Position numbers and translations under genes: made by a program | The notes under the pieces: generated by a model | The model's database searches: none | Seen by the model: only the letters and a program-made list of their open reading frames with translations | Told to the model about the DNA's origin: nothing | In this document: one piece after another, positions 1 through 55,934 of the stretch | Layout of the letters: the number at the start of each line of letters is the position of its first letter | Position numbering within the stretch: the stretch's first letter is position 1 | Assembly: GCA_003647275.1 (NCBI GenBank) | Contig: QMMN01000013.1 | Coordinates: forward strand, 1 to 55,934 | Origin: Deltaproteobacteria bacterium | GTDB taxonomy: Bacteria > Desulfobacterota > Desulfobacteria > Desulfobacterales > C00003060 | Direction of reading: 5' to 3' | Length of the DNA stretch: 55,934 nucleotides

Positions 1-43
1 CCTTGTGTACAGATTTTACCGAATTTTCAAAGAACGATTTGAC

Positions 44-75
44 AATATTTGCGGCATAACCTACCCGCAAATATT
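44..75. promoter_or_regulatory. Perfect 11-bp inverted repeat upstream of pheT
   Basis: AATATTTGCGG (44-54) and its exact reverse complement (65-75) flank a 10-nt loop. No T-run follows on the + strand, so it is not a clear intrinsic terminator there. It could be an operator, or the 3' end signal of an upstream gene outside the window. Confidence 0.3.
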
Positions 76-112
76 TGAAAAAAATCTCTTGACTTTTACC
101 GGAACAACTAAA

Positions 113-287
113 ATGCCTAAAGTGAGCTAAAGTTAATGTGCACGCCTTCGGCGTGGTCAATCTTTAAAACAAGTTGCGTTGAAAGCGCATTCCTTTGAAC
201 TCTGAACCTCTGAACCCGTGAACGGTTACCCTTAACTTTAGGCACTTTAGCTCACTTTAGGCACTTTAGCTCACTTTAGGCACTCTC
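113..287. repeat. Intergenic tandem-arm palindrome, family R, copy 1
   Basis: The left arm starts TGCCTAAAGTGAGCTAAAG. The right arm (about 231-286) is the inverse, built of CTCACTTTAGGCACTTTAG units. The core carries two small hairpins, CGCCTTCGGCG and GCGTTGAAAGCGC. This copy has an extra segment of CTCTGAACC-like direct repeats between core and right arm. It abuts the pheT start codon, leaving only 10 nt and no obvious Shine-Dalgarno. Confidence 0.8.
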
Positions 288-297
288 TTATTGACAA

Positions 298-2724
298 ATG
301 AAAGTTAGTCTAAGCTGGCTCAAAGATTATGTAACGATCGACGTGGATGTGGACAAGCTGGCTGAAGCCTTGACCATGGCAGGGCTCGAGGTGGATGCCC
401 TTGTGGACCGCTACGCTTATCTGGGTCGTATCGTGGTGGGGCGCATTGTTCAAATGGCCCCCCATCCTGACGCTGACACGCTTTCCTTGTGCAGAGTGGA
501 CGTGGGCACGGGGATAAAGTCTGTTGTGTGCGGCGCTACGAATATCAAAGAGGGGGTCCTTGTGCCCGTAGCACTCCCTGGCGCCCAACTTCTTTCAGGT
601 GATACGATTGAAGCCGGACGTATCCGGGGACAAGTATCAGAAGGGATGTTATGCTCTGAGGCCGAACTTGGCCTCGGCATGGATAGCTCCGGCATCCTTT
701 TACTTCCGGAAACGGCCAAGCCGGGTCTGGGGATTGCCGATGCCCTCGGCCTTTCAGACTGCATCCTCGAGTTTGACCTGACCCCCAATCGTTCTGATTG
801 CCTTAGTATCATCGGCATCGCCCGTGAGGTGGCGGCCATTCTCAAAACCCCCCTGAAATACCCCAGAGTGAAGCTACCGCCGGGCGAAATCCCTATAGAA
901 GAACTCACATCTGTTACCATTAAAGCCCCGGAGCACTGTCCTCGGTACGCGGCAAGGGTGGTCACGGACGTTAAGATTGCACCCTCCCCTTTCTGGCTTC
1001 AAGACAGATTACACTCCGTGGGACTCCGGGCCATCAATAATGTGGTGGATGTGACCAACTTTGTCCTTATGGAGATGGGACAACCTCTTCCTGCTTTTGA
1101 TTTTGATCGGCTTGCCGAGCATCGGATCGTGGTGAGAACGGCCCAGGAAGGCCAAACTTTTTCAACCCTGGATGGCGTAGAACGTACCCTGGCTTCTGAT
1201 ATGCTCATGATATGCGACGGCAAGGGGCCGGTGGCTCTAGCCGGCATTATGGGCGGGCTGGAGTCGGAAATCGAAGACCACACAACGCGGGTTCTCATCG
1301 AAAGCGCCTATTTTAACCCGATCACCATCCGACGAACGGCCAAGCGCCTCGGTTTAAATACCGAGTCATCGCACCGGTTCGAGCGGGGCGTGGACCCTGC
1401 TGGTACCATAAGGGCCCTAGACCGTGCGGCTCAGCTCATGGTTGAGTTAGCAGGTGGAAAGCTCGCTGAAGGGGTCATTGATGTTTATCCCCGCCCGATC
1501 CCTGAAAGGGTTATAGATCTCAGTATAAAGCGCACCAATCGACTCCTGGGTACCCGGTTAAGCCAAGACGAGATTGGTGCCTATCTGAAATCCGTAGAGC
1601 TGGACGTAGAACCCCTGGATGAAGATCGGCTCAAAGTGGTGCCGCCCACATTTCGTGTGGACATTACGCGGGCTGAGGATCTCATGGAAGAGGTGGCTCG
1701 CCTGAGAGGTTATGATCAGATTCCAACCACCCATCCTGTATCACATGTCGTGGCCAGAAAACCGGACAAGAAACTCCGGGTGAGGGATCGAGTTCGGCAA
1801 CTGCTGGCTGGCTGTGGATTTTCGGAGATCGTGACTTACAGTTTTATCAGCAGGGATGCCTGCGACCGGCTCCTGCTTCATGATCAAGACCCACGCCGCC
1901 AAATGGTGTCCATCCGAAATCCTCTGACCGAAGACCAGGCCGTTATGCGGTCGTCTTTGATCCCGGGTCTTATGGCCACCATGTATCGAAACAGCAAACA
2001 GCGGAATGAAGACCTGAAGATTTTCGAACTCGGTAAGGTCTTTTTGTCCACTGCGCGGGATCAACTCCCAGACGAAGTAGAGATGATTTCCGGGCTTTGG
2101 ACCGGGGCACGATATGACAGGACATGGCATTTTAAGGAAACAAAGGCCGACTTCTATGATATAAAAGGGGTGGTTGAAGCTGTGTGTGCCGGATTGAACA
2201 TAACCGGGGTCCGTTTTACTTCGTTGACCGGTACTGATTTTCCCTATCTGAGGCCCGGCTATGCCGCACAAATTCATGCGGGCAACGGGCGGCTGGGTGC
2301 AGTAGGTGAATTGTCGCCCGCGGTGTTAAAGAACTTTGAGTTGAAGCAAACGGCCTATTGCTTTGAACTTGACTTTGACCGGCTGATCCGTCATGTAACC
2401 GAGCAAAGGTATGCAAGACCAATATCCAGATTCCCGGCCACTGATAGGGATCTTTCCCTGATCGTCGATGTCCCAGTAGAAGCCCAAGGCGTACTGGATT
2501 TCATAAAGGGCCTGAACCAAGAATTCATAGAGACAGTGGAGATCTTTGACGTCTATCAGGGGCCACCCCTCCCTGAGGGGAAGAAGAGCATGGCCTTGAG
2601 GTTTACGTATCGTTCTTTTGAAAGAAGCCTCACGGACAGCGAGGTTAATACCATTCACGAAGCGATTGCCCAAAAGATATTAAAGCAGTTCAACGCTCAA
2701 CTGCCGCCGGGTGAAGCCCGTTGA
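298..2724 (+). CDS. pheT: Phenylalanine--tRNA ligase beta subunit
   Basis: Beta chain of the heterotetrameric cytosolic enzyme that charges tRNA-Phe; the alpha chain (pheS) would be expected just before the window. The 808-residue length is typical of bacterial PheT. Readable domains in order are: the N-terminal MKVSLSWLKDYV start, an OB-fold tRNA-binding domain at about 40-148, the B3/B4 editing domain at about 210-385, the B5 domain at about 400-475, and a C-terminal FDX-ACB anticodon-binding domain at about 710-805. The ATG at 298 matches the conserved family start although no good ribosome site precedes it, because a family R repeat ends 10 nt upstream. The gene order pheT-ihfA-merR supports the call. 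Confidence 0.97.
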   Translation: MKVSLSWLKDYVTIDVDVDKLAEALTMAGLEVDALVDRYAYLGRIVVGRIVQMAPHPDADTLSLCRVDVGTGIKSVVCGATNIKEGVLVPVALPGAQLLSGDTIEAGRIRGQVSEGMLCSEAELGLGMDSSGILLLPETAKPGLGIADALGLSDCILEFDLTPNRSDCLSIIGIAREVAAILKTPLKYPRVKLPPGEIPIEELTSVTIKAPEHCPRYAARVVTDVKIAPSPFWLQDRLHSVGLRAINNVVDVTNFVLMEMGQPLPAFDFDRLAEHRIVVRTAQEGQTFSTLDGVERTLASDMLMICDGKGPVALAGIMGGLESEIEDHTTRVLIESAYFNPITIRRTAKRLGLNTESSHRFERGVDPAGTIRALDRAAQLMVELAGGKLAEGVIDVYPRPIPERVIDLSIKRTNRLLGTRLSQDEIGAYLKSVELDVEPLDEDRLKVVPPTFRVDITRAEDLMEEVARLRGYDQIPTTHPVSHVVARKPDKKLRVRDRVRQLLAGCGFSEIVTYSFISRDACDRLLLHDQDPRRQMVSIRNPLTEDQAVMRSSLIPGLMATMYRNSKQRNEDLKIFELGKVFLSTARDQLPDEVEMISGLWTGARYDRTWHFKETKADFYDIKGVVEAVCAGLNITGVRFTSLTGTDFPYLRPGYAAQIHAGNGRLGAVGELSPAVLKNFELKQTAYCFELDFDRLIRHVTEQRYARPISRFPATDRDLSLIVDVPVEAQGVLDFIKGLNQEFIETVEIFDVYQGPPLPEGKKSMALRFTYRSFERSLTDSEVNTIHEAIAQKILKQFNAQLPPGEAR

Positions 2725-2782
2725 GCGGCTCGCGTTGAACGGTTGCGCAGCTCGTTTCGGTAAGCGGTTTACGTTGAACGGC
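2725..2782. repeat. Intergenic repeat, family S, copy 1
   Basis: Contains two copies of GTTGAACGG with GTTGCGCAGCTCGT between. Related sequence recurs at 4742-4868 and 38908-39050. It fills most of the gap between pheT and ihfA. Confidence 0.55.
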
Positions 2783-2822
2783 AAAAAAATCACGCAACCT
2801 ATAGACGACAGACGTAAGACCT

Positions 2823-3134
2823 ATGAATAAAAAAGACATTGTCAAGACAATTCACGCCAGAGTAGGCTTTCCCAAGCGGGAGACTGCTGCCATCGTTGAT
2901 ACAGCCTTTGAATTGATGAAAACAGCTCTGGCCAAAGGGGAGCCAGTCGCGATTTCGGCCTTTGGGAAATTCTCTGTGCATGAAAAAAGGGCTCGCAAGG
3001 GGAGGAATCCGCAAACAGGAGAGACGGTTATAATCCCTGCGCGGCGGGTGATAACCTTCAAGGTAAGCCGTGTGCTGAAGGAGCGAATCAATGAGGCCCA
3101 CAGGGCCCGACATACCCGACAAGCGGTATTTTAG
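2823..3134 (+). CDS. ihfA: Integration host factor alpha-type DNA-bending protein
   Basis: A 103-residue HU/IHF-family protein. Sequence-specific DNA bending as an IHF alpha/beta heterodimer is the family role. The N-terminal helix starts MNKKDIVKTIHARVGF. The beta-arm signature GRNPQTGETVIIPAR, at about 60-74, contains the conserved Pro that intercalates into DNA. Position directly after pheT matches the classic pheST-ihfA arrangement, which favours IhfA over HU. The C-terminal tail is somewhat long (RHTRQAVF) because the next gene overlaps it by 44 nt. Confidence 0.92.
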   Translation: MNKKDIVKTIHARVGFPKRETAAIVDTAFELMKTALAKGEPVAISAFGKFSVHEKRARKGRNPQTGETVIIPARRVITFKVSRVLKERINEAHRARHTRQAVF

Positions 3135-3441
3135 GATCGGTGAGGTTAGTGCCATAACCGGCATCGAGCCATATGTCTTGCGGTACTGGGAGACAGAGTT
3201 TCCCAAGATCAATCCTGCCAGGTCCCGCTCCGGCCAACGCCTTTATAAAAGATGCGACATAGAGACCATCCTAGAAATTAAAGATTTGCTTTATCGAAAA
3301 AGATACACCATTGCAGGCGCCAAACAGTATCTCCAGCGACGTCCCAAAAACCGCGGGCTTTCCGCCAACGACACCCACCCTCTCACACTGGATGAGATCA
3401 GGGCCGAACTACTGGCTATCAGGGACCTGTTGAACAGGTAA
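3091..3441 (+). CDS. MerR-family transcriptional regulator
   Basis: A 116-residue protein with an N-terminal winged helix-turn-helix (RIGEVSAITGIEPYVLRYWE, about 14-33) followed by the RLYKRCDIETILEIKDLLY segment typical of MerR proteins. It lacks a long C-terminal effector-binding domain and effector cysteines, so it is the small MerR type found beside ihfA in many Proteobacteria. The start at 3091 is favoured by AAGGAG at 3078-3083, 7 nt upstream, inside the end of ihfA. The 44-nt overlap suggests translational coupling. Its target is unknown. Confidence 0.9.
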   Translation: MRPTGPDIPDKRYFRIGEVSAITGIEPYVLRYWETEFPKINPARSRSGQRLYKRCDIETILEIKDLLYRKRYTIAGAKQYLQRRPKNRGLSANDTHPLTLDEIRAELLAIRDLLNR

Positions 3442-3449
3442 GAACTATG

Positions 3450-3670
3450 CCTCGTCCGAGACTATGCTCGGAAGAGGTGGCCCCCTCGTGGCAGATACTA
3501 TTCAAAATAAAAGTTTAAAGTGCCTAAAGTGAACTAAAGTGCCTAAAGTGAACTAAAGTGCCTAAAGTTAAGGAATGCGCTTTCAGCGCAACCTATTTTT
3601 AAGATTGACCACGCCGAAGGTGTGCACATTAACTTTAGCTCACTTTAGACACTTCAAACTTTAGTTCACT
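3450..3670. repeat. Family R palindrome, copy 2, with an extended flank
   Basis: Lies between convergent merR (+) and the DHH gene (-). The R core is in inverted orientation to copy 1. The flank at 3450-3515 (TGCCTCGTCCGAGAC... then GATACTATTCAAAATAAAAG) also occurs beside copy 3 at 18608-18680 in inverted orientation, so about 210 bp is shared between the two loci. The flank folds into a CCTC-TCCGAG/CTCGGA-GAGG hairpin. No gene is seen in this 306-nt gap. Confidence 0.8.
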
Positions 3671-3747
3671 ATTAATCTATAAAAACAAAAGCTTATGTTA
3701 CATAGACAATCTTTTGTCGATGTGGCAGCGCTAAGCGCCTATATCTC

Positions 3748-4728
3748 CTACTTTCGCCTGTCCAACCTCCTGATGATCCACCGGGGCAGTGCCTTATCAT
3801 CCCTGTATTGAACAACACCTTCGAGGTTTTCTATTGGAATTTCTGCCCGGGCCATGGCCTTGTGTCCACCCGCGGTGCCCATCTGCCCAAAACTTTGTTG
3901 CAGTAGCTTTCCAGCATCCTTGCGAATCCCATCATTCCTTACAATGATGATCAAACGCCTTTGATAGATGCCTGAGACAACAGCCCATGCAATATCGTGG
4001 ATCTTCATGAAAAAGTCGGCAATGGACACGCAAACATCCGGGTTTGTCACAGGCCCCAAATAGGCATGGATACGGTGCTTCCGGACACGCATACGCTCTA
4101 AGGCAATTCGGTAGTATTTCAAGAAATCGAGCGTCATTTCTGCCTGCTCGATCTTCTGGGCCATGTGAACATTGACATGACGAAAAAGAAACTGGAAGGC
4201 ATTCACATCTTCTATGAGGACCTTACGCTGAAAGTTCATCGTGTCTGTCTTAATCCCGTAGAAGAGCGCTGTCGCCAGCTTGGCAGAGGGCTTAATCTTG
4301 GTGGCCCGAAGGTATTGGGTCATGATGGTGGATGTGGCGCCATAATCAGGGCGTATGTCTGTGAAAGGGGCATTGGCCGCAGTATCGGGGTGGTGGTCGA
4401 TGATCACGTCAAAGTTGATGCCTGCAAAATCCTGATGATGACTCGGCTGGGAGTCAAGGATGGCAAACCGGGTAAACTGGCCTTGATCGACCTTGTTTAT
4501 TGGAACCAAGTCGACCTTGACCAATCGGATCATGGCCAGGTTGTCAGGCAGTGTGATCGTGTTTACATGGGCGATGGTGGTGGCCGAGACCTGCCGCCAC
4601 AAGATGCGCTTCAGAGCCATGGCGCTTGCGATCGCATCCGGGTCCGCATTAATCAGGATAAGGAGGCGGTCTTCACGAGAGAAAAGACCGAGCAAACGCC
4701 GCAGTTTTTCTGAAGCAGAAAGGGCCAT
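3748..4728 (-). CDS. DHH-family phosphoesterase (RecJ/NrnA-like)
   Basis: A 326-residue cytoplasmic DHH/DHHA1 protein. Metal-site motifs are visible in order: NADPDAIAS (about 27-35), DSQPSHH, DHHP (the name motif) and a C-terminal DHHA1 segment with GTAGGHKAMA. Family members are oligoribonucleases / pAp phosphatases (NrnA-like) or cyclic-dinucleotide phosphodiesterases. The exact substrate cannot be told from sequence. NADPD replaces the more usual HxxPD, a shift seen in some subfamilies. It is transcribed away from miaA's start side, convergent with merR, with family R and S repeats on both sides. No clear Shine-Dalgarno is seen. Confidence 0.85.
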   Translation of the reverse strand: MALSASEKLRRLLGLFSREDRLLILINADPDAIASAMALKRILWRQVSATTIAHVNTITLPDNLAMIRLVKVDLVPINKVDQGQFTRFAILDSQPSHHQDFAGINFDVIIDHHPDTAANAPFTDIRPDYGATSTIMTQYLRATKIKPSAKLATALFYGIKTDTMNFQRKVLIEDVNAFQFLFRHVNVHMAQKIEQAEMTLDFLKYYRIALERMRVRKHRIHAYLGPVTNPDVCVSIADFFMKIHDIAWAVVSGIYQRRLIIIVRNDGIRKDAGKLLQQSFGQMGTAGGHKAMARAEIPIENLEGVVQYRDDKALPRWIIRRLDRRK

Positions 4729-4741
4729 GGCAAATATTGTA

Positions 4742-4868
4742 TAACGTCTAACGGTCGCGCCGCTCGTTATGTCAGTCGTTTAACGGTTACGTCATTTTGC
4801 TGACCGTTTGCCGATCAACGATCAACGTGACGAGCCGCGCAACCGTTCAACGATAACCGTATATCCGT
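4742..4868. repeat. Family S palindromic repeat, copy 2
   Basis: Arms carry TCTAACGGTCGCGCCGCTCG on one side and CGAGCCGCGCAACCGTTCAA on the other, so the segment is an imperfect palindrome of degenerate AACGGTT-type units. It fills the gap between miaA and the DHH gene. Confidence 0.6.
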
Positions 4869-4873
4869 TAGCC

Positions 4874-5797
4874 TTATCCTGTCAAGAATGAGTCTATTTC
4901 TCTTCGCATATCATCTAGTTGTCCAAGTCCCATCCACAGAATCTCCGGATCTGCCTTGAACCATGTAAGTTGTCGTTTGGCATAGCGGCGGGTGTCACGT
5001 TTGAAAAGCCGCACGGCCTCATCCCATGCGATGCGATGCTCCAAATAATCTGCCATGTGACGGTATCCGATGGACTGCATGGACTTGAGGGTTGAGGGAT
5101 AGCCCTGATCCAGCAACCATTTAACTTCCTCCAATAATCCAGAGGCGAGCATCAAATCAACCCGTCTGTTAATCCGATCATATAAGATATTCCGGTCCAG
5201 GGTCAATCCAATCTTAAGGGTTCTGTACGGGCAATCTCCAAAACCGTGGGCCTTCTGGTAGTGGGAGATAGGTTGCCCCGTAGCCTGATAGACCTCAAGG
5301 GCGCGTATGATCCGGTAAGTGTCGTTTGGATGAATTCTTGCGGCGGCTGCGGGATCGACCTTTTGTAGCCGCTGGTACAGGACCGCGAGTCCAAGGGTTT
5401 TAGCCTCCTTTTTCAATTTTTTTCGTACGACCTCATCTTGTTCTTGACCCGCAAAGAGACCCCGCGTGAGGGCCTTGATGTAAAGGCCGGTGCCGCCTAC
5501 CACAAAGACGAGGCGCCCTTTTTGATCAAGATCCCGGATGATCGCACCTGCCATTGTCTTAAAGAGGGCCGCACTAAAAGGCTCATCCGGGTCCACCACA
5601 TCAATGAGGTGATGGCGCACACGTGCCCGTTGCTCCTCAGTAGGCTTGGCCGTGCCGATGTCCATATATCGGTATACCTGCATGGCATCGGCGCTGATGA
5701 TGTCAGCCCCCAGGGGTTCAGCCAGGACAATCGCGACCTCGGTTTTCCCCACGCATGTGGGGCCTGAGATAATGATCAGTGAGGGTTTTGGGACCAT
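4874..5797 (-). CDS. miaA: tRNA dimethylallyltransferase
   Basis: Adds the dimethylallyl group to the N6 of A37 in tRNAs that read UNN codons. The 307-residue length is normal. A P-loop (SGPTCVGKTEVA, about 11-22) is followed by SADAMQVYRYMDIGTAKP, the conserved substrate-binding segment, then GGTGLY and the C-terminal RQLTWF motif (TRRYAKRQLTWF) near 285. The gene lies alone between two repeat-rich gaps, on the same strand as the DHH gene downstream. Confidence 0.96.
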   Translation of the reverse strand: MVPKPSLIIISGPTCVGKTEVAIVLAEPLGADIISADAMQVYRYMDIGTAKPTEEQRARVRHHLIDVVDPDEPFSAALFKTMAGAIIRDLDQKGRLVFVVGGTGLYIKALTRGLFAGQEQDEVVRKKLKKEAKTLGLAVLYQRLQKVDPAAAARIHPNDTYRIIRALEVYQATGQPISHYQKAHGFGDCPYRTLKIGLTLDRNILYDRINRRVDLMLASGLLEEVKWLLDQGYPSTLKSMQSIGYRHMADYLEHRIAWDEAVRLFKRDTRRYAKRQLTWFKADPEILWMGLGQLDDMRREIDSFLTG

Positions 5798-5862
5798 TGG
5801 CGTTTAAGGCTACCAAAGTGATCGATTATTTCAAGCAGGAAGGCCCTTCATGCATAAACAAG

Positions 5863-8250
5863 CTACCTCAAGATTTTTTCAGCGTCAGGAAGGCCGAGGG
5901 CTTTCGCCTTCCTTGCATAAATTACAGCCTGTTTTCGATCCCCTTTTTGGTCGTACAGCACAGCTATTGCATAGTAATAATCTGCAAAATCAGGTCTTAG
6001 GATCAAGGCGCGCTTGTAGGCTGCAATCGCCTCATCCAGGCGTCCTGTTTGCCAATAGGCCGCGCCAAGGTTGTTAAGGGCTTCTTCATAATTAGGGTCC
6101 AGCGCGGCAGACCTTTTGAATGCAGAAATCGCTTTTTCAGTCCATCCTTTTTGGCCGTAAGCCACACCCAGGTTACTTTGGATCATTGCATCCTTAGGGG
6201 AAATGCTTGCAGCCCTTTCAAATGCCTCAATGGCCGCATCCGGTCGGCCCAGTCTCAGATAGGCAAGGCCCAGATTGTTGTGCAGTATTTTGAGCCCTGG
6301 AGAACGCTGGACGGCAAGTTCCAACATCTCGGCCGCCTTTTCGGGCCTGTCCAGTGTCATAAAGAGATTTCCCAGGGAAAAGAGCTGAAAAGGCATCACA
6401 AGGGTGTGGGGCGTTCGCCGGTTGAAAATCCTTTCAAGAGGGGAAAAAAAGCCGCTAAAACCCGGGATCGAGTCCGAGTTGGCTTCATCGGGTAACCAGT
6501 CTTTGAGGTCGATCGGCTTATCGTCATTGCCGCTTCGAAGTGTTTCAACAAACACAACGGCTGCGCCGTCGATGCAGACAAGCACCCAGTCAGGCCGATG
6601 GTAGAGATATCGGATGAGGTCGTCAGTGCTGCCGGCGCTGTGTGATAGGATCGCCCATCCAAACCCATATTGTGCTTGCAGGTTGTCCCAGCCATTCTCG
6701 GGATGGTTCATGGCTTCTCGATATGTGCTGTAAAAGGCCTCGGTGTGCACCTCCAGTCTTCCGTCAATGAATACCTTATAATCGGGGTAGAGGGTATAAA
6801 TCAGGTAACCCCCCAGCCCGAGATTGTTAAACATCGGTCCTTTCGGGTGATGCGCCCTGATCCAGTCGATACATCTTACAGGATAATAGTCCATCTCTGC
6901 GCCAAGGCCAAAGGACCTGTGTTTGTTTTCTGATATATAGAGGCGATTTGTACCAGCAAGGAAGATGGTGATGAGAACAGCGACCTGGAGGGCCACAAGC
7001 CCTGGAGTTTGGCACCAAGAGAAAAATTTTGTGACCTTGGCCAGGCCCTTTGGCAGCCGTTTCAGGCTAGATAGCCCATTTGTAAGGTTGTACAGCACGA
7101 TCGGGTAGGCCGCAATGGCAAAGAGATTGATGTTGCGCTTTGATTTTGCCGAGAGATAGGTCAATCCAGCACAAAGGATCAGGTGCGTGGGGTTTATCCT
7201 TTTGAAATTGGCAACAAATGAGAGGCCCACAATCAAAAGAAGGGCCACATAGGAGACCTTTAGGATGGTCCAGGATGTGCCGGGTCCAAAGAGAGATAGA
7301 AATTCGCCAATACTGGCCGAATAGATGCGCGCTTGGCCACTGATGCGGGTAAAGAGCGTGAGGGGAAACAGCAGCCCTTTTACGCCGTAAGGATTGACGA
7401 GGCATGCCAGGACTGACAGGATGCCCACAGCCACAAGCGGTTTCAGCGCTTTATTGGGTTCATCATTTGGCGTAAGGAAAACCGCTTCTCTTCGGCCTCC
7501 AATGTCTTTAACAGCTGCGCTGTTATCCTTGCTGGAAATGGCTGGATGCCTACGTTCAGCGGTCTCCCTTACTTCCTTTAATAAGATCTCTCTGTTTGGA
7601 GAAGAGAAAAATCGCCATTTTGTGGTCATCCACTCGCCCAGCAAAAAAGACCAGATTGCGAAAAGCCCGATCACGAAAAGGCCGTGCACATTCACCCAGA
7701 GCACTTGAAGAAAGGGAAGGGCATAAAGGGCCTTTCTTCGGCCTTCAGTATAAGCCCACAAGACTTTGAGGTAGATGGCAAGAAAAAGCATGGACAGGGC
7801 CTCAGGCCGCACCAGGAGTCGGTAGGAGGTGATCAAAACCGTCAGGAAAAATAATGCCAGGCCAAGAAGCTTGTATTCTTTGGCAGGGTAAGTCCTGAAG
7901 ACGACAAACAGGGTTAAAAGGACAAGTAACGACTTGAACAGGATGAGACCATCTCCGCCGACCATGCGATACAGGGTGTGGGAAAGAATTTGAAATCCCC
8001 AGTGAAGGTCCACCCACGGGGCATGCGTTGAGGTGAAGGAAAAGATATCGGATTTTGGAACAGTCCCCTGGTCTAAGATGAACGCACCGGTCTTTAAATG
8101 CCACCAGATATCCCAGTTCCCGATCTTGTGGATGGAAAAGACCAGGATCAGGAAAAAGAGCGAGACAATGGCGCTTCTTTGAAGGTTCCCTGCAGCTTGC
8201 TCCAGGGTTAGCAAACGCTTTTGCGGTTCAAGGATTTTGCGGCCACCCAT
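5863..8250 (-). CDS. Multispanning membrane protein with C-terminal TPR repeats (TPR protein A)
   Basis: The N-terminal about 480 residues are polytopic, with an early extracytoplasmic DIWWHLKTG motif resembling GT-C-type lipid-linked glycosyltransferases. The C-terminal about 180 residues hold about five TPR repeats (LHNNLGLAYLRLGRPDAAIE and similar). The biochemical role is unknown; a glycosyltransferase or polymer-handling role is an inference. I use the ATG at 8250 (795 aa). A TTG start at 8286 gives 807 aa, but neither has a good ribosome site and the first about 40 codons lie in repeated DNA. Residues about 227-260 are encoded by a palindromic element also present in TPR proteins B and C. 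Confidence 0.8.
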   Translation of the reverse strand: MGGRKILEPQKRLLTLEQAAGNLQRSAIVSLFFLILVFSIHKIGNWDIWWHLKTGAFILDQGTVPKSDIFSFTSTHAPWVDLHWGFQILSHTLYRMVGGDGLILFKSLLVLLTLFVVFRTYPAKEYKLLGLALFFLTVLITSYRLLVRPEALSMLFLAIYLKVLWAYTEGRRKALYALPFLQVLWVNVHGLFVIGLFAIWSFLLGEWMTTKWRFFSSPNREILLKEVRETAERRHPAISSKDNSAAVKDIGGRREAVFLTPNDEPNKALKPLVAVGILSVLACLVNPYGVKGLLFPLTLFTRISGQARIYSASIGEFLSLFGPGTSWTILKVSYVALLLIVGLSFVANFKRINPTHLILCAGLTYLSAKSKRNINLFAIAAYPIVLYNLTNGLSSLKRLPKGLAKVTKFFSWCQTPGLVALQVAVLITIFLAGTNRLYISENKHRSFGLGAEMDYYPVRCIDWIRAHHPKGPMFNNLGLGGYLIYTLYPDYKVFIDGRLEVHTEAFYSTYREAMNHPENGWDNLQAQYGFGWAILSHSAGSTDDLIRYLYHRPDWVLVCIDGAAVVFVETLRSGNDDKPIDLKDWLPDEANSDSIPGFSGFFSPLERIFNRRTPHTLVMPFQLFSLGNLFMTLDRPEKAAEMLELAVQRSPGLKILHNNLGLAYLRLGRPDAAIEAFERAASISPKDAMIQSNLGVAYGQKGWTEKAISAFKRSAALDPNYEEALNNLGAAYWQTGRLDEAIAAYKRALILRPDFADYYYAIAVLYDQKGDRKQAVIYARKAKALGLPDAEKILR
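7472..7572. repeat. In-frame palindromic element, copy A
   Basis: Ends GTAAGGAAAACCGCT and AGCGGTCTCCCTTAC are imperfect inverted repeats. The interior includes GGAAATGGCTGGATGCC. On the - strand it is read as RETAERRHPAISSKD... GGRREAVFLTP in the host protein, between predicted membrane segments. About 12 bp beyond the right-hand end as read on the gene strand is also shared with copies B and C. Confidence 0.85.
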
Positions 8251-8423
8251 ACTCAAATCCGAGAAAATTGAAGATTCCTGCAGCAAGCTGCAGGGACTCT
8301 TCGACCGTAAGGAAGTTAACCATCTCCGCAGGTGGTATTTAGACGCTCGCTAACCCCGCAGCCCGCGAAGCACTGCCGTCAGGCAGAACCTACAGGGTTA
8401 GCGAGCGCTGTTGCGGTTTAAAG
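8203..8423. repeat. REP-like palindromic repeat overlapping the 5' end of TPR protein A
   Basis: CGCTCGCTAACCC (8344-8356) and GGGTTAGCGAGCG (8395-8407) form a perfect 13-bp inverted repeat. A diverged direct copy of its right side (AGGGTTAGCAAACGCTTTTG) lies at about 8205-8228, inside the N-terminal codons of the gene. GCTGCAGGGAA-like segments also recur on both sides. Confidence 0.65.
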
Positions 8424-8705
8424 GGAACAGGTTGTTGTCCAAACAGCTGTGCACTCAACCTTTAAGGAGCTGTCAGGGGAGATCTTTTTTTTGAGATCGG
8501 GTCCACTGATATGACCTGACAGGCCCCACAACGGCACCATATTTTGCGTACGGTCCTGAACCCATTTACAAATCGGCTGGTCGCTTGTATGCCACATGGA
8601 CGTGTGCCTGGTTCATAAGATCGACGCCATTTGCCACCAACAAGCAGGATGAGATTTGACCTGACTCAAAAAAAGATTTCCCTTGACCGGCTCGCTCCCC
8701 GCAAG

Positions 8706-8789
8706 CCCCGTCCTTTAGGGCGGGGTCAAGGGGAGCTATACAAAAATGTTTATTTTCCTTACCGGGAAGCCCCGCCCTTCAGGGCGGGG
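8706..8789. repeat. Pair of GC-rich hairpins resembling IS200/IS605 ends
   Basis: CCCCGTCC-TTTA-GGGCGGGG (8706-8725) and CCCCGCCC-TTCA-GGGCGGGG (8770-8789), 44 nt apart, have the shape of hairpins found at ends of IS200/IS605 or TnpB-type elements and their non-autonomous derivatives. No transposase remnant is recognisable between or beside them. The rest of the 8287-8858 gap holds no gene I can support. Confidence 0.4.
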
Positions 8790-8858
8790 AGGCTTCACAG
8801 TTTAAAAGCAATAAATGACCAGCAACCTCTTCATTGGGATGATTTGCAACAGCCCGGT

Positions 8859-8899
8859 AAAAAAAGACCCCGGACGGGAAAAGCCGTCCAGGGTCTTTT
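8859..8899 (-). terminator. Intrinsic terminator of the porin gene
   Basis: On the - strand, AAAAGACCCTGGACGGC pairs with CCGTCCGGGGTCTTTTT across a short TTTTCC loop and ends in a T-run, starting 21 nt after the porin stop codon. Confidence 0.85.
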
Positions 8900-8920
8900 G
8901 GGCTTGGGTTGGGTTCTTAT

Positions 8921-10228
8921 CTAGAAGGTCACTTCAAGCTTGTGGAACAAACTCCAGGTATTGTCCACAGTGGCGCCTGCAACACCTTGCTTCCACAGGT
9001 CGCCAGCATCCAGGAACCCGTAAATAATCTGATAGGTCAGGTTGTCCATGAGCTGGACCTTGCAACCCACATCATATTCCCAGCCATAGTCGTCATCCAT
9101 GTTAGCGGTTCGCCCGGTCTCATCGGCCGTGGCCTTGGCCGCGATCGCGTTCAGCGTCACATTTTCCATGGGTGAGAACTCTGCGGTGAGGAAGCCGATC
9201 TTGAAACCGCAGTTCGTAGCAGCAGCAGTAGCATTTCCGCCGTTCAAGTTCGACACCCCGCCGAGGGTGGCATCGTTGGTTGCGCCGGTCAGGATCAGGA
9301 GCGGCTCCCAGTCAACAGCGTATCCGTATGCATTGTTCTCCTTGTCATTGGCATTGCCGTCGCCTTCTGCAAAGGCATAACCAAGACCGACTTTTGCCGG
9401 CCCAAGGCTAACATTGCCGTACAGGTAGTAGGACATCGCATCCCAGTCAATATCATTTCGGGCTGAGTCATAGTAATCTTGATATTTGCCGGTCTTATAC
9501 CCGAGCTCACCTTCCAGATAGACGGGTCCGAAGGTGGCCTTAAAGTAGGGACAGAACTGCCAGTATTTCTGGTCGTAGCTCACGCTGGTACTCTGACCAG
9601 ACAAAGTGTCGGTGTTCGAGATATCCGAATTTGTCTTGTCATTGATATAAGCAGTCAAGAGACCGGCCTCAAGGCCTTCTTGCTTGTACTGGACCGACAG
9701 GTAATACGCATCAGCGTCACTGTCCGCTACTTCCGGGTACCCTGTTGCCGAATCCTGTTCCGTGGTCTTTTGATAGATGGCCATCACCGTGATGGGATCG
9801 ATCACCTTGACCAGCTTGATACGGTCGGCCTCAGTGCCTGAGTCGTTAAACACAAGGCCATAGGTCCCAGCGGACATACGACCCACATACAGGTCGAACA
9901 GGTCGAACTTGGCGGTCAGATAGGCGCGATCCCAGTCGATGTTAGAGGCAGTACCCACGGTATCCCCAGTGCCCCACTGCTTGTTGTCCAGGGCATCAAA
10001 CCGAGTGGTTACCGAAAGGTTGTCGGAAACCTTAAACACGGTCTGCAGCCGGAACCGCATGTCCATGAAGGCGCGGCTGGCGCCGGTTTGGTCATTCAGG
10101 TCCGTATTGTTCATGTAGTACCCACGGGCCCGGTAGGCGCCGCTGAAGTCTACATCCACCGCCATGGCCGGTATGGCAAAGAGCATGATTGCTGCCACGG
10201 CCACGGCAATAACGGTTAATTTCTTCAT
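8921..10228 (-). CDS. Outer-membrane porin-like beta-barrel protein
   Basis: A 435-residue secreted protein with a clean signal peptide (MKKLTVIAVAVAAIMLFAIP then AMA, cleavage before VDVDFSG). It has alternating amphipathic strands with many Gly, Tyr and Asp residues and ends in an aromatic terminus (KLEVTF), the usual C-terminal Phe of outer-membrane barrels. It should form a diffusion channel; the substrate is unknown. The start at 10228 is chosen for its strong AGGAGGA site and signal peptide; the reading frame extends further upstream to 10297 without support. It has its own promoter (10399-10427) and terminator (8859-8899), so it is a single-gene unit, probably highly expressed. Confidence 0.85.
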   Translation of the reverse strand: MKKLTVIAVAVAAIMLFAIPAMAVDVDFSGAYRARGYYMNNTDLNDQTGASRAFMDMRFRLQTVFKVSDNLSVTTRFDALDNKQWGTGDTVGTASNIDWDRAYLTAKFDLFDLYVGRMSAGTYGLVFNDSGTEADRIKLVKVIDPITVMAIYQKTTEQDSATGYPEVADSDADAYYLSVQYKQEGLEAGLLTAYINDKTNSDISNTDTLSGQSTSVSYDQKYWQFCPYFKATFGPVYLEGELGYKTGKYQDYYDSARNDIDWDAMSYYLYGNVSLGPAKVGLGYAFAEGDGNANDKENNAYGYAVDWEPLLILTGATNDATLGGVSNLNGGNATAAATNCGFKIGFLTAEFSPMENVTLNAIAAKATADETGRTANMDDDYGWEYDVGCKVQLMDNLTYQIIYGFLDAGDLWKQGVAGATVDNTWSLFHKLEVTF

Positions 10229-10398
10229 GTGTTCTCCTCCTGTGTCTGCTAGTCTTGTTAATCGTTGTTCATCAATAATCTCATTTGAGCCGTTCAAACT
10301 TGCCTACCAAAAAGAAACCCGCATCACCTCCTTTGCTATTATGGTATTTTCTGTAAAGGCCTGATACACGATCAGGGCACTCCTACTTAAAAAAAGAT

Positions 10399-10427
10399 CT
10401 TATACAGATCAACAACCGGTTTGTCAA
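10399..10427 (-). promoter_or_regulatory. Sigma-70-type promoter of the porin gene
   Basis: On the - strand TTGACA (10427-10422) and TATAAG (10404-10399) are separated by exactly 17 nt. The 5' leader of about 165 nt contains AAAGGAGGTGAT at 10334-10323, a full anti-Shine-Dalgarno complement with no gene of useful size behind it. Between 10428 and 10779 I see no supported gene. Confidence 0.75.
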
Positions 10428-10779
10428 GATTTTTTTGCTGTTTTTTTGACTGCTTGCTCATCCTTGACCTTCACAGTTTGCCTTTGTCCGCTGAGGAGGA
10501 AAATACTCACGGGTCATGGTGGGCGTCGCACACCAGAGGCCATCGTTCTGTTTTCAGGGTTCCGGCTCAAGATCGCGGCCACACGCGGCATCATGAAACT
10601 GAACATACATTTTGTACCACCATCCCATGGTGCGTCTTATCAGGCGGTGGCCATTCAAAGGGCCTTGGCGTGGGGGGACGATATCAAAAAGCACAGACCA
10701 ATATCGAAAACCACCATAAAAATCACCGCGGTTGTTGTGGCAAAAAAGGCTATTTCCCTGCGTGTGCTTGTAGCCATTT

Positions 10780-12927
10780 TTAATCGAGGCCCCCTTCAAG
10801 CCTTCTTATCTTTTCCAAGACCTTTTCACGAAGGGGTGTGTTGGGTCTCAGTGCCAGATAGCGCCTGTAATGGGCCACGGCTTCCTTTCTCTTCAAGGGA
10901 TTTAGGCTGTACAGGCTGCCCAGACTTAGATAGGCCTCTGCTGTGCGAGGGTTTAATCGCACGGCTTTTTTTAAGACCGCTTCTGCATCGTCATACATCT
11001 CGAGGCTCATCCACACCCCTCCGAGATTGGTGCAGGTGCAGGCATTTTGAGGGTTGATCTCGAGGGATTTTTGGTAGGCCTGTATGGCCTTCCCGTATTG
11101 TTTCAATCTTCGAAACAGGTTCCCCATGTTGAAGTAGGTATTTGCCGCTGAATCCGGGGCCTGTTCGATGACCGCCTGATAGTATTTGAGGGCCTCTTCA
11201 TACATCCCCTTTTCAGCGTAAGCCACACCCAGGTTATGCATGGCAATGGGATTGTGTCCGGCTCCGGTTTTAAGCGGTATATAGGGCATGGCCAGTACTT
11301 TCTTGTACGCGGCAATTGCTTCGTCCAGCCGGCCGGCCTTGTGAAGGGCCTCACCATAGTTGTTATACGGCCTGCTTAGGCCAGGGGACTTTTTGATGGC
11401 ATCCGCCCAGAGGGTGAGTTCGTCTTGCCATATGCGGTTTCGCATAAAGGTCAGGATTGCAAGGGTCACAATAATCGGGATCGCAATGGACCAGAACAGA
11501 CGGGGCCGCTTCGTGTATCTATAGATGTCTGCAATAATGAACGCAAGTGCTATCATGGAAAGATAAACCCGGTGTTCAGCCACAAATATCTTGTTGGGGA
11601 TGATGCTGGAGGTGACTGACAGGGTCACAAAAAACCAGAGGATGCCAAGGGAGATCAGGCGAGATCGACGGTAGACCCAAAGTGCAAAAGCCGCCAGCAT
11701 CATTATTCCCAGACAGGCGACCAATGTGGTGTTGTCAAACAGGCTGCTTGACACATGAAAATCGTGCTCAATATTTTGCCCGAAAGGCCACACCAAAAGC
11801 CTCAGGTAGATCCCCCATATAATACCAAGCTGTGAAAAAAAATAGGTCTGCCTGGTCAATTGTTCAGGTGCCCATCGTGGCAACAGCTTGTCCATGCCTG
11901 AAACCGACTCGGTTATGGCGTCCAGGTTGGGTGCCTTGAGTACGACGAGGTGGACGTATGGAATGATCAAACCGGTCATAAGAAGCGGCAGGAGATAAAG
12001 GAGCCGTTTCCCAGGGCCCTTAAGGTCATGTTGCACAAAGAAAAATTCGATTAGTACAAGCACCACAGGGAGCGTAAGGGCCATCTCCTTGGTAAGCATG
12101 GCCAGGGTTGCTGTCAAAACAGAAAGGGTGTACCAGGCGAGGTGATTCATGCTGAAAAATAGCTTTTTATGGGGTAATTGTTCAGCATCTGGGGTAAGAA
12201 AAACCGCTTCTCTTCGGCATCCAATGCCTTTAGTCGCTGTGCTGGTATCCTTGCTGGAAATGGCTGGATGCCTACGTTCAGCGGTATTCCTTACCCCGTG
12301 AGCGGTTATTTTATGGTCGGCCCTGTGGGTCGCCCCGCACAAGATCATGCTTCGGGCTTTTAGGTAACAGACGACAGCGGCCACATAGAAAAGGGTGGCC
12401 AAGGATGTATAACGTTGCGATATGTAGGTCACGGACTGGGTGGCCAGGGGATGGGCCAAAAAGATCAGGGCACCAAAAAAAGCGGGCCAGAAGCGGGTAT
12501 CATTGAGCAGGGGGAAAAGTGGGATCCCCCCGCGATTCAAGGGATCGGATCCTCCGGAAGTCTTATTCGCTTTACAAAGACAGAGGATCACAAAGAGTAA
12601 ATGATAGACCAGGAATGCCGTGCATACATGGATGAGAAGGTTGACGATATGGTAGCCCAGCACATCAGGGCCAGCGAGCCAGTAGTTGAAGGCAAAGCTC
12701 AATTCAGCGATCACGCGTGTGTTGGCCCTTTTGCCGGCCAGGGTGCACCTGTTCAGGATGTCCTGAAACGTGCTGTCCACAAACACATGTCTGTCGTCAT
12801 AATGGGGGGGGACATTGAACGTGTTTGAATAGATGGCCAAGCCGATGGCAAGAAAGAAGAACAAGACCATTATATGGGTCTTCAAATATCTGTGGCTCAG
12901 TTCTTGGGGATCAGGATGACAGGTCAT
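10780..12927 (-). CDS. TMTC/GT-C-like membrane protein with C-terminal TPR repeats (TPR protein B)
   Basis: A 715-residue protein. Multiple membrane spans occupy residues about 18-480. The first extracytoplasmic loop carries YSNTFNVPPHYDDRHVF, where the DD pair resembles the acidic site of PMT/TMTC-type glycosyltransferases. Four or five TPR repeats follow at about 495-715. It is a paralog of protein C just upstream, whose end overlaps its start by 17 nt, so the two are probably co-translated. Residues about 211-246 come from the palindromic element. The last about 115 residues are nearly identical to those of the + strand gene at 15744. A protein-glycosylation role is inferred. Confidence 0.8.
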   Translation of the reverse strand: MTCHPDPQELSHRYLKTHIMVLFFFLAIGLAIYSNTFNVPPHYDDRHVFVDSTFQDILNRCTLAGKRANTRVIAELSFAFNYWLAGPDVLGYHIVNLLIHVCTAFLVYHLLFVILCLCKANKTSGGSDPLNRGGIPLFPLLNDTRFWPAFFGALIFLAHPLATQSVTYISQRYTSLATLFYVAAVVCYLKARSMILCGATHRADHKITAHGVRNTAERRHPAISSKDTSTATKGIGCRREAVFLTPDAEQLPHKKLFFSMNHLAWYTLSVLTATLAMLTKEMALTLPVVLVLIEFFFVQHDLKGPGKRLLYLLPLLMTGLIIPYVHLVVLKAPNLDAITESVSGMDKLLPRWAPEQLTRQTYFFSQLGIIWGIYLRLLVWPFGQNIEHDFHVSSSLFDNTTLVACLGIMMLAAFALWVYRRSRLISLGILWFFVTLSVTSSIIPNKIFVAEHRVYLSMIALAFIIADIYRYTKRPRLFWSIAIPIIVTLAILTFMRNRIWQDELTLWADAIKKSPGLSRPYNNYGEALHKAGRLDEAIAAYKKVLAMPYIPLKTGAGHNPIAMHNLGVAYAEKGMYEEALKYYQAVIEQAPDSAANTYFNMGNLFRRLKQYGKAIQAYQKSLEINPQNACTCTNLGGVWMSLEMYDDAEAVLKKAVRLNPRTAEAYLSLGSLYSLNPLKRKEAVAHYRRYLALRPNTPLREKVLEKIRRLEGGLD
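10796..11140. repeat. Duplicated TPR-coding segment (inverted partner at 17240-17585)
   Basis: The - strand here and the + strand at 17240-17585 encode the same C-terminal TPR block (NLFRRLKQYGKAIQAYQK..., ...TPLREKVLE). Nucleotide identity looks about 90% over the sampled core, far higher than in the rest of the two genes. This suggests recent duplication or gene conversion. Confidence 0.75.
12191..12297. repeat. In-frame palindromic element, copy B
   Basis: Ends GGGGTAAGAAAAACCGCT and AGCGGTATTCCTTACCCC are near-perfect inverted repeats, 107 bp end to end. Translated on the - strand it gives RNTAERRHPAISSKD... CRREAVFLTPD. Relative to its paralog C the insertion lies before the membrane segment HLAWYTLSVLTATLAML. 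Confidence 0.88.
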
Positions 12928-15352
12928 GGTCTTGGATGTGATTCATCAATCGTCGATTTTCATGAAGGAGGGCCTCCACCTCGCTGCGCCTGGCATCATC
13001 AGGCGACAGTTGCAAGAAGCGATTAAGGTGGAAGACAGCAAGCCGGTTATCCTTGAGATGGTGTGAGTAGATGATCCCAAGATTGAGATGGGCCGGGGCA
13101 AAATTTGAATTGTACGAAAGGGCCGTCTGGTAAGCTTCTTTGGCCTTATTATAAGCCTTTTTCATCATGAGGATGTTTCCCAGGTTATTGTAAAAGGATG
13201 GGACGCCAGGTTTCAGGCGGATGGCCTTTCTGTAATTTTTTTCAGCCTCATCCAGGCGGTTCAACCCCACCAGGGCGTTCCCCTTGTTATAATAGGCTTC
13301 TGCAAACCCGGGCCTGAGCGATACCACCCTGTCGTATAATCGAACGGCCTGGCCATGCTCACCTCTGGCAAGATGGATATCTGCCAGATTCAGGTAGGCT
13401 TCCGCAAAATCAGGTTTCATCCTTATGGCCTGTTGTAAGCAGTCCTCAGACCTTGCCAGTTGGCCGTGTGCATAATAGATTTCAGAGAGCTTGAACAGGA
13501 TATCGGGAAATAAAAGGTGCGGAAATGAATGCTGGGTCGAAAGGATCTTTTTATAGGCCTTTACAGCCTCCTCCCATGCCCCCATTTTTTCATAGGTCTT
13601 TCCCAGGTTGTAAAGCACGGTCGGCGAGTCAGGTCTGATTTGGGCAGCCTGATGGAAACTCTCCAGGGCCTCCTGATATCTCTTTTGATCAACATAGACG
13701 TTTCCCAGGTTATTGTAGGCGATGTAGTGGTCCTTACCCTCGCGCCAAGGTTCCGGAGGGACGGCCAGGGCTCTTTTGTAGGCGGCCACGGCTTCGTCCA
13801 GCCGCCCGACCTCTCGCAGGGCCCGACCATAGTTGATGAGGGGCCGGGACCTTTCAGGTGATTTTTGGCTTGCATCAGCCCACAGGGTCAGGGGGGTTTG
13901 CCATACCCTGTTTCGCCAATAGGTGAGTCCGGAAGCCAGCAATAGGACGGGAATCAATGCACAGATATAGCGTTTCCAGCGGTGTTCCCATTTGGGCAGG
14001 GCAGCTACCACAAAGCTCATGCCGATCAGGGGGATATATGCCCGATGCTCTGCCACGAACTCGGTATTTGGAACGATGCTACTGGTGGGCGAAATTGTGA
14101 GCAAAAACCACATGATACCAAAGGAGGCAAGCCTTGACCGCCTGAAAAGCCAGAGCCCAACACCAAACAGGGTGCCCAGGAAAAGAAAGGAGGCAAGGAC
14201 GGGCGTTTCAAACAGGCTTTCAGATACCACAAAGGCGTGGTCGACATTTTGACCGATCGGCCAGACCATGAGCTTAAGATAGGTCCCCACAATGACCTTG
14301 AGTTGTGTGAAAAAGTAGCTTGAACGCGACACCGTGGGTGCCCAGGTCGTCAGGGTGTCAAGGGCGTCGAGGGACTTGGGACCAGGGGCTTTTCCACTCA
14401 GTGTACGCACAGCAGGAATGATGAGAACCGTGGTCAAAAGCGGGAAGAGGTACAGGATCCGTTTTTGAAGGGCTCCAAAGCCTGTTTGTAATCGTTCACC
14501 ATTTGGGCTAAGGGAGACCGCTTCTTTTCGGCCTCCAATGCCTTTATACGGTGTGCCGGTATCCTCGGTTGAAATGGCTGGATGCCTACATTCAGCGGTC
14601 TCCCTTAGCCCCTGAACTGTTACGTCTGTTTTAATAAAATAGTATTCAGTCATCAGGATTGCAACAGGAAGCGTGATCGATACTTCCTTGGTGAGCATGG
14701 CAAAGACTGCCAGGAAAAAGGAGACCGCATACCAGACGAGGTGGGGTGCTGCGAAAAAACGATCGTTTTGTTTAAAGATGACCCGTGCCCGCACAAAGGA
14801 TGCCAGGGTGCCCATGTAAAAAAATGCTGCCAGCGAGGTATAGCGCTGGGTTATATAAGTGACGGCCTGTGTGGCCAGGGGGTGGACAAGAAACAGGGCG
14901 CTTCCCAAAAGGGCGGGCCAGAGCATTGGATGCCGGGTGCCCGGGATGTCTCTATGGGCCGCTGTGCCGTGATTTTCATGCGGCCTATCTTCAAATGACG
15001 GGCAAGGGCCTTGCTCGTTACATTGATGCAGGACAAGAGATAAAAAAACATAAATCAAATAGGCCGTTCCAATATGCACCAGGATGTTGAAAAGATGATA
15101 GCCAAGCACGTGTGTGCCGGAAAGCCAGTAATTGAATGCAAAGGTAAGCTCGGCAATGACACGGTTTCCCCCGCCCCTTAAGGTACATTTATTGAAGATC
15201 TCCTCCAGGGAAAGCCCTGCAAAGACGTGTTCATCGTCAAAGTGAAAAGAGGCATTGAGTGTGTTGGAATAGATTAAGAGAGCCCAGAGCAGAAATATCA
15301 AAAGGACGGCCTTGTGTGGTACTCGGCATGATGGCAAACATACTTTATACAT
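12911..15352 (-). CDS. TMTC/GT-C-like membrane protein with long TPR array (TPR protein C)
   Basis: Paralog of protein B (813 residues from the ATG at 15352; a TTG at 15364 adds four). The N-terminal half is polytopic, with YSNTLNASFHFDDEHVF in the first loop and the acidic pair conserved. The C-terminal about 330 residues contain about eight or nine TPR units (SPTVLYNLGKTYEKMGAWEE, FAEAYYNKGNALVGLNRLDE and others). Residues about 248-283 derive from the palindromic element, placed after the membrane helix that follows the element in B. The function is not established; TPRs suggest a protein-binding role coupled to a lipid-linked sugar transferase. Confidence 0.8.
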   Translation of the reverse strand: MYKVCLPSCRVPHKAVLLIFLLWALLIYSNTLNASFHFDDEHVFAGLSLEEIFNKCTLRGGGNRVIAELTFAFNYWLSGTHVLGYHLFNILVHIGTAYLIYVFLSLVLHQCNEQGPCPSFEDRPHENHGTAAHRDIPGTRHPMLWPALLGSALFLVHPLATQAVTYITQRYTSLAAFFYMGTLASFVRARVIFKQNDRFFAAPHLVWYAVSFFLAVFAMLTKEVSITLPVAILMTEYYFIKTDVTVQGLRETAECRHPAISTEDTGTPYKGIGGRKEAVSLSPNGERLQTGFGALQKRILYLFPLLTTVLIIPAVRTLSGKAPGPKSLDALDTLTTWAPTVSRSSYFFTQLKVIVGTYLKLMVWPIGQNVDHAFVVSESLFETPVLASFLFLGTLFGVGLWLFRRSRLASFGIMWFLLTISPTSSIVPNTEFVAEHRAYIPLIGMSFVVAALPKWEHRWKRYICALIPVLLLASGLTYWRNRVWQTPLTLWADASQKSPERSRPLINYGRALREVGRLDEAVAAYKRALAVPPEPWREGKDHYIAYNNLGNVYVDQKRYQEALESFHQAAQIRPDSPTVLYNLGKTYEKMGAWEEAVKAYKKILSTQHSFPHLLFPDILFKLSEIYYAHGQLARSEDCLQQAIRMKPDFAEAYLNLADIHLARGEHGQAVRLYDRVVSLRPGFAEAYYNKGNALVGLNRLDEAEKNYRKAIRLKPGVPSFYNNLGNILMMKKAYNKAKEAYQTALSYNSNFAPAHLNLGIIYSHHLKDNRLAVFHLNRFLQLSPDDARRSEVEALLHENRRLMNHIQDHDLSS
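14505..14611. repeat. In-frame palindromic element, copy C
   Basis: Terminal arms GGGCTAAGGGAGACCGCT (14505-14522) and AGCGGTCTCCCTTAGCCC (14594-14611) are a perfect 18-bp inverted repeat, 107 bp end to end. The - strand reading is RETAECRHPAISTED... GRKEAVSLSPN. This is the least degenerate of the three copies. Confidence 0.9.
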
Positions 15353-15364
15353 CGATTCGATCAA

Positions 15365-15743
15365 ACACCAAAGGTGAAGATATTGTCAATCGTATGTATT
15401 TTGACGTGCCGCAGATTATAACCAGGCTCATGTATTTGGAAAAGGGAATGATTCATACGTATATGGAATAAAATTTATCTTTAAAAATTTTAAATAATAT
15501 CCATTTTTTGTTTCTTTATCAAGGAATTTTTTCTTCCGAAAGTGGATCTATGGCAAGATTATCCAAAAGAATACTAAAAAAGTTGCCTGTGCTTATCGGC
15601 CTGTGGTATCGGTTTACAAGACCTTAGGCCATTTATTAGTTGTTAGTTCGTCGAAATATTTTCCTACCTTCACCGAATAGTAGAAAGTTCGTTCAATCTC
15701 GCAGTCATAGGCGTTGTAGGCTGGCCTTGTTTTCACGCAAGAA
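15365..15743. other. AT-rich intergenic region without a supported gene
   Basis: This region separates the divergent TPR protein C (-) and the 15744 gene (+). It contains an A/T-rich stretch (about 15460-15520). I see no tRNA, no repeat family member and no clear promoter; it must hold the divergent promoters. Confidence 0.5.
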
Positions 15744-17609
15744 ATGATGTCAGAAACCGGAAATTTAAATATGCGGCTGTTGACAAAGAGTTGGGTCGTA
15801 CGTGTCTTGAAGACAGAACGGCTATGGATTATCTTGATTGTCGCTATAAACCTATTCCTTTCAGGTGCCTATCTCCACGAACTTTATGAAAGCGGACTAG
15901 TCGATCTGAATTTCCAGGAAGGACTCGATTCGCTCACCTACCACTTACGCGGTGTCTCCATTGCTGAAGGGGGACTGCACTGGATAACCGTCGGGCATGC
16001 TTTATACAATGCCATAGTCGGAGTCATATACTCTGTATTTGGTATTAAACCTCTCTGGATCTTTATCTTTCAGATTCTCTTGTGTTCCTTGGGATGTATA
16101 TTGCTTTATGTCTTAGGGAAAAAAATCTTTAACCCCTTTGTGGGTCTCTTGGCCGCTGCCATTTATGCTATTTATCCCGTTTCAATTTATTATACAGGGA
16201 TTATAGCCCGCGTGAATGTGGTGGCCTTTTTAAGTCTGCTCATGGTCTACATACTGACACTATGCTTAGAAAAGAAAGGCTTGTTACGGTATGCAATGGC
16301 TGTTGTAGTGTGCTCTCTCGCTGTTTCAGGCCGTTACAACATTTTGCTATTTATAGTTGCCTTTGCATTTTGGTTCCTATTTTTTCGGCATAATCTGCTG
16401 AAAAGGAATTCCTTTGTTCCTACCGTCTTGACAGGTCTCGGTTTCTTGCTTGCTACATTAGGACTGGCGTTTTGGGTTCAATTGCCCGACTTATTCAACC
16501 TCAAGCCATGGGTAATCGGAAATAGTTATGATTCCAACATGTTTTACTGTTCTCCACACAAGGAATTGATTCCTGTCGTATCAAAAGATTTTCTTCTAAG
16601 ACAAATCTATAAGGCATTTGCATTTTTCAATACCTTTGAGGCACCAAACAATTTTAACTATTATCTCTTCCGCGAAAAGGTCCGCCTTCTGCAATATCTA
16701 CCCATTTCTTTTGGCGTAATCTTTCCATTTGCCATGGTTGGCTTTGTTTCTGCTTTCAAAAACAAGAAAAATATCATGCCCGTGGCCTTGTTTGTCTGCT
16801 TTTATTCGATTTCCATAATCATATTCTTTATAGCCTCACGGTACCGCCAGCCGATTGTCCCTTTTATGATATTGATGATGTCTTATGGTATTTATGACAT
16901 CTATACCAATCTCAGAGAAAAAAGACATAAGCGCGTTGTCTCCCAAATGGCCTTTCTAATGCTGATGACACTCCTTTCCACCTGGAAGCCCGACTGTATC
17001 AAGAATGTTGAAACGGCCTGCAACGCGATTCATAGAGTAAATTTTGGCAATCTCTATAAAAGGAATGGAGAGCATCTCAAGGCCATACAAGAGTTTAAAC
17101 GCGCTATCGAGACAACACCTACATATTGGGCAGCCTATCACAACCTCGGGGCTCTGTATGCCAAGCAGGGAATGTACAAGGAGGCCTTGGACACCTATCG
17201 AGTGGTTATCCAAGAAGCCAAGGATTACCAGGCGGCTGATGCCTATTTTAATATAGGAAACCTGTTTCGAAGATTGAAACAATACGGAAAGGCCATACAG
17301 GCCTATCAAAAAGCCCTCGAGATCAATCCTCAAGATGCCTGCATCTATACCAATCTCGGAGGGGTGTGGATGAACCTCGAGATGTACGATGATGCAGAGG
17401 TAGCCTTAAAAAAGGCCGTGCGATTAAACCCTCGCGCAGCAGAGGCCTATCTAAACCTGGGCAGTCTGTACAGCCGAGATCCTTTGAAGAAAAAGGAAGC
17501 CATTGCAAATTACAGGTGCTATCTGGTGCTTAAGCCGGATACACCTCTTCGAGAAAAGGTCCTGGAAAGAATAAAAAAGCTGCAAAGTAATGTGAAAGAC
17601 CAGGGATAG
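15744..17609 (+). CDS. PMT/GT39-like membrane glycosyltransferase with C-terminal TPRs
   Basis: A 621-residue protein with about ten membrane spans (residues about 25-410) and a first-loop NFQEGLDSLTYHLRGVSIAE segment typical of ArnT/PMT-type GT39 enzymes, which transfer sugars from polyprenyl-phosphate donors. Residues about 430-621 form four TPR repeats almost identical to those of protein B on the other strand. The membrane part looks AT-richer than neighbouring genes, while the TPR part matches them, consistent with a chimeric origin. Acceptor and donor are unknown. Confidence 0.75.
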   Translation: MMSETGNLNMRLLTKSWVVRVLKTERLWIILIVAINLFLSGAYLHELYESGLVDLNFQEGLDSLTYHLRGVSIAEGGLHWITVGHALYNAIVGVIYSVFGIKPLWIFIFQILLCSLGCILLYVLGKKIFNPFVGLLAAAIYAIYPVSIYYTGIIARVNVVAFLSLLMVYILTLCLEKKGLLRYAMAVVVCSLAVSGRYNILLFIVAFAFWFLFFRHNLLKRNSFVPTVLTGLGFLLATLGLAFWVQLPDLFNLKPWVIGNSYDSNMFYCSPHKELIPVVSKDFLLRQIYKAFAFFNTFEAPNNFNYYLFREKVRLLQYLPISFGVIFPFAMVGFVSAFKNKKNIMPVALFVCFYSISIIIFFIASRYRQPIVPFMILMMSYGIYDIYTNLREKRHKRVVSQMAFLMLMTLLSTWKPDCIKNVETACNAIHRVNFGNLYKRNGEHLKAIQEFKRAIETTPTYWAAYHNLGALYAKQGMYKEALDTYRVVIQEAKDYQAADAYFNIGNLFRRLKQYGKAIQAYQKALEINPQDACIYTNLGGVWMNLEMYDDAEVALKKAVRLNPRAAEAYLNLGSLYSRDPLKKKEAIANYRCYLVLKPDTPLREKVLERIKKLQSNVKDQG

Positions 17610-17678
17610 GACGTACGAGAAGTTTAGACGATCATTCGTACCGATTTTAACAACCTACTTTCTTGGGTTTCGGGTTAA

Positions 17679-18455
17679 TCAGCTTTCATCCGTGTAATTT
17701 TGAGGTAATAAGCTATTTTCTCGGTTATACGTTTCCATAATCCGGTCAACCTCTTCCTGCATGCGCGAAAAGGCCTCTTCGGTAAAGGGTTTTACGTCCT
17801 TGAGTGCGGGGTCCAGGGGGTCAGCCGGATTGAAGTTTTGAAGGGTAAGGGATAGGGGAGGGCTTACAGATCCGCCCGATCCAAGGCCTTTCAACTGCTC
17901 GGCCATGCGATAAATATCGGATTCATCAAGGAGCGAGGGGGAGACCGTGCACCGAAACATATAGGGGACCATGCCTGCCATCAGGACCTCGATTGATTTC
18001 TGGATGATGCTGACCGGTACATAGACACCGGCGCACCGGGCATATATTGGGTCATCCAGGGGGGCCTTCACGTCCATGGCCACGCAGTCCACCAGTTTTT
18101 CTGCGATCAGATAATGGAGCGTTTCAGGTTGGGTGCCATTGGTGTCAAGTTTGGTCTTGAACCCGGCCTCATGAATCGTTTTCAGCAGGGCCGGCAGCCC
18201 CCTGTGGATCGTAGGCTCCCCGCCTGTGATGCAGATCCCATCAACCCAGTCGTTGAACGGCTGGAGCCGTTCCAGTATTGTCTCAAGAGAAAGGGTTTCC
18301 AGGGTATCCGGCTTTAAGACAAGTTGGTGGTTATGACAATAGGGACACCTGAGGTTACAATAGGGCAAAAAGATGACGGCACAAATATGGCCCGGCCAAT
18401 CTAAAAATGAGGTTTCAATAAAGCCTTTAATGGGGGGAAGCTGATCATTGGTCAT
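17679..18455 (-). CDS. nrdG: Anaerobic ribonucleoside-triphosphate reductase activating protein
   Basis: Radical-SAM activase that abstracts hydrogen from the glycyl-radical residue of NrdD. The cluster motif CNLRCPYC (Cys33, Cys37, Cys40; CX3CX2C) follows the family start GFIETSFLDWPGHICAV. GGEPTIH binds SAM. At 258 residues it is the longer form common in strict anaerobes, compared with the shorter E. coli NrdG. It is the last gene of the nrdD cluster on the - strand, separated from the glutaredoxin-like gene by a 226-nt gap filled by a family R repeat. Confidence 0.93.
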   Translation of the reverse strand: MTNDQLPPIKGFIETSFLDWPGHICAVIFLPYCNLRCPYCHNHQLVLKPDTLETLSLETILERLQPFNDWVDGICITGGEPTIHRGLPALLKTIHEAGFKTKLDTNGTQPETLHYLIAEKLVDCVAMDVKAPLDDPIYARCAGVYVPVSIIQKSIEVLMAGMVPYMFRCTVSPSLLDESDIYRMAEQLKGLGSGGSVSPPLSLTLQNFNPADPLDPALKDVKPFTEEAFSRMQEEVDRIMETYNRENSLLPQNYTDES

Positions 18456-18466
18456 TTCAAAGACAA

Positions 18467-18680
18467 GAGTGAGCTAAAGTGCCTAAAGTGAACTAAAGTG
18501 AGCTAAAGTTAATGTGCACGCCTTTTGGCGTGGTCAATCTTAAAAATAGGCTGCGCTGAAAGCGCATTCCTTAACTTTAGGCACTTTAGTTCACTTTAGG
18601 CACTTTAAACTTTTATTTTGAATAGTATCTACCCCAAAGGGGCCACCTCTTCCAAGGGAAGTCTTGGACGAGGCGTAGTT
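18467..18680. repeat. Family R palindrome, copy 3, with the extended flank
   Basis: R arms and core (GTGCACGCC...GGCGTGG, TGCGCTGAAAGCGCA) span 18467-18610. The following 70 nt match, inverted, the flank beside copy 2 at 3450-3515. It sits inside the nrd cluster, between the glutaredoxin-like gene and nrdG. A TTACTAGTGACTGGTGAC piece at 18678-18695 resembles family U at 33603-33737. Confidence 0.8.
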
Positions 18681-18681
18681 A

Positions 18682-18933
18682 CTAGTGACTGGTGACTATT
18701 TTTGCAAGATACTTTTTGATCTTGCCTGTATCGGTAATGGCTGATGAATCGTTCAAAACCAGGATCGGAAGATTCTTTTCAGCAGTTTCAACCAACTCAT
18801 GCCAGGCCAGATGAGCCAGGGCACCAGGATTGTCGGGCCCTAGTTCTTCTATTGCAACTCCAAGGGCTTTCAAGTCAAAGCCCTTTTTGATTTCCTGACA
18901 GGCACTGCAAAGACTTTTGGTAAAAAGCGTCAT
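18682..18933 (-). CDS. Glutaredoxin/thioredoxin-like small protein of the nrd cluster
   Basis: An 83-residue thioredoxin-fold protein with an N-terminal CSAC redox motif (Cys9, Cys12) and a cis-Pro region NLPILVLND. The start at 18933 has GGGAGGG upstream and overlaps the nrdD stop codon by 4 nt (ATGA), so the two are translationally coupled. A longer reading frame to 19071 would only run through nrdD and is rejected. It probably supplies or senses reducing equivalents for the class III reductase; some class III enzymes use a NrdH/thioredoxin-type reductant instead of formate. This is inference from position. Confidence 0.82.
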   Translation of the reverse strand: MTLFTKSLCSACQEIKKGFDLKALGVAIEELGPDNPGALAHLAWHELVETAEKNLPILVLNDSSAITDTGKIKKYLAKIVTSH

Positions 18934-21092
18934 GATTCCCTCCCAACAAAGTAATGTTGATTTCGATAGCGATCCTTCAGCTCTCCCAATTTCCCCTTGT
19001 TCCAGCTTGAAATCCTGGTGAAATAGCCCGTGATGCGGGTAATCCCATCTACGTCCGTGCTGCCGCACCAAGGGCAGATTTCCTGGAGCCCGCGACTTAG
19101 CTTACCGCACGCCTTGCAGGAAGTGAATTCAGGCGAAAAGGCAATTTGATCATTCTTGGTCTGTTGAAAGGTCTTAATGACAAAATTGGCCAACGATTCT
19201 GCTGGCGGTTTGGACTCGCCGAGCCACACATGGGTTAAAGCTCCTGCTTCAATCAGGGGATGGAAGCGTCCTTCAAGCTTTACCCGCTCAATCGGGTTCA
19301 TGGGCGCACCCACATCGAAAAGGGTTGAGTTTGTGTAATAAACCTCGCCTGCAGCCTGATTTCCCTTAACCACGGTGGACGATTCTTTGGGAAAATACTT
19401 CAGGTCAAGCTTTGCAAAACGGTAGGCCGTGCTCTCCGCCGGGGTTTGTTCCAGCACAAAGCGCATATTGTATTTTCGGCTGTACTGGTTGGCCAGAAGG
19501 TTCATGTGGGCAATGATTTTCAGACCGAACTTCATCGCCTCAACAGAGGCATGCATCTCTTCACCGGTATGATACTGAATGAGCTCATTCAGCCCGACCA
19601 TGCCGATCAGATAGGTACACCGATCCATTCTTAGATATGGGCTGCCATCCAGGCTCATGTTGAGGAGACTCAAGGGCCCGGAGGATTTATGGGAAAGCAG
19701 GCGCTTGATAAAATCTCGTTTCTCCCGATGGGCCTTTACGGCTATTTCCACCAGTTCGCCGATCTTGGCAAAGAGCCGGGTGTGGTCTCCTTTTGCCTCA
19801 TAGGCCAGCCTGGGCAGATTCAAGGTCACGTTTTGAAGGGCCGAATACCGCATCTTCCATGGTTGTTTGGCATCTTCCAGATCCGAACGTTCCAACTTGA
19901 AACTCAGACGACAACACTCAGAGATCTTTGCCGTTTCTCCCCGGTCAAACACAAAGTAGGTGTTTCCCTTGTCAGAGGCCACATCGCAGATGTGGTTCAA
20001 AAAGGCCTCGTGGCCCGGGGTCTTGAAAAACTTTTCGGTGATATGGACCAGGGGTTTAGGGAAGAAAAAGGGCCTGCCCGCACCATCTCCCTCTTTAAAT
20101 ACGTCAAAGAGCTTCCACACAAAACGCTGGGCCTCTTTTTCATATTCGGCGTAAGTCTTGCCCGTGTACACACCCCCGGGTCCGATGGCCGGCACATCCT
20201 CAAAGTGTTTGGGGACTTCCCAATAGAGGTTGATATCTGTAAAGATTGCCTGGCCCCCGCGCGCCACAGCCTGCTGCGAGAATTCAAAGATCATCATCTG
20301 GGCCAGTTGCTCCACGGCCCGATCATCGAGTTTTTCCAAGTATGGGGCAAAAAAGAGGTTCACTGCATCCCAGCCGATGGCACCGGCAAAGTTGCTCTGT
20401 AGGGCTGCAGCAAATTTGACCATATGGGCGAGCAGGACCTCGGGATGTTTGGCTGGCTTTGCCATGGCCAGGGAATTGGGCAGATTAAGGCCGAATTTTT
20501 TCAGATATTCCAAAGATTGCCCTGAACAGTAAGGTCGATCAATGAAGCCCAGATCGTGCAGGTGAATGGCCCCGTGCATGTGGGCATCTCCCACCTCGGG
20601 TGAAAATACGTTTAAAAGGCCATATTCCTTTTTGATGCTTTCCGCCAAGGTCAGGTTGGTCGCCTCAGGACCGTGTGGAACATTAGCGTTTTCTTTGTTC
20701 GGGTGCACGATCATCTGCTCTACGTCGTATAGGGGAACCCCCAGACGGGTGTGCATCTTTCGGGCCTGCTCCAGGCCCCGTTCAATGAGCTTGGCATCGA
20801 CCAGTTCCCTGATCAGCGGGGAGGTGACCATGGAGATGCCGGAGGCCAGGATCATTTCCTCCACTTCCCGGCTGATTGTCTCTGCCGTATCCCGGTCAAC
20901 AAGGGCTTCTCGGACCATGGCACCAACGATCTTTTGGCGGTCCCAGCCGTCAATAGCCTCATCAGACGTGCGGACAAAAAGGGTTATGTCCGTGGTTTCA
21001 TGTCCGCCTGAGGCAGAGCCTTTCCGCCCAAGGTGGACACGACTGCGGGAAGCTCCCTGATCAACTTGAGAAAATTCCAACAGATTACCCAT
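18930..21092 (-). CDS. nrdD: Anaerobic (class III) ribonucleoside-triphosphate reductase
   Basis: Glycyl-radical enzyme that makes dNTPs without oxygen; 720 residues. An ATP-cone regulatory domain lies at about 33-125. The catalytic barrel follows, with EISE-type SECCRLSF at about 395. The C-terminal zinc ribbon is CKACG...CPWCG at about 656-674. The glycyl-radical loop RITGYFTR carries the radical Gly at about residue 689. AGGA lies 8 nt before the ATG. A strong promoter covered by an NrdR-like palindrome precedes it (21198-21226), which predicts repression by NrdR when dATP is high. Confidence 0.96.
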   Translation of the reverse strand: MGNLLEFSQVDQGASRSRVHLGRKGSASGGHETTDITLFVRTSDEAIDGWDRQKIVGAMVREALVDRDTAETISREVEEMILASGISMVTSPLIRELVDAKLIERGLEQARKMHTRLGVPLYDVEQMIVHPNKENANVPHGPEATNLTLAESIKKEYGLLNVFSPEVGDAHMHGAIHLHDLGFIDRPYCSGQSLEYLKKFGLNLPNSLAMAKPAKHPEVLLAHMVKFAAALQSNFAGAIGWDAVNLFFAPYLEKLDDRAVEQLAQMMIFEFSQQAVARGGQAIFTDINLYWEVPKHFEDVPAIGPGGVYTGKTYAEYEKEAQRFVWKLFDVFKEGDGAGRPFFFPKPLVHITEKFFKTPGHEAFLNHICDVASDKGNTYFVFDRGETAKISECCRLSFKLERSDLEDAKQPWKMRYSALQNVTLNLPRLAYEAKGDHTRLFAKIGELVEIAVKAHREKRDFIKRLLSHKSSGPLSLLNMSLDGSPYLRMDRCTYLIGMVGLNELIQYHTGEEMHASVEAMKFGLKIIAHMNLLANQYSRKYNMRFVLEQTPAESTAYRFAKLDLKYFPKESSTVVKGNQAAGEVYYTNSTLFDVGAPMNPIERVKLEGRFHPLIEAGALTHVWLGESKPPAESLANFVIKTFQQTKNDQIAFSPEFTSCKACGKLSRGLQEICPWCGSTDVDGITRITGYFTRISSWNKGKLGELKDRYRNQHYFVGRES

Positions 21093-21172
21093 TATGTTTA
21101 TCCTCGAAATGATTGGTTATTGGTTTTGATTGACTGTTGATCCGCCTACGGCGGAATCAGTAAAGGATGTAA

Positions 21173-21226
21173 GTGGCTATATTGTAGACAGACAGACTCT
21201 AAACCACAATATATTGTGTGTGTCAA
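21173..21226 (-). promoter_or_regulatory. nrdD promoter with tandem NrdR-type boxes
   Basis: On the - strand TTGACA (21226-21221), 17 nt, then TTTAGA (21203-21198). The spacer contains CACAATATATTGTG (21205-21218), a perfect 14-bp palindrome matching the NrdR-box pattern. A weaker second box (21173-21186, sharing TATATTGT) lies exactly 32 bp away, the usual three-helical-turn spacing of paired NrdR boxes. Confidence 0.8.
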
Positions 21227-21337
21227 GAAAAAAATGAGACCTTGCTGCTGATGTAAGATGCCGGATACCAGATTGCCAGTGAACACAGGCAATTCCACAC
21301 CACATAACCCCGGCGCACTAGGTATCGATAGCAGATA

Positions 21338-22378
21338 TCACTTAGACGCGAAAAGGCGGCGAATCTTGGTCTTGAATGGCGGGGTGATGATACCTTTTTC
21401 GGTAATAATGGCGCTTACATACCGGTGAGGGGTGACATCAAAGGCAGGGTTTTCTGCGGGCACGCCGACCGGTACGGTCCGTTTGCCCTGAAAGTGGGTG
21501 ACCTCTTTTTCATCCCGCTGCTCAATGGGAATCTCTTTTCCGCTTTTGATCGAACCGTCAATTGTAGACATAGGCGCGGCCACGTAAAAAGGGATCTTAT
21601 GGGTCCTGGCAAGGACCGCCACCATATAAGTGCCGATCTTGTTTGCCACATCCCCGTTAGCTGCAATCCGGTCGGCCCCCACGATGATGGCGTCGACTTT
21701 TCCCTGTTGTATGAAATAGCCGGCCGCATTATCGGTGATGACGGTCACGGGGATACCTGACTCCTTAAGTTCCCAGGCTGTAAGGCGTGCCCCCTGCAAA
21801 AACGGGCGGGTCTCATCAGCAAGGACCTCAATCCGCTTTCCAGCCTCCACAGCTGCCCGCACCACGCCCAGTGCCGTGCCATAGCCGCCTGTGGCTAAAG
21901 CGCCCGCATTACAGTGGGTCAACACGCGGCTTTTGTCTTTGAGCAGCCTCTGTCCGTAGCGTCCCATGGCCCGGTTGATGGCTATATCTTCGTCCAGGAT
22001 TTTTTGGGCTTCTTCAACAAGGCGTGACTTTACTCCTTCTACTCCTTTGTGGCTGGTTCCATCTGCCACTTGTTTCATCCGTTCGACAGCCCACGCAAGG
22101 TTTACGGCGGTTGGGCGCGCCGAAACCATTTCACGGCATATGGCATCAAACCTTGCCCTGAAATGATCCATCCTGTTGGTACGGATCTTCAGGGCCCCCA
22201 GGGCAACGCCCATGGCCGCGGCCACACCAATGGCCGGGGCCCCACGAATGGCAAGCTCTTGGATGGCACGGATGACCGAGCGATAGCCCTTGCAGACCAC
22301 GTACCTTTCCTGCAAAGGGAGTTTTCTCTGATCGATCATGACCACCTGGTTGTCTTTCCATTCAATCGTTTTCAACAT
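21338..22378 (-). CDS. mtnA: Methylthioribose-1-phosphate isomerase
   Basis: Converts 5-methylthioribose-1-phosphate to 5-methylthioribulose-1-phosphate in methionine salvage; eIF2B-like family. Conserved segments are MLKTIEWKDNQVVMIDQR at the N-terminus, IRGAPAIG, HCNAGALAT (with the catalytic Cys) and VGADRIAANGDVANKIGTY (with the catalytic Asp). I start at the ATG at 22378 (346 aa) because it matches the family; an upstream TTG at 22399 would add seven residues. It lies 63 nt after gatB on the same strand and probably shares its transcript. No other Mtn gene is in the window, so it may serve a non-classical salvage route. Confidence 0.93.
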   Translation of the reverse strand: MLKTIEWKDNQVVMIDQRKLPLQERYVVCKGYRSVIRAIQELAIRGAPAIGVAAAMGVALGALKIRTNRMDHFRARFDAICREMVSARPTAVNLAWAVERMKQVADGTSHKGVEGVKSRLVEEAQKILDEDIAINRAMGRYGQRLLKDKSRVLTHCNAGALATGGYGTALGVVRAAVEAGKRIEVLADETRPFLQGARLTAWELKESGIPVTVITDNAAGYFIQQGKVDAIIVGADRIAANGDVANKIGTYMVAVLARTHKIPFYVAAPMSTIDGSIKSGKEIPIEQRDEKEVTHFQGKRTVPVGVPAENPAFDVTPHRYVSAIITEKGIITPPFKTKIRRLFASK

Positions 22379-22441
22379 TTCTCTCGTCCGCTCCTCCAAT
22401 CTACCCCTTTACCCTCTGTGAGAGATAAAAAGAGGTTTTCA

Positions 22442-23872
22442 CTATCCTTCTAACATTCGTTTGAGGATCTCATTGACCATCTTGGGATTTGCCTTGCCGC
22501 GGGTTGCCTTCATCACCTGGCCCACAAAGAACCCAAACAACTTGGTCTTGCCCGCCTTGTAGTCCGAAACCTCCTTTGCATGGTCAGCAAGCACCTGTTT
22601 AACCGCATCGGCAATCGCATCGGCATCAGTAACTTGGACGAGACCCTTTTCCTGGACGATCGTCTCCGGTGGTTTGCCGCTTGATACCATTTCATCAAAC
22701 ACGGTTTTCGCGATCTTGCCGCTGATGACTCCGGAGTCGATCAACCGCAGCAGTTCGGCCAGACGTTCTGGAGGAACAGGAGATTCCTCAATGGTCTTGT
22801 TTTCCGCCTTCAAGGCACCCAGGACGCTCCCCATGACCCAGTTGCTAACCGTTTTGGGACTGGGAAAGCGTTTTACGCAGGCCTCAAAGTAATCTGCCAG
22901 GGCACGAGAACTTGTCAGGACCTGCGCGTCATAGGAAGGAATTTCATACGCCTCGATAAAGCGTGCCTGCTTTTCGTCAGGCAGTTCCGGAAGGGTGCTT
23001 CGGATCTCCTCAACCCATCCTTCATCAATGACAAGGGGGAGTAAATCCGGATCAGGAAAATAACGGTAGTCATGGGCCTCTTCCTTGCCGCGCATGGAGG
23101 CAGTTACCCCCTTGTCCGGATCCCAGAGTCGGGTCTCCTGGACCACCTTGCCACCATCCTCGATGATCGCTTTTTGCCTGCGGATTTCATAGGCTAATGC
23201 ATTTTCCACGTGTTTAAAGGAGTTCATGTTCTTGAGTTCTGTACGCGTTCCAAAGGTGTCCGTGCCTACAGGGCGGACCGAGACATTGGCGTCGCACCTG
23301 AAACTTCCCTCTTCCATGTTCCCATCGCATATCTCCAGATATCGGAGGATGGCCCGCAGCTGTCGGAGGTATGCCCCGGCCTCTTCCGAGGTGCGAATAT
23401 CCGGTTCACTCACGATCTCGATCAAGGGAACCCCGGTTCGGTTGAAATCGACTATACTTACGGGTCGATAGGGATCGTGAATCAGCTTTCCGGCATCCTC
23501 TTCCATATGGATCCGGGTAATACCGATGCGCTTTCTGTTTCCATTGACCTCGATGAAAACATGTCCGTGTTCGGCAATGGGGAGTTCATACTGGGATATC
23601 TGATAACCCTTTGGAAGGTCGGGATAAAAGTAGTTCTTACGGGCAAAGCGACTTTCACGTGCAATGGTGCAATTCGTGGCCAGGGCCATGCGAATGGTAT
23701 AGTCCACCACCTTGCGGTTCAGGACCGGAAGCACCCCCGGCATCCCAAGACAGACCGCACAGGTGTGGGTGTTGGGCGGTGCGCCAAACTCGGTGGAGCA
23801 ACCACAAAAGATCTTGGTCTTGGTTAGCAGTTGGGCATGGACTTCAAGACCGATAATGGCTTCGTAGTTCAT
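22442..23872 (-). CDS. gatB: Aspartyl/glutamyl-tRNA(Asn/Gln) amidotransferase subunit B
   Basis: Kinase/tRNA-binding subunit of GatCAB, which amidates mischarged Glu-tRNA(Gln) or Asp-tRNA(Asn). The 476-residue length is typical. Visible signatures are the N-terminal [13 protein letters not shown], zinc-site cysteines (CGCS...CAVCLGMPG), [16 protein letters not shown], the family signature [18 protein letters not shown], and the C-terminal YqeY-like tail ([12 protein letters not shown]). AGGAG lies 12 nt before the ATG. GatA and GatC are not in the window. Confidence 0.96.
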
Positions 23873-23939
23873 ATTAGTAAAGTTCTCCTAATCAACTCAA
23901 GACTATGTGCACGTCGAAACTGTGAGCAAATACCAAGCA

Positions 23940-24172
23940 AGTGCCTAAAGTGAACTAAAGTGAGCTAACGTGCCTAAAGTTAAAGAGATTAAGGAATTAA
24001 GGAATTGAGGGATTAAGATCATATGAAATTCATTCAATTCACAATTCCTGAATTGCTGATGATTACATCCAACTTTAGCTCACTTTAGGCACTTTAGTTC
24101 ACTTTAGTTCACTTTAGCTCACTTTAGCTCACTTTAGCTCACTTTAGGCACTTTAGTTCACTTTAGCTCACT
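23940..24172. repeat. Family R palindrome, copy 4, with a different core
   Basis: The left arm (23940-23982) and a long right arm (24072-24172) are made of about ten AGTGNNCTAA-type units. The usual R core is absent; instead there is a GGAATTAAGGAATTGAGGGA run and ATTCAATTCACAATTCCTGA. The end of the right arm is also the end of the next gene: its stop codon TAA lies in a GAGCTAAAG unit. Confidence 0.85.
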
Positions 24173-26121
24173 CCTACAATATAGTCCAGCGCCCCGGGGT
24201 TCTCAACCGAGGATAAATCACCGGGATCTTCTCCCATATATTTTTTACGGATGGCTTTTCTGACAATCTTCATGGACCTGGTTCTGGGAAGGTCGGGCAC
24301 GATCTCAATCGCCCTGGGCCGGAGATTCTTCCCCATGATCCTGGTCACGTGTTGGGCAAGGTCTATTGTGAGTTTCTCAGATGGCTCATATCCATCCTTT
24401 AGAATCACAAAACAGACGATGTCAGAACCTTTCAGCTTATCAGGTACCCCGATGACAGCCGATTCTCGGACGGCCTCATGGTCCATCAGGGCAGACTCGA
24501 TCTCGCCGGCCCCGGTGCGTACACCGGCCACATTTATGGTGTCGTCCGATCTGCCGTGCAGGGTCAGTTGTCCCTGTTTGTCTCGTCTTATGTAATCGCC
24601 GTGATACCAGACATCCGGATTCTTTTCCCATGAAAAGTAGGTTTCAATATAGCGGTCCCAGTCCCCAAGGAAGCCCCTGGTGAGAGAAGGCGCTGGCTTT
24701 AAAAGGACCAGGTGCCCCGTACCCGTATCAATGAGTTTTCCGTCATCATCGGCGATTCCTATGGCCATGCCCAACCCGGGCATCCCCACAGAACAAGGTT
24801 TAAGAGGCGTCAGAGGCGACGGCGAGACAAGGCATCCGCACATCTCTGTCCCCCCACTGATATTGATGATGGGGACACGGCCCTGTCCAATATTTTCAAA
24901 GACCCACATGTAACTCTCCGGGTCAAAGGGTTCACCCGTGGAGCCGAGAAATTTCAGGGAAGACAGGTCATATTCCCTTATCCAGTCCTCCCCCTTGGTT
25001 TTCAAGCTTCGGCTGTACGTGGGAGAAAGGCCCAGGTGGGTGAGTCTGTGGCGCGTGACCATCTCAAGGACCCGCTTGTGATCAGGATAGAAGGGATGCC
25101 CCTCATATATCAGGTAGCACCCACCAAAATGCTGAACCCCCATGACCTCCCACGGCCCCATCATCCATCCGATGTTGGTGATCCAGTAAAATCTGGCGTC
25201 AGGCTTGACGTCAAAGTGAAACCCAAGCTCCTTGACAACCTGTGCAAATACACCAGCAACGCGATGGAGCGTTCCCTTTGGCTTACCCGTGGTCCCGGAC
25301 GAATAAAGGATCATGGCAAGGTCTTCGGCATCCAGCACGACTGTCTTAAACTCCGAAGGTTGTTTGGGCACCAGCTCGTGCCACCATATATCCCTGCCTT
25401 CCTGCCAGGGGATTTGAGGGGCCTTCTGCCGTTTGACCACCACAATGTGCTTTAGGCTCGGGACCTCTTGGGCTGCTTTGTCACAGGTGGCTTTGAGAGG
25501 GATCGGTCGCGTTTTATAGAAACCCACGTCTGAGGTCAAAAGCACTCGGGCCTTGGCATCTGCCAGCCGGACGGCCAGGGGCTTTGCCCCAAAGCCTGAA
25601 AACACGGGAATCAAAGGCGCACCCAGTTTCATGCAGGCCCAGAAGGCCACGATGAGCTCGGGTATCATGGGCATATAGAACCCCACGGTCACACCCTTTC
25701 TTACACCCAGGGACTTTAAGGCATTGGCGCATTGGTTTGCACTTCTGTAAAGGTCAAGGTAGGTCCACTTCTCTGTGGTGCCATCTTCGGTTTCCCAGAT
25801 GAAGGCCAGGCGGTTGGTTGTGGAAGGGTCCATGGCATGGCGGTCAAGGCAATTGTAGGCAATGCTGAGCTTTCCGCCTATGAACCAGCGCGCGCGCTCA
25901 AATGACTTAGAGCCATCCAGATCAAGTATGGTATCGTATCTCCTGTGCCAATGAACCCCTAGGTAGTCCATGGCTGCCGGCCAGAACCACTTGATGTCGT
26001 CAATGGATTTCTGGTACAGGTCCTTGTAGGTTTTGATTCCCCACTGATCCATGAAGCCCTTTACATGGGACCCTTCAACATATGCTTTTGTAGGCTTCCA
26101 AATAATTTCCGGGGTGTTCAT
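24163..26121 (-). CDS. Acetyl-CoA-synthetase-like acyl-CoA ligase (AMP-forming)
   Basis: Two-step ligase, acid + ATP + CoA to acyl-CoA + AMP + PPi. 652 residues from the ATG at 26121, which has AGGAGA 9 nt upstream. An ACAS-type N-terminal cap (about 20-90) is present. The P-loop YSSGTTGKPKGTLHR is at about 270-285, the A5-type motif NISGGTEMCG follows, then WYHGDYIRRD with the hinge HGRSDDTINVAGVRTG. A C-terminal domain carries the lysine segment RTRSMKIVRKAIR, the site that is reversibly acetylated in Acs. Overall it resembles acetyl/propionyl-CoA synthetases, but the acyl pocket cannot be read with certainty. The last codons (GVS and stop) are formed by family R repeat DNA. Confidence 0.85.
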   Translation of the reverse strand: MNTPEIIWKPTKAYVEGSHVKGFMDQWGIKTYKDLYQKSIDDIKWFWPAAMDYLGVHWHRRYDTILDLDGSKSFERARWFIGGKLSIAYNCLDRHAMDPSTTNRLAFIWETEDGTTEKWTYLDLYRSANQCANALKSLGVRKGVTVGFYMPMIPELIVAFWACMKLGAPLIPVFSGFGAKPLAVRLADAKARVLLTSDVGFYKTRPIPLKATCDKAAQEVPSLKHIVVVKRQKAPQIPWQEGRDIWWHELVPKQPSEFKTVVLDAEDLAMILYSSGTTGKPKGTLHRVAGVFAQVVKELGFHFDVKPDARFYWITNIGWMMGPWEVMGVQHFGGCYLIYEGHPFYPDHKRVLEMVTRHRLTHLGLSPTYSRSLKTKGEDWIREYDLSSLKFLGSTGEPFDPESYMWVFENIGQGRVPIINISGGTEMCGCLVSPSPLTPLKPCSVGMPGLGMAIGIADDDGKLIDTGTGHLVLLKPAPSLTRGFLGDWDRYIETYFSWEKNPDVWYHGDYIRRDKQGQLTLHGRSDDTINVAGVRTGAGEIESALMDHEAVRESAVIGVPDKLKGSDIVCFVILKDGYEPSEKLTIDLAQHVTRIMGKNLRPRAIEIVPDLPRTRSMKIVRKAIRKKYMGEDPGDLSSVENPGALDYIVGVS

Positions 26122-26274
26122 CGTTATAATCTCCTGGGGCAATCTCCTGAGATCACGTCAGGAATTTCTTTACCAGATGTCGACTGAAAAGACAATCCAC
26201 GACAGTCTGATTTTCTTTTGACAAAGGGGATTGGGAGAGACTATAAACGCTCAAACATTCGGGTGAGGAGAATC

Positions 26275-26460
26275 GTGGATTACTTTTTGTGTGTATTGGG
26301 AATGGTGATGATCGTGGAGGGCCTCCCTTACTTTGCCGTACCCTCCAGGATAAAGATTTGGGTCCAAAAGCTTATTGAACTGCCTGATTCAAGCCTTCGG
26401 CTCATGGGATTTTTCCTCATGCTTGCCGGACTTGGCCTGGTCTATTTGGGGAGACAATAG
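26275..26460 (+). CDS. DUF2065-family small inner-membrane protein
   Basis: A 61-residue protein with two hydrophobic helices: YFLCVLGMVMIVEGLPYFAV and GFFLMLAGLGLVYLGR. This is the YjeT/DUF2065 pattern, function unknown. I choose GTG at 26275 because GAGGAG lies 5 nt before it and the result matches the family length; the open frame extends to a TTG at 26218 without support. It stands alone between the ligase gene and a family R repeat. Confidence 0.8.
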   Translation: MDYFLCVLGMVMIVEGLPYFAVPSRIKIWVQKLIELPDSSLRLMGFFLMLAGLGLVYLGRQ

Positions 26461-26703
26461 TCTAAAGTGAGCTAAAGTTTAAAGTGTCTAAAGTGAGCTA
26501 AAGTTTAAAGTGCCTAAAGTGAACTAAAGTGCCTAAAGTGAGCTAAAGTTAATGTGCACGCTTTTTCAGCCGTCGTAGCCAGGGCTACTTTGGCGAAGTC
26601 TGCTGGCGAGGCCAATCTTAAAAACAGGTTGCGCTGAAAGCGCATTCCTTAACTTTAGGCACTTTAGTTCACTTTAGGCACTTTAGTTCACTTTAGGCAC
26701 TAG
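26460..26703. repeat. Family R palindrome, copy 5
   Basis: Begins at the DUF2065 stop codon and ends 19 nt before queA. The left arm has about seven AGTGNNCTAAAG units, including TTTAAAGTG variants. The core has about 45 nt of extra sequence between the GTGCACGC and GGCCAATC halves compared with copies 1 and 3. It ends with two CACTTTAGGCACTTTAGTT units. Confidence 0.85.
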
Positions 26704-26721
26704 ATTTATCAAGGAATCTTC

Positions 26722-27831
26722 ATGTATTTGCTAAGCGACTACAACTACAAACTCCCTGAGGAGCTGATCGCACAGGTGCCTGCATTTCCCCGGGATGAAT
26801 CCCGCCTGATGGTCCTGGAAAGGAAGCGGCAAAGGGTATCTCATCACCATTTTACGGACATTGCCCGACTGCTTTCCCCTGAAGACCTTTTGGTTGTCAA
26901 TAACACGTGTGTGGTTCCGGCCCGCCTGACAGGCTCGAAAGAGACCGGAGGAAGGGTAGAGGTTCTGCTGCTCAGCTACCCGGGGCAGACCTCAAGGTTA
27001 CAAGGCAAGGGGGATTTAACGGTTTCCCATACCCCGAATCGTGAAGAATTACCGGGAAGTTTTACCTGTGAGTGTTTGGTCAAGGCCTCCAATCGTCCAC
27101 GTACAGGATCGAAGTTCCACTTTGATGGAGGTCTCCAGGCAATTGTCCTGGGCGGGGCTGATGGGCGCTACAAGCTGGAGTTCCGGTTCAAGGGAGACTT
27201 TGACACACTGATCAACAGGATCGGCCACATGCCACTTCCGCCCTATATTAATCGGGATAAAACAAACCCGCCACCCTGTGACGATCGCGTGTGTTACCAG
27301 ACCGTATATGCCGAAAAAAAGGGGGCTGTGGCAGCCCCTACGGCCGGGCTGCATTTTTCAGGTGAACTTCTCAACCAGCTCGCAGCAAATGGCGTGGAGA
27401 TTGTCCCGATCACGCTCCACGTGGGCTATGGGACTTTTCTGCCGGTGCGGGTCGTAGACATCAGGGAGCATCGCATCCATTCTGAGGTATATGAGCTTAC
27501 ACAAGGGGCTGCAAGGGCCATCAACAAGGCCAGGGATGAGGGCAGACGCATCATCGCGGTGGGCACGACCACGGTGCGCGTTCTGGAGTTTGCTTCAGAC
27601 CCTTTCGGACGGTTGCACCCCGGCTCTGGCATGTGCGATCTTTTTATCTATCCGGGTTATCAGTTTAAAGTTATTGATGCCTTGATTACCAATTTTCACC
27701 TTCCCAAAAGCACGCTGTTGATGCTGGTCGCCGCCTTTGCGAACCGCCAATTTATCCTGGATGCATACCAGGAAGCGATTCGCCATGCATATCGTTTTTA
27801 CAGCTATGGTGATGCCATGTTGATTTGTTAG
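26722..27831 (+). CDS. queA: S-adenosylmethionine:tRNA ribosyltransferase-isomerase
   Basis: Penultimate queuosine step: transfers the ribosyl moiety of SAM to preQ1 in tRNA to form epoxyqueuosine. Visible family segments are YNYKLPEELIAQVPAFPRDE, LLVVNNTCVVPARL, RIGHMPLPPYINR, AAPTAGLHFSGELL, LHVGYGTFLPV and LITNFHLPKSTLLMLVAAFA. At 369 residues it is slightly longer than usual because of an insertion at about 87-115. AAGGAA lies 6 nt before the ATG. It is followed by tgt, the other queuosine gene. Confidence 0.96.
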   Translation: MYLLSDYNYKLPEELIAQVPAFPRDESRLMVLERKRQRVSHHHFTDIARLLSPEDLLVVNNTCVVPARLTGSKETGGRVEVLLLSYPGQTSRLQGKGDLTVSHTPNREELPGSFTCECLVKASNRPRTGSKFHFDGGLQAIVLGGADGRYKLEFRFKGDFDTLINRIGHMPLPPYINRDKTNPPPCDDRVCYQTVYAEKKGAVAAPTAGLHFSGELLNQLAANGVEIVPITLHVGYGTFLPVRVVDIREHRIHSEVYELTQGAARAINKARDEGRRIIAVGTTTVRVLEFASDPFGRLHPGSGMCDLFIYPGYQFKVIDALITNFHLPKSTLLMLVAAFANRQFILDAYQEAIRHAYRFYSYGDAMLIC

Positions 27832-27839
27832 GCCTGTTC

Positions 27840-27930
27840 AGCCGGCGCATAGAGCATAGCGCATGGCGTACAGAACATGGCGCATAGTGTTTTTTTTTTA
27901 CCCTATATGCTTTGCGCTCTGCGATCCAAT
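27840..27930. repeat. Family T palindromic repeat, copy 1
   Basis: GCGCATAGAGCATAGCGCAT on one side and ATGCTTTGCGCTCTGCG on the other form an imperfect palindrome of degenerate 6-8-nt units around a T9 run at 27891-27899. It lies between queA and tgt. Confidence 0.6.
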
Positions 27931-27945
27931 ACCAAATGCACGTAG

Positions 27946-29064
<1,119 letters not shown>

Positions 29065-29082
29065 GTCGGTTGAGCCTGCTAG

Positions 29083-29150
29083 ACCCGTGGATCGCAGAGC
29101 GCATAGAGCAAAAGGATAAAAATGCCATGCGCCATGCTCTGTGTGCTGTC
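29083..29150. repeat. Family T palindromic repeat, copy 2
   Basis: GCAGAGCGCATAGAGC faces GCGCCATGCTCTGTGTGC, the same degenerate units as at 27840-27930, here downstream of tgt. Confidence 0.6.
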
Positions 29151-29232
29151 TAAAGAGAACGAATAGAGGTTGCAAAAAACGATGATTGCGTTTATGGTAC
29201 GTTAAAATTTGAATATCCCAAGGAGGGAGAAA

Positions 29233-29454
29233 ATGAAAGAATCGGTTCAAACGGTCATCGACAAGATACGACCCATGCTTCAGGCTGACGGCGGGGATGT
29301 GCAATTGGTCAGCGTTGAAGGGGGTGTGGTCAAGGTCCGTCTTCAGGGAGCTTGCAAGGGCTGTCCCATGTCTCAGATGACCTTAAAAAATGGTATCGAG
29401 AAATTCATCAAAAAGGAAGTACCAGAGGTGGACAGGGTGGAGGCGGTCGACTAG
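29233..29454 (+). CDS. NifU C-terminal-domain iron-sulfur scaffold protein
   Basis: A 73-residue stand-alone NFU domain: VIDKIRPMLQADGGDVQLV at the N-terminus, then the cluster-binding CXXC in GACKGCPMSQMTLKNGIE. It assembles or carries a [4Fe-4S] cluster as a dimer and passes it to apo-proteins. AAGGAGGG 6 nt upstream decides the ATG at 29233 over an upstream start at 29209. This cell type has many FeS enzymes (NrdG and dehydratase activators are encoded here). Confidence 0.93.
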   Translation: MKESVQTVIDKIRPMLQADGGDVQLVSVEGGVVKVRLQGACKGCPMSQMTLKNGIEKFIKKEVPEVDRVEAVD

Positions 29455-29527
29455 ATATCTTTCTGTAGCGCATCGGCATGTTTCGTAACATCGGAAATAC
29501 ATGTAGACAAGGGGCTCTGGACGGTCG

Positions 29528-30712
29528 ATGACAATCGCTGAAAAGATTCAAATGTTTCTCGAACGGTCCTCGTGGATCCGGAAGATGTTTGAGCAGGGGG
29601 CCCAGCTCAAGGCAAAGCACGGCGTTGAGAATGTCTTTGACTTCAGCCTTGGAAATCCCAACTTGGAGCCCCCTGCACGCTTCAAAGAGATTCTGATCGA
29701 TGTTGCAAAAGCACCAGGTCTTAGACACCATGGTTACATGCCCAACATCGGCTATCCTGGTGTGCGCCAAGCAGTGGCCGAGTTTCTCTCCAGCGAGCAG
29801 GATTTTGAGGTCACAGCAGATGAAGTCATCATGACCTGTGGGGCCGCCGGTGCCCTGAATGTGATCTTGAAGGCGATCCTAGGCCCTGGTGATGAGGTCA
29901 TTACACCGGCCCCTTATTTTGTAGAATATGGTTTTTATGTAGACAACCACGGTGGGGTGCTGAAGACCGTGCCCACCAGGTCGGATTTCACGCTCGACCT
30001 TGAAGCAATCAGGGCGGCGATGACACCAAGGACCAAGGCCGTGCTGGTTAATTCCCCAAACAACCCTTCCGGTCAGATCTATTCCAAGGAAAGCCTTTTG
30101 CAGTTGGGAATGCTTTTGACCGAGGAGGGCCGCCAGCGAAAACGAACCATTTATCTTATCTCCGACGAACCTTATCGCAAAATCACTTTTGACGGGGCCG
30201 AGGTCCCGAGCCTGTTTTCCTGTTATACGGAAAGTATGATTGCCACATCCTATTCAAAGGATCTCTCGATCCCTGGTGAGCGAATCGGCTTTTTGGCAGT
30301 GCATCCTCAGGCTACCCATAAAGGGGATCTTTTGGCTGGTATGGCGCTGGCGAATCGTATCCTGGGATATGTGAATGCCCCTGCGTTCATGCAGCGAGTG
30401 ATTCAGTCCTTACAAGGTGTGTCTGTGGATGCAGCAATCTACCAAAAAAAGAGGGATCTGCTGTGTGATGGCCTCTCTGCGTGTGGATACGAATTTGTTA
30501 AACCAAAGGGCGCATTTTACCTTTTTCCCAAAACCCCTATCCAGGATGACGTCGCCTTTGTTCAGGCGCTTCAGGAAGAGCTCATCCTGACCGTGCCGGG
30601 AAGTGGCTTTGGAAGTCCTGGTTATTTTCGGATTGCCTTTTGCGTGGATGATGACACCATAAAACGAGCCCTCCCGGGTTTTGAACGGGTTCGGAAACGG
30701 TTTTCGTCATAA
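29528..30712 (+). CDS. PLP-dependent class I/II aminotransferase
   Basis: A 394-residue fold-type I enzyme. DFSLGNPN is the N-terminal substrate segment. NSPNNPSGQIYS and the ISDEPYRKI strand position the cofactor. SYSKDLSIPGERIGF contains the Lys that forms the Schiff base. The family includes aspartate, alanine and aromatic aminotransferases; the substrate is not determinable here. It stands 73 nt after the NFU gene and is followed by the promoter of the liv operon, so it closes its transcription unit. Confidence 0.88.
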   Translation: MTIAEKIQMFLERSSWIRKMFEQGAQLKAKHGVENVFDFSLGNPNLEPPARFKEILIDVAKAPGLRHHGYMPNIGYPGVRQAVAEFLSSEQDFEVTADEVIMTCGAAGALNVILKAILGPGDEVITPAPYFVEYGFYVDNHGGVLKTVPTRSDFTLDLEAIRAAMTPRTKAVLVNSPNNPSGQIYSKESLLQLGMLLTEEGRQRKRTIYLISDEPYRKITFDGAEVPSLFSCYTESMIATSYSKDLSIPGERIGFLAVHPQATHKGDLLAGMALANRILGYVNAPAFMQRVIQSLQGVSVDAAIYQKKRDLLCDGLSACGYEFVKPKGAFYLFPKTPIQDDVAFVQALQEELILTVPGSGFGSPGYFRIAFCVDDDTIKRALPGFERVRKRFSS

Positions 30713-30734
30713 TGGGACAAGGGGCATATTTTGC

Positions 30735-30780
30735 TTGACAATACTCTATTTTTATAATATATTAGCTAAGTTAGATTAGC
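30735..30780 (+). promoter_or_regulatory. Promoter and possible operator of the liv/acyl-CoA ligase operon
   Basis: TTGACA (30735-30740), 17 nt, TATATT (30758-30763). Just downstream is GCTAA-GTTAGA-TTAGC (30765-30780), a 5-bp inverted repeat placed where a repressor would block initiation. No regulator gene is adjacent, so the controlling protein is unknown. Confidence 0.65.
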
Positions 30781-30862
30781 GCAGGCAGTTTTGGCATCAA
30801 TCTTTTGATGACAGACTTTGGTGAAGTGGCATTATTGTTCAGGTCAATGGAGGCCATCAACA

Positions 30863-31684
30863 TTGGTTAAACCAAATGAGCTTAGAGAAGGGGACGTCCT
30901 TTTGGCACTCGAGGACGTTCACATGTATTTTGGGCGGGTGGGTGCCTTGGCAGGGGTCAGCCTGGAAGTTAGAAAAGGAGAGATCCACTCCATCATCGGC
31001 CCCAACGGAGCCGGCAAGACAGTGATGATGAATTGCATCAATGGGCTTTACCGTCCGCAGAAAGGAAATATCTATTTTAAGGGGCAAAGCATCCTGAAAC
31101 TGAAGCCTTATGAACGAGCCAAGCTTGGGATCGCCAGGACCTTTCAGAAAATTGAGGTCTTTCGCGGAATGACGGTCCTGGACAATATTCGGCTTGGTCG
31201 CCATATCCACCTCAAGTCAGGCATTATCAGCGGATCCTTCTATATTGGCAAGGCCGCCCGTGAGGAGGTGGAACATCGGGCCTTTATTGAAGAGGAAATT
31301 ATTGATCTTTTGGAGATTGAACATATCAGGCACAGACCTGTGGGTATGCTCCCGTACGGCCTGCAGAAACGCGTCGAATTGGGCCGGGCGCTCGCCTTGG
31401 AGCCCGAGCTTCTGATCCTTGATGAACCATTGGCCGGCCTTAATTTGGAAGAAGTCGAAGACATGGCTCGGTTCATTCTGGACATCAATGAAGAGGAGCG
31501 CTGGAAGGTCACCTGTATCCTGGTAGAGCACGACATGGGGGTTGTCATGGATATTTCCGATCGGGTTTTTGTGCTCAACTTTGGGAACAAGATTATTGAC
31601 GGGACCCCGGAGGCGGTCCAGAGCCATCCTGAGGTGATCAAGGCCTATCTCGGTGTAGAGGACTTGTATGCCACGAGGAGGTGA
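30863..31684 (+). CDS. livG: Branched-chain-type ABC transporter ATP-binding protein (LivG-like)
   Basis: 273-residue ATPase of a HAAT-type importer. Walker A is GPNGAGKT. The Q-loop region is ARTFQKIEVFRGMTVLDNI. The signature is LPYGLQKRVELGRAL, with Pro replacing the usual Ser of LSYG. Walker B is LLILDEP, followed by VEHDMGVVMDISDRV. I start at TTG 30863 because GGAGG lies 9 nt upstream; a more distal TTG at 30818 would add 15 residues. First gene of an operon with an acyl-CoA ligase, two permeases, a binding protein and LivF. Its end overlaps the next gene by 17 nt. Confidence 0.9.
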   Translation: MVKPNELREGDVLLALEDVHMYFGRVGALAGVSLEVRKGEIHSIIGPNGAGKTVMMNCINGLYRPQKGNIYFKGQSILKLKPYERAKLGIARTFQKIEVFRGMTVLDNIRLGRHIHLKSGIISGSFYIGKAAREEVEHRAFIEEEIIDLLEIEHIRHRPVGMLPYGLQKRVELGRALALEPELLILDEPLAGLNLEEVEDMARFILDINEEERWKVTCILVEHDMGVVMDISDRVFVLNFGNKIIDGTPEAVQSHPEVIKAYLGVEDLYATRR

Positions 31685-33608
31685 AACAGGGCATTCGAGC
31701 ATGGAGATAACGAAAGACCTGACGATTCCTAAGCTATTCTACGAGCGGGCAAGAAGGTACGGTAAGAAGGTGGCCATGCGGGAAAAGGAGTTCGGTATCT
31801 GGAGACCCATCACATGGCACGACTACCTGGAAAATGTCAAATATCTGGCTTTGGGCCTCATAAGCCTTGGTCTAAAGGAGGGGGACAAGGTCGCGATGAT
31901 CGGTGACAACCGCCCCGAAGGTTTATGGGCGGAGATGGCGACGCTATGTGCGCGAGGTGTGGGCGTTTGGCTGTTTCAGGACTGTCTTATGGAGGAGGTC
32001 AAGTACATTGTTGACCATTCTGATACGAAGTTCTTGTTTGGTGAGGGCCAGGAAGAGGTAGACAAGGCCATTTCCATCTTTGATGAGTGTCCCAAGCTGG
32101 AAAAGGTCATATGGGATGACCCAAAAGGCATGCGAAATTACCATCAGGACTATCTGATAAGCTTCAAAGAGGTTCAGCGTCTGGGCAGGGAACTGGAAAA
32201 AAAGGAACCAGGCCTGTTTGAAGCGATGATCAACAAAGGCCACGGCGACGAAGTGGCCCTGCTTTTTTACACCTCAGGCACCACAGGGCTGCCCAAGGGG
32301 GCCTTGCTGTCTCACTATAATATGCTGACCATGGGAAAGAACCTCATGGCAGTCGATCCGTGCTTTGAGACGGATGATTTCGTTTCCTACCTTCCCTTTG
32401 CTTGGATCGGCGAGCAGATGATGGCGATCTCCTGCGGCCTTCATGTGGGATTTACCATCAATTTTCCAGAGGAGCCCGAGACAGCCCAGGAGAACATCCG
32501 CGAAATCGGTCCCCATGTCATGTTCGCCCCGCCCCGTTTATATGAGCAGATGACCCGTACAGTTCAGGTCAAATACCTCGATGCTTCATGGATCAAAAGG
32601 AAAGTTTATGCATTGGCTACGAAGATCGGCTATCATGTGGCTGACCTTGAATTTCAGAAGAAGCCGGTACCATGGTACTGGCGGTGCCTTCAGTGGTTAG
32701 CTTACATCAGCATGCAGAAGAAGCTCAAGGATCACCTTGGGTTATCAAATATCCGCAATGCCTATACCGGGGGTGCGGCTATGGGCCCGGACCACTTTCG
32801 GTTTTTTCATGCCCTTGGAGTGAACCTGAAACAGATTTACGGGCAGACAGAGATTTCCGGTATTTCCGTGGTCCATCGAAGTGGAGACATCAAGTTTGAC
32901 ACGGTTGGCATTCCGATCCCCGAGACCGAGGTGAAGATTACCGAGGACGGGGAAATTATTTCTAAGAGTCCGTCAGTTTTCCTGGGCTATTACAAGAATC
33001 CAGAGGCTACGGCACAGACCTTGCGGGATGGCTGGCTTTATTCCGGGGACAAGGGTTTTATTGATGAAGACGGCCACTTGGTGGTCTTTGACCGCTCCAA
33101 GGATGTCATGACGCTGACCGACGGCCGACTCTTTTCACCTCAGTACTTGGAAACCCGCCTAAAGTTCAGCCCGTATTTAAAGGATGCGTGGGTCATCGGG
33201 GACAAGCGGGACTATGTGACGGCGGTTACTTGCATTGACTATTCTGTTGTGGGCAAGTGGGCCGATGAAAAGAAGCTCACATATACCAGCTATCCCGAGC
33301 TTTCTCAGAAGCCTGAGGTTTACGACTTGGTGGAAAGGCAGATCCGGCAGGCCAACAAGGATCTCCCCGAGGTCGCCAGAGTCAGGAAATTTGTTAACCT
33401 ATACAAGGAATTTGATCCGGATGATGATGAGCTGACGAGGACCCGGAAATTGCGCCGAGCCTTTGTGGAAAAAAGGTATCACGAAATTGTAGACGCCCTT
33501 TATTCAGATGCCGATGTTGTGCATGTTGACACGACCATTACTTACGAAGATGGACGGAAAATCCATATCAAGACCGATCTTCACATACGGAAGGTGAGTG
33601 GTCATTAG
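31668..33608 (+). CDS. Long-chain-type acyl-CoA synthetase (AMP-binding) inside the liv operon
   Basis: 646-residue AMP-forming ligase of the FadD15/ACSL class. P-loop FYTSGTTGLPKGALLSHYN at about 203-221, the A5 motif QIYGQTEISG, YSGDKGFIDEDGHLVVFDR and a long C-terminal domain. Insertion between livG and livH implies that the transporter's cargo is an organic acid that is activated as it enters. Fatty or aromatic acids are likelier than amino acids. The start overlaps livG by 17 nt with GAGG 6 nt before it; an internal ATG at 31701 is possible. Confidence 0.88.
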   Translation: MPRGGETGHSSMEITKDLTIPKLFYERARRYGKKVAMREKEFGIWRPITWHDYLENVKYLALGLISLGLKEGDKVAMIGDNRPEGLWAEMATLCARGVGVWLFQDCLMEEVKYIVDHSDTKFLFGEGQEEVDKAISIFDECPKLEKVIWDDPKGMRNYHQDYLISFKEVQRLGRELEKKEPGLFEAMINKGHGDEVALLFYTSGTTGLPKGALLSHYNMLTMGKNLMAVDPCFETDDFVSYLPFAWIGEQMMAISCGLHVGFTINFPEEPETAQENIREIGPHVMFAPPRLYEQMTRTVQVKYLDASWIKRKVYALATKIGYHVADLEFQKKPVPWYWRCLQWLAYISMQKKLKDHLGLSNIRNAYTGGAAMGPDHFRFFHALGVNLKQIYGQTEISGISVVHRSGDIKFDTVGIPIPETEVKITEDGEIISKSPSVFLGYYKNPEATAQTLRDGWLYSGDKGFIDEDGHLVVFDRSKDVMTLTDGRLFSPQYLETRLKFSPYLKDAWVIGDKRDYVTAVTCIDYSVVGKWADEKKLTYTSYPELSQKPEVYDLVERQIRQANKDLPEVARVRKFVNLYKEFDPDDDELTRTRKLRRAFVEKRYHEIVDALYSDADVVHVDTTITYEDGRKIHIKTDLHIRKVSGH

Positions 33609-33737
33609 TCACTGGTCATTGGTCGCTGGTTTGGCCGGCAAATACCGGATGTAATGTGTGTTGCCCGTTTTCAAATATCCGGCATCTGGCATCGGTTATT
33701 GACACTAGTTACTAATGACCAATGACTAATGACTAAC
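33603..33737. repeat. Family U tandem-arm palindrome
   Basis: The left arm TTAGTCACTGGTCATTGGTC and the right arm ACTAATGACCAATGACTAAT are inverted arrays of a degenerate GTCATTG-type 7-mer. They flank about 70 nt with CCGGATGTAATG and CCGGCATCTGG. It sits inside the liv operon. A short relative occurs at 18678-18695. Confidence 0.65.
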
Positions 33738-33751
33738 CAGGAGAAAACCCG

Positions 33752-34636
33752 ATGGAACTTTTTTTAATGACCCTCACTACGGGTATCATGGTGGGTGGTA
33801 TTTATGCCCTCATAGCCCTCGGATGGGTGCTTATTTACAAGTGTTCAGGCGTGCTGAACCTCGCCATGGGAGAACTGACCCTTATCGGTGCCTATGTGTC
33901 CCTGAGCTTTTATTCCATGGGCATCCCCTTTCTCCTTGCCCTCCTTTTTTCGCTGATCATTGGGTTTATTCTGGGGATCTTAACCGAAAGAATTTTCCTT
34001 GACAGACTCATTGGCGAACCGATCCTGACGGTCATCATGGTCACTGTAGGGCTATCTTTTTTCTTCCGGGGGATCGTGGAACTCATATGGGGAACCGATA
34101 CCCGGGTATTCACGCCGCCTGTTTTTCCATTGGAGCCGATCCACATTGGGCCATTGATTGTCGGCCAGGTTTATCTATGGAGCTTTGTAGCCGCCATTAT
34201 TCTTCTGTGTATCTTTGTGGTTTTTTTTCAATACACCCGATGGGGTCTTGCCATGCAGGCCACGGCCGATGATGAGATGGCAGCGCTGTCCCTTGGCGTG
34301 AGTGCCCGCTTTGTTTATGCAACGGCCTGGGCCATTGCGTTCATGGCTGCTGGCGTTGGAGGCACCCTTTTAGGGAATATTAACGGACTCAATATTTCCG
34401 TCGGCTACCTCGGGCTGCTGGTCCTGCCGGCAGTGGTGCTCGGCGGCCTTAATTCAGTGCCTGGAGCCATCATGGGCGGCATAATTATTGGTGTGTTGCA
34501 GAACCTGAGCGGGGCTTACCTGGATAGGTACTTTCCAGGGGGTGTGAAAGAGATCGCCCCATTTGTCTTTATGGCTGTTTTCTTGCTTTTTAAACCATAC
34601 GGGCTCTGGGGCTGGGAGCGGATTGAACGGGTGTGA
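33752..34636 (+). CDS. livH: Branched-chain-type ABC transporter permease (LivH-like)
   Basis: 294-residue inner-membrane permease with about eight helices. Family segments are GIYALIALGWVLIYKCSGVLNLAMGELT at the N-terminus, the cytoplasmic coupling loop around TADDEMAALSLGVSARFVYA, and PGAIMGGIIIGVLQNL near the C-terminus. AGGAG lies 8 nt before the ATG. Pairs with LivM. Confidence 0.94.
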   Translation: MELFLMTLTTGIMVGGIYALIALGWVLIYKCSGVLNLAMGELTLIGAYVSLSFYSMGIPFLLALLFSLIIGFILGILTERIFLDRLIGEPILTVIMVTVGLSFFFRGIVELIWGTDTRVFTPPVFPLEPIHIGPLIVGQVYLWSFVAAIILLCIFVVFFQYTRWGLAMQATADDEMAALSLGVSARFVYATAWAIAFMAAGVGGTLLGNINGLNISVGYLGLLVLPAVVLGGLNSVPGAIMGGIIIGVLQNLSGAYLDRYFPGGVKEIAPFVFMAVFLLFKPYGLWGWERIERV

Positions 34637-34644
34637 AAAACCCA

Positions 34645-34820
34645 AGTGCCTAAAGTGAGCTAAAGTGCCTAAAGTTAAGGTATTCTGCCAATTTTGTATA
34701 CTTTTCCCAATAGGGGTAGATATTGCATGAGAACGCTTCGTCGTCCATTTTCAAAATTGACTGCGCTGAAAGCGCATTCCTCAACTTTAGCTCACTTTAG
34801 ACACTTCAAACTTTAGGCAC
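34645..34820. repeat. Family R palindrome, copy 6
   Basis: Lies between livH and livM. The left arm has three units. The core keeps only the half with TGCGCTGAAAGCGCA; the other half is replaced by unrelated sequence. The right arm ends TTCAAACTTTAGGCAC, 21 nt before livM. Confidence 0.8.
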
Positions 34821-34841
34821 TAAACTGATGGAGTCAACCTT

Positions 34842-35942
34842 ATGTCAACAACATTTCTCCCATGCGGAGTTTACCATGAAAACTATCCCCAGGATCATGC
34901 ATGGTGGCAAACGAAATTTGTCAAGGGAAAGATGATCCTGCTCTTTCTGCTCGTCTTTGTGGTGATTCCTCTACTTGCAGATGCCTATTGGATCAGCGTC
35001 TGCAATCAGATTGGCTACACGATTCTAGGGGCTTTAGGGGTACAGCTTTTGATCGGTTATTGCGGCCAGGTTACCCTCGGTCACGCCGCATTTCTTGCGG
35101 TAGGCGCCTACACCAGCACCTTACTTATCCTGGAGTTCCCGTGGCCCAAGTTTCTGATAGATTGGGGTATTGCCTATCCCATCAGCATCGTCATTGCTGC
35201 GGTCGTCGCCGGCATCTGGAGTGTCCTCTTTGGTCTCCCTTCGGCCAAGGTCAAAGGATTCTACCTGATTTTAACAACCATGGCAGCCCAGTTCATTACC
35301 GTTGATTTTGTTATTACGCAGTATGTGAGCCAGATCGGAGGTCGGGGCCAGGCCTTTTCCTTACCGCCTGGAACCATCAAGATCGGACCATGGGTTATTG
35401 ATAGCGACCAAAAGGTCTATTTCATGATGCTTATTTTGGTGATCATGTGTGTGATCGGTTTAGCCAACCTCCTCCGGTCCAGGGCCGGCAGGGCCTGGGT
35501 GGCGATCCGAGACAATGATATTTCTGCTGAGGTCATGGGGATTAATATTGTCAAGTACAAGCTCCTGGCCTTTTTTGTGGCCGGATTTATCGGCGGGATC
35601 GCAGGGGCCTTCTGGATCAGCAACCTGGCGGCCATCAGTCCCGAGCACTTCCCCTGGTTCTGGTCCCTGTGGCTGGTGGGCGTGATTCTTATCGGAGGAG
35701 TGGGCTCCATACATGGGGCCATCTTCGGCTCCATCTTCATGGTGGTGGTCATGGAGCTATTGCAATTGGCCATCATGCCTCTTGCTGACACGTATCCTAA
35801 GCTGTTGATGGACTTTTTGTTTATCAAGGAGGCCGCCTTTGGCCTGGCCATTTGTGCCTTTTTGATTTTTGAACCTAATGGCCTGGCCTACCGCTGGTGG
35901 CAAATCAAGAATTATTTCAATCTATGGCCATTTTCGTACTAG
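34842..35942 (+). CDS. livM: Branched-chain-type ABC transporter permease (LivM-like)
   Basis: 366-residue permease with about nine or ten helices. Typical LivM segments are GYCGQVTLGHAAFLAVGAYT, RAGRAWVAIRDNDISAEVMG (coupling loop) and GGVGSIHGAIFGSIFMVV. It has an unusually long polar N-terminus (about 25 residues before the first helix). GGAG lies 8 nt upstream of the ATG. Confidence 0.93.
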   Translation: MSTTFLPCGVYHENYPQDHAWWQTKFVKGKMILLFLLVFVVIPLLADAYWISVCNQIGYTILGALGVQLLIGYCGQVTLGHAAFLAVGAYTSTLLILEFPWPKFLIDWGIAYPISIVIAAVVAGIWSVLFGLPSAKVKGFYLILTTMAAQFITVDFVITQYVSQIGGRGQAFSLPPGTIKIGPWVIDSDQKVYFMMLILVIMCVIGLANLLRSRAGRAWVAIRDNDISAEVMGINIVKYKLLAFFVAGFIGGIAGAFWISNLAAISPEHFPWFWSLWLVGVILIGGVGSIHGAIFGSIFMVVVMELLQLAIMPLADTYPKLLMDFLFIKEAAFGLAICAFLIFEPNGLAYRWWQIKNYFNLWPFSY

Positions 35943-36017
35943 AAGGGGGGGATGATGCGTCTATTTAGGTAAGGGTATATTGGAAAGCCTTTTTTCTACT
36001 GAAAAGGGGAGGAGATT

Positions 36018-37262
36018 ATGAGGATGAAAGATATATGGTTCAAGGTCTTGGTACCATTCTTTGCCGTGGCTATCCTTGTGGGCTTTTCCACGGGCTGGGC
36101 TGCAACGATCACTGTCGGGGCTCTGAACGATATGACCGGGGCTACCTCAGACGTTGGCAAGGATTATGCCCTGGGCATTGCTGAGGCCATCCACTACGTG
36201 AATGATATGGGAGGCATCAACGGCAAGAAGATCAAGCTCTATCAGTTTGATTATGGCTATCGCATTCCCGAAGCTCTGACCAAGTACAACCTCTTCAAAC
36301 GACTCAAGTGCGTTGCCATCCTGGGATGGGGGACCGGGGATACGGAAGCCTTGGCACCCACGGTAGCCAGAGACAAAATCCCGTATGTCTCGGCCTCCTA
36401 TTCAGGCCATTTGTGCAATCCTGAAAAAACGCCATACAACCTTTTCTTTTCTTCGGATTATTCCAGTCAGGCGCGTGGATTAATCACCGCCTGGTTTGAC
36501 AAGAAGTGGCCAAATCACAAGGATTATGGAAATAGGAAACCCCGGATTGCCTGCTGCTATATGTTCGCTTCTCCTTTCAGCAGCTCAGCCATCAAGGCTG
36601 CCAAGGATCAAGCCAACATGCTCGGATTTGAAATAGGACCGGACCAGGACGTGTCACTCTTTGCCATAGACACCAAGAGCCAGGTCCTGGGCTTAAAAGA
36701 GTTCAAGCCTGACGTTCTTTTGCATACCAATACCGTCATGAGCGTCGCAGCCACCTTGAGGGACGCTTACTCGCTGGGCCTGGGGGCCGACCACATCATC
36801 GTTAACTGGGGCTATGACGAGAATCTACCTCGCTTGGCCGGCAAGGCGGCTGAAGGGGCCATGGGAAGCGCCCCGTGGGCTTTTTTCGGCGAGGATGTTC
36901 CGCTAATGGACAAGGTTGTGGAATATGCGAAGAGATACAATCCGGGGATTCCCATGGAGAAAAGGACTATCCACACAGTGCAAGCGTGGGCCAGTGTGTT
37001 GGGACTTGCAGAGGCCATGAAACGGGCAGACAAGGCCGGGAACCTGACTGGTCCAGGGATTCTCAAGCAGGGTTTTGAGAGCATGAAAGATCTTGAGATT
37101 GGCTTAGGGTTAGCCCCCGTCTCGTTCACAGCCACAGATCACCGATGTCAAACGGTGATCAATGTCTATGAATATAGAAACGGCAAGTTCAATGCCCTTG
37201 AAAAGGTAGATCTGAAAAGTCGATGGCCGGATAAATGGGCTAACGAGTGGATCGGGTGGTAG
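36018..37262 (+). CDS. Periplasmic substrate-binding protein of the liv-type transporter
   Basis: 414-residue type I periplasmic-binding-fold protein with a signal peptide (VLVPFFAVAILVGFSTGWA, cleavage before ATITVGAL). Mature start ITVGALNDMTGATSDVGKDYALG and YVNDMGGINGKKIKL are family hallmarks. GGAGG 5 nt before the ATG is strong. The position between permease and second ATPase genes is standard; the embedded acyl-CoA ligase suggests the ligand is an organic acid. Confidence 0.92.
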   Translation: MRMKDIWFKVLVPFFAVAILVGFSTGWAATITVGALNDMTGATSDVGKDYALGIAEAIHYVNDMGGINGKKIKLYQFDYGYRIPEALTKYNLFKRLKCVAILGWGTGDTEALAPTVARDKIPYVSASYSGHLCNPEKTPYNLFFSSDYSSQARGLITAWFDKKWPNHKDYGNRKPRIACCYMFASPFSSSAIKAAKDQANMLGFEIGPDQDVSLFAIDTKSQVLGLKEFKPDVLLHTNTVMSVAATLRDAYSLGLGADHIIVNWGYDENLPRLAGKAAEGAMGSAPWAFFGEDVPLMDKVVEYAKRYNPGIPMEKRTIHTVQAWASVLGLAEAMKRADKAGNLTGPGILKQGFESMKDLEIGLGLAPVSFTATDHRCQTVINVYEYRNGKFNALEKVDLKSRWPDKWANEWIGW

Positions 37263-37338
37263 CAATACATACCCGGTTGCGTGATTGAGTCATTGGCACG
37301 AATAAACCTTGTTGCCAATTCCAACGGAGGTCTGAGGC

Positions 37339-38151
37339 TTGGCAGGAGAAGAACCGATCTTAAAGATCAATAATATTGAGGTCAAGTACCACGAGGTCAT
37401 TCTGGTTCTCAAGGGTGTTTCCATCGAGGTCCCGAAAAGGTCGATTGTGGCCCTCCTTGGGGCCAACGGGGCCGGAAAGAGTACGACCCTGAAGGCGATC
37501 TCCGGCCTGTTGAAACATGAAAACGGGGAAGTCACCGACGGGTCGATTGAGTTTATGGGCGAGCGCATCGACAGGCTGAGTGCCGAAAAGATCGCCAAGA
37601 TGGGCATCGTCCAGGTGATCGAGGGACGCAGAGTCTTTGAACACCTTACTGTAGAGCAGAACCTCAAGGTGGGTGCGCACCTGAGACGGGACGGCAGGTC
37701 TATCAAAGAGGGGCTGGAAATGGTCTATAACTACTTCCCGCGGCTAAGAGAAAAGCGGAATGAGATCGCTGGCTTTGTCAGCGGCGGAGAGCAGCAGATG
37801 ACCGTTGTTGGCCGTGCGTTGATGACCAACCCCAAGCTGATTCTCCTGGATGAACCCTCCATGGGGCTTGCGCCTCTCCTGATACACGAAATCTTTAACA
37901 TTATCACCCGTCTCAATCGGGAGGAGAATATCTCGATCCTCTTGGTAGAGCAGAATGCCAAACTTGCCCTCAATGTGGCTCCCTATGCCTATGTTATGGA
38001 AAATGGCCGTATCGTCATGGATGACACGGCAGAAAGGCTCCGGGAGAATCCGGACATCAAGGACTTCTACCTCGGGCTGACCGATGTTGGGGGCCGAAAG
38101 AGTTTTCGGGACGTAAAACACTACAAGCGAAGAAAACGATGGCTTACTTAG
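37339..38151 (+). CDS. livF: Branched-chain-type ABC transporter ATP-binding protein (LivF-like)
   Basis: 270-residue ATPase. Walker A GANGAGKST, signature VSGGEQQMTVVGRAL, Walker B LILLDEPSMGLAPLL, then VEQNAKLAL. The C-terminus is longer than usual, with a basic tail (KSFRDVKHYKRRKRW). The TTG start at 37339 is supported by GGAGG 8 nt upstream. Completes the transporter with LivG, LivH, LivM and the binding protein. Confidence 0.92.
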   Translation: MAGEEPILKINNIEVKYHEVILVLKGVSIEVPKRSIVALLGANGAGKSTTLKAISGLLKHENGEVTDGSIEFMGERIDRLSAEKIAKMGIVQVIEGRRVFEHLTVEQNLKVGAHLRRDGRSIKEGLEMVYNYFPRLREKRNEIAGFVSGGEQQMTVVGRALMTNPKLILLDEPSMGLAPLLIHEIFNIITRLNREENISILLVEQNAKLALNVAPYAYVMENGRIVMDDTAERLRENPDIKDFYLGLTDVGGRKSFRDVKHYKRRKRWLT

Positions 38152-38178
38152 CCCTAAAATGCAGTAGGGAGGTATAAT

Positions 38179-38793
38179 ATGCGTAAGAGATCAATCATAC
38201 CGACAGGTTTTGTTGTCATTGTGCTTGGGGCGTTTTTGTTCGCCTGCGCGACAGTGCCGACGCCGACCGAGCAAAATTTTAAGACCCCGGTTGTTACTCT
38301 GAATTCGGTAGAGCTGGCTCACTACTGGGGATGGTGGTACTTTTCCAAGAAGGTACAGCCCACCAAGGGAAAGGCGGGCGACTATGGGGCACCATTGGAT
38401 TTTGCGTTCATCTTTGATATTGAAAACCCCAATCCCTATCCAGTGATGATGGAGCATCTCAAGTTTACGGTCGCCTTTGAGGAGTTTGATCTCAATACGG
38501 TCAGCTCCATGGAGACTCAGTGGGTCCCCGCAGGCAAGACCAACCAGGTGCGGGTCCATGCCATGTTCGACGGCAGACAATCCCTGCTAAGCCTGCTGGT
38601 CACTGGTGGGTTTAAGTTAAAGGAAAAGGGGATGGGTGTTGGTGCTGGAGGCGCTTTTAAGCAACTAGAGGCGTGGTGGGTTGGAGCCCCTGAGTTCTCC
38701 TTTCCAATCTATGTAAAGGAGGGTTCGGCCGTTTTCAAAGCGGATGGTCTGACGTCCGTGGTCACTTTTAGCGGTACATTCCCTCAGGAGTAA
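38179..38793 (+). CDS. LEA14/WHy-domain lipoprotein
   Basis: 204-residue predicted lipoprotein: hydrophobic lead, then the lipobox LFAC (acylated Cys about residue 23). The mature part is a single immunoglobulin-like WHy/LEA type 2 domain, recognisable by FDIENPNPYPVMMEHLKFTV and WVPAGKTNQVRV. Such proteins are membrane-anchored and of uncertain role. Strong GGAGG before the ATG and only 27 nt after livF, so probably the last gene of the liv operon. Confidence 0.8.
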   Translation: MRKRSIIPTGFVVIVLGAFLFACATVPTPTEQNFKTPVVTLNSVELAHYWGWWYFSKKVQPTKGKAGDYGAPLDFAFIFDIENPNPYPVMMEHLKFTVAFEEFDLNTVSSMETQWVPAGKTNQVRVHAMFDGRQSLLSLLVTGGFKLKEKGMGVGAGGAFKQLEAWWVGAPEFSFPIYVKEGSAVFKADGLTSVVTFSGTFPQE

Positions 38794-38800
38794 TCCCAGA

Positions 38801-38902
38801 ACATAAGACGTGTGCATGTCTGGAGACCGTTGATTTTGTTTGTGTGCCAAGGCCTGGAGATGTACCAATTCATGTGGAACAGAACATGCACGCGTCTTAT
38901 GT
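38801..38902. repeat. 102-bp element bounded by a 19-bp inverted repeat
   Basis: ACATAAGACGTGTGCATGT (38801-38819) and ACATGCACGCGTCTTATGT (38884-38902) are inverted repeats matching at 18 of 19 positions around a 64-nt centre. There is no T-run after it, so it looks more like a miniature mobile element or a long hairpin than a terminator. Confidence 0.6.
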
Positions 38903-38907
38903 CGTAT

Positions 38908-39050
38908 TGGTCGAATGGTTGCGCGGCGCGTTTAGCGCAAAGCTTCACTTTGTGTCGGCGTTCGGTTCACGTTAAATGGTTCTGAAAAATGATGCAAACC
39001 GACAGACGAGTGACGTAACGAGCAGCGCAGCTGATGGACGATAGACTTTA
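38908..39050. repeat. Family S repeat, copy 3
   Basis: Contains GAATGGTTGCGCGGCGCGTT and further AACGG/TAACG-like units ending GACGAGTGACGTAACGAGCA. Related to 2725-2782 and 4742-4868. It fills the gap before the PaaK-like gene. Confidence 0.5.
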
Positions 39051-39076
39051 ATTGTACTTTGCGGAGATGGACATTC

Positions 39077-40363
39077 ATGACGGCGAGGATTGATCGCACA
39101 TCCGGTTATTATAACCAGACCCTTGAGACCCTTTCACCGGAAGACAGAGCGACCTACCAGAATGCCGAGCTTCAGAAAATAGTTCAATACGCCTATAAAA
39201 ACGCTCCTGCTATCAGGAAAAAACTTGATAGCACCAACACAAAGCCTGATGACATAAAGTGCGTCAAAGACTTAGAGAGACTTCCTATTACCCATAAGCA
39301 CGAGCTGGCCCAACTCCAGCAGCAAGACCCGCCGTTTGGCGGCTTTCTGGGTGTGCCCTGGAATCGTCTGAAAAGGATCTGCATGTCTCCAGGTCCCATC
39401 TATGAACCAGAAGAGATTCACAGCCAGAATGATCGCTGGACCCAGGCCTTTTTTTCAGCTGGTTTTCGGAAGGGGGATATCGGCCAGATTACGTTCAGTT
39501 ATCACCTTGTACCCCCTGCCTTCTGGTTTGAGGATGCCCTTCACAGGCTGGGGTGCATTGCAACGCCGGGTGGTGTTGGCAACACTGAGCTTCAAGTGCG
39601 TATGATGCACGACTTGAAGGTTACTGGATATGTTGGCACCCCGAGTTTTCTGGTGAATATCTCCAAGAAGGCTCGGGAAGTGGGTTATGACTTACAAAAG
39701 GACCTTTATCTGGAGGTTGGCTTCGTGGCTGGCGAAATGCTACCTGACTCTCTCCGCAATGAACTGGAGGCGTCCTTTGGTATGATTGTTCGCCAGGGAT
39801 ACGGCACAGCTGACGTGGGATGCTTGGCATTTGAATGTTACCACAAAAATGGCATGCACTTTCCTTACAACTGTATTGTAGAAATCGTGGACCCTGAGAC
39901 AGGGCGTCAGCTTGGACCTGGTGAGACCGGGGAGGTCGTAGCCACAATCTTTGACCAAGTCTATCCCATGATTCGGTTTGGTACAGGAGACCTGTCCTAT
40001 TTTACAGATGAGCCCTGCCCATGTGGGCGTACGGCCAACCGCCTGGTAAAGATCCTGGGACGCCTGGATCAGGTAACCAAAGTCAAGGGGATGTTTATTC
40101 ATCCGGACAACGCCGATGAAGTGGCGGCCAGGTTTCCTGAGATTAGCCGGTATCAGGTGGTGGTGACCCGGGAGGCCCATGTAGATCAGATGACCTTTGC
40201 GATTGAGCTTAAGGAGGGTGTTGAGGCCACCGAGGCGTTGGCCAAGCGGATTGAATCGGCTATTCCAAACAGCATGCGGGTTCGCGGAAAGGTCACATTC
40301 ATTGAGAGGGGCACACTGCCTGAAGATTACAAAAAGATCGATGATAGAAGGAGGTGGAATTAG
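39077..40363 (+). CDS. Phenylacetate-CoA ligase-like AMP-dependent synthetase
   Basis: 428-residue PaaK-family ligase, a compact AMP-forming enzyme acting on aryl-acetates or related acids. Recognisable parts are the N-terminal LQKIVQYAYKNAPAIRKKLD, MSPGP at the position where PaaK usually has the SSGTTG-type loop, RQGYGTADVGCLAFEC, IRFGTGDLSYFTDEPCPCGR with three Cys, and LGRLDQVTKVKGMFIHP. The P-loop-like segment is degenerate (ICMSPGPIYEP), so activity or substrate may differ. GGAG lies about 10 nt before the ATG chosen at 39077. The shape-gene cluster starts 14 nt after its stop codon, so they share a transcript. Confidence 0.85.
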   Translation: MTARIDRTSGYYNQTLETLSPEDRATYQNAELQKIVQYAYKNAPAIRKKLDSTNTKPDDIKCVKDLERLPITHKHELAQLQQQDPPFGGFLGVPWNRLKRICMSPGPIYEPEEIHSQNDRWTQAFFSAGFRKGDIGQITFSYHLVPPAFWFEDALHRLGCIATPGGVGNTELQVRMMHDLKVTGYVGTPSFLVNISKKAREVGYDLQKDLYLEVGFVAGEMLPDSLRNELEASFGMIVRQGYGTADVGCLAFECYHKNGMHFPYNCIVEIVDPETGRQLGPGETGEVVATIFDQVYPMIRFGTGDLSYFTDEPCPCGRTANRLVKILGRLDQVTKVKGMFIHPDNADEVAARFPEISRYQVVVTREAHVDQMTFAIELKEGVEATEALAKRIESAIPNSMRVRGKVTFIERGTLPEDYKKIDDRRRWN

Positions 40364-40377
40364 TTCGAGGAATGAAC

Positions 40378-41748
40378 ATGATCTTTGTGGTGACCTTTGC
40401 TTCAAAGGTTCCTCGTGTCATACGAGTATTGGTTGCGCAATCTTTGTTGATCTTCACGCTGTTTCCTGTGGCGTTCGCCTCGGGGGCTTCCGAGCAGCAT
40501 CTGCTGCAGGGCCAACTCATCCCTGATTCACTTGTCAGTCTCAGTTCGGATAATGGCCCGAGCTATGCGATTCTTGTGGAGAAAGACACCCAGAGTGTCA
40601 TGGTTTACGAATACGAGAAAACCTTCGCCCTAAAGCACCGGTTTGTCTGTTCCACTGGGGAAGTGAGAGGCAACAAGGAAAAATCTGGAGATCGAAAGAC
40701 CCCCGAAGGGATTTATTTTTTTACTAAAGCTTTTAACAAGAGGGAGTTGAGCCCCATTTACGGCAACAGGGCCTTTGTCATGGATTACCCCAATCTGTTG
40801 GATCGGAAGCTGAACCGGGGCGGGAATAATATCTGGCTTCATGGAACCAACAAGCCGATCAAGTCCCGAGATTCAAACGGCTGCGTGGTGATGGATAATG
40901 ATGATCTGGAAATACTCGCTCGATATATCTCTCTAAACCGTACGCCGATCATCATAAACCAAAAGCTGTACATGGTACCAGCCGATAGTCAACTGGCAGA
41001 CAAAGAAAGCCTCCAGGGGTTCCTGGAGGTCTGGAAAACCGCTTTTGTCATAGGAGACAGGGCGAAATATCGCGCATGTTATAGCGAACCTTCTGCAGAT
41101 CTTGACACCTTATGGGAGGCATGGGATGGGATTCGCACCGCTTGGCATCATGCCCAAATTCCCTTTGACATGAGACTTCGAAACCTGACTCTGGTAAGAG
41201 GGAACCCTTGTGTTGTGGCGCTGTTTGATGAAGTCGTCTCCCTGGATCACCACGTGATCACTGCGGGCACCAAAAAACTCTTCCTGGAAAAGAATGGAAA
41301 GACCTGGAAAATTTTGGGGGAGACATACCAGCCGAGCGTCTTGGACCAAGGGGCTGATAGGCCACTGGTAATGGCCCTTAATCGCCTGGACCGGCTCCGC
41401 AGAGACCACAGGGCCATTTCTGATCTGGTTGCAGAATGGGCTGAGGCGTGGAGTTCCAAAGATATCAGACGTTATCGTGCCTGCTATGCCGAAGATTTTT
41501 GGTCCAGAGGCATGAATCTCAAGGCCTGGATCCGCTATAAAGAGGGCCTGAACAAACGCTATGACGCAATCCGAGTCTCGATTGAAGATCTGGAAATCCA
41601 GCAGGGGCCGGAGCGAAGTACGGCGACATTTTTACAGCGATACGATTCAAGCGGGTATGAGTCTGTGGGCATCAAGCGCCTCCGACTTAAACGCACGGGA
41701 GGAGCATGGAAAATTTATCGAGAGACCTGGCGCAGGGTTCGCAAGTAA
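40378..41748 (+). CDS. YkuD-domain peptidoglycan peptidase with NTF2-like domains (Csd6/Pgp2-like)
   Basis: Periplasmic protein of 456 residues from the ATG at 40378 (GAGGA 6 nt upstream; earlier GTG/ATG starts at 40354/40372 are possible). Signal-type helix VLVAQSLLIFTLFPVAFA. The YkuD catalytic domain (about 60-200) carries WLHGTNKPIKSRDSNGCVVM with active-site His155 and Cys169. Two NTF2/SnoaL-like domains follow, each beginning FLEVWKTAFVIGDRAKYRAC or LVAEWAEAWSSKDIRRYRAC. YkuD plus C-terminal NTF2 is the architecture of Helicobacter Csd6 and Campylobacter Pgp2, which are LD-carboxypeptidases that trim wall tetrapeptides to tripeptides and set helical shape. An ordinary LD-transpeptidase remains possible. 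Confidence 0.82.
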   Translation: MIFVVTFASKVPRVIRVLVAQSLLIFTLFPVAFASGASEQHLLQGQLIPDSLVSLSSDNGPSYAILVEKDTQSVMVYEYEKTFALKHRFVCSTGEVRGNKEKSGDRKTPEGIYFFTKAFNKRELSPIYGNRAFVMDYPNLLDRKLNRGGNNIWLHGTNKPIKSRDSNGCVVMDNDDLEILARYISLNRTPIIINQKLYMVPADSQLADKESLQGFLEVWKTAFVIGDRAKYRACYSEPSADLDTLWEAWDGIRTAWHHAQIPFDMRLRNLTLVRGNPCVVALFDEVVSLDHHVITAGTKKLFLEKNGKTWKILGETYQPSVLDQGADRPLVMALNRLDRLRRDHRAISDLVAEWAEAWSSKDIRRYRACYAEDFWSRGMNLKAWIRYKEGLNKRYDAIRVSIEDLEIQQGPERSTATFLQRYDSSGYESVGIKRLRLKRTGGAWKIYRETWRRVRK

Positions 41749-42563
41749 AAAAACCCGGCCATATGCATAAAGCACCGAGGCACTGGACAGTCCTTTTAAT
41801 CGGTGATCTTGGCAAGATCGTCTCTTTTCGCCTAAGCAAACCATTGGTGCTTGCCCTGACAGTTTGCGTTACTGCGAGTTTATCTATTGTTATTTATTGG
41901 GTGGTTTCTTACAACTCGGTCTGCATGGAAAACACCCAGTTGAAAAAGGAGTTGGACACACTTACAGCAGGCCTTAAAGCTGCCGAGAGGGAAAGGGAAA
42001 AGGCCTTGGTTCGTTTAATGGTGCTTGAGGGCAAGGCCGAGCAAACTGATGAAGCACCGGCGGCCACCGTGCAAGAGCCCACAGCCGATAAACCAGAGGG
42101 GGAAGAAGGGGCAAAATCGGTTGGTCCGGTATCTCCGGCCCCAGCACCCGAGACACGGGAAACCGTCCAAAAGGTCTCTCCGGGCCCGGCAAGGATGTCC
42201 GTTGAAAACTTCAAAATAAGGCAAGACCCGGAAGATAATGCTTTGAAATGTGAGTTTCTCCTGAGAAATATTGATCCCCAAGGCATGAAGATCTCAGGGC
42301 ATACCTTCGTTGTTCTCAATCCCAAAGAGGGCTCAGGGGAGTCCCCTAAGGCATTCCCATGGACTCCTCTGAAAGATGGGAGGCCCACTCTTTTTCAAAG
42401 GGGGCAGCGTTTTTCCATTGCCCGATTTATGGTTGTTCATGGTACATTGACGGGTGTGAGTGCGATTGACCGCTTCACCACCGCTACGGTTTACGTGTAT
42501 GCGAATACCGGCGATCTCCTCGTGGAAAAAGTTTTTGAGGTGGACAAGGTATTTGAATCATAA
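41706..42563 (+). CDS. Single-span membrane protein with periplasmic coiled coil, unknown family
   Basis: 285 residues. A short cytoplasmic part (RHWTVLLIGDLGKIVSFRLS), one helix (VLALTVCVTASLSIVIYWVV), a coiled coil (about 72-112), a Pro/Glu/Ala-rich linker (about 113-160) and a compact beta-rich C-terminal domain (about 165-285). The N-terminal layout resembles M23-type wall hydrolases such as Csd1, but no LytM catalytic motif (HxxxD, HxH) is present. It overlaps the YkuD gene by 43 nt and is followed 5 nt later by the Csd4-like gene. It may be a scaffold that links the wall peptidases to the bactofilin, as Csd5/Csd7 do in Helicobacter. This is inferred from position only. Confidence 0.7.
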   Translation: MENLSRDLAQGSQVKKPGHMHKAPRHWTVLLIGDLGKIVSFRLSKPLVLALTVCVTASLSIVIYWVVSYNSVCMENTQLKKELDTLTAGLKAAEREREKALVRLMVLEGKAEQTDEAPAATVQEPTADKPEGEEGAKSVGPVSPAPAPETRETVQKVSPGPARMSVENFKIRQDPEDNALKCEFLLRNIDPQGMKISGHTFVVLNPKEGSGESPKAFPWTPLKDGRPTLFQRGQRFSIARFMVVHGTLTGVSAIDRFTTATVYVYANTGDLLVEKVFEVDKVFES

Positions 42564-42567
42564 AAGT

Positions 42568-44385
42568 ATGAAGCTTCGATTTTCTACATTCAAAGACTCG
42601 GGTACAGGGCGGGCAAGGCGGGTCCTTTATCTCCTCTTTGTCCTTTTCTTGATCCCCAATACGGGATGGGCCAAACGAATCCATGATGTCTATTTTCAGG
42701 GAACTGATTATGAACTCCATGTTTATAGGATATACGGTCAGAAGCCGGGCAAGACCCTGCTTCTGATAGGAGGCAGCCAGGGAAACGAACCCGGGGCATT
42801 TCTGTCAGCAGACCTGTATGCGGATATGGCCCTGGCTAAAGGGAATCTCATTGTGGTGCCGAGGGCAAATTTTTATTCCATTGTGCTCAATCGTCGTCAA
42901 ATCAATGAGGATATGAACCGGAAATTTGCCGAAAGCTCGGAGACGAATTATGAGGCAAAGATTGTCGCTATACTCAAGGAGCTGATTGGAGAGAGCGACT
43001 GCCTCCTAAATCTCCATGACGGCTCTGGCTTCTTTTCAGAACGCTGGGAAAGCCCGATGAGGAATCCCAACCGGTTCGGGCAATCGATCATTGCTGATTG
43101 CGAGACTTACACGGTTCCTGAAACTGGCGAGACCTTACATTTAGGGGACATGGCGCGGCGCGTGATAGACCGGATGAACGTGCACATAAAGGAGCCGGGC
43201 CATCGGTTCCGCTTCAACAATCACCGGACCAGAGACCCTGATTCACCGCATCCCGAACAACGTAAATCTGCAACCTATTATGCCCTTTATCGATGCGGGA
43301 TACCGGCATTTGGCATTGAGACCAGCAAGTCTCTCCCTCTGGAGACGAAAGTGCGCCATCACAATCTTGCCATCAATGCCTTCATGGATCTGTTCGGCAT
43401 CATTCCGGAGACCCCTGGTATCTATCTGGATCCCCCGGTCATGCGGTATGTGGTCCTTGCGGTAAATAACAACATGCCCTTTGCTGTTCCAAATGGACAC
43501 ACCTTGCGGATCAGTCCTGGGGATGTGGTCAACATCTCTCATATTGAGGCCAATTACAAACGCGGGCTTAGCGCTGATATACTCGGTTATGGGGCGGTCA
43601 ACGACGTGAATAAGCCGATTCAAATTACCCGTCCCACCCAAGTTGTCGTACGCAAGGATCATCACCCTTGCGGCATGATCAAGATTTCCCTTGATGCCTC
43701 CAAATCTCAGGTTCATATCGTTTCTGCAGTGCCAGAGGTGTTGTTTTTCAGGGCAAGGATCAACGGCGATGAGCATCTATTTATGAACAACGCCCACGTG
43801 AAATTGATAAAAGGGGACAGATTTGAGCTGGTTGATGTGACCACGAACCTGGAAGATCCTTCAAAGATCGTTGTGAATTTTAAGGGGTTTGTTGGAAATC
43901 CCCGCAACAACACAGGGGAAGATCGTGGGTATGTGATACATACAGGACGTGACCTCTGGCAGCGGTATTCTCTGAGCGGCAAGGGGGAGCAATACCAGAC
44001 CGTGGTCAAGCATGGAGATACTGTGTTGGGACGACTATTCATTGACCTGACAGATCCTGTATTTGACTATGTGATTCTGCAAGTGAATGGTGGCGTGAAA
44101 CAGTGCCTCTTCCCGAATGATTCGCTGGCCATTCGTCCAGGGGATGCCATCAGGATCCTTGACATCAAGACAAATATCCAGAAAAATGTGGGGATCCAGG
44201 CCTTCTTGAAAGGAGCCGACACAAGCTTTTGCCTTTTTTCCGGTGGTGTGGGTTTTCCCTGGACCCACGGCTCAGAAGGCATCGACCCTCAAGACAAACA
44301 GTACAAAATTGTGGTTCATCGAGAGCACATCGGACTCGGTTCAGTCATTCTAGATCTGGTAGAAGGCACATATCATGGCGGATAA
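42568..44385 (+). CDS. M14/M99-type DL-carboxypeptidase (Csd4/Pgp1-like)
   Basis: Secreted metallopeptidase of 605 residues from the ATG at 42568 (signal helix VLYLLFVLFLIP then NTGWA). Zinc site: GGSQGNEPG gives Gln71 and Glu74, and LLNLHDGSG gives His150. FGIETSK carries the likely catalytic Glu251. Gln in place of the first zinc His is the diagnostic oddity of Helicobacter Csd4 (recalled as Gln46/Glu49/His128), with near-identical spacing. Csd4 cuts wall tripeptide to dipeptide. After the catalytic domain are three copies of a beta domain (about 290-345, 395-450, 510-570). Length exceeds Csd4 (about 440). The start within the previous gene at 42460 is rejected for lack of a signal. Confidence 0.82.
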   Translation: MKLRFSTFKDSGTGRARRVLYLLFVLFLIPNTGWAKRIHDVYFQGTDYELHVYRIYGQKPGKTLLLIGGSQGNEPGAFLSADLYADMALAKGNLIVVPRANFYSIVLNRRQINEDMNRKFAESSETNYEAKIVAILKELIGESDCLLNLHDGSGFFSERWESPMRNPNRFGQSIIADCETYTVPETGETLHLGDMARRVIDRMNVHIKEPGHRFRFNNHRTRDPDSPHPEQRKSATYYALYRCGIPAFGIETSKSLPLETKVRHHNLAINAFMDLFGIIPETPGIYLDPPVMRYVVLAVNNNMPFAVPNGHTLRISPGDVVNISHIEANYKRGLSADILGYGAVNDVNKPIQITRPTQVVVRKDHHPCGMIKISLDASKSQVHIVSAVPEVLFFRARINGDEHLFMNNAHVKLIKGDRFELVDVTTNLEDPSKIVVNFKGFVGNPRNNTGEDRGYVIHTGRDLWQRYSLSGKGEQYQTVVKHGDTVLGRLFIDLTDPVFDYVILQVNGGVKQCLFPNDSLAIRPGDAIRILDIKTNIQKNVGIQAFLKGADTSFCLFSGGVGFPWTHGSEGIDPQDKQYKIVVHREHIGLGSVILDLVEGTYHGG

Positions 44386-44812
44386 ACAAGAGGGCCTTTC
44401 CATTATTGATAAGGGCTTTGAAATGGAGGGGACCCTCAATGTCAAGGGAAAACTGATCATATGCGGCACAGTGCGAGGGACCCTTATTGGCGATCAGGTG
44501 GTTACGGCTCCAGGAAGTCGTGTTTTTGCTCAGGCCAATGTCCGTGAGATGATCATCCGCGGTTATTTTGAAGGTGATATTACGGCCTGTGAGAGCCTGC
44601 AGATATTGAATACAGGTCACTTCTTGGGTAAGATTATTTGTAAGAACCTAACGGTCGAAGCAGGTGGCAGACTAAACGGGGGCGTTACGCCGCTCAATTC
44701 AAAAGATGCACATTCGCCCGCAGACACGATCATTGCGGCCAAAGGGATGAACTCGGGTTTGCAGCAGACAGAGGACAATACTGAAGAGACAGACCCCTCA
44801 AAGCCCGGTTAA
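44375..44812 (+). CDS. Bactofilin (CcmA-like polymer-forming cytoskeletal protein)
   Basis: 145 residues with a central right-handed beta-helix of short repeats at about 14-105 (TLNVKGKLIICGTVRGTLIG, GYFEGDITACESLQILNTGH, LGKIICKNLTVEAGGRLNGG), flanked by short disordered tails. It self-assembles into filaments without nucleotide, usually membrane-associated, and localises wall enzymes. It overlaps the carboxypeptidase gene by 11 nt. Helicobacter CcmA works with Csd4/Csd6-type peptidases to maintain helical curvature, so finding all three types in one operon supports a shape function. Confidence 0.9.
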   Translation: MADKQEGLSIIDKGFEMEGTLNVKGKLIICGTVRGTLIGDQVVTAPGSRVFAQANVREMIIRGYFEGDITACESLQILNTGHFLGKIICKNLTVEAGGRLNGGVTPLNSKDAHSPADTIIAAKGMNSGLQQTEDNTEETDPSKPG

Positions 44813-44931
44813 ATTCGTGTCTTGTCACTTTAAACAACGCGCATTACGCCTTTTTCCCATAACACCGTTGGCTGTGGAGCATAGCAAAAAGTTCTTCCGT
44901 CCACACGGGAACGAATCCGTCCTTAAACACC

Positions 44932-45150
44932 TCACGTTTTACCTTTGAAGCCTAACGTAACGTGTTCTCCCTCCACGATCACAGGGACCCTGCGTTTGCC
45001 GCCCGAGTGTTGAAGCATGGCTTCGAGTTGTTTTGAATCAGCCACAACATTTAAATATTTGACTTGCTTGCCTGCCTTGGCGTAGACCTGCCGGGCTGCT
45101 GTGGTGTAAGGTCAGGTGTCTTTTCCGAAGATGAGAACCTCTTCTGACAT
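44932..45150 (-). CDS. Glutaredoxin-like selenoprotein (UXX-star type) with in-frame UGA
   Basis: 72 residues read through one TGA. ATG at 45150 has GGGGAGGG 6 nt upstream. Codon 13 is TGA (45114-45112), giving KDT-Sec-PYT. It then continues as TAARQVYAKAGKQVKYLNVV, DSKQLEAMLQHSGGKRRVP, VIVEGEHVTLGFKGKT and stop TGA at 44932. Sec-Pro-Tyr-Thr sits exactly where glutaredoxins have CPYT/CPYC, and GGKRRVPVIV is the cis-Pro/GSH-region equivalent. This pattern matches the small UXX-star selenoproteins reported from Desulfobacterota and relatives. GACCT just after the UGA can pair with AGGTC 19 nt later, part of a possible bacterial SECIS hairpin. The gene is convergent with the bactofilin operon. 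Confidence 0.85.
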
Positions 45151-45250
45151 AACGAGCCCTCCCCTTTATTGTTGATAATGATTTTTACGAATGGGAGTAT
45201 CTATGTTTACATCTAAACATCTGCCAGCGAACCTCTCTGCATGATTTGTT

Positions 45251-45273
45251 GCAAACCTTGCTACAAGGTTTGC
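45251..45273. promoter_or_regulatory. Perfect 9-bp inverted repeat upstream of the selenoprotein gene
   Basis: GCAAACCTT-GCTAC-AAGGTTTGC, about 100 nt upstream of the selenoprotein start (- strand). No T-run follows on either strand. It could be an operator. The remaining gap, 45274-45476, holds no supported gene. Confidence 0.4.
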
Positions 45274-45476
45274 TTGGTACTTCATCCCCCTTCTTTCCCC
45301 ATTCCCTCAATCCCCCCTCTTGCCAGGTGAGGGGAAAATAATGCTTAATGTCGGCTCCCCTGCAGCTTTCTGCCTTGCTACAGGATGATATATTATATTT
45401 ACCAGTTAGCAGGGAAGTTGTCAAAGTCTTTCGGGCTTGTTAAGAGAAGGAAGGCATGGTAAAAGTTCAGTCGCAA

Positions 45477-45543
45477 AATGCCTAAAATACCTAAAGTGAA
45501 GTAAAGTTTGAGTCATCAACTTTAGCTCACTTTAGTCACTCAA
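45477..45543. repeat. Family R palindrome, copy 7 (short, core-less)
   Basis: ATGCCTAAAATACCTAAAGTGAAGTAAAG faces CTTTAGCTCACTTTAG across only a 13-nt centre (TTTGAGTCATCAA). The R core is absent, so this is a minimal hairpin form directly before the 45581 gene. Confidence 0.75.
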
Positions 45544-45580
45544 CGTAGCTCCCCAATCGATATGAGGTGGCTAGACAATC

Positions 45581-48500
45581 ATGCCAAATACCAAATTATA
45601 CATGGGCATCGATCTTGGTTCCGTCAGCCTGAACATCGTCATTATCAATGAGGCGGCAGACATGAGGGCCGCCATATACCGACGCACGAATGGCCGCCCA
45701 CTGATCATCCTTCGGGACTGCCTTGAGGCGTTGGGGAGGGATTTTAAAGGCCTTGACGGGATCATCGTCACAGGGAGCGGGCGCAAGCTGGTGGGCCGTA
45801 TCCTCGGGGTCCCGGATGTTAATGAGATTGTCACTCAGGCTAAGGCGACCTGTTACTTTTACCCCGCGGCTCGAACCATTATTGAAATTGGCGGGCAGGA
45901 TTCCAAACTGATTTTTCTGGATCGGGACCCGCACACAGGAGAGCCGGTTATTACAGACCATGTCTTAAATGAGGTTTGCGCTGCCGGCACGGGATCGTTC
46001 CTTGACCTGCAGGCCCATCGACTTGGCATCAATATTGAGGATTTTGGCGCCCTGGCCCTTTGCTCAAGTCATCCGGCCAGAATTTCTGGACGATGCAGTG
46101 TCTTTGCCAAGAGCGACATGGTCCACCTTCAGCAGGAAGGGACCCCAAAGGCAGATATCGTTGCAGGGCTGTGCTATGCGCTTGCCCGAAATTTTGTGAC
46201 CAACCTCGGGAAGGGGAAACCCTTTCCAAGACCGATTGTATTTCAGGGGGGTGTGGCAGCCAACCCGGGTGTGGTCAAGGCCTTTGAAGACCTTTTAGAC
46301 CTTGGCCCGGGGGCCCTCATCATTCCAGAGCATTTCCTTATCATGGGCGCTCTGGGTTCGGCCCTGATGGCCGGCACGCAGGACACCGGTCAGACCGTGC
46401 CAGTAAACCGCCTGATTCAAAGTGTCCAGGCGGCGATTGAAAGAGGGCAAGATCGGCCACGTGTGGCTCACCTGAAACCCTTGAGTCCACCAAAAGCCCA
46501 TCAGGAGACCGTGGATCACTATTATGGGATCGAGCCGGAGAGCCGCCTCGAAGTGTTCTTAGGTGTGGATGTGGGTGCAGCCAGTACGAATATTGTGCTC
46601 GTTGATAGCAAGGGGCGCCTTGTGGCCAAACAATACTGGTTCACCCGAGGAGAACCGGTTGAGACCGTGCGAGCCGGGCTTGAGGAGATGGCCCGACAGG
46701 TGGGTTCCGGAGTCTGTGTTCGCGGTGTGGGTGTGACCGGAAGCGGGCGTTATTTTATTGGCGATTTTGTGGGGGCAGACGTGGTCATCAATGAGATCTC
46801 GGCCCAGGCACGTGCGGCCATCCATCTGGACCCAGAGGTCGATACGATTATTGAGATTGGCGGCCAGGACTCCAAGTACATCAGGTGTGAACAGGGACGA
46901 GTCGTTGATTTTGAGATGAATAAGGTTTGCGCGGCAGGGACCGGCTCCTTTTTGGAGGAGCAGGCGGCTCGTCTGAGGGTACCCATCCAGGGGGCATTCA
47001 GTGATCTCGCCTTTACCTCCAGGACACCGGCCGATCTTGGTGCGCGCTGTACGGTATTCATGGAATCGGATCTCATTCATCACCAACAGGCGGGCTATAG
47101 CATAAGTGACCTGACTGCAGGGCTCTCCTACGCCATTTCCCACAACTATCTGGAGAAGGTCGTTGGAACCAAGAAAATCGGCAGGCGCATTGTATTTCAA
47201 GGGGGCGTAGCTGCCAACCAGAGTGTTGCGGCTGCCTTTGAAAACATTTTGGGCAAGCCCTTGACCACCTCTGAACATCACAATGTCACCGGTGCCCTGG
47301 GTGCAGCATTGGTAGCCAGGGACCGCAGGCCAGCCGCCACCCGTTTTGCGGGATTTTATTTAAAAGATCGCCCGTATGAAGTGAAAACCTTTGAGTGCCA
47401 AAAGTGCCCGAATCTTTGCCGGGTCCATCAGATTTATATAGAAGGTACACTTCGCTCTTATTACGGCAGCCTGTGCGGCCGGTATGAGAGGGTCTCTGAT
47501 CGCGCCCTTTACAGTCACCTTCCGGATCTGTTCAGGGAACGCAATATCCGCCTCATGGAAGGCCTTGATGAGGAGAATGGCACAGGGAAGGGGACGGGTC
47601 CGGTCATTGGTATTCCCAGAACCCTGACGTTTTATGAGTATCTTCCTTTCTGGCATGCCTTTTTCAAGGCCTTGGGTTATCGAGTGGTTGTCTCGGACAG
47701 GACGAACAAGACATTAGTTCAGGAAGGGCTTTCCTGCGTTCCATCAGAGACCTGCTATCCTGTGAAGACCGTTTATGGCCATATACATGATCTTATCCGA
47801 AAGGGTGCTGAGAGGGTCTTGCTGGCGTGCGAAGTGGACCACAAGCAACCCACTGACCAGGGGCTCCGCAGTTTTAATTGTCCTTATATCCAGTCCATAC
47901 CGTATATGGTGCGGTCATCGATGGGTTCCAAGGTGAAATTACTTACACCGATTTTGTACCGGAGTCGCCCGGAGCATGAGACTGACCGCACGCTTATGGC
48001 GCTGGGCAGGTCCCTTGGGCATGGCACAATAGAGATTAAGGAAGCCACGGCCGCAGCCCATAAGGCTCAGCATCGCTTTGACCGGTGGCGACAAATACGC
48101 GGTAAGGAGATCCTTGCTTCCATAAGAGCTGATCAGCAAGCTTTGGTCCTGCTGGGCAAGTGTCACAATATCTTTGACGAGGGCTTGAACCTACACCTTG
48201 CCAGGAAGCTGAGGCGCACCGGGCATTTAACCATACCCTACGACATGCTTCCTCTTGGCGACGTGACACTTCCTGCCCACTATGACAACGTGGTTTGGGA
48301 TAATACCCGTGAACTTATGAAGGCCCTTATCCTGATGCGGGGGGATGATCGCCTTTTCCCGGTACTGCTGACGAACTTTGGGTGCGGGCCGGATTCTTTC
48401 TTCATGAAATATATGGAAGCCGAGATTTCAGGTAAGCCTCACCTGGTCCTGGAAGTGGATGACCACACAGGTGACGCAGGCATGGTCACACGCATTGAGG

Positions 48501-49876
48501 CCTTTTTGGATACCCTGGATCCACCACCCAGACAGCCAAAGCCGGCACCCTGCCCGCTCCATCTGGTGATCAAAGGAGAGCCAAGGACAATAGATCCTTG
48601 GAGCCCGGCTCCGGCCCTAATGCGACGCCTGGAAAATCGGGTTATCTATTTTCCTTACGTCTCTCTTGCCTTTTCTACTGTGGTCCAGGCTGCTCTGGAG
48701 GCTATCGGCCTGGAGGCCAGCGTACTCCCAAAGCCGGATGATGAGACTGAGTACCTTGGCCGGCAGGTTACCTCCAGCCGGGAGTGCCATCCCTTTATCG
48801 TCACCTGTGGAGAGTTTGTGAAGTTGACCCGCCAGCCGGGGTTTGATCCGGATCGGACGGCCATATTGATGCAGAACTACGATGGGGCCTGCAGGTTTTC
48901 TCAGTATAGTATAGGGCATGCCGATCTTTTCAGGCGTATGGGGCTGTCTCAGGTTTTGGTTGTTGCACCCCTCACCTCGACCCGTTTAGACGAGTTTTCC
49001 GGCCTGTTTGGCCTGCGCTTTACCAAGCTGCTGTGGCAAGGATGGATGGCCGCTGAGGTGTTGGAAAGACTCCGGCTTCATGTCCGTCCGTATGAAAAAA
49101 ATCCAGGAGAGACCGATCGGGTTTATGAGACCGGTATCCGGGATATAGCCAGAGCCGTTGCCCAGCCTAATGGGAGGCGTCGCTGGGGGCACAGCCCGGT
49201 GTTTGAAGCTCTGAGGCGAGGGTTGAAGGCCTTACAGGCCGTTCCTGTGGACCAATCCCAAGAGCGTCCCACCATAGGCATTGTAGGGGAATTCTACACG
49301 GTTTTAAACGCTTGGGCCAACCATAACCTTATCCGTACCCTTGAAAGACTTGGCGCTGAGGTGAAGCTCCACGGGATGACAGTGACGAATTGCTACATGC
49401 TGTTTTCTGAACACTACTATGCCGGGAATCGCTTCCAAGAGAAAAAGCTGATTTCTGCCCTCTATTACATGATGCGTAACCAATGGGTAAAGTTCTGGGT
49501 AAACCGCATGGAAGGGTGCTTGGATGAAGCGCTTCGGCCTTTTGGCATGCTTAGTGTTCCCACGATACTCAGGGAGTGCGAACCCTTTATTCATTATAAT
49601 ATCGATCCTATTCTGGCGACTCTGACCACTCGGGTCAGACGCTTTGCTGATTCAGGCATATGCGGCATCTGTAACCTGTTTGTGCTCAACTGCATGCTTG
49701 GCAATATTACGGTGCCGATCTTCAAGAACGCCTTAAGGGCTTACAAGTATCTGCCCGTGCTCAATGCGATATATGATGGCCAGAAAGAAACAAACATACT
49801 CACCCGCCTGGAGGCCTTCATGCACCAGGCGAAGCTCTATCACGAACGATACAGGGCGAGAGGGAAAGTAATCTAA
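45581..49876 (+). CDS. Giant fused acyl-CoA dehydratase activase-related protein
   Basis: 1431 residues. Two ASKHA-fold activator domains in tandem (about 1-265 and 325-590), each with MGIDLGSVS/LGVDVGAAS, IIEIGGQDSK and the cluster-site NEVCAAGTGSF/NKVCAAGTGSF Cys. A Cys-rich linker follows (CQKCPNLCRVH...CGRYE, about 604-640), then a DUF2229 region (IGIPRTLTFYEYLPFWHAFF, about 670-880), and a C-terminal HgdB/BcrB-like part (to 1431). Classical activators (HgdC, BadF/BadG) drive ATP-dependent one-electron reduction of 2-hydroxyacyl-CoA dehydratases or benzoyl-CoA reductase. Members of this fused family are widespread in anaerobes but the reaction is unknown. The stop codon lies in a degraded family R unit. 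Confidence 0.88.
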   Translation: MPNTKLYMGIDLGSVSLNIVIINEAADMRAAIYRRTNGRPLIILRDCLEALGRDFKGLDGIIVTGSGRKLVGRILGVPDVNEIVTQAKATCYFYPAARTIIEIGGQDSKLIFLDRDPHTGEPVITDHVLNEVCAAGTGSFLDLQAHRLGINIEDFGALALCSSHPARISGRCSVFAKSDMVHLQQEGTPKADIVAGLCYALARNFVTNLGKGKPFPRPIVFQGGVAANPGVVKAFEDLLDLGPGALIIPEHFLIMGALGSALMAGTQDTGQTVPVNRLIQSVQAAIERGQDRPRVAHLKPLSPPKAHQETVDHYYGIEPESRLEVFLGVDVGAASTNIVLVDSKGRLVAKQYWFTRGEPVETVRAGLEEMARQVGSGVCVRGVGVTGSGRYFIGDFVGADVVINEISAQARAAIHLDPEVDTIIEIGGQDSKYIRCEQGRVVDFEMNKVCAAGTGSFLEEQAARLRVPIQGAFSDLAFTSRTPADLGARCTVFMESDLIHHQQAGYSISDLTAGLSYAISHNYLEKVVGTKKIGRRIVFQGGVAANQSVAAAFENILGKPLTTSEHHNVTGALGAALVARDRRPAATRFAGFYLKDRPYEVKTFECQKCPNLCRVHQIYIEGTLRSYYGSLCGRYERVSDRALYSHLPDLFRERNIRLMEGLDEENGTGKGTGPVIGIPRTLTFYEYLPFWHAFFKALGYRVVVSDRTNKTLVQEGLSCVPSETCYPVKTVYGHIHDLIRKGAERVLLACEVDHKQPTDQGLRSFNCPYIQSIPYMVRSSMGSKVKLLTPILYRSRPEHETDRTLMALGRSLGHGTIEIKEATAAAHKAQHRFDRWRQIRGKEILASIRADQQALVLLGKCHNIFDEGLNLHLARKLRRTGHLTIPYDMLPLGDVTLPAHYDNVVWDNTRELMKALILMRGDDRLFPVLLTNFGCGPDSFFMKYMEAEISGKPHLVLEVDDHTGDAGMVTRIEAFLDTLDPPPRQPKPAPCPLHLVIKGEPRTIDPWSPAPALMRRLENRVIYFPYVSLAFSTVVQAALEAIGLEASVLPKPDDETEYLGRQVTSSRECHPFIVTCGEFVKLTRQPGFDPDRTAILMQNYDGACRFSQYSIGHADLFRRMGLSQVLVVAPLTSTRLDEFSGLFGLRFTKLLWQGWMAAEVLERLRLHVRPYEKNPGETDRVYETGIRDIARAVAQPNGRRRWGHSPVFEALRRGLKALQAVPVDQSQERPTIGIVGEFYTVLNAWANHNLIRTLERLGAEVKLHGMTVTNCYMLFSEHYYAGNRFQEKKLISALYYMMRNQWVKFWVNRMEGCLDEALRPFGMLSVPTILRECEPFIHYNIDPILATLTTRVRRFADSGICGICNLFVLNCMLGNITVPIFKNALRAYKYLPVLNAIYDGQKETNILTRLEAFMHQAKLYHERYRARGKVI

Positions 49877-49946
49877 AGTTAACAGTTCAGAGGAGGTACA
49901 TTTTATCCTTTAACTTTAAGTATGTTAGCTGACTTTAGACACTTTG
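49872..49946. repeat. Degenerate family R palindrome, copy 8
   Basis: TCTAAAGTTAACAG faces TTTAACTTTAAG...GACTTTAGACACTTT. It begins at the stop codon of the preceding gene (ATC TAA AG). Confidence 0.55.
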
Positions 49947-49972
49947 GAGACTGGTTGATGAGATTTTTGCCT

Positions 49973-50000
49973 TTGAGATGTAAAACAGAAAGGCTATAAT
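49973..50000 (+). promoter_or_regulatory. Promoter of the HPr-enzyme I genes
   Basis: TTGAGA (49973-49978), 16 nt, TATAAT (49995-50000), about 25 nt of leader before the HPr start codon. Confidence 0.6.
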
Positions 50001-50031
50001 AAAGAATTTCTGGACGCCTTCCACGGTCCAT

Positions 50032-50301
50032 ATGAAATTACGTCGAAATGTCATCATTATAAACGAACTTGGGCTACACGCCCGTGCTGCGGCCAAGATT
50101 GCCCAATTGGCCGAGGGCGCCCGTTCTAAAGTTTATATTGTGAAGGATGGTCAGGCGGTGGACGCAACAAGCATCCTTGACGTCATGGCCCTTTATTGTC
50201 CCCACGGCACGGAGTTGGTGGTCAAGATCACCGATCCAGGTGACGTGAAGGTATTGAACCGCATCGCTCGATTGATTGAGACCGGTTTTGGAGAACTGTA
50301 G
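50032..50301 (+). CDS. ptsH: Phosphocarrier protein HPr
   Basis: 89 residues. The phosphoacceptor His16 lies in LGLHARAAAKIA. The regulatory-serine helix is DATSILDVMAL with Ser47, close to the Ser46 environment phosphorylated by HPr kinase in other groups. It receives phosphate from enzyme I, whose gene begins 2 nt after its stop. No EII sugar permease is in the window, so the pair may serve regulation or a mannose/nitrogen-type PTS, as often in this phylum. Confidence 0.93.
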   Translation: MKLRRNVIIINELGLHARAAAKIAQLAEGARSKVYIVKDGQAVDATSILDVMALYCPHGTELVVKITDPGDVKVLNRIARLIETGFGEL

Positions 50302-50303
50302 GG

Positions 50304-52106
50304 ATGTCTGATAGCACAGCCAGACACGTAGTGAAGCCTGCGCTCAACTTGACACTTCAGGGCATTGCCGGATCGCCTGGTATTGCCATTGGCAAGGCCT
50401 ATCTGGTGGAGCAGGAAGATGTCGATGTGATAGAAAAACGCTTTGTTGAGCCCGAGGATATTGCTGCCGAAATAAGGCGCTTCAGGGGGGCGGTCAAGAA
50501 GGCCCAGAGACAGCTTCAAAGAGTCATCGATGAAGTGCCAGAGGAATTTCGGGACCATATCTATATCCTTGATGCCCATATGATGCTTCTGAAGGACAAG
50601 ATGATCCATAACGGGACCATTGAGCACATTGAGCGTGAAAACGTGAATGCAGAATGGGCCCTGAAAATGGCTGTAGACGAGGTCAAGTCGATCTTTAAGA
50701 AGATGCCGGATCCCTACTTTCGAGAGAGGGCCTCGGATGTCACGCATGCTTCCAAGCTCATTCTGGGGAACTTGCTTGGCACTGGCTCTTCCAACATTTC
50801 ACATATCGACAAACGGGTTATTGTTGTAGCGCACGACCTTTCGCCAGCAGAAACAACGCAGATGCAACTGGAGAAAGTTAAGGCCTTTTTGACAGATCTG
50901 GGCGGCAAAACGTCCCATACCGGTATCATTGCCAGGTCCCTTGAAATTCCTGCTGTGCTGGGATTGGGCAATGCCAAACAGCTCATTAAGACCGATGACC
51001 TCCTCATCGTGGACGGGAGCGCTGGTGTTGTCATCCTTGATCCGGATGAGGAAACCCTCACCCGGTATCAAGAACGCAAGGACCTGTTTGAACAGTATCA
51101 GGCCATGATTACCCGGTCCAGTCATCTGCCGGCAGAAACCACGGACGGGTTCTGCTTGATGGTCATGGCCAATATCGGCTTATTGGAAGATGTGGTGTCG
51201 GTTATTGACCATGGTGGGGACGGTATTGGTTTGTATCGGACCGAGTTTCTTTACCTGAATCGACCCACCCTTCCTTCAGAGCAGGACCTTTTTGATAACT
51301 ACAGAGATGTGGCTGAAATCATGGCCCCTCGCACGGTCACGATACGCACACTGGACATTGGCGGGGACAAATTTGCCAGCGGCCTGCAATTGGCTGAAGA
51401 GATGAACCCGGCCTTAGGGCTCCGGGCCATCAGGTTCAGCCTCTGGTCGCCGGAGATCTTTAAGACCCAGCTTCGCGCCATCCTAAGAGCGGCCAATTTG
51501 GGGAATGTTCGCATTATGTTCCCTATGATTTCCGAGGTGGACGAAATCATTCAGGCCAAGCAGATGCTGAATGAAGCGGCAGAGTCTCTGGATAAGGCTG
51601 GGGTACCCTTTAGGGCAGATATTGAAGTTGGGGCCATGATCGAGGTTCCCTCGGCTGTGATTATGGCCGATGTCCTGGCCAGGGAGGTTGATTTTTTTAG
51701 CATCGGTACCAACGATTTAATCCAGTACTCTCTGGCCATAGATCGGATCAACAAGCAGGTAGCTCATCTTTATCAGCCACTTCATCCTGCGGTGTTACGC
51801 ATGATACAACGCGTGGTAGAGGCCGCCAGGGAAGCGGGCATCCAGGTTTATATGTGTGGTGAGATGGCCGGAGACCCTGTCAATCTACCTGTGCTTCTTG
51901 GCATGGAGCTCGACGCCATTAGCATGAACCCCATATCGATTCCCGTAGTAAAGAAGATGGTACGAATGCTATCTCTGAAAGAATCAAAGCAGTTTTTGAA
52001 AGAGGCGCTTAAACAGGTGACAGCGGCAGACGTGTTAAATCTTATTCAGGACACTTACGGACCCTCATTCCCGAAGACTGACTTTTTCCAGCCGAGCCAG
52101 GATTAG
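50304..52106 (+). CDS. ptsI: Phosphoenolpyruvate--protein phosphotransferase (PTS enzyme I)
   Basis: 600 residues. Moves phosphate from PEP to HPr. N-terminal phosphohistidine domain with GGKTSHTGIIARSLEIPAVLG, where His205 is the phosphorylated residue. The PEP-binding barrel carries GIGLYRTEFLYL, DIGGDK, the catalytic Cys region YMCGEMAGDP and DFFSIGTNDLIQY. Full length and standard. Start ATG directly follows ptsH with GGAG overlap, so the two are coupled. Confidence 0.96.
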   Translation: MSDSTARHVVKPALNLTLQGIAGSPGIAIGKAYLVEQEDVDVIEKRFVEPEDIAAEIRRFRGAVKKAQRQLQRVIDEVPEEFRDHIYILDAHMMLLKDKMIHNGTIEHIERENVNAEWALKMAVDEVKSIFKKMPDPYFRERASDVTHASKLILGNLLGTGSSNISHIDKRVIVVAHDLSPAETTQMQLEKVKAFLTDLGGKTSHTGIIARSLEIPAVLGLGNAKQLIKTDDLLIVDGSAGVVILDPDEETLTRYQERKDLFEQYQAMITRSSHLPAETTDGFCLMVMANIGLLEDVVSVIDHGGDGIGLYRTEFLYLNRPTLPSEQDLFDNYRDVAEIMAPRTVTIRTLDIGGDKFASGLQLAEEMNPALGLRAIRFSLWSPEIFKTQLRAILRAANLGNVRIMFPMISEVDEIIQAKQMLNEAAESLDKAGVPFRADIEVGAMIEVPSAVIMADVLAREVDFFSIGTNDLIQYSLAIDRINKQVAHLYQPLHPAVLRMIQRVVEAAREAGIQVYMCGEMAGDPVNLPVLLGMELDAISMNPISIPVVKKMVRMLSLKESKQFLKEALKQVTAADVLNLIQDTYGPSFPKTDFFQPSQD

Positions 52107-52114
52107 TATCCTAT

Positions 52115-52128
52115 CGCAAACGTTTGCG
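52115..52128. promoter_or_regulatory. LacI/PurR-type 14-bp palindrome CGCAAACGTTTGCG
   Basis: A perfect palindrome with the central CG and GCAAACG half-sites typical of LacI-family operators (PurR- and sugar-repressor-like), 32 nt before smpB and just after ptsI. A regulator is not encoded nearby. Confidence 0.5.
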
Positions 52129-52160
52129 GCGGCGTAAGAGACAGACTGAGGTCGTCTTAG

Positions 52161-52622
52161 ATGCACGGTACCAAGATCATATGCCAGAACCGCAAGGCCC
52201 GGCACGACTATTTTATCCTCGATGAATATGAGGCGGGCATGGTTCTGCTGGGTACAGAGGTGAAGTCTTTGAGGCTTGGGAGGGCCAACCTAAAGGACAG
52301 CTATGCCAATGTTCGGGGTGGGGAGGTATTTCTTTATAACATGCACATAGGGGAATATCCTTTTGCCGCTCACGGAAATCATGACCCTTTGCGCCCCCGG
52401 AAGCTTCTCCTGCACAAGGAGGAGATCAAACGCCTCACCGGTAAAGTCAAAGAGAAAGGTCAGACCCTGGTTCCCCTTCAGGTTTACTTCAAGGCTGGCA
52501 AGGCGAAGGTCACCTTGGCACTGGCCAAAGGAAAGCGAAAATACGACAAACGGGAGGCTATCAGAAAGCGTGAGGAGAAGCGGGAATTGGACCGGGCAAA
52601 ACGGGAGCAAAGAAAGATTTGA
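52161..52622 (+). CDS. smpB: SsrA-binding protein
   Basis: 153 residues, binds tmRNA and delivers it to stalled ribosomes. Family segments are ICQNRKARHDYFILDEYEAG, LLGTEVKSLRLGRANLKDSY, YPFAAHGNHDPLRPRKLLLH and a basic C-terminal tail (KYDKREAIRKREEKRELDR) that fills the empty mRNA channel. Its partner RNA ssrA is encoded 96 nt downstream. Confidence 0.97.
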   Translation: MHGTKIICQNRKARHDYFILDEYEAGMVLLGTEVKSLRLGRANLKDSYANVRGGEVFLYNMHIGEYPFAAHGNHDPLRPRKLLLHKEEIKRLTGKVKEKGQTLVPLQVYFKAGKAKVTLALAKGKRKYDKREAIRKREEKRELDRAKREQRKI

Positions 52623-52718
52623 CAATTTGATGGGGATGGGTTATTTTTATACATGACGTCTGCATTGGTGAACCGTTTTCCTGTTCAACCATTACTTTCA
52701 ATGGCTGCTCTTTTTCAT

Positions 52719-53071
52719 GGGGGCGAAACGGCTTCGACGGGGATATGGAAGCATAGGTTGCATACCGAGCTCCACCAGCTCGTAAAAATGGTGGGACTAA
52801 AATAATCGCAGACGATTATTATTACGCCTTAGCCGCTTAATGCAGGCTAACGTCCTTCCGGGTTTTTCCTGCGAACCCAGAAAGGACGCCGGTGAGCAGG
52901 ATAGCCTCTTTCGGTTGCTTGTTACGCATGAGGTGAATTTATAACAAGCTAGCTTCTCAAGCATCCAGCCTGAAGGAGCCTTGAGAGGCGAAACCGAAAA
53001 TTCAGGCTATGTATGTAGAAGCTTATGTGGAATATCGTCGGACGCGGGTTCGACTCCCGCCGCCTCCACCA
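52719..53071 (+). ncRNA. ssrA: Transfer-messenger RNA (tmRNA)
   Basis: 353 nt. The 5' end GGGGGCGAAACGGCTTCGAC pairs with the 3' end CGCCTCC before the encoded CCA (53069-53071), giving a 7-bp acceptor stem with one G-U pair. The T-arm is CGGGTTCGACTCCCG near the 3' end. The tag frame at 52808-52840 reads GCA GAC GAT TAT TAT TAC GCC TTA GCC GCT TAA, giving ADDYYYALAA, the usual ALAA proteolysis tag. Located next to smpB. Confidence 0.97.
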
Positions 53072-53117
53072 TTTGAAAAAAGACAACCCGTCTCTCCGGG
53101 GTCATTCTCCGGGACGA

Positions 53118-53145
53118 CCTGTCTGCCGACAGGCAGGCGGGTTTT
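53118..53145 (+). terminator. Intrinsic terminator of ssrA
   Basis: CCTGTCTGCC, loop GACA, GGCAGGCGGG (10-bp stem with two G-U pairs), then TTTT. It probably marks the last resident-chromosome feature before the mobile element. Confidence 0.75.
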
Positions 53146-53181
53146 CTATTTCCCCTTATTTTCAAAGGGTTTGCGCCCGTT

Positions 53182-53325
53182 TCACATCTTTCCGGACCCG
53201 TTCTCCACCCGCCTGATTCTCCCTCTTTTCCCGCCTTTCATTCTCTGTTTGCCCCCAGATTCTCTGTTTTCTGCGGCCTGGCCGGGTAAGTCTTCCAGGT
53301 ATTTCCAGATCGCGTGTTCACTCAT
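53182..53325 (-). CDS. Small hypothetical basic protein
   Basis: 47 codons, starting MSEHAIWKYLEDLPGQAAE and ending in a basic tail (GGKRGRIRRVENGSGKM). The ATG overlaps the end of the preceding - strand gene by 8 nt, which suggests coupling. No family recognised. It is short, and may be non-coding. Confidence 0.3.
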   Translation of the reverse strand: MSEHAIWKYLEDLPGQAAENRESGGKQRMKGGKRGRIRRVENGSGKM

Positions 53326-53944
53326 CACTGTTCTCTGCATCCGCGATGATGAACCCTCGCCTGGTCATCCAGTCCTCAAGGATGTCAGCATCGTCATCAC
53401 GCTTGAACCCGGCCCTGTTGCCGGAGCTTATGGTGACCGTTCGAGCGGTCTTGGAGTCGGTGAATTTGATCAGGAAGCTGGCCTTGATAATAGGACCGCT
53501 GTTGGGGAATGACCGTTCACGCTCGCGCAAGGACGCGAAGATATCCTCGGCTTTGCGGATCTCCACTTCTTTCTGAGAACCGCCACGGAAGATCTGGAAC
53601 TCTTTGAGCCTCACCCACTCCAGCCCGTCGATGTCGTCGCACAGGAGGGAATCCTCGCCGCGCTCCCGCAGCGGCTCGAGGGTGAACTTGCTCTTGCCGT
53701 TGAAGAACTCGCTGTCACCAAAGAAATGCTGGCCGAACTTGGTGCGGTAGAGTTCCTTCTCACCCTTGGATCGGGCGTTCATGCGGATTTCCCCGGTCTC
53801 CGGGTTGTAAACGAGGACATCGTATTTCTCGGGGCGATAGTAGACGCTCGAAGATTCCCCGTCTTTGATGATGCTCTCGCGGGTAAAGGGTTCTCCGTGG
53901 CGAACCAGGAACCAGACAAAGTCGGGCTTCACGTACACGAACAC
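53318..53944 (-). CDS. Hypothetical protein of the integrative element
   Basis: 208 residues from a GTG at 53944. No recognised domain; the sequence is acidic/basic mixed with segments YYRPEKYDVLVYNPETGEIR and KYRTKFGQHFFGDSEF-like strands that look like a cytosolic regulatory or restriction-related protein. The frame stays open and coding-like 33 codons further upstream to an ATT at 54043 (IPEFEEPSEETIHALEADL), without ATG/GTG/TTG in between. A promoter (54080-54052) ends just before that ATT. The true start may therefore be a rare ATT, possibly leaderless, or the 5' end has mutated. Confidence 0.6.
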   Translation of the reverse strand: MFVYVKPDFVWFLVRHGEPFTRESIIKDGESSSVYYRPEKYDVLVYNPETGEIRMNARSKGEKELYRTKFGQHFFGDSEFFNGKSKFTLEPLRERGEDSLLCDDIDGLEWVRLKEFQIFRGGSQKEVEIRKAEDIFASLRERERSFPNSGPIIKASFLIKFTDSKTARTVTISSGNRAGFKRDDDADILEDWMTRRGFIIADAENSDE

Positions 53945-54051
53945 CTTTGACGCCCGGCCCCGCCGCTTCTTGGAGAACCAATCGTCAAGGTCGGCCTCCA
54001 GGGCGTGGATTGTCTCTTCTGAAGGCTCTTCGAACTCGGGAATGGAACCGT

Positions 54052-54080
54052 AATATACGCCCTGATACCTGTCAGGTCAA
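54052..54080 (-). promoter_or_regulatory. Promoter upstream of the hypothetical element gene
   Basis: On the - strand TTGACC (54080-54075), 17 nt, TATATT (54057-54052). Transcription would begin near 54045, only about 2 nt before the ATT discussed for the downstream gene. The rest of 54081-54298 holds no supported gene. Confidence 0.6.
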
Positions 54081-54298
54081 GAAGTCTTATGAAAAAACCC
54101 TTCCGACAGTCGGGGAACGCCTTCGGTATGTAACCATCGACAGGGCCGGGCATTTCGCCCGGACTTGAGAGTTAGAAACCAGACAACTGACCGGAAGCAG
54201 AGCTTAGGCGGTTGTGGGTGCCAGCGAACCCGCATCCCAACCGTCCGGCGAGTTTCCCGGCATCCACACCGACCCGGTCACGCAAGCCGGAGGTCACG

Positions 54299-54595
54299 AT
54301 GTTGGATGCCGATTTTGCTCTTGACAAATCCGCAGGACAGCGGATTTGGACGCACCAAAGGTGCGCCCGAAGGGGGCGAACCAGGGACGGCGAGCATCAA
54401 ACAACCGATCCCGACCCGCTTGAAGCGGATGTATTTCCCGAGTCCGAACTCCTTTCCCCGGAAAAGAGACTGGGGGCAATCGCCTCGATCCTGGCGGTTG
54501 CCGTGCTGCGTTCGAAAGTCCGCAAGGCCGCTTCCAGCGGGCGTATGGAGGATATCGAAGAATCTTCCGGAACTGCCGGAGAAGGACTTGATTAG
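54299..54595 (+). CDS. Small hypothetical protein upstream of DUF2924/recombinase
   Basis: 98 residues from the ATG at 54299 (GGAGG 6 nt upstream). The C-terminal part LSPEKRLGAIASILAVAVLR plus SKVRKAA resembles a short conserved helix found in small ORFs beside DUF2924 and serine-recombinase genes in proteobacterial elements. The N-terminal half is low-complexity and less convincing. Function unknown. Confidence 0.55.
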   Translation: MLDADFALDKSAGQRIWTHQRCARRGRTRDGEHQTTDPDPLEADVFPESELLSPEKRLGAIASILAVAVLRSKVRKAASSGRMEDIEESSGTAGEGLD

Positions 54596-54657
54596 TTGCG
54601 GGAACAGAGCATTCATTCATGACAAACGCGTCCGGAACGCATGATAAGGAGTTGTGT

Positions 54658-55059
54658 ATGAATGAGTTACAAAAACAAACCCGCAACGGGAAGAACGGCG
54701 GACGGACCCGGAATTCCGTCCTGCGGCAACTGGCGACGCTACAGAATATGACGCTGGAGCAACTTCGCGAGAAGTGGCTCGACCTTTATGGCAGCGACCC
54801 GCCCCGGTACAAGAAACAGTTCCTCGTCAAACGCCTTGCCTATCGTATTCAGGAGCTCTTTTACGGTGGCCTGTCCGAGACCGCCAAGACGCGCCTGCGG
54901 CAAATCGCCCGGGAAAAAGGCTTTGAATACGACGGCCGGATCTTTCGATCACTCAGCGCGGTGGCTCGGGAAATTACCGGCACCCGTTGGAACGGCAAGG
55001 TCTTTTTCGGCCTGAACAAGACCTACGGAAAAAAGAACGGAGGTGGCAAGAATGCTTGA
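54658..55059 (+). CDS. DUF2924 domain protein
   Basis: 133 residues from the ATG at 54658, which has AAGGAG 6 nt upstream (an earlier ATG at 54619 lacks a site). Core segment LREKWLDLYGSDPPRYKKQF followed by LVKRLAYRIQELFYGGL and a C-terminal GTRWNGKVFFGL strand. The family is a frequent neighbour of large serine recombinases, and may assist recombination. It overlaps the recombinase start by 8 nt. Confidence 0.85.
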   Translation: MNELQKQTRNGKNGGRTRNSVLRQLATLQNMTLEQLREKWLDLYGSDPPRYKKQFLVKRLAYRIQELFYGGLSETAKTRLRQIAREKGFEYDGRIFRSLSAVAREITGTRWNGKVFFGLNKTYGKKNGGGKNA

Positions 55060-55934
55060 TAACGTCAACCTGTCTGCGTGCAACGCACAGGCAGGCATGA
55101 CCTCCACCAGGAAGAAGCCGCTGCGCTGTGCCATTTACACCCGGAAAAGTCACGAGGAAGGCTTGGAACAGGAATTCAACTCGCTGGATGCCCAGCGGGA
55201 GGCTGCCGAGGCGTATATCGAAAGTCAACGAATGCTGGGCTGGCGGGCCCTGACCGACCGCTACGACGACGGCGGCTTCACCGGCGGCAACATGAAGCGT
55301 CCGGCGCTCAAACGGCTCCTGGCCGACATCGAAGCCGGTGAGATCGACTGCGTGGTCGTCTACAAGGTGGACCGCCTGAGCCGTTCGCTGCTCGACTTCG
55401 CTCGGATCATGGAGACCTTCGAGAAGCACGGTGTCAGCTTCGTATCGGTGACACAGCAGTTCAACACCACCAACTTCATGGGGCGGCTCACCATGAACAT
55501 CCTGCTCTCGTTCGCCCGGTTCGAGCGGGAGATCATCTCCGAGCGCACGAGAGACAAGATGTCCGCGGCACGCAGAAAGGGCAAGTGGGTCGGTGGCATG
55601 CCGGTCCTGGGGTACGACGTAGACCCCAGGGGCGGGAGACTGGTCGTCAACGAGGAAGAGGCCGCGCAGGTTCATGCCATCTACGAGCTCTATCTCGAAC
55701 ACCGCTCGCTCATTCCCGTGGTCCGCGAGCTCGGCCGCCGCGGGTGGAGGAACAAGCGCTGGATCACGAAAAAAGGAACCACGCACGGCGGTTCGCCTTT
55801 TACCAAGCACACGCTGTTCCGCCTGCTCACCAACGTCATCTACATCGGCAAGGTGAGCTACAAGGGGACGATCTACCCGGGCGAGCACGACGCTATCGTG
55901 GATGCGAAGGTCTGGAAACGCGTCCAGGAACTGC
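55052..55934 (+). CDS. Large serine recombinase, truncated by the window end
   Basis: First 294 residues; the frame is open to the last base. Resolvase domain: YTRKS with nucleophile Ser33, SLDAQREAAEAY, and YKVDRLSRSLLDFA with catalytic Arg108/Arg111. FARFEREIISERTRDKM is the start of the long E-helix. The Recombinase domain begins near residue 185 (GKWVGGMPVLGYDVDP) and continues to TLFRLLTNVIYIGKV. GGAGG lies 8 nt before the ATG. Integrates or excises the element; a zinc-ribbon and coiled-coil tail are expected beyond the window. Confidence 0.93.
   Translation, partial: MLDNVNLSACNAQAGMTSTRKKPLRCAIYTRKSHEEGLEQEFNSLDAQREAAEAYIESQRMLGWRALTDRYDDGGFTGGNMKRPALKRLLADIEAGEIDCVVVYKVDRLSRSLLDFARIMETFEKHGVSFVSVTQQFNTTNFMGRLTMNILLSFARFEREIISERTRDKMSAARRKGKWVGGMPVLGYDVDPRGGRLVVNEEEAAQVHAIYELYLEHRSLIPVVRELGRRGWRNKRWITKKGTTHGGSPFTKHTLFRLLTNVIYIGKVSYKGTIYPGEHDAIVDAKVWKRVQEL

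Follow-up and report, generated by a model that had tools for sequence, protein, structure and literature searches.

Three coding genes in the window (the whole 55,934-nucleotide stretch analyzed here: positions 1–55,934, forward strand, of contig QMMN01000013.1, assembly GCA_003647275.1, Deltaproteobacteria bacterium, Desulfobacterales, C00003060) carry in frame a palindromic element that is very probably an IS66-type MITE, moved in trans and inserted with an 8-bp target duplication as an in-frame addition of 144 nt. The three copies (A, B and C) lie on the minus strand within ORFs of 807, 715 and 817 aa, respectively, and are read in a common frame as the peptide (V)RETAERRHPAIS..(K/R)EAV.L.P, with small changes between them (Table 1). 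A previous reading of the DNA (the sequence-only reading) had described a palindromic element with three in-frame copies in coding genes and with perfect 18-bp arms in copy C. The hairpins, the single frame and the three long ORFs confirmed this description, and the arms of copy C were borne out by an RNA-folding check (z = −7.1, with 0 of 200 shuffles as stable). The proposed length of about 105 bp did not hold, since copies B and C each span 136 bp and are flanked by 8-bp duplications. The outer ends of copy A are degenerate and its left end is no longer recognizable. Copy C is read in frame as VTVQGLRETAECRHPAISTEDTGTPYKGIGGRKEAVSLSPNGERL within a TPR membrane protein. The window also contains an inverted repeat with 350-nt arms that are 85% complementary; TPR coding sequence of the copy B host gene makes up one arm, and the other lies within an oppositely oriented 621-aa ORF. 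A 19-bp-spaced repeat (GTGCCTAAAGTGAACTAAA / TTTAGTTCACTTTAGGCAC) forms apparently intergenic clusters, several of them around a GCGCTGAAAGCGC-like hairpin, and similar repeats were seen at loci in other genomes.

Table 1. Positions of the three copies, their host genes and other repeats in the window.
Feature	Position	Strand	Details
Host gene of copy A	5863..8286	-	membrane part and C-terminal TPR
Copy A, core hairpin	7468..7576	-	in frame in 807-aa membrane/TPR protein
Host gene of copy B	10780..12927	-	membrane part and C-terminal TPR
Copy B, target duplication, 8 bp	12166..12173	-	CCCATAAA; 7/8 identical
Copy B, complete element, 136 bp	12174..12309	-	in frame in 715-aa TPR membrane protein
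Copy B, core hairpin	12190..12298	-	
Copy B, target duplication, 8 bp	12310..12317	-	ACCATAAA
Host gene of copy C	12911..15364	-	paralog of B, other insertion point
Copy C, target duplication, 8 bp, minus-strand 3' side	14480..14487	-	AAACAGGC; 7/8 identical to partner
Copy C, complete element, 136 bp	14488..14623	-	ends GTAACAGTTCA / GTAATCGTTCA
Copy C, core hairpin	14504..14612	-	17-18 bp arms; internal loop TGAATGTA/GAAAAGAA; inner stem GGCATCCA/TGGAGGCC
Copy C, target duplication, 8 bp, minus-strand 5' side	14624..14631	-	AAACAGAC
350-nt inverted repeat, arms	10799-11148 / 17232-17581		
19-bp-spaced repeat clusters	84-303, 3443-3670, 18450-18680, 23912-24171, 26460-26720, 34617-34845, 45477-45540		

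Once the flanks were included, copies sorted into types by their outer ends. Type 1, which includes window copies B and C, has GTAACNGTTCA inverted ends and is usually 136 bp long, type 2 has GTAACTTCTCAAAAAGTCC ends and a length of about 214 bp, and type 2c ends in GTAACGTTCAAAAGTTGAGG. Type 3 has unrelated ends, CTCAAGTTTCGCACCC. In type 1b (e.g. L150, L155, L158) the outer ends face the opposite way with respect to the core from those of type 1a, as though the core had been inverted between its arms. Target duplications were scored automatically. Perfect 8-bp duplications flanked 13 of 13 type 2 copies, and 18 of 36 type 1 copies had duplications that agreed at 6 or more of the 8 positions, while cross-paired flanks, used as the control, matched in 1.3–1.7%. 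The half of type 1 without a readable duplication probably reflects the age of those copies. No duplication was found in 4 of 4 type 2c copies in the automatic register. The element thus has the properties of a MITE, being short (136 or 214 bp), bounded by terminal inverted repeats, devoid of transposition genes of its own and associated with a target duplication of constant length (8 bp).

An empty site in a relative was also found. The alignment of the copy C host gene with its ortholog in the congener G015 shows a single gap of 144 nt, which equals the 136-bp element plus its 8-bp duplication and hence 48 added codons. The insertions in the nucleotidyltransferase gene do not coincide between G000 and G015, and G015 has no insert at either of the positions used in G000. 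Together with the empty site of copy C, this bears out the earlier proposal that the insertions were independent. In RecD2 of G015 a copy sits between the HHH and the AAA domain; in 18 congeners the match to RecD2 is interrupted at this insertion point and the insert is lacking. The same linker in RecD2 of G016 (L302) holds a different palindromic repeat (CCCCGTTAG..CTAACGGGG), with the frame open.

A candidate transposase was identified in congeners. In G014, an intact element of about 2.6 kb (L269) encodes an IS66 TnpC (PF03050, E = 1.8e-37) together with a DruA-family protein (PF14236, E = 1e-31); its ends are GTAACCGTTCACGG, and it is flanked on both sides by the 8-bp repeat AATAATTG. In G005 (L274), a 3' fragment of TnpC is followed by TACCCGGACTTATTGAGAAGTTAC, a type 2 MITE end with one difference. 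At both loci the MITE and the IS66 element therefore have ends in common, although these are short (11–16 bp). IS66 members produce 8-bp repeats (PMC3281130). The GTAACNGTTCA ends, the 8-bp duplications and the IS66/DruA element with GTAACCGTTCACGG ends argue together for a MITE of IS66 type. In the draft genome that the window comes from, neither IS66 nor DruA genes were found, and G001 and G007 yielded no IS66 gene, so that the mover is deduced from congeners; a scan of the own genome with GTAAYNGTTCA for an autonomous IS returned MITE copies, remnants and chance matches only. The terminal ends, the duplications and the empty site are all demonstrated, as is an IS66 element whose ends are the same. 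Mobilization by an IS66-type transposase would be the best explanation for them and is well supported. The type 3 copies, with their unrelated ends, indicate that the core is not bound to IS66 alone. A search for a transposase with type 3 ends yielded only contig-end fragments, and contigs of G017 stop at a multicopy repeat with the type 3 end CTCAAGTTTCGCACCC (L335–L338), the transposase of which is missing from the assembly. A lone DruA-family gene with perfect 20-bp inverted ends GTAACTTCTCAATAACTCAG was observed between two ABC-transporter genes in G002 (L280:1259–2563), which suggests that DruA proteins can be transposon genes.

In the mechanism that we propose, the MITE would provide no protein for its own movement, and its terminal repeats would be recognized by a transposase of the IS66 family acting in trans (TnpC, in some cases together with a DruA-type protein). 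Insertion would generate the 8-bp target duplication, and the common 136-bp form would thereby add its 144 nt, or 48 codons. With a stop-free sense frame (VTVQGVRETAERR..) and, usually, a stop-free antisense frame through the core, some genic insertions would stay readable and give a longer protein, and insertions in linkers and loops would be those that persist.

Copy C used as a BLAST query revealed dispersed related DNA in its own genome (E to 6e-29, excluding the self match). A covariance model of the core hairpin, built from 25 copies, extended this to 22 places in that genome (E down to 2e-22), far above chance. The same model found more than 90 places in congeners, where 9 of 22 species genomes were positive (G000, G015, G007 and G001 being richest in copies) and 13 of 22 were without copies. 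Order-wide, 11 of 291 genomes in two genera were positive, and single copies occurred in one other family of Desulfobacterales. When about 85,000 named species genomes were scanned for the pattern, 46 stretches were obtained, all from Deltaproteobacteria/Desulfobacterales MAGs, and no copies of the element were found in the viral, phage and plasmid collections searched. Most copies are intergenic rather than genic. No neighbor or partner gene was consistent across copies, the families found being generic, and intergenic copies used both orientations with no convincing bias. Two short remnants in the own genome (L252 and L265) retain both type 1 ends while the core is gone, as expected from palindrome deletion.

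The core is a 109-nt hairpin shared by elements whose ends are of three or more kinds (types 1, 2 and 3 among them). Among 67 copies, 16 of 17 arm pairs showed changes on both sides, and the whole core structure gave 213 both-side-change cells, compared with 62 after shuffling and 16–34 with partners slid, in an alignment that was fitted to the covariance model and hence leans towards structure. A model-free alignment of the first 25 copies gave 66 covarying cells versus 16. Covariation was also present within end types. Bases of the internal loop TGAACGTA/GAAGNGAA are mostly at least 90% conserved, and the inner bases are strongly conserved too. In a tree of the core, copies cluster by end type, which indicates that ends and core have mostly descended together and that exchange of ends was rare and old.

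The covarying arm pairs, the conserved loops and the sharing of one core by types 1, 2 and 3 could mean that several unrelated MITEs carry as their core a functional module of structured RNA or ssDNA (a processing site, regulator or recombination substrate), the fold itself being selected. We regard this as possible but unlikely. An Rfam search of four loci gave no match at E up to 5, both gene orientations are used, neighboring genes are inconsistent, and template switching between the arms of a palindrome can also yield covariation. Near-identical type 2 copies differ by one compensated pair with the mismatched intermediate absent, and such pairs suit arm-to-arm template switching at least as well as selection on the fold. 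Rather unlikely, in our judgment, is also the more specific proposal that the 109-nt core is a selected structured module acquired by MITEs with unrelated ends (IS66-type GTAAC and CTCAAGTTTCGCACCC), aiding transposition or shielding host transcripts; if it were true, a MITE superfamily would be defined by its middle and not by its ends. The conservation of the core is most likely due to a fold on which active copies depend, or to repair of one palindrome arm from the other at replication, and not to a function of the peptide. A structured module would concern the core alone and is compatible with the whole element being a MITE.

In-frame copies were found in nine unrelated proteins, some of which are soluble enzymes. 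Six copies (L165, L158, L162, L194, L213 and L214) were left out of the genic count because they overlap ORF starts and the start codon is uncertain. The sense frame is used in the three window proteins, RecD2 (G015), a UvrD-like helicase/nuclease (G017), a nucleotidyltransferase/kinase protein (with two insertions in G000 and a single one in G015) and a LysM protein, whose insertion is orthologous between G000 and G015. Two further proteins, a double UvrA and an asparagine synthase, carry copies read in the antisense −1 frame. The emphasis that had been placed on membrane-protein genes was therefore wrong, as copies also reside in RecD2, UvrA, the helicase, the nucleotidyltransferase and the asparagine synthase. 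Several genic copies lie between domains and others in loops; no Pfam family describes the insert, and inserts fall between domains or interrupt them. The +1 (sense) frame of the core was open in 12 of 12 genic copies versus 39 of 58 others, and the antisense frame through the core was also stop-free in most copies. Because element and duplication together make whole codons (136 + 8 nt), insertions are frame-neutral. Some cores (L230, L228 and also the 142-nt copies L203, L164 and L227) contain a second repeat of 33 bp (CCTGCCCGC..GCGGGC type); at 11 codons it keeps the frame in genic copies. That the host proteins may still function after insertion is suggested solely by their intact frames in draft genomes.

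If the insert were instead removed from the mRNA or bypassed by the ribosome, as a mini-intron or translational bypass, the protein would be unchanged. The stable hairpin, the conserved loops and the location within housekeeping-type genes would suit such an explanation, but neither the open sense frame of all 12 genic copies nor an insert plus duplication divisible by three would then be needed. Furthermore, the self-splicing introns known to us are all longer than the 109–136 nt available here. We consider removal or bypass very improbable. Scarcely credible is a REP/RAYT-type or other Y1-transposase hairpin element, which would match the dispersed hairpin copies with a conserved loop but not the 8-bp duplications and the GTAA inverted ends that match the IS66 element, since neither is a known product of Y1 single-strand transposition. 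Finally, although several proteins carry a near-identical peptide, RETAERR..EAVFLTP as an ordinary inherited protein motif is refuted by the lack of a Pfam family, by orthologs without the insert (RecD2 of 18 congeners lacks the peptide) and by dispersed, mostly intergenic DNA copies flanked by repeats and duplications.

Overall, the sequence-only reading was right in seeing a mobile, palindromic, independently inserted, in-frame element resembling the Rickettsia palindromic element (RPE), and in error on the membrane link and the ends. The terminal repeats, the 8-bp duplications, the IS66/DruA relatives and the covarying core common to differing ends go beyond its account. The best-known examples of selfish DNA that makes proteins longer and does not break genes come from Rickettsia and Wolbachia, and the uncultured Desulfobacterales provide an independent case. 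Here the sequences reveal the ends, the duplications and empty sites as well as a candidate transposase, so that the mechanism is directly testable, and a core that covaries across different ends raises the question of what keeps the middle of a MITE folded.

In-frame MITE fusions are known from RPEs, ERIC, RU-2 and the 107-bp Correia elements (PMC2229807; PMC10969869). RPEs and the Wolbachia palindromic repeats are similar to the present element in being palindromic, 105–150 bp long, dispersed, inserted in a preferred frame in unrelated conserved genes and also intergenic (PMC2229807, PMC10969869). They belong to another phylum, however, and the RPE target duplication was given as unknown in a 2007 review (PMC2229807), whereas here the ends and the 8-bp duplications are resolved and a candidate transposase family can be named. 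The likeness to RPEs is one of behavior, in that the preferred-frame insertion is found in Desulfobacterales/Deltaproteobacteria MAGs and not in a Rickettsiales host. ERIC, RU-2 and the 107-bp Correia elements are likewise small MITEs with open frames fused to genes (PMC2229807), but ERIC and Correia differ in having unrelated ends (5'-TA termini in PMC2229807) and unrelated hosts. With IS66 elements and their derived MITEs the present element shares the GTAAC ends of an IS66 TnpC/DruA element, the 8-bp duplication and the lack of a gene of its own; it differs in that length plus duplication is divisible by three and the core frame is open. Neither IS66 MITEs with in-frame fusions nor Desulfobacter MITEs were found in the open-access papers searched. 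Chimeric MITEs and nested repeats also combine a single core with varied outer ends, but here, with the core tree following end type, ends were exchanged rarely and long ago and not rampantly. The element is a MITE with an open frame that happens to suit genic insertion and not a new class of element; what is new is the lineage, the resolution of the ends together with an IS66/DruA relative, the arithmetic that gives 48 codons, and the common core.
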